Shown here: one piece after another, positions 1 through 35,700 of the stretch | Position numbering within the stretch: position 1 is the first letter of the stretch | Layout of the letters: each line of letters starts with the position of its first letter | Source of the DNA: Caldithrix abyssi | GTDB taxonomy: Bacteria; Calditrichota; Calditrichia; Calditrichales; Calditrichaceae | Length of the DNA stretch: 35,700 nucleotides | Reading direction: 5' to 3' | Assembly: GCA_011369465.1 (NCBI GenBank) | Contig: DRQG01000139.1 | Coordinates: forward strand, 1 to 35,700 | Program-made: the position numbers and the translations under genes | Notes under the pieces: model-generated | Told to the model about the DNA's origin: nothing | Database searches by the model: none | The model's input: only the letters and a program-made list of their open reading frames with translations

Positions 1-1
1 C

Positions 2-1099
2 CAGAGCCTGCGCAATTTGATTGATCATCTCTCGGATAGAATTACGTTTAAGATTCTTACGCCCGATTTTGATTTAGGTGAAAAAGACCCCTATCCAAAT
101 GTTGATAGGAACCGCTGGACTAAGGTGAATGGTATTGATATTTATTATATTTCAAAAAGCAATATGACCATACACAAAATAGGACATATAATACGAAATA
201 CCAAACACGATATTCGCTATTACAATAGTTTTTTTTATCCTTATTTAACGGTTTTTCCATTACTAATGGAAAAAATCGGATGGTTACCCAAGAAACCATC
301 CGTACTTGCTTTGAGAGGGGAATTTGCGCCTTCTGCTTTAACCGAGAAAAGGTTAAAAAAACAATTGTTCTTGTTTTTGAATTCTTTCATCAATATTTAT
401 TCCAATGTAGTATGGCAGGTTAGCAGTCCTTTTGAGAAGGAACAGCTTTTAAAAGTCTTTGGTCAGAAACGTGTGAAAGGGCTGCAAATCATTTCCAATA
501 TTCCACCAAAGAATGCCAAAGTGGGGGATGGTCGGGTATCAAATAAGAAAAAGGGAATCCTGAATCTGGTATATATTGGCAGGGTAGCTAAGAACAAGAA
601 TTTGTTGGGCGCTATTACTTTATTGAGAGGCAGCAAAGGACGGGTCACATTGGATGTTTATGGGCCCGGAGAAGATAAAGATTATCTGCAACTATGTTTA
701 AACCAGGCAAATCAGCTTCCTGAAAATGTAGTGGTTAATTTCCACGGCCCAGTGGAACATAAGGAGATAATTAACCTATTACGACAAAACGATTTTCTCT
801 TCTTCCCCAGTCTTGGCGAAAATTTTGGACATATAATATTAGAAAGCTTAATTTCGGGTACACCGGCTATAATAAGCGACAGAACACCCTGGCAGGACCT
901 GGAAAAATATGAAGCGGGCTGGGTTATCGATTTAGAAGATAAAAATAAGTTTAACGAAGTAGTAAATCACTGCGTTCAGATGGATAAACCGGAACATCAA
1001 ACCTATTGCGATGGCGCTTTAAAAAAGGCGAAACAGTACTTGGAAGACACCCGGATTGTAGAAGAAACCTATCAGATGTTTACCGGTTTGCTAAAGTAG
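2..1099 (+). CDS. GT4 family glycosyltransferase, 5' end cut by the window
   Basis: A GT-B glycosyltransferase that probably adds one sugar to a lipid-linked polysaccharide precursor in the cytoplasm. The frame is open back to base 2, and the residues before the first possible start (TTG at 17) read QSLRNLIDHL. This continues the N-terminal helix found after the glycine-rich donor loop in this family, so the true start lies upstream of the window. The C-terminal half has the GT4 signature: an LVYIGRV strand opening the second Rossmann domain, then PSLGENFGHIILES with the E-x7-E nucleotide-sugar site, then SGTPAIISD. The next gene starts 10 bases after the stop, so the two are likely co-transcribed. 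The family is clear; the sugar and linkage cannot be read from sequence. Confidence 0.85.
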   Translation, partial: QSLRNLIDHLSDRITFKILTPDFDLGEKDPYPNVDRNRWTKVNGIDIYYISKSNMTIHKIGHIIRNTKHDIRYYNSFFYPYLTVFPLLMEKIGWLPKKPSVLALRGEFAPSALTEKRLKKQLFLFLNSFINIYSNVVWQVSSPFEKEQLLKVFGQKRVKGLQIISNIPPKNAKVGDGRVSNKKKGILNLVYIGRVAKNKNLLGAITLLRGSKGRVTLDVYGPGEDKDYLQLCLNQANQLPENVVVNFHGPVEHKEIINLLRQNDFLFFPSLGENFGHIILESLISGTPAIISDRTPWQDLEKYEAGWVIDLEDKNKFNEVVNHCVQMDKPEHQTYCDGALKKAKQYLEDTRIVEETYQMFTGLLK

Positions 1100-1109
1100 G
1101 ACGGACAGG

Positions 1110-2246
1110 ATGGATTATTTACATCAGAAATTAACATTTAAAATCAAAAAAGTATTCAGATATATCCGATTGTATGGATTGCGCAGAACGTGGATAAAGG
1201 TACAGGGACAAAAACATTTAAAAAGAAAATTCGATACTTTGCCGCAGAGTAATACCAACTTTAAAAGGACGCAAAAAATAGCGTTGATAGGATGCGGTAA
1301 TTTCGCCTTCACAACAATAGCCTATTACCTTAAAAAAGAATTCGGTGATGTTATTGCCGCTGTTATGGACATAGACATAAACAGAGCAGCATCTTTGGCA
1401 TCATATTATAAAATCCCGCACTACACGGATTCATTTGAAGAAATTTTGAATGATGATCGGATTGCCATGCTTTACATCGCCACGGACCATGCCAGCCATG
1501 CAGAATATGCCGTGCAGGCCATGAAAATGAAAAAACATGTTTATATAGAGAAACCTCATGTTGTGAATAAAGAACAGTTAGATAACTTACTGTCCGAATT
1601 GTCAAAACAGCAATCAAAAGTATTCTTAGGCTTCAATAGACCGGTGTCTCCATTGGGACAACGAATTCGGGAATACCTGAATAAAGAGGATGGATCGGGT
1701 ATGTTTAATTGGTTTGTTATCGGCCATAAATTGGAACCGGATCACTGGTATTTACAGCCGGGACAGGGAGGCAGGGTTCTCGGCAACCTTTGTCATTGGA
1801 CGGATTTTATTCTACATCTTATTCCTCAGAACCACATATATCCCGTAGAAATCAACCCAACGCGGGGGGAAAAAGAAGACAGCGATATTGCAGTAACCTT
1901 GAAATTCGGTGAAGGTAGCATCGCGGCCATAACCTTTTCCGAAAAAGGATATACATTCGAAGGAGTGCGGGAAAGATTTCATGCCCAGAAAGGCGACTGT
2001 ATCTTGTCGTTGGATGATTTTCAAAATCTGGTTGTGGATGTCAGAGACAAAAAATGGAAGCATCATCAGATTTTCAGAGATCAGGGGCATAGAAGAAATG
2101 TGGTTAGCGCTTATGCGAATGTAAAAAATGATGAACCCTATCATTTTGAGAACAGAGCAAACCATATTTATGATACCGCACTTCTGTTTCTCAAAACAAA
2201 AGATGCTCTCGAATCCAATGGAAAACTTATAATAAATTCCCGATAA
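1110..2246 (+). CDS. Gfo/Idh/MocA family oxidoreductase
   Basis: An NAD(P)-dependent sugar oxidoreductase of 378 residues. After about 55 basic N-terminal residues, a Rossmann fold begins with KIALIGCGNFA (G61-x-G63-x-x-A66). The family's EKP motif follows as VYIEKPH (EKP at 147-149), where the Lys normally takes part in catalysis. The C-terminal half is the usual alpha/beta substrate domain. Members of this family in polysaccharide clusters oxidise, reduce or epimerise nucleotide sugars. A related Gfo/Idh domain is fused into the next gene, so the two may act on successive intermediates (inference). The first 55 residues are longer than in the minimal family and their role is unknown. A purine-rich stretch just before the ATG could serve as ribosome binding site. 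Confidence 0.85.
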   Translation: MDYLHQKLTFKIKKVFRYIRLYGLRRTWIKVQGQKHLKRKFDTLPQSNTNFKRTQKIALIGCGNFAFTTIAYYLKKEFGDVIAAVMDIDINRAASLASYYKIPHYTDSFEEILNDDRIAMLYIATDHASHAEYAVQAMKMKKHVYIEKPHVVNKEQLDNLLSELSKQQSKVFLGFNRPVSPLGQRIREYLNKEDGSGMFNWFVIGHKLEPDHWYLQPGQGGRVLGNLCHWTDFILHLIPQNHIYPVEINPTRGEKEDSDIAVTLKFGEGSIAAITFSEKGYTFEGVRERFHAQKGDCILSLDDFQNLVVDVRDKKWKHHQIFRDQGHRRNVVSAYANVKNDEPYHFENRANHIYDTALLFLKTKDALESNGKLIINSR

Positions 2247-2293
2247 CGGGATGAATATCCAACAACCTAATTGGTGAATAAACGGATTGTACT

Positions 2294-4453
2294 ATGAAAC
2301 AACTTATTCAGCATTTTAGAACAGGACAACTGGAACTGGTTACAACGGTACACCCAATGGTTTCTTCTCAGACTCTTATAGTTGCTGCGAGAAGGAGCTT
2401 AATATCGGTCGGTACGGAAAAGATGTTACTGGATTTCGGAAAAGCGTCTTATATAAGTAAAGCCAAGCAACAACCTGATCGTTTGAAAGAGGTTTTCGAT
2501 AAAATTAAGACAGAAGGCTTTATTGACACGGCCCAAAAAGTGTGGAATAAAATAAATGAACCCATACCCTTGGGATACTCTCATGTAGGTGTTATCATTG
2601 AAAAAGGAAATAGGGTTGATCAATTTGAGGTTGGACAGCGTGTTGTCTCAAACGGTCCCCATGCTGAGATAGTACAGGTTCCCTGGACGTTAGCCGCACC
2701 TGTCCCGGACAGCGTAAGCGATGATGAAGCCGCTTTTACCGTGCCCGGCTCGATTTGTTTAGAAGGCATACGCCTGCTGAATCCCACAATTGGGGAAACT
2801 TTTGTCGTTATCGGGCTAGGGCTGTTGGGGCAGATCACCACACAGATTCTACAGGCCAACGGATGCCGCGTGATAGCTTTTGATCTGGTAAAAGAAAAAG
2901 TAGATCTTGCCCGGGCGCAGGGTGTTGAAGCTGTGTTATCCAGAACGAGCAAAGAAAACATTGAATATGTAATGGGGTTAACCAACGGGATGGGAACCGA
3001 TGGGGTAATTATTACCGCTTCCACCACTTCAGAACAGTTGCTTTCGGAATGCGCATTAATCTCGCGTAAACGCGGCCGGATCGTTTTAGTGGGGGTGGTT
3101 CCGATTACCGTCCCAAGAAATCTGTTTTACGAAAAAGAACTTTCCTTCCAGGTATCCAGTGCCTACGGCCCCGGCAGGTATGACCCGACCTATGAAAGCG
3201 GACAGGATTATCCGTTCCCTTATGTACGGTGGACAGCCAAGAGAAATATGGAAGCGTTTCTTTTTTTATTGGAACAGAAAAAAATCCATGTAAGTCATTT
3301 GATCACGGACAGGTTTCCCTTCGAACAGGTGCTGGATGCCTATGAACTCATCGATAAAGAAAATCCTGTGGGAATTCTTCTTGAATATTCCGTTAAAGGG
3401 AAAGAAGAAAGTACTGTTCAAATTATTGCTGAATCATCACTCAAGCATGTAGAAAGCGATAAACTGAAACTTGGTTTTATAGGCGCCGGTAATTTTGCCA
3501 AAGCGGTTTTACTTCCGGCTTTGCAGAAATTGAACGCTCCGCTTGAAATGATTTCATCGTCTAACGGACTAAGCGCAAATCTGGCTGCCCGAAAGTTTAA
3601 AATTGCCCGAGCAACATCCGACAGGGCAACCATACTTAAAGATGAATCCATAAACGCCGTCTTCATCGTTACGCGTCACAATACCCATGCAGCGTTGGTG
3701 GCAGAAGCTTTGCAAAACGACAAACATGTCTTTGTAGAAAAACCATTAGCTCTCACCCTGGACGAATTAAAAACGGTCTACAAGGCGCTGCAAAACAACC
3801 CAAACAGGCAGCTAATGGTTGGTTTTAATCGGCGGTTTGCACCTTTTGTTCAGGAATTAAAAAATATTCTTATTGATCGCAGCGACCCTGTTTCAGTTCT
3901 TATGACAATAAATGCCGGAAATATACCCATGGATCATTGGGTGCATGATCCGGTTATGGGAGGTGGCCGGATTATTGGAGAGGCCTGTCATTTTATTGAT
4001 TTGGCGCGTTTTCTAACCGGTTCGGCAATCCGTGGAGTATCGGCCGTTACAACCAACGGACATTCCGGCAATGATGAAGACAAAACAATGATTTTGCTGA
4101 CCTTTTCGGACGGTTCGCAAGCGGCTATTCATTATTTGGCCAATGGAAACAGCAGATTCCCCAAAGAGCGGATTGAGGTATTCTCCTCGCAGCGCATTTT
4201 TCAGATTGATAATTTTAAAAAACTAAAAGGTTTCGGATCACCTCTAAAAAAATATGCAATTACACAAGACAAAGGACATCTATCCGAGTTGAAAGCCTTT
4301 TTAGATTCTGTTACCGGGAAAACAGATACTCCGATTCCTGCGGAAGAGATATTTGAAGTCCATTTGGCAACACTGGCCGTTTTGCAATCCATTACAGAAA
4401 GACAGTTTATTTCAATGGAATCTATGTGGAAAAACCTGCGTGACAGTTCGTGA
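2294..4453 (+). CDS. Bi-domain oxidoreductase: MDR (zinc-less ADH-like) fused to Gfo/Idh/MocA
   Basis: A 719-residue two-enzyme fusion. Residues 1 to about 370 form a medium-chain dehydrogenase/reductase with a nucleotide-binding FVVIGLGLLGQ turn (173-179). The usual catalytic-zinc GHE motif is replaced by LGYSHVG near residue 95, so zinc-dependent alcohol dehydrogenation is doubtful. Residues from about 391 form a Gfo/Idh/MocA domain with LGFIGAGNFAKA (G397-x-G399) and FVEKPLAL (EKP 482-484). This fusion occurs in exopolysaccharide loci beside heparinase II/III-like proteins and GT4 enzymes, as here. It probably makes or remodels an unusual nucleotide sugar, but the substrate is unknown. A 47-base gap separates it from the upstream gene. 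Confidence 0.85.
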   Translation: MKQLIQHFRTGQLELVTTVHPMVSSQTLIVAARRSLISVGTEKMLLDFGKASYISKAKQQPDRLKEVFDKIKTEGFIDTAQKVWNKINEPIPLGYSHVGVIIEKGNRVDQFEVGQRVVSNGPHAEIVQVPWTLAAPVPDSVSDDEAAFTVPGSICLEGIRLLNPTIGETFVVIGLGLLGQITTQILQANGCRVIAFDLVKEKVDLARAQGVEAVLSRTSKENIEYVMGLTNGMGTDGVIITASTTSEQLLSECALISRKRGRIVLVGVVPITVPRNLFYEKELSFQVSSAYGPGRYDPTYESGQDYPFPYVRWTAKRNMEAFLFLLEQKKIHVSHLITDRFPFEQVLDAYELIDKENPVGILLEYSVKGKEESTVQIIAESSLKHVESDKLKLGFIGAGNFAKAVLLPALQKLNAPLEMISSSNGLSANLAARKFKIARATSDRATILKDESINAVFIVTRHNTHAALVAEALQNDKHVFVEKPLALTLDELKTVYKALQNNPNRQLMVGFNRRFAPFVQELKNILIDRSDPVSVLMTINAGNIPMDHWVHDPVMGGGRIIGEACHFIDLARFLTGSAIRGVSAVTTNGHSGNDEDKTMILLTFSDGSQAAIHYLANGNSRFPKERIEVFSSQRIFQIDNFKKLKGFGSPLKKYAITQDKGHLSELKAFLDSVTGKTDTPIPAEEIFEVHLATLAVLQSITERQFISMESMWKNLRDSS

Positions 4454-4489
4454 CATATATTCAGATATTAAGCGATCAGGGCGTTGTAT

Positions 4490-6193
4490 ATGAGATGGAT
4501 ACGATTCATACATACACTGCTGTATTTAAAACCTGTACAAATCTGGAGCAGGATTTTTTTTCATGTTAAGAAAACGGTATTTGGTTTTATTATCATTGAC
4601 CTGGTTAAGCGTCAAAAAGCCGTCCCGGAACTACCAACCTTCAATTTAATCCCCAAACCACATGCGCCATATGCGGAAAAACAGAATTTAGAAAGAAAAC
4701 AATTCGTATTTTTAAACCAATTTGCGAACTATGATACGGATATCCGGTGGAACGATCCAGGCAAATCTAAACTTTGGAGATACAATTTACATTATTTTGA
4801 TTATCTATTACCCTTATTACAGGAACAGTCTGCCAAAAATTATGACCGGGGACGCCGAATCATTGAAGATTGGATAAAAAATAATCCAATTGGTCATGGA
4901 GATGGCTGGGAACCCTATCCTATATCCGTACGAGTTTGTAACTGGATTCATTTTTATGCTGCTTTTCAAAACTACATCGGAAAAGACCCATCATTTAAGG
5001 AAATCTTATTGGTCAGCCTGTTCCGCCAAATTGCTTACTTAAATTATTTTTTTGAATGGCATTTGCAGGCCAATCATTTTTGGGTCAATGCCAAAGCGCT
5101 GCTGTTCTCAGGCATTTTCTTCGGCCATAAATACTGGATTGAGAAGGGCGTAAAAATTGTCCAGCAGCAATTGGATGAACAGGTTTTGAACGATGGCGGA
5201 CATTATGAACGTTCGCCTATGTATCATGCGCTCTTTTTGCTGGATGTGATTGATTTATTGAATGGCATTAGAGCCTCGAAAATAAAAATCGAAAACCTCA
5301 GCCGGCTAAACAACATACTGCATCATAAAGCGTTGTCCATGTGGAAGTGGCTTAATCATCTCACACATCCGGATGGGGAAATCGCTCTGCTGGGTGATTC
5401 GGTTTTTAATCTTGCGCCTCAACCTGGAAAAATCGGTGAATACTTGCGGGCTGTCCTCCCCACAACCATAGAAAATACAGGAAAAAATGAGATAGCGGCG
5501 TTAAAAGAAAGCGGCTATTTTGTTGTTAGAGAGAATGAGCTCTATCTGGTCATTGATGGCGGTCCGCTTGGCGTAATTTACCAACCCGGCCACGCCCATT
5601 GTGATTTTTTGAGTTATGAGCTATCCTATAAAAGCCGGCGTTTTATTGTAGATAGCGGAATAGGTGAGTATTTGCCTACCGAACTCCGGCTGAAAGCGCG
5701 CAGCATATACAGTCATAATACTCTGGTGATAAACCAAATGGAACAGGCCGAAATCTGGCATGCCTTCAGAATGGGCAAGCGGATAATACCGCAAAATGTA
5801 CAATTTGCTTCCAGCCCGTTCATTAAATTTGAGGGAGCGTATGAAAATTTTATGAACAAGGAATCCGGTTATTATCACAAACGGAGCATTTTATTTCAGA
5901 ATACAAAAGAAATCAACATACAAGATTACTTCAGTCCGGCAGAATACAGACAAGCGGAAGATTTGATTCATCTGCATCCCCAATGTAGAGCAAAAATACA
6001 AAACGGTGCGGTAATAGTAGAGCGTGATAACGCTGTCTTAAATATTCTGTTTAATTCCGAAGAAATTCAAGCGGAGCTCCGTCCCTGGTTTTACGCCCCC
6101 GAGTTTGGCATTATCCAACAAAATCAAATGATTGTATTACAGCCCGCACATAAAAATATAAATAAAATAGAATACACGATAAAGTGGACGTAA
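4490..6193 (+). CDS. Heparinase II/III-like (alginate lyase fold) protein
   Basis: A polysaccharide lyase-like protein of 568 residues. The first part is an alpha/alpha-toroid with GDGWEPYPISVRVCNW, LQANHFWVNAKAL and GGHYERSPMYHALFLLD. The second is a beta-sandwich with GHAHCDFLSYEL and RSIYSHNTLVIN, typical of Hepar_II_III. The His, Tyr and Asn residues in these motifs resemble lyase active-site residues. No signal peptide is visible: the N-terminus is basic and mixed (MRWIRFIHTLLYLKPVQIW). It may therefore act in the cytoplasm or at the inner membrane during polymer assembly, unlike secreted degradative lyases. The ATG at 4490 is preferred over a TTG six bases upstream because CAGG lies at a suitable distance before it. 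It follows the bi-domain oxidoreductase by 36 bases. Confidence 0.8.
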   Translation: MRWIRFIHTLLYLKPVQIWSRIFFHVKKTVFGFIIIDLVKRQKAVPELPTFNLIPKPHAPYAEKQNLERKQFVFLNQFANYDTDIRWNDPGKSKLWRYNLHYFDYLLPLLQEQSAKNYDRGRRIIEDWIKNNPIGHGDGWEPYPISVRVCNWIHFYAAFQNYIGKDPSFKEILLVSLFRQIAYLNYFFEWHLQANHFWVNAKALLFSGIFFGHKYWIEKGVKIVQQQLDEQVLNDGGHYERSPMYHALFLLDVIDLLNGIRASKIKIENLSRLNNILHHKALSMWKWLNHLTHPDGEIALLGDSVFNLAPQPGKIGEYLRAVLPTTIENTGKNEIAALKESGYFVVRENELYLVIDGGPLGVIYQPGHAHCDFLSYELSYKSRRFIVDSGIGEYLPTELRLKARSIYSHNTLVINQMEQAEIWHAFRMGKRIIPQNVQFASSPFIKFEGAYENFMNKESGYYHKRSILFQNTKEINIQDYFSPAEYRQAEDLIHLHPQCRAKIQNGAVIVERDNAVLNILFNSEEIQAELRPWFYAPEFGIIQQNQMIVLQPAHKNINKIEYTIKWT

Positions 6194-6252
6194 ATTTGCG
6201 CTTAATAATCCCCTCTGGTAAATTAAACATTTAAGATCAACCAGACAGGAGC

Positions 6253-6260
6253 AAGGAGAA
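6253..6260 (+). promoter_or_regulatory. Shine-Dalgarno AAGGAGAA that fixes a TTG start
   Basis: AAGGAGAA ends four bases before the TTG at 6265. The protein read from that TTG begins RILYLSQYFPPEMGAPS, the normal N-terminal strand and donor loop of GT4 enzymes, so this rare start is well supported. Confidence 0.7.
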
Positions 6261-6264
6261 ATTT

Positions 6265-7494
6265 TTGCGCATTCTTTATCTTTCTCAATATTTTCCTCCA
6301 GAGATGGGCGCACCCTCTGCCCGTGTTTATGAATTGTCCAGGCGCTGGGTGGAAAACGGCGATCAGATAACGGTGTTAACCAGTTTCCCCAATCATCCTA
6401 CCGGCATCATCCCCGAAGAATATCGCGGGTATCGTTATTTGGAAGAGATAAAGGATGAAATCCGTGTTGTGCGCACCTATATTTTTGCGGCGCCGAATAA
6501 AGGCTTTTTCAAACGCATTTTATCCTATGTGTCATTCATGTGTTCAAGTATTCTCCAGGGAACACGAAAAGTAGGAAAACAAGATATTATCATTGCCTCG
6601 AGTCCTCAGTTTTTTGTAGGTATCGCCGGGTACATAATAAGCCGCTTAAAGGGCATTCCTTTCGTTTTTGAAGTACGCGATTTATGGCCGGAATCCATTG
6701 TTCAACTGGGGCAATTAAAAAATAAATTAATTATTCGTTTTCTGGAATGGATTGAGCTTATGCTATATCGCAAATCAATCCATATTGTCGGAGTGGCCGA
6801 TTCGACTACCGACATACTCAAATCGAGAGGGATTCCGCAAAAGAAGATTTCCATCATCAAAAATGGCGTGGATTTGAATTTGTTCCATGGAGAAGGGAAT
6901 AAACCGGAGCTAAAAGAGAAAAACGGGTATCCTGATAAATTCATAGTTACCTATATTGGCACACTCGGGCTTTCCCACGCTCTGGACAAGGTTTTGGATG
7001 CAGCCGATTTACTCGCAGAAGAGAAAGATATTCTTTTTCTGTTAGTGGGAGAAGGTGCGGAAAAGGACTCTTTGATTAAAAAAGCAAAAAAACAAAAATT
7101 GCAAAATGTCCAGTTTATTAACCAGATTGATAAAAAGAAATTACCCGATTACTATTCTTTGTCCGATGTGGTTCTGGTAACCCTTAAAGATTTACCGCTT
7201 TTTCGCAGCGTAATCCCATCAAAGATTTTTGAAATTATGGCAATGTCCCGTCCGATCATTATCAGTGTGGAAGGTGAATCGAAACGCTTGGTGGAAGAAG
7301 CAAAAGCTGGCATATTTTCCAAGCCGGAAAATCCGGAAGATTTGAAAGAAAAAATTCTTACACTTAAAAATGATCCGCAGCTTTGCGAACAATTAGGACG
7401 CAATGGCAGAGCTTTTGTGGAAAAAAATTTTGACCGCAACCGGCTGGCTGACAGGTATCAGAAAATCCTTCACAGGCTTGTTCATAATGTTTAA
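6265..7494 (+). CDS. GT4 family glycosyltransferase, WbuB/WcaI-like
   Basis: A 409-residue GT-B glycosyltransferase for polysaccharide repeat-unit assembly at the cytoplasmic face of the inner membrane. The N-terminus carries LYLSQYFPPEMGAPSARVYE and LTSFPNHPTG, characteristic of WbuB/WcaI-type proteins. A hydrophobic, basic stretch (FFKRILSYVSFMCSSILQG) near residue 80-100 probably contacts the membrane. The C-terminal domain has FIVTYIGTLGLSHALD, LLVGEGAEKD and PSKIFEIMAMSRPIII, the last carrying the E of the donor site. The start is TTG with a strong Shine-Dalgarno. The stop codon overlaps the start of the Wzi-like gene by eight bases, which suggests translational coupling. Donor and acceptor sugars are unknown. 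Confidence 0.85.
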   Translation: MRILYLSQYFPPEMGAPSARVYELSRRWVENGDQITVLTSFPNHPTGIIPEEYRGYRYLEEIKDEIRVVRTYIFAAPNKGFFKRILSYVSFMCSSILQGTRKVGKQDIIIASSPQFFVGIAGYIISRLKGIPFVFEVRDLWPESIVQLGQLKNKLIIRFLEWIELMLYRKSIHIVGVADSTTDILKSRGIPQKKISIIKNGVDLNLFHGEGNKPELKEKNGYPDKFIVTYIGTLGLSHALDKVLDAADLLAEEKDILFLLVGEGAEKDSLIKKAKKQKLQNVQFINQIDKKKLPDYYSLSDVVLVTLKDLPLFRSVIPSKIFEIMAMSRPIIISVEGESKRLVEEAKAGIFSKPENPEDLKEKILTLKNDPQLCEQLGRNGRAFVEKNFDRNRLADRYQKILHRLVHNV

Positions 7495-9190
7495 AAAAAT
7501 TCTATTAGTTATCCTATTTACCACAGTGGTGTCGAGTGAATTGGAAGCGCAAAGCCCCGTCTCCGTCCCCATTACCGACCCCGTGTATGGTTTTTTGGAA
7601 CGGATGGAAACGCTGGGCTATGTACATGATTTACTGGACGGCGTACGCCCCTTTAGCCGCAAACGGGTGGCCGCTTTTCTGCTGGATATAAAAAAACACC
7701 GCGCCGAACTTACCCATATCGACCGCCGCCGGCTGGACGACTACCTGTTGGATTACCGCTATGAAATCGATCCGGAAAAAAAATACGGGCAAATTAGCGA
7801 AGAGCAGACTACCCTGTACAGCCCTCTGGCCGGATGGAAGCGCTTTACAAGGGATTTCAGGCGCTTCTTCCAACAAATTCACCCCGAAGAGCAGAATTAT
7901 GTTTTTTTGTGGGAAGACGGCGGCAACACTTTTTATTTCAATTTCGATATGAACTTGACCTATGAGTCGCGTTCCGATAATTTGCAGCGCACCGGAAGCT
8001 GGCAGGACTTTCTCTTCCGCGGGCAGGTCAGCCCCCGTTTTGGCTATCAATTGAATGTCAGCCTGCAGGCGGTGCGCGGCGACGACGCCTACACGCTGGA
8101 ACATCCCATCTTAAAAGGAACCTGGAGCCAGCGCCCGGACAAAAGCGGCCCGCGCTATGCCGATCGCACCGGCGGGGAACTGGTCTATCATACAAAATAT
8201 ATCGATCTCACTTTTGCCCAGCAGGAAATACAATGGGGAATGGGGGAATCGGGACGGCTCATACTATCCCGAAATCCGGAACAGTATCCCTACATCGGCG
8301 TTACCGCAGATTGGGGCTGGGGAAAATTTATCGCCATTCAGGGTAAACTGTTGTCCTTCCCGCAGGATACTTTGTCGGATGGGACGAAGATTTATCCCGA
8401 TAAATGGCTGGCCGCGCACCGGCTGGAAGTATCGCCCTGGAACTGGCTGACCCTCGGTTTGAACGAAAATTTCATTTACGGGCAGCGTTATATGGATTGG
8501 GCCTATCTGTTTCCATTAAATTTTTACCGTTCGGTTGAACATAAACTGCGCGATCGCGATAACGCCACCATCTCTATAGATCTGGAGCTGCTGCCCTACC
8601 AGGGTGCCAAAGTGTACGGAACCGTATTTCTTGACGAATTTAAAGCCAGCAAATTGGGCACCAACTGGTACGGCAACAAACACGCCTTTTCGGCGGGTTT
8701 TTACCAGGTTGACCCTTTCGGAATTCCGAACTTTTCGTTACGTTTGGAATACACGGCTATTATGCCCTGGGTGTATACGCACCGGTACACCATCAATCGG
8801 TACACATCCGATTACCGCTCGCTGGGGCATTGGGCCGGTCCCAATTCCGAAATATGGTATGTACACATCCGGCAGGATCTGCACCAGCGCTTTTATCTGG
8901 GCCTAAAGCTGCGGCAGTGGAAGCACGGTGCTAATTATCCCAACGAAAACATCGGCGGGGATATCCTGTTGGGGCATGGCGTGCTGTTGGGCGATCAAAC
9001 CGAACCGCGCGAAACGCGTACTTTTCTGGAAGGCATACTGACTACGCAAAGAAAAGTACAACTTTATGCTGTGTACGAAGTTTTTAACGGTTTATTTTTA
9101 CGCGCGCACTATAACATTTATCATACGAATACGGAAGGTGCAATCAATAATTATAATGAATTGTTTTTGGGATTTAAATTCAGGTATTAG
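7487..9190 (+). CDS. Wzi-like capsule assembly outer-membrane protein
   Basis: A beta-barrel outer-membrane protein of 567 residues related to Wzi, which helps anchor or organise capsule on the cell surface. A signal peptide is visible (MFKKILLVILFTTVVSSELEAQ, probable cut after AQ). Then comes VYGFLERMETLGYVHDLLDG with RPFSRKRVA, typical of the N-terminal region of FCB Wzi-like proteins. The rest is rich in alternating aromatic strands and ends in LFLGFKFRY, with the terminal aromatic residue expected of a barrel. The frame is open 28 codons upstream, but the signal peptide places the start at the ATG overlapping the preceding stop. GC content is visibly higher from here on than in the upstream genes. 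Confidence 0.8.
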   Translation: MFKKILLVILFTTVVSSELEAQSPVSVPITDPVYGFLERMETLGYVHDLLDGVRPFSRKRVAAFLLDIKKHRAELTHIDRRRLDDYLLDYRYEIDPEKKYGQISEEQTTLYSPLAGWKRFTRDFRRFFQQIHPEEQNYVFLWEDGGNTFYFNFDMNLTYESRSDNLQRTGSWQDFLFRGQVSPRFGYQLNVSLQAVRGDDAYTLEHPILKGTWSQRPDKSGPRYADRTGGELVYHTKYIDLTFAQQEIQWGMGESGRLILSRNPEQYPYIGVTADWGWGKFIAIQGKLLSFPQDTLSDGTKIYPDKWLAAHRLEVSPWNWLTLGLNENFIYGQRYMDWAYLFPLNFYRSVEHKLRDRDNATISIDLELLPYQGAKVYGTVFLDEFKASKLGTNWYGNKHAFSAGFYQVDPFGIPNFSLRLEYTAIMPWVYTHRYTINRYTSDYRSLGHWAGPNSEIWYVHIRQDLHQRFYLGLKLRQWKHGANYPNENIGGDILLGHGVLLGDQTEPRETRTFLEGILTTQRKVQLYAVYEVFNGLFLRAHYNIYHTNTEGAINNYNELFLGFKFRY

Positions 9191-9202
9191 AAAGCAGTGG
9201 AA

Positions 9203-9321
9203 TGGATAATTGGAGTAGCGGAGTCCTGAAGTGATGGAATTTCGAATGGTAGAAATCAACGAAGTAACAAAGCATTACTCCAATACTTCATCACTCCATA
9301 ACTCCGTAATTTATCCATCCT
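9203..9321. repeat. Imperfect inverted repeat built from degenerate 8-bp units
   Basis: The 188-base gap between the Wzi-like gene and the WecA-WbaP fusion holds two arms. The left arm (9203-9250) reads in octamers: tggataat, tggagtag, cggagtcc, tgaagtga, tggaattt, cgaatggt. The right arm (9274-9321) reads attactcc, aatacttc, atcactcc, ataactcc, gtaattta, tccatcct. The right arm is an imperfect reverse complement of the left, so a long hairpin with a loop of about 23 bases could form. It contains no open reading frame of note. It may act as a transcript stem or attenuator; a mobile or slippage origin is also possible. Confidence 0.7.
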
Positions 9322-9378
9322 ACAATTAAGTAATTCAGCAATCCTTATTTACAAAATACTGAAACGAACCGGAAGGCC

Positions 9379-11823
9379 ATGTTTTCTTTACTCATATTCG
9401 GCGCAGCGCTGATAGCGGCTTTGGCCGTTACCTGGTTAGCCAGGCAGATCGCCATAAAATACGAAATCGGTTCCTATCCCGATGAACGCCGCGTGCATAC
9501 GGGATTTATACCCACGCTGGGCGGGTTGGGCATCTATGCGGGTTTTCTGGCCGGGGTCATTTTGGCGGTTGTGTTAAAGCCCGAATTGCGGGAACTGCTT
9601 TTTCCCAGATACACCGGTCTGTTTATCGCGGCAACGCTTATGGTTATTGCCGGCCTTTACGATGACTGGAAGGGTCTGAATGCCGCAGGTAAATTTCTGC
9701 TGCAATTTATTGCCGTAAGCGTCCTTATTTATTGCGGGTGGCGCATTGATGTGCTGGTATCGCCTTTTGGCACGCCCGTTAGTCTGGGAGTGTTCGCGCT
9801 GCCGGTAACTTACCTGTGGTTGATCGGCGTAAGCAATGCGGTGAATCTGCTGGACGGATTGGATGGTCTGGCCGCGGGGGTAAGCGTTATCGTTTCGGTG
9901 GTTTTTCTGTTTATGGCCGTGCAAAACGGGGATACGGCGTCCATATTCATTTTGACGGCCCTTATTGCCGGATTGCTCGGATTTTTACGTTATAATTATC
10001 ATCCGGCCAGCATTTTTATGGGAGATACGGGCTCCTTGTTTTTAGGCCTGATGTTATCCGCCCTGTCCATTCGCATATTCGAAATCCAACCCGGTCATAT
10101 TGCCTTTATTGTTCCGCTTATTGCTCTGGCCATACCCATAGGCGATACGTCCGTGGCTTTTTTCCGCCGCTTAAATCAGGGCAAGCATCCTTTTAAACCG
10201 GATAAAGATCATTTACATCATCGGCTTATTTATCTGGGCCTCTCTCACGGGCAGGCGGTAAAAATTATTTTATTTACGGCTCTTATTTACGGAGTTACGG
10301 CATATTTTTTAGCCCGCCAGTCGGCCTTTATCGGCGTTCTGTTGCTTGGGCTGGCGCTGGCCTTCTCGTTCTATGGCTTGCGGCGTATCGGTTATCTGGA
10401 AGCGCAACGTTCCAAAACATATTACGGCGATAGCGCCATCATCAAAGTGCGCCGTGGGGTGGCGCCGCTTTCCATGGGACGGCTTATTCATAAAATTTTG
10501 CTTATGCTTACCGACGCGCTCATGATCAATCTGGCTCTGTACGCCACCTGGTACATCCGCTTTTATGCGGGCTGGATACCTTCGCAGCGGCAGCTGCCTT
10601 TGGAATCCATCTTTTTTTCACCGGCCGCTTTTCTCATTACGTTGGGCTGGCTGGGCCTGTTTGTGCTCAACAACTTGTATGGTATGCGTTGGGATGTTTC
10701 CCGTTTCGATCAGGTGCGCCGTATCAGCAAAGTGATCGTTTTCGGCATTCTGGTGCTCATCATTGTAACCGCCGATCCGGACAATCTGCTGTCCGAAGGA
10801 CGTACGGCTACGTTGATTTTTGGCGTTTTGCTACTAGCGCTGGTCAACGGCGGCAGGCTGCTCATCATTTGGATTGAAAAAAAACTGTCCATTCTGGAAT
10901 ACGCGCCTCATAATACGCTGCTGGTCGGCGCTACGGAAAAAGGACGGAAGGTGTTAAAAGATATCCGCCAAAATCCCCATCTGCTGTATAATATAGTAGG
11001 TTATGTTTTGAAAAACAGTGAGGACAAAGTTTTTTACGGATTGAAATGTCTGGGCAGTTATGAGGATATTCCGGAAATCGTCCGCCGTCATAACGTGGAA
11101 GAAGTCATCATCGCCATTAACGAACGCTCGCGCGACGAGATATTGAATATCATTGCCGCGGCGGAAAATCTGGAAGTCAACTTTAAACTGCTGCCCCATA
11201 TTTATGACGTGGTTTCCGGTCACAAAACGGAAGAGGTTATCGGGCATCCCCTCATCCGCCTTTTTCCGGAGCGCATGTATTTGTGGCAATGGGTCTTAAA
11301 GCGTTTGATGGATATCGGTTTTTCCATCTCGGGTCTTCTTCTGCTGGCTCCTTTCTTTTTGGCCGCCCAGCTCGGATTGTGGATGAGCGGAATTTATCCG
11401 GCCCTGCGTACCGTGCGCGTGGTGGGCCGATACGGAAAAGCCTTTGGCATGTACAATTTCGAAACCCGTGCTCCGGCCGGTCGGTCTCAGCCCTTTGTAG
11501 CGCGCGTATTAGAAATGAGCCGGTTTTATAAATTCCCGGCTTTGTTCAACGTGCTGTTTGGGCAGATGAGCGTTGTAGGGCCGCGCCCGGAAACGGTGGA
11601 TGAAGTGCGCTACCTGTCCGGAAAGATAAAATTTTACAACCGCCGTTTCGAAATTCGTCCCGGATTTACCGGCTGGGCGCAGGTAAAATATCGGTATGAG
11701 GAAGCTCTTAAAGTAAAACGCGATCAGTTCAAACAGGATTTGTTTTATCTGGAAAATATGTCGCTTACCTTCGATCTGCGCATCATACTGCGTTCCATAG
11801 TTATATTGTTGTTGAAAAGATAA
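9379..11823 (+). CDS. WecA-like phosphoglycosyltransferase fused to WbaP-like module
   Basis: An 814-residue multi-pass membrane protein. Residues 1 to about 340 are a polyprenyl-phosphate sugar-1-phosphate transferase (WecA/MraY superfamily). They carry LYDDWKG (D95, D96), NLLDGLDGLA (156-165), FMGDTGS (D216) and HPFKPDKDHLHHRL (270-283), so this half looks active and would load the first sugar-phosphate onto undecaprenyl phosphate. Residues about 365-500 are further membrane helices, and about 510-625 a nucleotide-binding-like domain (LLVGATEKGRKVL) as in WbaP. Residues 636-814 form the bacterial sugar-transferase domain with MSVVGPRPE and PGFTGWAQVK. In that domain the catalytic Asp-Glu of the usual SLDELPQL is replaced by Tyr717-Lys718 (RFYKFPAL), so the second half is probably inactive. 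GGAAGG lies just before the ATG. Confidence 0.85.
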   Translation: MFSLLIFGAALIAALAVTWLARQIAIKYEIGSYPDERRVHTGFIPTLGGLGIYAGFLAGVILAVVLKPELRELLFPRYTGLFIAATLMVIAGLYDDWKGLNAAGKFLLQFIAVSVLIYCGWRIDVLVSPFGTPVSLGVFALPVTYLWLIGVSNAVNLLDGLDGLAAGVSVIVSVVFLFMAVQNGDTASIFILTALIAGLLGFLRYNYHPASIFMGDTGSLFLGLMLSALSIRIFEIQPGHIAFIVPLIALAIPIGDTSVAFFRRLNQGKHPFKPDKDHLHHRLIYLGLSHGQAVKIILFTALIYGVTAYFLARQSAFIGVLLLGLALAFSFYGLRRIGYLEAQRSKTYYGDSAIIKVRRGVAPLSMGRLIHKILLMLTDALMINLALYATWYIRFYAGWIPSQRQLPLESIFFSPAAFLITLGWLGLFVLNNLYGMRWDVSRFDQVRRISKVIVFGILVLIIVTADPDNLLSEGRTATLIFGVLLLALVNGGRLLIIWIEKKLSILEYAPHNTLLVGATEKGRKVLKDIRQNPHLLYNIVGYVLKNSEDKVFYGLKCLGSYEDIPEIVRRHNVEEVIIAINERSRDEILNIIAAAENLEVNFKLLPHIYDVVSGHKTEEVIGHPLIRLFPERMYLWQWVLKRLMDIGFSISGLLLLAPFFLAAQLGLWMSGIYPALRTVRVVGRYGKAFGMYNFETRAPAGRSQPFVARVLEMSRFYKFPALFNVLFGQMSVVGPRPETVDEVRYLSGKIKFYNRRFEIRPGFTGWAQVKYRYEEALKVKRDQFKQDLFYLENMSLTFDLRIILRSIVILLLKR

Positions 11824-11850
11824 GCGGCAGCGGGAGAAAACGGGGAGTGG

Positions 11851-12178
11851 TGGATTAATGAATTGTTGAATTATTGAATTATTGGATTGACAGCTTAGTG
11901 GTTTGATATTGAGCCGGAATCATGCTTGTCCGAAACGCTATCCTGCGTGCAGAAAATGGCAACTCACCCCCTTTTCCGCCACGGCGGACAAGTATTCCCC
12001 CCTCTTTCGAAAAGAGAGGGGGACCAAGGGGGAGAGTTGGCGGACAGGCACGCCACGGCGCACGAGCCCGCCACGGCGGACAGGCAGATATGACAATGAA
12101 GATAATTATTGTTGTGACTTCGCTCCACCAAATCAACAAATCAACAATTCAACAATTCAATGATTCATCCATTCACAA
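11851..12178. repeat. Second pair of inverted arms of degenerate 8-bp units
   Basis: The gap between the two WbaP-like fusions (11824-12224) is bounded by octamer arms. The left arm (11851-11890) is tggattaa, tgaattgt, tgaattat, tgaattat, tggattga. The right arm (12131-12178) is aatcaaca, aatcaaca, attcaaca, attcaatg, attcatcc, attcacaa, an imperfect reverse complement of the left. The arms enclose about 240 bases of other repeats. Reading frames through the region translate the repeats and are not credible genes. Confidence 0.7.
11964..12090. repeat. GC-rich palindromic intergenic repeat cluster
   Basis: Between the octamer arms lie repeated GCCACGGCGGACA units (11978-11990 and 12070-12082, with a partial copy at 12052), two GGCGGACAGGCA units (12039 and 12076), and a CCCCCCTCTTTCG/GAGAGGGGG imperfect hairpin near 11996-12022 followed by CCAAGGGGGAGAG. 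Similar G-run and CGCCGTGGCG elements recur at 35524-35645, so this is a dispersed family in this genome. Confidence 0.65.
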
Positions 12179-12224
12179 CTCAAATTTAACTAAGGCAAAA
12201 CAATTTACTTCGGGTTACAGGCAA

Positions 12225-14303
12225 TTGAAGCGGAACAAACTGAAAATATCAGTCATTATCGTTAATTACAATGTGAAGGATTTTCTGGAGCAGGCGCTTC
12301 TTTCGGTAAAACGGGCGCTGGCCGATTATTCATCCGAAATCATTGTGGTGGATAACGCTTCGGTGGACGGCTCGGTGCCCATGCTGAAAAAACGTTTCCC
12401 TGACGTTCTTCTGATCGAAAACGATACAAATGTGGGTTTTTCCGCGGCCAATAACCAGGCCATAAAGATAGCCCGCGGTGCGTATATCGTCCTGCTTAAT
12501 CCGGATACGGTGGTACAGGAAGACACCTTTGTCCGCCTGTTTGAGTTTTTTGAGCGGAATCCCGAGGCTTCCGCGGCCACCTGTAAAATTCTCAATCCCG
12601 ACGGCACTTTTTCCGTGGACTGCCGGCACAGTATTCCTACGCCGCTGGCCGCCTTCTGGAAGGTTACCGGTCTGGCGCACCTTTTTCCCAAAAGCAAAAT
12701 ATTCGGCAAATACAATTTAACCTATCTTGATGAAAACGACACCTATCCCGTAGAGGCCATTTCGGGTTCGTTTATGATGATAAAGCGCGAGATGGTGGAA
12801 AAAGTTGGACTGCTGGACGAACGGTTTTTTATGTATTGTGAGGATATCGATTACTGCCACCGCATCAATCAGGCCGGCGGCAAAATTTATTATGTGCCCA
12901 CTTCACAAATCATCCACTACAAAGGCGAGAGCACCAAAAAAAACAATCTGGATTATATCATCACCTTTAACCGCTCGCTTTATCAGTTTTACGAAAAACA
13001 TTACCGGAAAAAATATGTTTATCCCTTTAAATGGCTTATCCTTTTGGGAATACTATTTCGCGGCTTTACCATTTTTATACGCAATTTTTTCCGGCAGTAT
13101 TATCCTTTTTTACTCGATCTGTTCATTCTGAATGCATCGGTTTTTGTCAGTTTTTTCATCCGTATGGAAATGAAATCTCATTTCTCTCTGGACTATTTCT
13201 TCCGGGAACAGGTGAACATAAACTGGATTGCCTCGCTATCCTTTTTTATCGCTGCCTTGTTTTTTGACAATCTGAGCCGTAACCAGCACTCCATCAGCCG
13301 TATTCTCAAAGCAAATGTTGCTGTATTTACCTTTATTGCCGCTCTTACGTTTTTTCTTAAACAGTTTGCTTTTTCGCGTCTGGTGATCATTCTATCGTTT
13401 ACGCTTAGTGTTCTGTTGATGGCGGGCTGGCGGTTGATACTGCGCTATTTTGCCCGTTCATCCGCCCATGCGCTGGGCCGGGATTTTTTTCTGAAACGCA
13501 CCTTGATTGTGGGCAGCGATCAACCGACCAGACAATTATTGCAAAAACTGAAAAAACGGATCAATTCCGGACTAGATATTTTGGGGGTGGTTACTTTGAA
13601 CCGGGAAGAAGTAGGGCAGGACCTGGACGGCTTCCCCATTGTAACCTCCATTGAATCGCTGCCGCAATATCTGCGCTTTAAAAAAATCAATCTGATCATC
13701 TTTTCCACCCATAATCTCAGTTACGAAACCATCCTCAGCACCATGGCCCGGATTAACAATCCCGATATGGAATTCAAAATGGTGCCGGGACATCTGGAAG
13801 TGATGATAGGAAAAGCCGATATCGAGCGCCTGGACAGCGTACCGCTGGTGGATATCGAATATGCTTCGGGACGGCCGTTTAACCGTTTTATCAAACGAAC
13901 CTTTGATTTTATCCTGGCTTTACTGTTGCTGATACTGCTTTTACCGATTGGTCTGCCGTTGTATGCAGTAAAGCGAAAACAGATATTTGAAAAACAAATA
14001 CAGGCAGGTGAAACGCGGCGCATCCGCCTTAAAGAGGTGAAAGACGCGCCCGTGCTGCAGTTCTTTCTGAATCTCTGGCATATTGTTCAGGGAAGGATGT
14101 CCTTTGTGGGCGCGGATATGGAAAGGCCGCACAGCTATCTGTTGGAGTACGGCTACAAACCCGGCCTTACGGGGATCGTTAAAATTAACCGCCGTAAAAA
14201 GCAAAGCGCGGAAGAGCTGGAAGAGCTGGAATTGTATTATCTAAAAAATCAAAATTTGCTGCTGGATCTGGAAATTTTGCTACGCAGTTTAAAAAAGATC
14301 TGA
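12225..14303 (+). CDS. GT2 glycosyltransferase fused to WbaP-like module
   Basis: A 692-residue membrane fusion when read from TTG at 12225. Residues about 7-260 form a rhamnosyltransferase-like GT2 domain with ISVIIVNYN, IIVVDNASVDGS, LLNPDTVV and a C-terminal MYCEDIDYCHR. Several membrane helices follow, then a WbaP-type nucleotide-binding-like domain (TLIVGSDQPTRQLL) and a C-terminal sugar-transferase-like domain with GRMSFVGAD and KPGLTGIVKI. In that domain the catalytic Asp-Glu dyad aligns with Gln612-Phe613 (VLQFFLNLWH), so phosphoglycosyl transfer is unlikely and the GT2 domain is probably the working enzyme. The frame stays open to 11922, but those codons translate intergenic repeats. 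TTG at 12225, three bases after ACAGG, gives a start just before the GT2 domain; the exact start is uncertain. Confidence 0.75.
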   Translation: MKRNKLKISVIIVNYNVKDFLEQALLSVKRALADYSSEIIVVDNASVDGSVPMLKKRFPDVLLIENDTNVGFSAANNQAIKIARGAYIVLLNPDTVVQEDTFVRLFEFFERNPEASAATCKILNPDGTFSVDCRHSIPTPLAAFWKVTGLAHLFPKSKIFGKYNLTYLDENDTYPVEAISGSFMMIKREMVEKVGLLDERFFMYCEDIDYCHRINQAGGKIYYVPTSQIIHYKGESTKKNNLDYIITFNRSLYQFYEKHYRKKYVYPFKWLILLGILFRGFTIFIRNFFRQYYPFLLDLFILNASVFVSFFIRMEMKSHFSLDYFFREQVNINWIASLSFFIAALFFDNLSRNQHSISRILKANVAVFTFIAALTFFLKQFAFSRLVIILSFTLSVLLMAGWRLILRYFARSSAHALGRDFFLKRTLIVGSDQPTRQLLQKLKKRINSGLDILGVVTLNREEVGQDLDGFPIVTSIESLPQYLRFKKINLIIFSTHNLSYETILSTMARINNPDMEFKMVPGHLEVMIGKADIERLDSVPLVDIEYASGRPFNRFIKRTFDFILALLLLILLLPIGLPLYAVKRKQIFEKQIQAGETRRIRLKEVKDAPVLQFFLNLWHIVQGRMSFVGADMERPHSYLLEYGYKPGLTGIVKINRRKKQSAEELEELELYYLKNQNLLLDLEILLRSLKKI

Positions 14304-14309
14304 ATCACG

Positions 14310-14760
14310 ATGGCGGAGGCTGAGCTCCGTCGAAGCCGGTTCCCTTCGACAGGTTCAGGGAACGTGATCTCGGAGGCTGAGCTTGTCGAAGCCGATCCCT
14401 TCGGCCTCGATAAATCGGGACAGGCCCCGATAAATCGGGACAGGCGAGGCTCACCCTTCGACCCCGACAAGTCGGGACAGGCAATGCTCAGGGTGACAAA
14501 GAGTGTCATAGTGAGCTACGTCGAACTATGACACGCCCCTCAACAGGCTCAAGGAACGCATTCTCGGAGGCTGAGCATTTCGGCAGGCTCAATACGACGC
14601 TTGTCGAAGCCGATTTCCGATTCCTTCGACAGGTTCAGGGTTCGCGATGTCCCGACTTGTCGGGGTCGAAGCCGGTCTTCGTTCCCTTCGACAAGACTTC
14701 GCCCAGCCCGGGCGGGATCAGTCGAACGCTCAGGGAACGTTTTTACGGAGGCTGAGTTTA
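14310..14760. repeat. Mosaic of REP-like GC-rich palindromes
   Basis: Most of the gene-free stretch 14304-14928 is repeats. CGGAGGCTGAG occurs near 14314, 14371, 14565 and 14745. CTTCGACAGGTTCAGGG occurs near 14344 and 14623. CGATAAATCGGGACAGGC occurs twice in tandem (14408 and 14427). CCCGACAAGTCGGGACAGG near 14463 has a near-inverted copy near 14648. TTGTCGAAGCCGAT occurs near 14383 and 14600. Many units are self-complementary. The open frames across it are low-complexity translations of the repeats. Such elements usually lie between genes and may act as transcript ends. Confidence 0.75.
14503..14534. repeat. Perfect 10-bp stem hairpin inside the repeat mosaic
   Basis: GTGTCATAGT at 14503-14512 pairs perfectly with ACTATGACAC at 14525-14534 across a 12-base loop. 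No T-run follows, so it is not a standard intrinsic terminator. It looks like one member of the palindromic repeat family around it. Confidence 0.6.
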
Positions 14761-14902
14761 TTGAACTTTTATTCTACGGTTAAAAGGCTGCAAGCCCTTC
14801 AAACCCGCGTCATAATTAGATCGTTTTACCAGGATGGCGAATACGTAGTGCCATAGTAATCCATCATGTACCTTGATATACCTCTAAAGAACGCTTATAT
14901 TT

Positions 14903-14927
14903 AGAGTGTCTCAAACCGGGACACTCT
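14903..14927. repeat. Hairpin at the left end of the IS1634-type relic
   Basis: AGAGTGTC at 14903-14910 pairs with GACACTCT at 14920-14927 around a 9-base loop. It ends two bases before the ATG of the transposase relic. It may be part of the element's left end or its translation control; no matching right end is visible. Confidence 0.45.
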
Positions 14928-14928
14928 T

Positions 14929-15230
14929 ATGTTCACTTGTATTAAAAAATCAGGAAAATACCAGTACCTGCAGATTGTAGAAAACCGAAGAGACTGTAGG
15001 AAAGTTAGACATCGAGTCATTTCCCCTATTGGAAGAATGGTTTAGTTGCAAAGCAATGGGAGCGTAAAAACCTTAATTCATTCGCTGTTATGATTTTCTT
15101 AGAATATCCTGCTGGTTCTTTCCGGTAAGGTGATGACACTCCAAAAGTAAAAAAATTGGCCCAACCTTGATTTTCGAGCGTATTGGGGAAAATCCTAAAA
15201 TCAAGCCAGTTATACAATCCATTCATTTGA
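14929..15230 (+). pseudogene. Decayed IS1634-type transposase, N-terminal remnant
   Basis: The ATG at 14929 opens a 38-codon frame with KKSGKYQYLQIVENRR and RKVRHRVISPIGRM, the recognisable N-terminus of IS1634-type (IS4 superfamily) transposases. It stops at TAG 15043. With stops and frameshifts ignored, the match continues to about 15230: LQSNGSVKTLIHSLL, then KKIGPTLIFERIGENPKIKPV in a shifted frame, corresponding to the region before the catalytic core. The DDE core and C-terminus, several hundred residues, are absent. The next gene begins within 65 bases, so the element was truncated before or during formation of this island. Confidence 0.75.
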
Positions 15231-15292
15231 ATGGGAATATGAATTTGATGTTAAAGGGTGTAGATGAAAATAAACTAAAATTGGATTTTAAA

Positions 15293-16483
15293 ATGGAATC
15301 AAAAATTGTATTGTTTTTTATCCTCATCATACTCCTTTTCGGTTGCCGGAAGGGAACGGATTACCCTATAAATAATGAACAGAAGGAGGAAAATCCGGAA
15401 ATTCTGGAAATTCCGGAAATTCCTGTAAATTATTTGCAGGTTCCTTCGTCTGCATACCCGACTGTCCAGTCAGCAATCGATTCATCATTCGATGGTGATA
15501 CAGTGATTGTGCTGCCCGGTATTTATAAAGAAGTGTTGGATATGAAAGGAAAAAACATCACCCTGGCCAGCGTGTATTTACTGGAAGAGAATCAAAAATA
15601 TATTGAAGCTACTATTCTGGATGGCAAGGCGGAATGGAGTGTGATTAATTTTAATAATGGGGAGAATGAAAACTGTGTATTGAATGGATTTACGCTTAGA
15701 AATGGAGCCGGAATTAAGTACAATTCACCTTATGCTTCTCCGATGCGTCAGGGTGGTGGGATTTATTGTTGGAAATCAAAACCGGTACTAAAAAATTTAA
15801 TTATCCGGGAAAATACAGCGGACTGGGGTTCAGCAATTTACTGCTCACAGGGTTCTGTAACGCTTGACAATATTCTTGTGACAGAAAATAAAGGATCTCA
15901 TGCGCTATATTTTATTCATTCCAGCCCAAGAATTAACAATATTCGGGTTGAAAAAAATGAAGGTAACGGATTGGCAACCAGAGAGTGTCATACATTCACT
16001 ATCAGTAATTCTCGATTTTTGAATAATTCCAGGTCGGGTTGTTTCTTCGATCAGGGTAGAACAATTCTAATAAATGTTTTATGTGCAGACAATAAATATT
16101 GGGGTGTGTCGGCGAACGCCGCTCCAACTGAACTAAAAAATTGCACACTCGTAAACAACGGTGGTGGAATTAATGTTTTTGAAACCAGTTCCTTTATAAA
16201 GAACTGTATTTTTTGGAATGAGTCTGTAGAAATCAGTTTAAGTGTTCTTATATCCGGTTGGGCCGAGGCGACTGTACGTTATTCTGATGTTAAAGGTAAT
16301 CCAAGTAGTTATGAAAACGAATACTACAAGCTGGATTATGATTCGACCAACATCAGCCTCGATCCCCAGTTCTGCGATCCGGAAAATGGGGATTATCATC
16401 TTCAACCCGGTTCACCGTGCCTTACTGCCAGTGAAGATGGTTGGCTGATCGGCGCGATGGGCGAAGGGTGTTCGGGGGAATAA
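15293..16483 (+). CDS. Beta-helix lipoprotein, paralogue A
   Basis: A predicted surface or periplasmic lipoprotein of 396 residues. The signal peptide ends in the lipobox LLFGC with Cys18, followed by a short charged linker. YPTVQSAIDSS and GDTVIVLPGIYKEVLDMKG open a right-handed parallel beta-helix (NosD/pectate lyase-like) with many GGGIY, NLII and NN turns. The end is FCDPENGDYHLQPGSPCL. The frame is open upstream to 15167, but those codons belong to the transposase relic, and the paralogue begins at the equivalent Met, so ATG 15293 is chosen. No Shine-Dalgarno is visible; the start is preceded by A/T-rich bases. No catalytic motif is recognised. It may bind polysaccharide or be a structural surface protein. 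Confidence 0.7.
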   Translation: MESKIVLFFILIILLFGCRKGTDYPINNEQKEENPEILEIPEIPVNYLQVPSSAYPTVQSAIDSSFDGDTVIVLPGIYKEVLDMKGKNITLASVYLLEENQKYIEATILDGKAEWSVINFNNGENENCVLNGFTLRNGAGIKYNSPYASPMRQGGGIYCWKSKPVLKNLIIRENTADWGSAIYCSQGSVTLDNILVTENKGSHALYFIHSSPRINNIRVEKNEGNGLATRECHTFTISNSRFLNNSRSGCFFDQGRTILINVLCADNKYWGVSANAAPTELKNCTLVNNGGGINVFETSSFIKNCIFWNESVEISLSVLISGWAEATVRYSDVKGNPSSYENEYYKLDYDSTNISLDPQFCDPENGDYHLQPGSPCLTASEDGWLIGAMGEGCSGE

Positions 16484-16492
16484 CGAGGTAAT

Positions 16493-16519
16493 GATTCCAT
16501 CGCTTTAAGCGATGGAATC
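16493..16519. repeat. 27-bp near-perfect palindrome downstream of paralogue A
   Basis: Thirteen-base arms GATTCCATCGCTT and AAGCGATGGAATC around a single T. The same core recurs at the same distance after paralogue B. It could fold in RNA as a transcript end or serve as a RAYT-type target site. No T-run follows. Confidence 0.75.
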
Positions 16520-16602
16520 GACAAAGCACAGTTCGTTTTTGCGGAAGTCATTTTGTCCTTTTGTACTGATCTACATAGAAGACTACAAATAATAAAGAAA
16601 CT

Positions 16603-19600
16603 ATGATGAAAATTAAATATTTAACATTTATCAGCTTAATTCTTCCTGTGATCCTTAATGCCAAAATAATTAATGTCCCGTCTGAGGTATCAACCATCCA
16701 GGCCGCAATTGATGCTTCCGCTGATGGGGATACGGTTCTGGTTCAACCGGGTACCTATGTTGAAAATCTGAATTTCAACGGTAAAAATATTACTCTCACA
16801 TCACAGTTTCTGTTTACACAGGATAAAGCGGATATTCAGAATACAGTTCTGGATGGCGGGCAAAATGGAAGTGTAGTTCTCTTCGTTAACGAAGAGGATA
16901 GCACAGCCAAACTCTGCGGATTTACAATTACAAATGGCTCGGCCTATTACACCACTCCAGATGTAAGTACCGCAGGTTATAATGGGGGCGGAATTTATTG
17001 CTCGGAATCAAGCCCGATCCTGAAAAATTTGGTGATTACAGGTAATTCTGTTGAGGCATTTGGCGGTGGCATTTTTTGCAATAATGCCTATCCACGTATA
17101 ATTAGTTGTAAATTTTTAGAAAACGCTGCATCCAGCGGGGGGGCAATCTTTTGTAACCGCTATTCGATAGTTAGAATATTTGATTCAATTTTTGAAAGAA
17201 ATGATGCCAAAATGGACGGTGGAGCAATTCAAATATGGTTTGCCTCATTATATTTGAAAAGGACCACATTCAGATATAATACGGCTGGCGGGAACGGTGG
17301 TGCTATTGCCTACTCACGAACGTATAATCAAAACTACACCATTGATGATTGCAATATATATTTAAATGAAGCAAAGACAGGCAGAGATTTATATTTTGAT
17401 TATAGTATGCCAAAGCCTGATTTTACTACGAATTTGGATACATTCACCGTTGAAATTCCAACCAGTTTTTATGCTTATCCGCCTGGTATTTTTAATTTTA
17501 AGATTAAACATCACGTCATAGATCAGGTTTCTACTGATTTATTTGTATCCCCTTCAGGATCAGATGATAATGATGGAACAAGTCTCGCTAATGCATTACA
17601 CACCATTACCAAAGCATTTTCAATAATTAAACCCGACAGTGCAAATCCCCCAACGATTCATATCTCAAATGGAATTTACAGCCCCGGAATCACCAATGAG
17701 CAATTTCCTTTACTTGTTCCTCAAAATATCATTGTGAGAGGTGAGAGTAAAACAGGTGTAATTCTCGATGCCGAACACCAGTCAAATGTATTGATTTTGT
17801 ATAATTCGGATAATACACTTGTTGATAGATTAACTTTAACACATTCGGATGGTTATGGTGGATGCGTTAAGGTGTACGAGTCAAGAGCTTTCCTTAAAAA
17901 TCTCAACATTCATGACAATAAAGGTAATTGGGGTGCTGGCCTCATGTCAGATAATTCTATCCTGCATCTGGAAGATTTATCGATTTTTAATAATCAATCC
18001 AGTGGCCGTGCTGGTGGAATTAACAGCTCTTATTCGAAAATATATTTAAGTGGTGTTTCAGTAATGTTGAATCACGCTACAGGTAAAGCTGGGGGGATTT
18101 TTCATGATGCAAACAGCCAGTTATTCTTTGACCCTCTCAACCGCTGCAATATCTATTTGAATCATTCCGATGAAGAAGGACATGATCTCCTGACTTCCGG
18201 CTCAAATGTCACAGAAGTAATTCTGGATACATTTACTGTACTGAATCCTACGGAAGAGTTTGCCATTCCACTAGAAAATTATTCATTTGACATTTTGCAT
18301 TCTTATGAAGTCACAAATCCCCGGAAATTTTATGTATCTGAGGAGGGTAGTGATCTAAATTTAGGCAACTCGTGGGATGTTCCTCTGAAAACGATAAATG
18401 CTGCGTTGAGTAAAATACCTACTGGGTTTGACTCTTCAATTACAATATATGTAGCTTCGGGGAACTATTCGCCACAAAATACCGGTGAACCGATTCCAAT
18501 CAGACTTAAATCGAATATTACCATCTCCGGAGCAGGTCAAAATAAAACCATTATTGATGGTAATCAAAAGGGCAGTGTGTTTTATTTATCCAATCTCGAA
18601 GGTGTAGCTATTGAAAACCTGACCATTACAGGCGGCAATGGTACCCTAATGCGGTACCGCATGGATATGGAAAAAGTACGGTTTGGCGGTGGTGTTTTTT
18701 GCAAAAACTCGCAACTAACTCTCCGGGATGTTTCAATTCTCAGAAATACAAGTCAATACAGTGGTGGTGGAATTTGGGCGGAAAACTCGGACATTAACCT
18801 TGAAAATGCAGACATCGTTGAGAATTCAACCTTGGGTTACGGAGGAGGCGCCTCTATAAACGGAGGTACTGTTCAATTAGCTGGTGTAAAAATTACAAGA
18901 AACTGGACGGATATCGGTGGAGGTTATGGTGATGCCGGTGGTATTATATTTTATAATTCAACTGTCCAGTTCAGCCAAGATAATCGTTGCAGTATATATT
19001 TAAATAACGCTGCAAAAGCACGCGATATATCCAGTAATAAAGCAATTGATTTAATTCTGGATACATTTACATTACTAAATCCAACCAGCAGGGAGGTCGG
19101 CAATATTTCAAACTTTACCTTTGATATTTTGCATGAAAGCCGATACCCGCCGCCTATTCTTTATGTATCTCCAGAGGGTGATAACGAAAATCGGGGAGAT
19201 ACACCTGGCAATCCACTGGAATCTCTGACAGCAGCCGTGGTCATTTCCAATCCGCTTTTAGATAATCCGGTAACCATCTATTTAGGTCCCGGAATCTATA
19301 AAAGCAGAGTACACGGCGAACTTTTTCCGCTGCTCGTTCCGGATCATTTGCGTATCATTGGTTCAGGCATAGATCATACCGTTTTAGATGGTGATTCCAA
19401 AAATGCCCTATTGCGTTTTCGGGAAGTAAACGATGTTGAAGTCGAAAGCATGACCTTATTGAATTCAAGACGCGCCATATACTGTTTGGGGGGAACTGCT
19501 AAATTCTATAACTTGAGATTAACAAATAATTATGCCAAAAATTTTGGCGGTGCGTTATTTGCAGTTGATTCTGAACCATACCTGCAAAATGTTCTGATCG

Positions 19601-20757
19601 ATAAAAATGACGGTTTAGAAGGTACAGGAGCGATATATTGCTGGGACGCCAATCCGATCTTGGTGAATGTTACGGTAGTGGATAATAACCCTGTCGGTCT
19701 GAGAGGCTATCGCCACGCATCTTCGAAACCTAAAATTATTAATTCAATTTTCCGAAATAATACCGTGGCACAAATTGTCCTGGACAGTTATGATTCCAGG
19801 GATATCTATACGGATGTCGCCACCATTGCCTATTCCAATATTCAGGATAGCAGTGCCGGAATCACAACAGTAAATAATTGCCGCGTGATCTGGCTGGAAG
19901 GGAATATGGATGCGGATCCGCTCTTCGTCGATCCGGATGCCGGAGATTATACCCTGAGTTCTTCCTCTCCATGCATCGATGCCGGGATTGACTCTTTTAA
20001 TTACGGGGGTATCAATATCAATTTTGAACAGGAAGATTATTTCGGCCTTGCACCGGATATGGGTGCGTTTGAGTATGTGGAACCGGTTCAGGTTTATCCG
20101 GGAGACACGGATAACAATGGCCTGGTAAATGCCGCTGATATTCTGCCCATCGGGATATATTTAGGAACTTCGGGTTTGGCCCGCAACAACACCTCGATAG
20201 AATGGATTCCTCATGAGGCCGAACTTTGGCCTCGGAGGGCGGCTACGTTTGCTGACACTGACGGTGACGGGCTCGTTAGTCTGAGCGACATAAATGCGAT
20301 TATTTTAAACTGGAACAGGACACACGCAGAAAACGGACGAGCTTATCCGGCCGAAACGACAAATATTAAACAATATGCTGAAAATTTTAGGCAAATTTAT
20401 AACCAACTGGACAGTAATGATGAAATTGAATTGCAAATCAGGCTACATATCCAGGAGGTAATAGGAATAGGTGTTCCTGAGAAAATGGAAGTGGCACAAA
20501 ACTACCCCAATCCCTTCAATCCCGAAACAAAGATTGTCTATAAATTACCGAAGAATGAAAATATTGAGTTGACAGTTTTCAACATTCGTGGGCAACGCGT
20601 GCGCACATTGCTTAAAAAACAGCAATGGGCCGGGACCTATGAAGCCCGTTGGGACGGAACGGATGATAAGGGACAGCCGGTTTCTAGCGGCATCTATTTT
20701 TACCGGCTGACTGCCGGCGGGCAATCACAAATCCGGCGCATGGTGCTTATCCGTTAA
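16603..20757 (+). CDS. Large secreted beta-helix protein with dockerin and T9SS-type sorting domain
   Basis: A 1384-residue secreted protein. The signal peptide spans residues 1-20 (MMKIKYLTFISLILPVILNA). A NosD-like beta-helix begins at 21 (STIQAAIDAS, GDTVLVQPGTY). Three DUF1565-like repeats then begin near 312, 574 and 851, each with a [FY]VSPxGxD opening, GxYSP and xILDG. Beta-helix segments of the first three units end in a linker module CxIYLN…LDTFT…F (250-304, 515-567, 796-845). A dockerin-like pair of calcium loops lies at about 1165-1240 (DTDNNGLVNAADI and DTDGDGLVSLSDI). Residues 1292-1384 form the C-terminal sorting domain (NYPNPFNPETKI, ending SGIYFYRLTAGG). It is probably exported by a type IX-like system and cell-attached or released. 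No enzyme motif is seen. It sits between two lipoproteins of similar fold. Confidence 0.8.
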   Translation: MMKIKYLTFISLILPVILNAKIINVPSEVSTIQAAIDASADGDTVLVQPGTYVENLNFNGKNITLTSQFLFTQDKADIQNTVLDGGQNGSVVLFVNEEDSTAKLCGFTITNGSAYYTTPDVSTAGYNGGGIYCSESSPILKNLVITGNSVEAFGGGIFCNNAYPRIISCKFLENAASSGGAIFCNRYSIVRIFDSIFERNDAKMDGGAIQIWFASLYLKRTTFRYNTAGGNGGAIAYSRTYNQNYTIDDCNIYLNEAKTGRDLYFDYSMPKPDFTTNLDTFTVEIPTSFYAYPPGIFNFKIKHHVIDQVSTDLFVSPSGSDDNDGTSLANALHTITKAFSIIKPDSANPPTIHISNGIYSPGITNEQFPLLVPQNIIVRGESKTGVILDAEHQSNVLILYNSDNTLVDRLTLTHSDGYGGCVKVYESRAFLKNLNIHDNKGNWGAGLMSDNSILHLEDLSIFNNQSSGRAGGINSSYSKIYLSGVSVMLNHATGKAGGIFHDANSQLFFDPLNRCNIYLNHSDEEGHDLLTSGSNVTEVILDTFTVLNPTEEFAIPLENYSFDILHSYEVTNPRKFYVSEEGSDLNLGNSWDVPLKTINAALSKIPTGFDSSITIYVASGNYSPQNTGEPIPIRLKSNITISGAGQNKTIIDGNQKGSVFYLSNLEGVAIENLTITGGNGTLMRYRMDMEKVRFGGGVFCKNSQLTLRDVSILRNTSQYSGGGIWAENSDINLENADIVENSTLGYGGGASINGGTVQLAGVKITRNWTDIGGGYGDAGGIIFYNSTVQFSQDNRCSIYLNNAAKARDISSNKAIDLILDTFTLLNPTSREVGNISNFTFDILHESRYPPPILYVSPEGDNENRGDTPGNPLESLTAAVVISNPLLDNPVTIYLGPGIYKSRVHGELFPLLVPDHLRIIGSGIDHTVLDGDSKNALLRFREVNDVEVESMTLLNSRRAIYCLGGTAKFYNLRLTNNYAKNFGGALFAVDSEPYLQNVLIDKNDGLEGTGAIYCWDANPILVNVTVVDNNPVGLRGYRHASSKPKIINSIFRNNTVAQIVLDSYDSRDIYTDVATIAYSNIQDSSAGITTVNNCRVIWLEGNMDADPLFVDPDAGDYTLSSSSPCIDAGIDSFNYGGININFEQEDYFGLAPDMGAFEYVEPVQVYPGDTDNNGLVNAADILPIGIYLGTSGLARNNTSIEWIPHEAELWPRRAATFADTDGDGLVSLSDINAIILNWNRTHAENGRAYPAETTNIKQYAENFRQIYNQLDSNDEIELQIRLHIQEVIGIGVPEKMEVAQNYPNPFNPETKIVYKLPKNENIELTVFNIRGQRVRTLLKKQQWAGTYEARWDGTDDKGQPVSSGIYFYRLTAGGQSQIRRMVLIR

Positions 20758-20769
20758 GCGATACTCCAA

Positions 20770-20789
20770 TTCCCCACCAAGGAGGGGAA
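20770..20789. terminator. Possible weak terminator hairpin after the large secreted protein
   Basis: TTCCCC at 20770-20775 pairs with GGGGAA at 20784-20789 across an 8-base loop, 12 bases after the stop codon. No continuous T-run follows, so it may be a dispersed repeat instead of a true terminator. Confidence 0.35.
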
Positions 20790-20856
20790 CTAATTTATAG
20801 GTCTGTATCAATAGATACATTTCAATTGTATCATTGAAATAAAATGGGATTCAAAA

Positions 20857-22038
20857 ATGAAATTACAAATTGTTCTATTTTCAATGGTGGCTATCATGAT
20901 TTTGGGTTGCCGGAAGGAAAGGGATAGCATTATAAATAATGAACCCATGATGGAATTTCCGGAGATTCCTGTAAAGTATCTGCAGGTTCCTTCATCTGCA
21001 TACCCTACTGTCCAGTCAGCAATCAATTCGTCAATTGATGGTGATACAGTGATTGTGCTGCCTGGTATTTATAAAGAAGTACTGGACATGAAAGGTAAAA
21101 ACATAACACTGTCCAGTCTGTATTTACTCGAAAAAAATGAAGATTATATTGAACAAACAATTTTGGATGGTAAAAGAGAGTGGAGTGTAATCAATTTTAA
21201 TAATGGCGAAACGGAAAATTGTGTCCTAAATGGCTTTACTTTGAGAAATGGCATCGGTAGTAAATATAATGCCTATTCAACCGTCCAATTGCGTCAGGGT
21301 GGTGGAATTTATTGCTGGAAATCTAAACCAGTTCTTAGAAATCTGATTATAACAGAAAATTCATCACATATGGGTTCGGCAATTTACTGTTCCCAAGCGG
21401 ATGTAACACTTGAAAATATTTTCATTACTAGAAATAATAATGGGAGCTCAGTTTATATTAGTCAGTGCGCACCTATTCTTAACGGAATATCCGTAATAAA
21501 TAATGATGGGAGTGGAATTTTGGTAAAGGGGGCTACAAAAATTAATCTGTCCGGCTTAATAATTATGGGTAATTCAGAAGATGGTTGTTATTTAGAAAAT
21601 TCCAGTATTGGTGCGTTTAAGAACAATCTAATAGCAGATAATAAAAGATATGCTATAATCGCATCTGCCATATATAATGGACTTAAGATCGAAAATTGTA
21701 CGGTTGCACATAATGGAAATGGATTATTTAATGGAGAAAATGGGGTCTACGTTAAAAACTCCATTTTTTGGAATCAATCTACAGAGTTTACTTTGTCGGT
21801 GATTATGTCGGGTTATTCTTCAGTCAAAGTTCGTTACTCAGATGTAAAAGGTTATCTGACAAGTTATAATTCGGGAGGCAGAAGGTTTGAAATCGATTCA
21901 ACAAGCATTGCTCTCGATCCCAAATTCTGCGATCCGGAAAATGGCGATTATCATTTGAAGCCTGGTTCCCCATGCCTCACTGCCGGTGAAAATGGTGGGT
22001 TGATCGGCGCGCTGGGCGAAGGGTGTTCGGGGGAATAA
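20857..22038 (+). CDS. Beta-helix lipoprotein, paralogue B
   Basis: A 393-residue lipoprotein paralogous to the gene at 15293. The signal peptide ends MILGC with Cys18 and is followed by RKERDSIINN. The opening of the beta-helix and the final 50 residues are almost the same as in paralogue A: YLQVPSSAYPTVQSAI, GDTVIVLPGIYKEVLDMKG, and at the end FCDPENGDYHLKPGSPCL and GEGCSGE. Residues about 150-290 diverge strongly, while the spacing of Asn and Gly turns is kept. There is no Shine-Dalgarno; the ATG follows an A-rich stretch. Like its paralogue it has no visible catalytic motif. A diversified surface-exposed loop face on a conserved scaffold would fit, but this is inference. Confidence 0.7.
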   Translation: MKLQIVLFSMVAIMILGCRKERDSIINNEPMMEFPEIPVKYLQVPSSAYPTVQSAINSSIDGDTVIVLPGIYKEVLDMKGKNITLSSLYLLEKNEDYIEQTILDGKREWSVINFNNGETENCVLNGFTLRNGIGSKYNAYSTVQLRQGGGIYCWKSKPVLRNLIITENSSHMGSAIYCSQADVTLENIFITRNNNGSSVYISQCAPILNGISVINNDGSGILVKGATKINLSGLIIMGNSEDGCYLENSSIGAFKNNLIADNKRYAIIASAIYNGLKIENCTVAHNGNGLFNGENGVYVKNSIFWNQSTEFTLSVIMSGYSSVKVRYSDVKGYLTSYNSGGRRFEIDSTSIALDPKFCDPENGDYHLKPGSPCLTAGENGGLIGALGEGCSGE

Positions 22039-22044
22039 CGTGGT

Positions 22045-22077
22045 AACGATTCCATCGCTTAAAGCGATGGAATCGTT
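22045..22077. repeat. 33-bp perfect palindrome between paralogue B and the RAYT relic
   Basis: Sixteen-base arms AACGATTCCATCGCTT and AAGCGATGGAATCGTT around a single A. It lies 7 bases after the lipoprotein stop and 33 bases before the ATG of the RAYT relic. It shares its core with the palindrome at 16493. Confidence 0.8.
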
Positions 22078-22110
22078 CGTGGATCTAGCAATGAAATAGA
22101 TTGAGGTACC

Positions 22111-22394
22111 ATGAAAACAAAGAATGAACCATTTTATCCCGGCCTTTACTACCAATGTTTATAAGCGTGGGAATAACCGCGAGAATCTGTTTTACAGCCA
22201 CCACAACTATATTTACTTTATACAACATACAACGCTACGATTATTATTTGGATGATTTTCTGGAAACCTACACTTATTGCCTGTTGCCGAACCATTTTCA
22301 TCTTCTTGTCCGAGTGATGAATATGTCAAAGACTTCCGTACCAGGTCGTATAGCAGTTATGGCAGCTATCGATAGTTTAACCGGACACCATTAA
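22111..22394 (+). pseudogene. Decayed RAYT (REP-associated Y1/HUH transposase)
   Basis: From the ATG the product starts MKTKNEPFYPGLYYQ and stops after 17 codons. In the next frame comes NVYKRGNNRENLFYSHHNYI, and in a third frame QRYDYYLDDFLETYTYCL followed by PNHFHLLVRV. Together these give the N-terminal half of an IS200/IS605-like tyrosine transposase, including the metal-binding HUH motif (HFH). At least two frameshifts are needed, and the C-terminal part with the catalytic Tyr is missing or unrecognisable. Its position beside the palindrome fits the known association of RAYTs with REP palindromes. Confidence 0.75.
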
Positions 22395-22420
22395 GGATAT
22401 TTACATCCTACGCCGCTCCC

Positions 22421-22678
22421 CTAAAAGAGATAAAAATACTGTCGTTCTTTAATGCGATGTTTTTGATAAATTATTTTACGAATGGTCTCATATTGCAGGT
22501 AGGGATATTCCTTCTGCAGCATATCGATCGCTTCCTGGGTGCTGTGTTCCTTTTTTAAACGGTGAAAGTACTGCCGGATAATAAAATCCCGTACACCCTT
22601 TTCGCGCAATAAGTTGTTTTTTACCAGGAATTCAAAAACCGAATCGGGGATATAGGACTTGAGAGGATTCTCCACCAT
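22421..22678 (-). CDS. Small hypothetical protein, 85 residues
   Basis: A short basic protein, probably all alpha-helical (PLKSYIPDSVFEFLVKNNLL, then STQEAIDMLQKEYPYLQYET). The second half could be a helix-turn-helix, but no named family is recognised. It is accepted as a real gene because a strong GGAGGTG Shine-Dalgarno precedes its ATG and the composition is protein-like. It diverges from serS, with 229 bases between them. The function is unknown; a small regulator is one possibility. Confidence 0.65.
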   Translation of the reverse strand: MVENPLKSYIPDSVFEFLVKNNLLREKGVRDFIIRQYFHRLKKEHSTQEAIDMLQKEYPYLQYETIRKIIYQKHRIKERQYFYLF

Positions 22679-22682
22679 GTTA

Positions 22683-22689
22683 CACCTCC
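22683..22689 (-). promoter_or_regulatory. Strong Shine-Dalgarno GGAGGTG of the 85-residue gene
   Basis: GGAGGTG on the - strand ends four bases before the ATG at 22678. It is one of the strongest ribosome sites in the window and the main support for this small gene. Confidence 0.7.
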
Positions 22690-22806
22690 GTTTTGATGAT
22701 TACCAAAATGAATTTGTAACAAAGCGGCTGAGAATACCTCCGAATTTGATGGGAAAATAAAAATAAATTTCTGGACAAAGATAGATAAATTAAGAAGCCG
22801 GGGCAA

Positions 22807-22822
22807 GGGAAAAATTTTTCCC
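22807..22822. promoter_or_regulatory. 16-bp perfect palindrome between divergent genes
   Basis: GGGAAAAATTTTTCCC is perfectly self-complementary and lies between the 85-residue gene and serS, upstream of the predicted serS promoter. It could be an operator or a hairpin. No regulator is identified. Confidence 0.35.
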
Positions 22823-22838
22823 TATAAAAATCTTTCCT

Positions 22839-22867
22839 TTGAAGTCATTCGTAACATTCCTTAAATT
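22839..22867 (+). promoter_or_regulatory. Predicted sigma-70-type promoter of serS
   Basis: TTGAAG at 22839-22844 and TAAATT at 22862-22867, separated by 17 bases, each match four of six consensus bases. The spacing and a leader of about 35 bases are reasonable. This is a prediction by eye only. Confidence 0.35.
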
Positions 22868-22907
22868 AAAACGCTAAACAGGAATGACAAAAGGAAACGG
22901 ACTATTT

Positions 22908-24191
22908 ATGCTGGACATAAAATTTATTCGCGAAAATCCGGAACGGGTGAAGCAGGGAATAGAAGCCAAAGGTGAAATGGGCGATGTGGATCATCTGCTC
23001 CAACTGGACGAAGAGCGGCGCCGGATCATCTTTGAGGTGGAGGAGAAAAAAAAACAACGCAACGAAAACTCGCGTCTGGTTTCCGTTTACAAAAAGGAAG
23101 GCAAGGACGCCTCTGCGGTTATCGCCAAAACCAAAGAGATATCCGAACAGATAAAAGAAATGGATCATCGGCTGGCCGGGTTGGAACAGGAAATCCACGA
23201 AGCTTTGAGCCGTATTCCCAATATGCCGCACAGCAGTACGCCCATCGGCAAAGACGCCGCGGACAATGTACAGGTTAAAAGCGTGGGGGAACCGCCCGAA
23301 TTTGATTTTGAACCGTTGGATCATCTGCAATTGGGTGAACGGCTGGATATCCTCGATTTTAAACGCGGCGGTAAAATCAGCGGCAGCGGTTTTCCCGTTT
23401 ACAAGGGATTGGGCGCACGCCTGGAACGGGCTTTAATCAGTTTTATGCTGGATATTCATACCAATCAGCACAGCTATACGGAAATCTTTCCGCCGTTTAT
23501 AGTTAACCGGAACAGTATGTTTGCCACCGCCCAGCTTCCCAAACTGGAAGAAGATATGTATCTGGCGGAAAAGGACGATTTGTTTCTCATTCCAACGGCC
23601 GAAGTGCCGGTTACCAATTTACATCGTGACGAAATGCTGGATGGCGGGCAATTGCCCATCAAATACACCGCTTATTCGGCATGCTTCCGCCGTGAAGCGG
23701 GCTCGTATGGGAAGGAAACCAGAGGTTTTCTGCGCGTGCACCAGTTTAACAAAGTGGAACTGGTCAATTTTGTCCGTCCGGAAGAATCCTATCAGGCTCA
23801 CGAACGACTGCTGACCGAAGCGACAAAAATTCTGGAATTGCTTGAACTGCCCTACCGTGTATTGCTGTTATGCAGCGGCGATCTCAGTTTTGCCGCGGCC
23901 AAATGCTACGATATTGAAACCTGGTCGGTAGCCGAGAATAAGTGGCTGGAAACGTCCAGTGTGAGCAATTTTGAAGATTTTCAGGCCCGGCGCGCCAATA
24001 TCCGTTTTAAGGATGGAAAGGGCAGTAAACCGCAGTTTGTCCACACGCTTAACGGTTCGGGCCTGGCCACCTCCCGTTTGATGGTTTCATTGCTGGAACA
24101 CTATCAAACCGATGAGGGAACCGTTGTCATTCCCAAAGTGCTGCGCCCCTATATGGGCGGTTTGGATGTGATTCGTAGAAAATATGATTAG
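22908..24191 (+). CDS. serS: Seryl-tRNA synthetase
   Basis: Charges tRNA-Ser with serine (class II aminoacyl-tRNA synthetase), 427 residues, the normal length. The N-terminal tRNA-binding coiled coil begins MLDIKFIRENPERVKQG and includes charged heptads around residues 30-100. The catalytic core has PTAEVPVTNLH, the motif 2 region FRREAGSYGKETRGFLRVHQ, the SSVSNFEDFQARR segment and motif 3 near HTLNGSGLATSRL. A second ATG lies 24 bases upstream, but the family start is MLDIKFI, and AAGGAAACGG precedes it at good spacing. It heads a short run of housekeeping genes; the acyltransferase frame follows with no gap. Confidence 0.97.
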   Translation: MLDIKFIRENPERVKQGIEAKGEMGDVDHLLQLDEERRRIIFEVEEKKKQRNENSRLVSVYKKEGKDASAVIAKTKEISEQIKEMDHRLAGLEQEIHEALSRIPNMPHSSTPIGKDAADNVQVKSVGEPPEFDFEPLDHLQLGERLDILDFKRGGKISGSGFPVYKGLGARLERALISFMLDIHTNQHSYTEIFPPFIVNRNSMFATAQLPKLEEDMYLAEKDDLFLIPTAEVPVTNLHRDEMLDGGQLPIKYTAYSACFRREAGSYGKETRGFLRVHQFNKVELVNFVRPEESYQAHERLLTEATKILELLELPYRVLLLCSGDLSFAAAKCYDIETWSVAENKWLETSSVSNFEDFQARRANIRFKDGKGSKPQFVHTLNGSGLATSRLMVSLLEHYQTDEGTVVIPKVLRPYMGGLDVIRRKYD

Positions 24192-24202
24192 TGGGAAATC
24201 AA

Positions 24203-24913
24203 ATGCTGCGCACCGTTTGGACCATCGTATTTGCTGTTATTGCCACGGGACTCGGTTCCGCTGCCGCCGTATTCGGCGGGTTGTTTAATCCCTATTCCGG
24301 GTTTGTAAACGGTGTTATTCGCATCTGGGCCAAAAGCATCATTAAAGCCTCCGGAATCCGGGTAGAAGCGGAAGGGCTGGACCGCTTTGATCACAGCAAA
24401 GCCTATATTGTTGTGTCCAACCATCAGGGCAATTTTGATATTCTGGTGCTGGCTCAGTATCTGCCATTCACGGCCCGCTTCGTGGCCAAAAAAGAACTGT
24501 TCCGTATCCCGCTTTTTGCCCAGGGTATGAAACTGGCCGGCATGATCGCCATAGACCGCGGCAACAGCGCACAAGCCCGGGCAACCCTGCAGCGTACCAT
24601 TGATGTGTTAAAAGACGGCGTATCCATCATCATCTTCCCGGAAGGAACACGCAGCAAAGACGGCCAAATCCAGCGCTTTAAAAAGGGAGGATTTATTCTG
24701 GCACTGGAAACGGGCATTCCCATTCTGCCGGTTTCCATATCCGGTTCACGCCACGTTATGCAAAAACAGAGCTTAAGGCTGCGCAAAGGCAGAATCAAAA
24801 TCGTTTTTGATAAACCGATAGATCCGGCTCAATATACCTTTGAAGAACGCAACAAACTTGTGCAGCATACACGGGATATCATCATAAAGAATTTTGACCC
24901 TGAATTTAAATAA
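24203..24913 (+). CDS. PlsC-like lysophospholipid (1-acylglycerol-3-phosphate) acyltransferase
   Basis: A membrane-associated acyltransferase of 236 residues, probably making phosphatidic acid for phospholipid synthesis at the inner membrane. An N-terminal hydrophobic segment (residues 5-28) precedes SNHQGNFD with the catalytic H74-x4-D79. FVAKKELFRIP and the glycerol-phosphate-binding FPEGTRS (EGTR 147-150) follow, then GIPILPVSISGS. ATG 24203 is chosen because GGGA stands seven bases before it. A GTG overlapping the serS stop (24191) would add four residues and cannot be excluded. It is probably co-transcribed with serS and upp. The plsC symbol is withheld because related acyltransferases share these motifs. 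Confidence 0.85.
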   Translation: MLRTVWTIVFAVIATGLGSAAAVFGGLFNPYSGFVNGVIRIWAKSIIKASGIRVEAEGLDRFDHSKAYIVVSNHQGNFDILVLAQYLPFTARFVAKKELFRIPLFAQGMKLAGMIAIDRGNSAQARATLQRTIDVLKDGVSIIIFPEGTRSKDGQIQRFKKGGFILALETGIPILPVSISGSRHVMQKQSLRLRKGRIKIVFDKPIDPAQYTFEERNKLVQHTRDIIIKNFDPEFK

Positions 24914-24934
24914 CTGACAACCACAGGAAAATCA

Positions 24935-25570
24935 ATGACCTCATTTAAGAATTTGACGGTTCTGGATCATCCCCTCATTCAGCAAAAACTGTTTTACTTA
25001 CGGGATTATCGAACGAATAATTACAACTTCCGCACCATTTTAAACGAACTGGCCGGTTTAATGGTGTATGAAATCACACGTGATTTCCCTTTGGCCGAGC
25101 GCGAAGTAACCACGCCGCTGGAAAAAACCACCGGTTACGTGCTGGCCCGGCCCATAACCCTGGTACCCATTTTGAGAGCCGGATTGGGAATGTGTGACGG
25201 CATAATGAATCTGGTGCCGCAGGCCAGGGTAGGGCATCTGGGATTGTACAGGGATAAAAAGACCCTGCAGCCCGTGGAATATTACCGCAAATTTCCATCG
25301 GATCTGGAGAATTCGGACGTATTGGTCATCGATCCGATGCTGGCAACCGGCGGCAGCGCTGCGGCGGCTTTGGATTTTGTAAAGCAGGCCGGGGCGCGCT
25401 GGATTGCCTTTGTATGCCTGGTGGCCGCACCGGAGGGGGTACGTGTTCTGGAAGAGCGGCATCCCGACATACCCGTTTATACCGCCGCTTTAGACCGCGA
25501 ACTGAATGAGCATAAATATATTCTGCCCGGTCTGGGAGACGCGGGTGACCGTATTTACGGCACGGAATGA
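24935..25570 (+). CDS. upp: Uracil phosphoribosyltransferase
   Basis: Pyrimidine salvage enzyme converting uracil and PRPP to UMP, 211 residues, the usual length. Clear family marks are VPILRAGLGM, the PRPP-binding loop VLVIDPMLATGGSA, and the C-terminal uracil-binding GLGDAGDRIYGT. AGGA lies at normal distance before the ATG. It follows the acyltransferase by 21 bases and converges on the signalling operon; the 73 bases between the two stop codons show no convincing terminator. Confidence 0.96.
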   Translation: MTSFKNLTVLDHPLIQQKLFYLRDYRTNNYNFRTILNELAGLMVYEITRDFPLAEREVTTPLEKTTGYVLARPITLVPILRAGLGMCDGIMNLVPQARVGHLGLYRDKKTLQPVEYYRKFPSDLENSDVLVIDPMLATGGSAAAALDFVKQAGARWIAFVCLVAAPEGVRVLEERHPDIPVYTAALDRELNEHKYILPGLGDAGDRIYGTE

Positions 25571-25643
25571 CTTTGTTGCTTTGATTTTTTATTTGCGCAC
25601 TGTCTCTTAATCGGTTGGCTATTGGCGGCAATCGCGGCGGGAT

Positions 25644-27284
25644 TTAAGATAAACACACTTTGTTTCGACCGCTCTTTTTCGCTTTGTACAGAGCCTTATC
25701 GGCCAGCATCAAAAGCTCGCGGGAGTTGTCGGCGTCTTCCGGTAATGCAGCCACTCCGATACTAACGGTAATGGGGCAGCGCTGCGATGACGGTTTTTCC
25801 AGATCAAAGTTAAAACCTTCAATTTTTTTCCTCAACTTCTCGGCAATCTGAGCCGCTTCTTCTTTGGTTAAATGGGGCAGTATAACCGTAAACTCTTCAC
25901 CGCCGTAACGGGCCACAGTATCTGTTGTGCGGATATTCTCTTTGAGAATGGCAGCGATCGTCTTTAAAACACGGTCTCCTTCCAGATGACCGTGCGTATC
26001 GTTGAATTCTTTAAAATAATCCACATCGATCATCAAAAGAGAAAAAGGGTAATTGAAACGTTTGGTACGATTGGTTTCGCGTTCCAGCTCCTGAATAAAA
26101 TAGCGGTAATTATACACTCCGGTCAGCTCATCGTGCATAGCCTGCTTTTCACGGATGTGATATAGTTTCATCAGCCGTGCGTAAAGCAATATGTTCTCAT
26201 AAATAATCCCCATGGTTTGCATAAAAGATTTGAGAATGCGCACTTCGTACGTGGCGAAGGGAGTACCGGTGACGCCTTTGTCCATAAAAAACAAATATTG
26301 CTGGGATGGAGCGGGGGGCGAATCGATATCGCTGGCCTGGGAAATTTTGTATATGATCCGGGTCGCTTCCTGCTGCGTGCCCATATAGGAAAGATTGCCT
26401 ACCAGAAAAGAAGATGCAGACAGTTTACGGGCGAGGGTCAATAAAGATTTATCCAGAATCTCATTAATGTTTTTTATCCATAAGATACCATTCTCCCGTT
26501 TCAGGTATTGGAGGAAATCCGGCGATATTTTGAATTTAATCTTTTTTAGATTGGTCTCCGTTTCTCCCACATAAGAAAAGACTTCCAGACGCAGCGACTC
26601 CCGGTCGATTTTAAAAAAAATACACCGTTCGATGTGAAATCCTTCGGCAATTTTTTGCGGTAAAAGTTTTATTAACCGCTCAGGGTTGGTTTCCGTGCGT
26701 AGTTGGTTGGCCAGGTTGTTCAAATAAAACAGCCGGTCGTTATATTGGGAGAGCTGATCGTGCGATATTTCCAGTTCCCGATTCAGCTTGGTCAGATTGA
26801 TGTTCATCTGTTCCAGCTCGGTAATCTTTTTTTTGAGCCGACTGACCAGCTGAATGTTGTATTGCTGCAGGAAGTGCTTTTCATCTTCCTCCGGTACAAC
26901 GTCTTTGCGGCCGCTCAGGTATTCTTCTATTTTAAACAGGAATTCGGTCACGTTAATCGGTTTGGAAATATAGCCGTCGCAGCCGGCGGTGAGAACGATC
27001 TCTTTGGCGTTTTTCTGGGTCTCACCGGTGAGGGCGATGATGGGTGTGTCACGCAGCCCCGGCAGACTTTTCAGATGGGTGGTAACTTCGTATCCCTGCA
27101 TATCCGGCAAACGCAGATCAATCAGAATGAGATCCGGCTTGTGTTCCCTGGCCAGATGAATGCCCTCCAACCCGCGGGCGGCTTCCAGATAAATATATCC
27201 TTTATATCGTATAATATCCGCCATCAGAGTGCGGGCTTCGGGATCATCTTCGATATACAGAATTTTACGGGTTTTGCTGTTCAT
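25644..27284 (-). CDS. Receiver-GAF-GGDEF diguanylate cyclase
   Basis: A 546-residue response regulator that makes c-di-GMP. Residues 5-125 form a receiver domain with acidic D13-D14, phosphoacceptor D56 (LILIDLRLPDM), T86 and K108 (SKPIN). A coiled-coil-like stretch near 145-185 and a GAF-like domain (about 190-370) follow. The C-terminal GGDEF domain begins DELTGVYNYRYF, has the active-site RYGGEEF, and an RTTD inhibitory site five residues before GGEEF, so it is probably active and feedback-inhibited. No histidine kinase gene is in the window. It is the last gene of the signalling operon, 17 bases after the SpoIIE-phosphatase gene, so c-di-GMP synthesis is likely one output of that module. 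No EAL domain is present. Confidence 0.9.
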   Translation of the reverse strand: MNSKTRKILYIEDDPEARTLMADIIRYKGYIYLEAARGLEGIHLAREHKPDLILIDLRLPDMQGYEVTTHLKSLPGLRDTPIIALTGETQKNAKEIVLTAGCDGYISKPINVTEFLFKIEEYLSGRKDVVPEEDEKHFLQQYNIQLVSRLKKKITELEQMNINLTKLNRELEISHDQLSQYNDRLFYLNNLANQLRTETNPERLIKLLPQKIAEGFHIERCIFFKIDRESLRLEVFSYVGETETNLKKIKFKISPDFLQYLKRENGILWIKNINEILDKSLLTLARKLSASSFLVGNLSYMGTQQEATRIIYKISQASDIDSPPAPSQQYLFFMDKGVTGTPFATYEVRILKSFMQTMGIIYENILLYARLMKLYHIREKQAMHDELTGVYNYRYFIQELERETNRTKRFNYPFSLLMIDVDYFKEFNDTHGHLEGDRVLKTIAAILKENIRTTDTVARYGGEEFTVILPHLTKEEAAQIAEKLRKKIEGFNFDLEKPSSQRCPITVSIGVAALPEDADNSRELLMLADKALYKAKKSGRNKVCLS

Positions 27285-27301
27285 ATAAAGGCTCGTGTTG
27301 C

Positions 27302-29203
27302 CTATTCATGTTTGCATAAAACCAGGGTCATATCGTCGTCGGGAATATCCGCTTTTGCGAAATCCCGTACCGCTTCCAAAATAATGTTGCGTACTTCCTG
27401 TACGGGCAGCTTACGGTTTTTTCGGGCCAGTTCAATCAGCCGTTCTTCGCCGAATTCTTCTTCCCGATGATTCATCGCCTCCGTGATGCCGTCGGTATAG
27501 GCTACAAGAAAATCGCCCTGCTCAAACGGAATGCTTTCCTGCGTATAAATCTGATCGGCCAGAAAGCCTAAAACGATACCTCCTTTTTCCAATCGGAACA
27601 CCTGGCCGTTTGCTTTAATAAAAATTGGCGGATTGTGCCCAGCGTTGGTATAGATAAGCTCATTTTTCTCCGTGGAAATCAGTGCGAAAAAGAAGGATGC
27701 ATATTTCCCTTCTATGGTGCTTTCGTGTAAAAGGTTGTTCAGGCGGTACACGGTGTCGCATACGGTATAAAAGGTTACCTTCTGACTGCGCAAAGAAGCG
27801 AGGATCAAAGCCATCATCAATGCGGCCGGCGCTCCTTTTCCGGATACATCGCCAATGGCCACGCCCATGGTGGTAGAGTCATAGCGGATCAGATCGTACA
27901 AATCGCCGCTGACCAGTTTACTGGGCTGGTGGGATACGGAGATTTGCAGGTGTTCAAGGCGCGGAATACGCTGCACCAGCAAACGACGCTGTACGGCGCC
28001 GGCGTCCACCAACTCATGCTCGAGTTCCTTCTTAGCCAGATACACGTTAATTTGCCGGGCGTTATGGATAGCAATGGCCGCCTGGGTGGCAAATAATTTA
28101 AGCGTTTCCACCGTAGTCTGGTTAAAAAAATTGGGCTGATCGCTTTCCAGGCAGATAACGCCCATAACCTTGTTGTTGAAAATAAGAGGCACCGACAATT
28201 GGGATTGGGTTTGCGGACGGATCGCATAATAATGCTCGGCATTTTCCACATGGGGTAGCACGTGCGTTTTTCCGGTTTGCACTACCCAGCCGCAGGCGCC
28301 CTGCCCGATTTTTAAATGCAGTTTTTCCAAAGCTTCGGCGGGATATCCGTCGCTGCTTACCGTGAGCAGGTTTTCGCCGCGTTTATCAACCAGAAATACC
28401 GCCGCCGCATCATAGTTAATAAGCGATTTTAAGGAAATCAGTATAAAATCCAGCGTTCGTTTGGGGTTGAAGGAAGACAGTATTTTTTCGTTTACTTCGA
28501 ATAGTTTATGAATTTGGCGGTTGCGCTGTTCCAGATCGGCAAACAAAGCGGTGTTTTCCAGGATAAGCCCGGCTTTTTTCTGAATTTTTTCCAACAATCC
28601 CCGCGTTTCGGCATCCTTAAAAAGGATACAGCCATCGGGATAAAGTATGAGTAATGCGGCTATGCGGTTGTGCCCGGGAAACAGGAATAGCGCGTGCATA
28701 TTCTGTTTCAGAAAACGGTCGCGGACCGGTTTGTCGATCAAACTGTCCCTATGCAGGTCACGGGTTAGCTCGTCGGTTTGCTTTTTCTGGAATGGCAGAA
28801 GGGATATCTCCTCGGGAAAATCGTAAGGCCGTTCCTTGTCAGAGAACTTCACCAGATGGTACTTATCATTTTGCAAAATATAATAGGCCCAGGGCCGTTC
28901 ACGGAATAACCTGTCGAAGGCTGTTAACAAAGCCTGGCGCACTTCTGAATAACGGATAGTCTGGTTCAGATATGAATTCAAATCCTGTAGTATTTGGATG
29001 GCGTCGTTTAAGCGCATATACCTCTTGCTGCGCAGTAATTTACGTATCAGCCGCCGTGCCGGTTTTTGCCACAATCCGAGGACGATGCCAAAGCTGAGTA
29101 CAACCGGCAACCAGGGCCAATTAAAGACGGCAAACGAGATGTAAAAATAACCGAAATAGATGACAAGGATAACAAATGATCCGGAATAGCGAAAATTGTG
29201 CAC
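27302..29203 (-). CDS. Membrane-anchored GAF-SpoIIE (PP2C-type) phosphatase
   Basis: A 633-residue serine phosphatase of the RsbU/SpoIIE group. Two short hydrophobic segments (about 9-27 and 30-44) anchor it. A GAF-like region (about 80-215) and a clearer GAF domain (about 240-385, ending ATQAAIAIHNAR) precede the phosphatase. Metal-site motifs are VSGDLYD (432), GDVSGKG (451-457), NAGHNPP, YTDGITEA and DDDMTLV; the first has SGD where GGD is usual, but the Asp is kept. The start is GTG with GGAG eight bases before it. It probably dephosphorylates a STAS-domain protein such as the one encoded two genes upstream in the operon. Confidence 0.88.
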   Translation of the reverse strand: MHNFRYSGSFVILVIYFGYFYISFAVFNWPWLPVVLSFGIVLGLWQKPARRLIRKLLRSKRYMRLNDAIQILQDLNSYLNQTIRYSEVRQALLTAFDRLFRERPWAYYILQNDKYHLVKFSDKERPYDFPEEISLLPFQKKQTDELTRDLHRDSLIDKPVRDRFLKQNMHALFLFPGHNRIAALLILYPDGCILFKDAETRGLLEKIQKKAGLILENTALFADLEQRNRQIHKLFEVNEKILSSFNPKRTLDFILISLKSLINYDAAAVFLVDKRGENLLTVSSDGYPAEALEKLHLKIGQGACGWVVQTGKTHVLPHVENAEHYYAIRPQTQSQLSVPLIFNNKVMGVICLESDQPNFFNQTTVETLKLFATQAAIAIHNARQINVYLAKKELEHELVDAGAVQRRLLVQRIPRLEHLQISVSHQPSKLVSGDLYDLIRYDSTTMGVAIGDVSGKGAPAALMMALILASLRSQKVTFYTVCDTVYRLNNLLHESTIEGKYASFFFALISTEKNELIYTNAGHNPPIFIKANGQVFRLEKGGIVLGFLADQIYTQESIPFEQGDFLVAYTDGITEAMNHREEEFGEERLIELARKNRKLPVQEVRNIILEAVRDFAKADIPDDDMTLVLCKHE

Positions 29204-29267
29204 TGGTATTTCTCCGTTTAACGTTCACGCCCTCGAAAAAGCAATATATATAAATGCAGGATGGGAT

Positions 29268-31037
29268 TCAACGTTCCCTTTTTAGTGTAAGGATGGTAAT
29301 ATCGTCGGATTGAGTGAGATGTCCTTCGGTAAAGCGGGTGAGCTGGTCGATGAGCCGGCGGTTTATTTCTTCGGAATGGTTATCTTTAAAATTCTCCCGG
29401 AGAAAGCGAATCAGTCTCTTCTCTTCGAATTCATTGTAGTTAGGATCCATGGCTTCGGTTACGCCGTCGGTAAACATCATTATGCCCTCGTGCGCATCCA
29501 GCCGGCCGCGACCGGTTTCATAGGTAACGTCCGGCATCATGCCCAAAATAATACCGCCGTCATACAGGGTTGTATAGCTGCCGTCGGGACGAAAATGGTA
29601 CGGCGGGTTGTGCCCCGCGTTCACGAATTCGTAGGAACCGCTGGGCAGGTGCAGTTTTAAGATAAAAAAAGTAATATATCTATCAATACTGGTGTTTTTA
29701 TGGATGAGGTGATTCAATTTGCCCGTAATCTGGCTGAGTGAATATTGTTCGGTAGCCAATGTGTGCAACGCAGCCTGCAGGTTGGACATCAACAGCGAAG
29801 CCGGCATCCCCTTACCGGAAACATCGGCTATGGTGAAAATACATTCTTCGTCGCCCGTAACAATAATATCGAAATAATCGCCGCCCACCTGTTTACTGGG
29901 CAGGTTTAAACCATGGATATCATAGCCGGGAATCTCGGGCATCGCGGCAGGCAACAGCTTTTCCTGGATGCCCCGCGCCATATTCAATTCCTCTTCCAGA
30001 CGCTTCTTCTCCAGCGTTTCCTGAAAAAGACGGGCATTTTCCAGTGAGATGATGGTCATGTTGCCGAAGGTAGCCAGAAAATCCATTTCCGATTGGGTGA
30101 AATCCTGTTGATTCATTTTGGGGCCGATAAAAATATAACCCTCGTTTTTATCCTGCATAACCAAAGGCACAATGACCCGAATACCCGCTTCATGACAAAA
30201 ACCGTAGCGCGCATCGTCTTCTTCAATTTTAACGGGCGCCGACAATCCCTCAAGGGCGGCACATTGCCGCATAAATGATTCCAGCTTATCTTCGGCGAAA
30301 ACCGATCCCTTTTTGAAAATGATTTGTAATTGATCCTCCTCCCGTAACATCACAAAAAAACGATTGACCAGTAATTGCCCCATCAGAGAATAGGATACCT
30401 GCTTTAATATCTCTTCTTTGTCGAAAATGCGGTTCAGCTCTTTCCCGATTTCGAAAAGCGTGTTTAACTCCTGGATTTTTTTGTCCAGTTCACGATTGAC
30501 CCGATTCAGCTCTTCGTAATTTCTGGCGTTTTCCAGGGCCTGTACGGCGATATTGGCCAGGGAAGAGAGAAACTCGATCTCATCCTGTACAAATTCTTCT
30601 TTGGTGAGTTTGGGCCCTAAGCCGAATAACCCGCGGAAATCTTTGTTGGAAATAAGCGGAATCAGCAGCTCAATTTTGTACTCGCGCAGAATACGGGCCC
30701 ATTCATCATCATTCTTATACGACTGAAGCAAAACAGGGTGCTGCGGCGGATTGTTGATGTGGATTTTTTTCCCGATAATGGATAACGGCAGACCTTTGGC
30801 GCTGGCGATGTTGTACTCATAGCGCTCTTCTTCAAAAAGCACCATACCGCGGGAAATCATCATACGGCCCATAGGCACCAGCAGTATGGTATCCAGAATG
30901 GATTTTAAGTTAAGGGATGAGTTAAGGGTCTGGCTGATTTCAAACAGTGCGGACAGCTCGATAAGTTTTTTATCCAGCCGGTCGTTTTCGGCAATTTCGC
31001 CGTGTCTGGCTTTAAAACTGTTCAGATAGTGCGGCAT
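29268..31037 (-). CDS. Soluble double-GAF SpoIIE (PP2C-type) phosphatase
   Basis: A 589-residue cytoplasmic phosphatase. Two GAF domains lie at about 25-172 and 190-337; each begins with a LFEI helix and ends with a LENAR helix. The SpoIIE domain has LLPAAMPEIPG, QVGGDYFD (D387), IADVSGKGMPAS (405-410), NAGHNPP, FTDGVTEA (D524) and SDDITIL (578-579), a complete metal-binding set. No membrane segment is present. Its ATG follows the stop of the RsbW-like kinase gene by one base, so the two are translated together. The likely substrate is the phosphorylated STAS protein of this operon. The GAF ligands cannot be told from sequence. Confidence 0.9.
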   Translation of the reverse strand: MPHYLNSFKARHGEIAENDRLDKKLIELSALFEISQTLNSSLNLKSILDTILLVPMGRMMISRGMVLFEEERYEYNIASAKGLPLSIIGKKIHINNPPQHPVLLQSYKNDDEWARILREYKIELLIPLISNKDFRGLFGLGPKLTKEEFVQDEIEFLSSLANIAVQALENARNYEELNRVNRELDKKIQELNTLFEIGKELNRIFDKEEILKQVSYSLMGQLLVNRFFVMLREEDQLQIIFKKGSVFAEDKLESFMRQCAALEGLSAPVKIEEDDARYGFCHEAGIRVIVPLVMQDKNEGYIFIGPKMNQQDFTQSEMDFLATFGNMTIISLENARLFQETLEKKRLEEELNMARGIQEKLLPAAMPEIPGYDIHGLNLPSKQVGGDYFDIIVTGDEECIFTIADVSGKGMPASLLMSNLQAALHTLATEQYSLSQITGKLNHLIHKNTSIDRYITFFILKLHLPSGSYEFVNAGHNPPYHFRPDGSYTTLYDGGIILGMMPDVTYETGRGRLDAHEGIMMFTDGVTEAMDPNYNEFEEKRLIRFLRENFKDNHSEEINRRLIDQLTRFTEGHLTQSDDITILTLKRER

Positions 31038-31038
31038 A

Positions 31039-31485
31039 TTAGGCAGTTTTTTTTCTTTTATACTTCGTTAACGTAACCGTGTTCTTTTTAGTCGGATTAA
31101 ACCGGAACTCTACATCGTCCATCAAAGAGCGCATTAAATGGATACCCAGCCCTCCGCGTTTGGAAGACTGTACGTATGCTTTCAGATCGGGTTTGGGAAG
31201 GGCTTCGGGTTCAAACCCTTTGCCTGTATCGCTGATGCGAATCTGTATTTTATCGGAGTCCAGCAGCACACGGATATCTATTTTGCGGCGACGATTGTTG
31301 TTATAGGCATGTCGGATCACATTGGTGCAGGCCTCATCCACAGCCAATTCTATCTGTCCGGCAACTTCTTCTTCAAACCCGGCCTTTATGGCCAGTTTGT
31401 GCACAAAATCGCGGACGATCTCCAGGTTTTCCGTTGCGGCCGCTATTTTAAGATTATATGTAAGTGCTGTTCTTTTTTTCATCAT
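31039..31485 (-). CDS. RsbW/SpoIIAB-like anti-sigma or switch kinase
   Basis: A 148-residue GHKL ATPase-type serine kinase. In partner switching such proteins phosphorylate a STAS antagonist and bind an alternative partner, often a sigma factor. The N-box is ELAVDEACTNVIRHAY (N55), followed by the G1 box ISDTGKGFEP (D86) and the G2 box KRGGLGIHLMRS. It begins ATGATG with AGG five bases before. It lies between the STAS gene (40 bases upstream) and a SpoIIE phosphatase (one base downstream). No sigma factor gene is present, so its bound partner is unknown. Confidence 0.9.
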   Translation of the reverse strand: MMKKRTALTYNLKIAAATENLEIVRDFVHKLAIKAGFEEEVAGQIELAVDEACTNVIRHAYNNNRRRKIDIRVLLDSDKIQIRISDTGKGFEPEALPKPDLKAYVQSSKRGGLGIHLMRSLMDDVEFRFNPTKKNTVTLTKYKRKKTA

Positions 31486-31525
31486 ATACCTAATGATTAA
31501 ATTCGAAAAGTAAAGGAAAAAGTTT

Positions 31526-31879
31526 CTATTGGGCCGAATTAAACTTGTTTAAAGCCTCTTGTTCATCCTCACAAATATCAAATAAAGCCGGAAAACCCAG
31601 TAAATCGAATACTTTGTACACTTTGGGCGAAAGATTGGAAATTTTGATATCGCCGCCTTTTTCCCTTATTTCTTCGATAAAGCCCATAAACACCCCCAAT
31701 CCGGCAGAGCTGATATAGTCCAGGTCCTTAAGGTTCACGGTAATTTTATAGCGGTCTTCTTTTAAAAGGTCTTGCAGGGCATTTTCGAACCTGTTTACCG
31801 TATGGGCGTCCAGAAAGCCGGACAGGTGTAATACGGACACTTCATTTTTATCGCTGCGAGAAATATCGAACCCGCTCAT
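31526..31879 (-). CDS. STAS-domain anti-sigma factor antagonist
   Basis: A 117-residue RsbV/SpoIIAA-like protein that in its dephosphorylated form binds and inhibits the partner kinase. The STAS fold is clear: LHLSGFLDAHTVNRFE, KITVNLKDLDYISSAG, then LSPKVYKVFDLLGF. Ser57 or Ser58 in SSAGLGVF is the expected phosphosite. A strong GGAGG Shine-Dalgarno precedes the ATG, so it may be made in excess over its kinase, as partner switches often require. It is the probable substrate of the RsbW-like kinase next door and of the three SpoIIE phosphatases of this operon. Confidence 0.93.
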   Translation of the reverse strand: MSGFDISRSDKNEVSVLHLSGFLDAHTVNRFENALQDLLKEDRYKITVNLKDLDYISSAGLGVFMGFIEEIREKGGDIKISNLSPKVYKVFDLLGFPALFDICEDEQEALNKFNSAQ

Positions 31880-31909
31880 TCAAACCTCCAAAGGTTGTAT
31901 GGATGTATT

Positions 31910-34003
31910 TTATTTTTCCTTTATCTTTACCAGCACCAATGTCAGATCGTCGTGCAGATTGTTACCGTCCAGAAAACGGAGTATCTCATCTATGATGGCG
32001 TCCTTTAACTCAGGAGCCGTTAAATGATTGTTTTGTCGTATAATGTCGCATAGGCGATCCTCGCCGAATTCTTCGTTATCCCGGTTTCGGGCCTCGGAAA
32101 GGCCGTCGGTGTAAAAAACAAAAATATCGCCGCTTTGCATGGCCACGTGCTGTTCAGCCAGTTTTTCACTGAAAATGGGACCGCTGTCCAACCCTATGGC
32201 AATGCCCGGCGGCTGCAGTACGGAAATCTTTTCATCCTGTGCATTGTAGTAGATGACCGGGCAATGTCCGGCCCGAGCAAATTTAAAAACATTTGTTTTA
32301 AAATCAAATTGAGCTGCCAGCAGGCTTATAAAGGATTTGCGTTCCATGGACTGGTAGAGGATCGAGTTGGTTTCGGACAGAATTTCTTTTGGCGACTGAT
32401 ACATACGGGCCACGGACTGAATGATGCCTTTGGTTTCCGCCATATAAAAGGCCGCTGAGGTTCCTTTTCCGCTTACATCGCCAATAGCCACACCGAGTCG
32501 ATGATCGCTGAGATTGTAAAAGTCAAAATAGTCGCCGCCCACCTCGTAAGCGGTGATGGTGAGCGTGTCCACCTCCGCCGAGCCGAAGGTCGGAATGGAT
32601 TGAGGTAAAAGACGCATCTGTACTTCGCGGGCGATCTGCAATTCTTTTTCCATCCGTTCCCGCTCGAGGGATACTTTCATCAAATAGGCGTTCTCTATGG
32701 CAATAGCCGCCTGATTGGCATAGGCCTCCAGCATATTTACATCATCGGGGTCGAAACCGAAGGGCGCGGTTTTGGCGGCAAAAAGAATTCCCAGGCTGCC
32801 CCCTTTACTGTTTTTTAACGGCACACCGACCAATGAACCGATCTTTGGCAAAATGTCCACAATGGGATGATTGAATGATTCTTTGGATGTATCGTTGATA
32901 ACAATGGAAGTCTGATTTTCCGAGAACAAGGCAACGCTGTTCTGATTTTCAAGACGGTTGTTCAATTCTTCTATCTTTTTTGCATCCAGATTGGTGGAGG
33001 CCGTAACCGAAAGCTTTTGGTGATCCGTATCCAGATATTCCAGCCAGGTGTAATTTGATTCGATAACCTCCGACGTCAGGTCGGTTACCTTTTGTACCAG
33101 TTTATGTAAATCGTGTTCGGCGGAGATGGTACGGCTCAGGTTATGCAGGGAGGATACTTCCTTCATTTTGCGGTCGAAAGCCCGGGCCGTGGGGATATGG
33201 CGCATCAGATTCAGACCGGTAAACAGCGCGTAGAATACTAAAAACAACCAGGCCATATTGGCAAAGGCGCCCAAAGCCAGGCTGTACGACGGCACGGCCT
33301 CATTGATTACCAGATCGAAGAGCAAAAATACAAACCAGACAACGACCGATACGGCCAGAAAATAGGTATATTTTTCTTTTCGGGAAAGATACGTTACCCA
33401 GGCATTGCGGGTGGCCAGCATAACGCTGAATGCAATCGTTACCGCATAGGGTATATTGTTGAACAGGGCGGTGCCGCTAAATTGGAAGTCGAGCGGGATT
33501 TCGAACAGAACAGTAAAAAAAATACTTACCGCCGCGCTAACGAGCGCAATATAGATATAGAGCGTGGTGTATTTTTTATATTTATAGTAAATCAGGTTTT
33601 TGATTACGATCAATAAAGGCGTTAAAAATATTATGGCCGCCATAGATAATAAAAAGGCATAAAAAACACTCCCGAGCGTTTCGGCCTGGGGTGGAAAGGT
33701 GGAATGTGAAAATGACGGATTAAGCAAATAATGGGCGATCAGGTAAAAAATGTAAAAAGAAGCCAGCAGCTTTAAAAATAATAATAAATTCGGCTGCACC
33801 CGTCTTTCGCTGTAAAAGGAGCGCGTTTTCAGAAAAAGAAAATACAGGATAAGTACGGCTATGGATAAAGCTTCGTGAATGTATCCCCACAGGCGGATTT
33901 CCAGTGCGGTGTAAAATTCGAGTACATCATACGACAAGGTGATGAGACTCAGTACACCGGCTGCAAGCAGTAACAGTTGTGCTGGAATACGCAGCTTCTT
34001 CAT
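31910..34003 (-). CDS. Multi-pass membrane GAF-SpoIIE (PP2C-type) phosphatase
   Basis: A 697-residue inner-membrane phosphatase. About eight hydrophobic helices fill residues 8-267 (near 8-25, 42-60, 73-93, 111-137, 147-170, 182-198, 212-235 and 243-267). A GAF domain follows at about 290-440, ending ANQAAIAIENAYL. The SpoIIE domain has LLPQSIPTFG, YEVGGDYFD (489-491), GDVSGKG (508-514), RAGHCPVI, YTDGLSEA and DDLTLVLV. The usual AGHNPP reads AGHCP; other key residues are kept. Its ATG overlaps the stop of the upstream lipoprotein gene (ATGA), which suggests the membrane part senses or contacts that lipoprotein. The STAS gene follows 30 bases downstream. Confidence 0.9.
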   Translation of the reverse strand: MKKLRIPAQLLLLAAGVLSLITLSYDVLEFYTALEIRLWGYIHEALSIAVLILYFLFLKTRSFYSERRVQPNLLLFLKLLASFYIFYLIAHYLLNPSFSHSTFPPQAETLGSVFYAFLLSMAAIIFLTPLLIVIKNLIYYKYKKYTTLYIYIALVSAAVSIFFTVLFEIPLDFQFSGTALFNNIPYAVTIAFSVMLATRNAWVTYLSRKEKYTYFLAVSVVVWFVFLLFDLVINEAVPSYSLALGAFANMAWLFLVFYALFTGLNLMRHIPTARAFDRKMKEVSSLHNLSRTISAEHDLHKLVQKVTDLTSEVIESNYTWLEYLDTDHQKLSVTASTNLDAKKIEELNNRLENQNSVALFSENQTSIVINDTSKESFNHPIVDILPKIGSLVGVPLKNSKGGSLGILFAAKTAPFGFDPDDVNMLEAYANQAAIAIENAYLMKVSLERERMEKELQIAREVQMRLLPQSIPTFGSAEVDTLTITAYEVGGDYFDFYNLSDHRLGVAIGDVSGKGTSAAFYMAETKGIIQSVARMYQSPKEILSETNSILYQSMERKSFISLLAAQFDFKTNVFKFARAGHCPVIYYNAQDEKISVLQPPGIAIGLDSGPIFSEKLAEQHVAMQSGDIFVFYTDGLSEARNRDNEEFGEDRLCDIIRQNNHLTAPELKDAIIDEILRFLDGNNLHDDLTLVLVKIKEK

Positions 34004-35295
34004 TGAATGTACACCCTGAGAGGATAAATGGTTTGTGGATATCTACCGATAACAGTCCCGTCGGGACGTATATGTACAAGCTCTCTGTGTCCCGTATCTG
34101 CCACCAATAAGGCTCCGTTGAATGTGTTTATACGAAAATCGCGAATATATTTAAAACGGTTCAAACTGTTCAAACGTAATCCATGCGTAGAAAGTTGCAC
34201 TAATTCCGCTCCCTGTTCATTATTCACACTCAGCCACAGGTAAGCTCCGCTTTTGGCCTCGCGCACCGTGTGCAATCCATCGCTGCTGAACAGTTGCCGC
34301 ACCGAATCGTTGTTGACACTATACCTATACAAAGTTTTGCCGTCTTTATTCATATCGATGATAAGCAGTACATTATTTTGTGCGGCGGCTTCAATAAACT
34401 GCGGGTTGTTCAGGGGAATGGTGTCCAGTTTGCTAATACGGCCGACAAAATCTCCCTGCAGGTTGAACATTTGTATACTTTTTGTACCCTTATCCAAAAT
34501 ATAAACAAATTCGGCATCCGTTACCATCTGTACCGGCTTGCGCGGCTCGTCGGAGATAAGCCGGGCCAATCCGTTGGTGGTATCCACCCGAAAAACACCG
34601 CCGCTGCTGTCGCAAAGCCAGAATTCGCCGATCGATTCAATGTAAACGGTTTCGTAAGGAGAATCCAATTCATAATTATAAGCCAAACCGGCAGCGTTTC
34701 TGGTATCAATTACCTCAAAATATTGAAAAGCGGGGTAGGTGATTAAAGCCCGGTGCCTGGTGCGATCCAGCGCCATGCTTTGCGGCTGCCAAACCCCGTA
34801 GCGGGTTACCAGTGTATGCTGCAAATCGTAGGTTAAATGCAGGGTGATGTACAGCCAGTTGTCCAGTACCCAAAAGGAAAGCGGCCCCGGCGTAACCTTT
34901 TCCGAATAAGAAGGCGGTGACTCGCCGCTTTGCCCCTGAACGGTTACATAGTAGCTGTAAAGCACATCAAAATCGGTTACGGTATCCTCGTAAACAGTTT
35001 GTCCGGCTGTGAGGGAGGCAATACGGCGGTATTCGGTTTCCGATCCGGTTTTGCGATATATATGGAATCCCGTATAGTCCACTGTGGTTGGCGCATGCCA
35101 GCGCAAACCGATGACCGAATCGGCCGAGGTGATGGCCAACCCCAGATCCAGTGAGTCGATATCGGCTAAGGGATCAAAAACATTGATGCGTTCTCTTGGT
35201 TCACAGGCGGAAAAAAACAGGATGATCACCAGGTTGAAGATGAGAAGAAGGATTCGCCGAATCCGCCTCCATGATGCTGCTTGTTTTGTGGCCAT
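34000..35295 (-). CDS. Lipoprotein with FN3-like and beta-propeller-like repeats
   Basis: A 431-residue predicted lipoprotein. After a basic stretch (RRIRR) comes a hydrophobic core ending LFFSAC, a lipobox with Cys at about 31, then EPRERINVFDPL. Residues about 45-135 resemble a fibronectin type III domain (VIGLRWHAPTTVDYTGFHIY). The remainder has repeated short strand blocks such as GEFWLCDSSGGVFRVDT, FVYILDKGTKSIQMFN and GALLVADTGHRELVHI, as in NHL/YVTN-type beta-propellers. It is the first gene of the signalling operon and overlaps the membrane phosphatase gene by four bases. A sensor or ligand-binding role outside the inner membrane is inferred. GGTGA precedes the ATG. Confidence 0.7.
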   Translation of the reverse strand: MATKQAASWRRIRRILLLIFNLVIILFFSACEPRERINVFDPLADIDSLDLGLAITSADSVIGLRWHAPTTVDYTGFHIYRKTGSETEYRRIASLTAGQTVYEDTVTDFDVLYSYYVTVQGQSGESPPSYSEKVTPGPLSFWVLDNWLYITLHLTYDLQHTLVTRYGVWQPQSMALDRTRHRALITYPAFQYFEVIDTRNAAGLAYNYELDSPYETVYIESIGEFWLCDSSGGVFRVDTTNGLARLISDEPRKPVQMVTDAEFVYILDKGTKSIQMFNLQGDFVGRISKLDTIPLNNPQFIEAAAQNNVLLIIDMNKDGKTLYRYSVNNDSVRQLFSSDGLHTVREAKSGAYLWLSVNNEQGAELVQLSTHGLRLNSLNRFKYIRDFRINTFNGALLVADTGHRELVHIRPDGTVIGRYPQTIYPLRVYIQ

Positions 35296-35460
35296 GTATC
35301 ACCGATTGGTTGGATAATCAGATGCGTCCGTCCGGCTGAATTAAAACTTATTTCCTTTGGACCCGGCCGGCTATCGCCGCATCCTTCCGTTTTTCGATAG
35401 GCACTTTCCCTATGAATATAAATTCTTAAAAACAAATATTAATTTTGATTGTATCAATTT
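35296..35460 (-). promoter_or_regulatory. Leader and promoter region of the signalling operon
   Basis: The 5' flank of the - strand operon. CTATCG at 35371-35376 pairs with CGATAG at 35395-35400, enclosing an 18-base loop that is purine-rich on the - strand, and CCGGCCGG lies beside it on the gene-proximal side. Farther upstream (35413-35460) the DNA is very AT-rich, with TATATT- and TTGATA-like boxes, so a promoter there is likely, but no single -35/-10 pair stands out. No known riboswitch is recognised. Confidence 0.3.
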
Positions 35461-35523
35461 ATTTCGGACACATATCTGTCCTAATAAATAGAAAAGGCTA
35501 CATAAAATATAAGTATTTATGCG

Positions 35524-35645
35524 TTTCCCCCTAATAAGGCTTGTGCGCCGTGGCGTGGGGACTAAGGGGGTGTTTTCTGCAGAAGTAGAATTTATTGTTC
35601 CTGTCTTAATTACAACCCCCTAACCCCCTTTTTTAAGGGGGAATT
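35524..35645. repeat. G-run palindromic intergenic repeat
   Basis: CCCCCTAATAAGG near 35527, GCGCCGTGGCGTGGGGACTAAGGGGGTG near 35546-35573, and a CCCCCTT/AAGGGGG hairpin at 35624-35641 with a 4-base loop. It shares its CGCCGTGGCG and CTAAGGGGG-type parts with the cluster at 11964-12090. The rest of 35460-35700 is AT-rich and shows no gene. Confidence 0.6.
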
Positions 35646-35700
35646 TTGTATTTGTTTTAAATAATATGGTTACATATTGATATAGCAAATTATTTAGGAC

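Follow-up and report, generated by a model that had tools for sequence, protein, structure and literature searches.

Most of what is known about partner switches comes from Gram-positive bacteria, Chlamydia, cyanobacteria, and Pseudomonas. In such a switch, RsbW holds a target and phosphorylates a STAS protein; once restored by a phosphatase, the STAS protein captures RsbW. In Bacillus subtilis, RsbU and RsbP share RsbV as their substrate, and the convergence of several phosphatases on one STAS protein is therefore already known (PMC7522486). Activation of the phosphatases in this system is partner-dependent (PMC7522486, PMC12143880), and in a published model a helix located before the PPM phosphatase domain transmits signals, with activation through a linker dimer (PMC12143880). 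The action of Chlamydia RsbW on a primary sigma factor makes an unlinked housekeeping sigma factor a possible target of a switch (PMC4552016), and the precedents of SiaD and HsbD do the same for a diguanylate cyclase (DGC) output (PMC8457831, PMC5085249). In a literature search, no description was found of a switch of this type in Caldithrix, Ignavibacteria, or Bacteroidetes.

The window considered here, i.e. the whole stretch of DNA that was analysed (35,700 nucleotides), is the entire contig C139 of a 4.3-Mb genome (G000). It harbors seven tightly packed minus-strand genes, running from 35295 to 25644 in the order LipA, P1, STAS, RsbW, P2, P3, and DGC, with successive intergenic gaps of -4, 30, 40, 1, 64, and 17 bp. 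Table 1 presents their coordinates. This order recurs in dozens of genomes and is therefore not accidental. Transcription as a single operon is a prediction; promoter-like and terminator-like matches across the cluster are not in excess over shuffled sequence. The upp boundary is also found in several relatives. The genes rlmN-adk upstream and serS-plsC-upp downstream were considered as parts of the switch and set aside as housekeeping neighbours. A dispersed repeat of about 230 bp (35470-35700, with CCCCCTTAAAAAAGGGGG near one end), which has 29 matches in its own genome, sits between LipA and the contig end, at the position of adk in relatives.

Table 1. Features of the partner-switch cluster and its downstream boundary in the window.
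Feature	Coordinates	Strand	Length (aa)	Evidence
LipA lipoprotein	34000..35295	-	431	AlphaFold2 model, propeller matches, lipobox
P1, 8-TM-GAF-SpoIIE/PPM phosphatase	31910..34003	-	697	Pfam and structure model
STAS switch protein, RsbV/SpoIIAA-like	31526..31879	-	117	Pfam PF01740, TIGR00377
RsbW/SpoIIAB-like HATPase_c_2 serine kinase / switch protein	31039..31485	-	148	Pfam PF13581
P2, soluble GAF-GAF-SpoIIE phosphatase	29268..31037	-	589	Pfam and hydropathy
P3, membrane-anchored GAF-SpoIIE phosphatase, GTG start, accessory block	27302..29203	-	633	Pfam and hydropathy
DGC, REC - middle region - GGDEF, accessory block	25644..27284	-	546	Pfam/NCBIfam
upp, convergent, bounds the cluster; then plsC, serS	24935..25570	+		Pfam/NCBIfam

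A first-pass annotation had described a cluster of three SpoIIE phosphatases sharing one STAS-kinase pair, with a receiver-GGDEF protein at its end and no sigma gene. Open reading frame and domain searches recover all of these genes at the same places on the minus strand, together with LipA, which lies within the span of that annotation but is absent from its text. The modelled structure of P1 agrees with the proposed eight-helix membrane phosphatase, with eight membrane-length N-terminal helices followed by GAF (296-437) and SpoIIE (499-694) domains. P2, described as soluble, has two GAF matches and a SpoIIE domain and is devoid of any hydrophobic segment, and the membrane-anchored P3 is hydrophobic at 6-44, with a GAF domain at 248-380 and a SpoIIE domain. 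The protein at the end of the cluster indeed combines a REC (8-116) and a GGDEF (382-542) domain, and a Sigma70_r2 search of contig C139, the whole window, gave zero matches.

The cluster carries the proteins expected of an Rsb/SpoIIA-type switch. The STAS protein scores above the TIGR00377 cut-off, and its conserved phosphoacceptor, Ser58, lies within a YISSAG motif that is invariant in 27 sequences and aligns with the acceptor serine of RsbV. The kinase is of the RsbW/SpoIIAB type with an intact ATP site: residues of the N, G1, and G2 boxes, namely E51, N55, D86/G88/G90 (DxGxGF box), and G111/G112/G114 (GGLG), are invariant in 27 sequences, and its best PDB relative is RsbW (6m36), with SpoIIAB next. 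All three Pfam phosphatases are of the SpoIIE/PPM type with metal-binding aspartates. In P1, residues D491, D509, D633, D685, and D686 as well as the GDVSGKG motif are invariant in 26 orthologs, and the PDB fold matches include the RsbU domain of Rv1364c, RssB, and SiaA-PP2C. The window sequences of P2 and P3 carry the GD, DVSGKG, TDG, and DD motifs. With catalytic and phosphoacceptor residues intact in the window, and those of STAS, RsbW, and P1 invariant in relatives, the cluster proteins look functional. The P1 model also has a long helix (419-465) between the GAF and phosphatase domains that fits linker-dimer activation and suggests signalling through a coiled-coil linker. In the single-contig relative G005, P1 is broken across two frames (543 aa and 174 aa; locus L098, 11089-13177), owing to a frameshift, a pseudogene, or a sequencing error.

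Comparison with related genomes divides the seven genes into two blocks, a conserved core LipA-P1-STAS-RsbW-P2 and a separate pair P3-DGC. When 60 relatives were searched with P1, full-length orthologs were found throughout the class, and 40 regions were compared. The core order is common to families f1-f6, in many cases preceded by rlmN and adk, and P2 adjoins RsbW in nearly all relatives. A STAS ortholog (at least 53% identity) is found in 36 of the 40 class genomes, and three of the four genomes lacking it are less than 90% complete. A DGC ortholog (at least 48% identity), by comparison, is found in 18 of these 40 genomes, directly after P3 in all 18; it is confined to families f1 and f4 and some of f2, always in the company of P3. 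The P3-DGC pair adjoins P2 in ten genomes of families f1, f2, and f4 (G000, G001, G002, G006, G007, G009, G011, G014, G016, and G024), counting G009, whose contig stops after P3 so that the DGC is not visible there, and G002, in which a methyltransferase gene lies between P2 and P3. The P2-P3 gap ranges from 64 bp in the window to 815 bp. In G005, P3-DGC lies about 75 kb from the core, and in G008 and G010 P2 and P3 each have other neighbours, such placements being readable only where contigs continue, as contig ends intervene elsewhere. Finally, P3 is solitary in families f3, f5, and f6 and in genus g12, where the stretch read shows no STAS or kinase gene next to it and where such a DGC is absent. 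Conservation of the operon in relatives, raised in the first-pass annotation, therefore holds for the core, kept class-wide, but not for P3-DGC, which is separable from it.

The core extends well beyond the class. A STAS-profile scan of 84,980 species genomes was performed and the best 80 loci were analysed, so that the spread reported here is a lower bound. These 80 loci come from Calditrichota, KSB1, Ignavibacteria, Bacteroidota, Balneolales, Rhodothermales, and Kapaibacterium. STAS and RsbW occur together in nearly all of them, and P1 and P2 orthologs flank the pair in many, with P1 missing in Balneolales and in loci L154, L158, L172, and L178, and P2 missing in Rhodothermales and others. 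The P1-STAS-RsbW-P2 core, at times minus one phosphatase, is thus seen in metagenome-assembled genomes of KSB1, Ignavibacteria, Bacteroidota, Balneolales, and Rhodothermales. At least two phosphatases are present in 55 of the 80 same-strand runs (two in 43, three in 10, four in 1, and five in 1, i.e. three to five in 12), and fewer than two in the other 25, many of which are clipped by contig ends. The extra phosphatases are lineage-specific, such as REC-SpoIIE in KSB1 and PDZ-GAF-SpoIIE in Melioribacteraceae, and were recruited independently. Locus L152 (3285-15284) has five SpoIIE phosphatases around one STAS-RsbW pair, and in locus L149 (5067-5927) a single STAS gene precedes two RsbW genes in tandem, in a run that contains four phosphatases. 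The RsbW tree resolves deep relations poorly, and FCB-wide orthology consequently leans mainly on gene order and STAS identity. The core appears to be old and common to a large group of bacteria.

LipA was detected, among the best 80 loci, solely in Calditrichota and KSB1-like loci. It carries a lipobox cysteine (Cys31, nearly invariant among 24 relatives), an FN3 domain (about 54-134), and a six-bladed beta-propeller (about 141-430) in an AlphaFold2 model with a pLDDT of 93. Its neighbours in the PDB are propellers of the YVTN type and BtuG surface lipoproteins, and profile comparison matches it to NHL/Pizza-type propellers. LipA overlaps P1 by 4 bp in the window, and an overlap of 1 or 4 bp is found in 24 of 25 loci, L105 having a gap instead. 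Because of this overlap, LipA is likely a translationally coupled envelope partner or sensor for P1, for which RsbQ, the co-transcribed partner of RsbP, offers a parallel (PMC7522486). LipA need not work via P1 everywhere, since the four KSB1 loci devoid of P1 (L154, L158, L172, and L178) keep LipA along with STAS, RsbW, and P2. The MATE and TPR genes located upstream of P1 in Ignavibacteria were considered as LipA counterparts and ruled out on the basis of Pfam; for MATE, profile comparison gave the same verdict.

Our preferred reading, to which we give a probability of about 0.6, is that the cluster encodes a partner-switch hub in which P1 and P2 feed into one STAS-RsbW pair whose target is encoded elsewhere, with P3-DGC as an added block. 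In the resting state, RsbW would phosphorylate Ser58 of the STAS protein and keep the target in check. P1 would be informed of envelope conditions via its 8-TM domain and the coupled propeller lipoprotein, and P2 of cytosolic conditions via its GAF domains. Dephosphorylation of STAS-P by either enzyme would let STAS capture RsbW and free the target, most likely a sigma factor. P3 may supply a third input in the part of the lineage where P3-DGC adjoins the hub, and the DGC would act as a parallel c-di-GMP arm, its receiver being phosphorylated by an unlinked kinase.

That several phosphatases converge on one STAS-kinase pair, as the first-pass annotation had suggested, is well supported by gene neighbourhood for P1 and P2, whose genes lie on either side of STAS-RsbW throughout the class and far outside it; both are likely STAS-P phosphatases given this conserved position. 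For P3, an orphan in the outgroup families and located away from the core in G005, convergence is plausible but unproven. P3-DGC could instead be an independent unit, with a STAS protein encoded elsewhere or some other substrate for P3, and with no more than a shared neighbourhood behind the adjacency to the hub. The solitary P3 genes, the variable P2-P3 spacing with its one inserted methyltransferase gene, and the presence of other STAS proteins in the genome speak for such independence. Adjacency in ten genomes of three families, the gap of just 64 bp in the window, and the gain of other extra phosphatases by hubs in other lineages speak against it, and we regard it as a tentative minority view. 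Besides this pair, the genome encodes nine further STAS proteins, stand-alone or extended, as well as two membrane proteins that contain STAS domains and several additional kinases and phosphatases, any of which could cross-talk with the hub. A second, paralogous STAS protein is encoded on contig C118 (L114, 6285-10273); it has 233 aa and is extended at its C-terminus, and the gene before it specifies a HATPase_c_2-HAMP-SpoIIE fusion of 1079 aa. STAS proteins of this type are found in nearly all class genomes.

As to the output, the first-pass annotation had left a choice between c-di-GMP and an unlinked sigma factor. In the former case, unphosphorylated STAS or freed RsbW would bind the DGC and set its activity. 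The DGC at the end of the cluster has an intact GGEEF motif, with an RxxD inhibitory-site motif five residues upstream, and P. aeruginosa provides two precedents for a DGC linked to a STAS-type protein, SiaC-SiaD and HsbA-HsbD (PMC8457831, PMC7647112, PMC5085249). Possible by precedent, such an output is nevertheless disfavoured as a general one by the distribution of the DGC, which is found in 18 class genomes versus 36 for STAS. Among the best 80 loci, a GGDEF gene occurs in the run of a single Calditrichaceae locus. The DGC also follows P3 and never STAS, lies about 75 kb from the switch in G005, and has in its receiver domain a separate input of its own. Since most relatives have the switch without a DGC beside it, c-di-GMP is unlikely as the main output, and we consider this reading quite improbable.

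We favour a target encoded outside the cluster, probably a sigma factor, although the analysis identified none. An anti-sigma role of RsbW towards an unlinked sigma factor, perhaps of the primary or ECF type, is one form of the output of the preferred reading rather than its competitor, and we place it just short of even odds. RsbW belongs to the RsbW/SpoIIAB family, RsbW acts on sigma66 in Chlamydia (PMC4552016), and locus L215 of Melioribacteraceae carries an ECF sigma gene within the run itself, 2 bp ahead of P1. The window genome itself encodes a sigma-linked module on contig C116 (L115, 1508-7327), composed of a serine/threonine-kinase-like gene (by sequence), a SpoIIE phosphatase, RsbW, STAS, an ECF sigma factor, and a 254-aa protein; the missing sigma gene in our cluster is therefore a real difference. 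Against an anti-sigma role, a sigma gene is present in the run in just 3 of the best 80 loci, and in one of these, L211, a zf-HC2 protein of its own comes after it. The Sigma70_r2 matches of the genome comprise two RpoD-like, two FliA/WhiG-type, and about eleven ECF proteins; no SigB/F/G-type sigma factor was recognised among them, the four non-ECF matches scoring below the SigBFG cut-off, and a SigB/SigF regulon with a cognate sigma gene in the operon or genome is thus not seen here. The WhiG/FliA-like sigma L078 was rejected as a general target, as its orthologs (at least 43% identity) occur in 19 of 40 class genomes and are missing from many complete relatives, several of them core-bearing. 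A broader proposal is an FCB-superphylum-wide switch, absent from the papers searched, with a P1-STAS-RsbW-P2 hub that lacks a sigma gene of its own and is made to take on further sensor phosphatases, in which the propeller lipoprotein, at the outer surface or in the periplasm, would be the envelope sensor of Calditrichota and KSB1, and RsbW would control something other than an alternative sigma factor; taken as a whole, it is doubtful.

The novelty lies in a core found class-wide and FCB-wide, in the lipoprotein, and in the modularity of the third phosphatase and DGC; the functional steps are all inferred. The LipA-P1 pair suggests a new way of feeding envelope signals to a PPM phosphatase. 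Near-universal in the class and widespread in FCB bacteria, a fixed STAS-kinase pair with exchangeable sensor phosphatases would constitute a general route to multi-signal integration, the target of which is directly testable.

How does this locus relate to the described systems? Stressosome proteins RsbR/RsbS/RsbT are absent from the seven genes of the cluster, to which the search was confined. HsbR of P. aeruginosa is a REC-phosphatase-kinase fusion, whereas the cluster encodes its kinase and its phosphatases, of which there are several, as separate proteins. What it has in common with HsbR-HsbA-HsbD is the association of a STAS protein with a diguanylate cyclase (PMC5085249). SiaABCD of the same species likewise clusters a membrane PP2C phosphatase, a kinase, a STAS-fold protein, and a DGC (PMC7647112, PMC8457831), but our cluster has a canonical STAS protein and RsbW (PF01740 and PF13581, with no match to a SiaC-type model), a serine instead of a threonine acceptor, several phosphatases, and a REC-GGDEF protein that forms a pair with P3 and that most relatives lack; the scores of P1-P3 are far under the SiaA cut-off, and the DGC falls below that of SiaD. 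As in the Chlamydia Rsb network, RsbU-, RsbV-, and RsbW-like proteins occur without a SigB-type sigma factor, Chlamydia RsbW binding the primary sigma66 (PMC4552016), but that network has fewer sensors and neither a propeller lipoprotein nor a DGC. Finally, the RsbU/RsbP-RsbV-RsbW-SigB system of B. subtilis shares with the cluster two PPM phosphatases with different sensors, which in the cluster too would act on one STAS protein, and an RsbW kinase counterpart (PMC7522486, PMC12143880). It differs in that the cluster described here has no sigma gene in or near it, and in that its phosphatases are clustered with STAS-RsbW, one of them being coupled to a lipoprotein.
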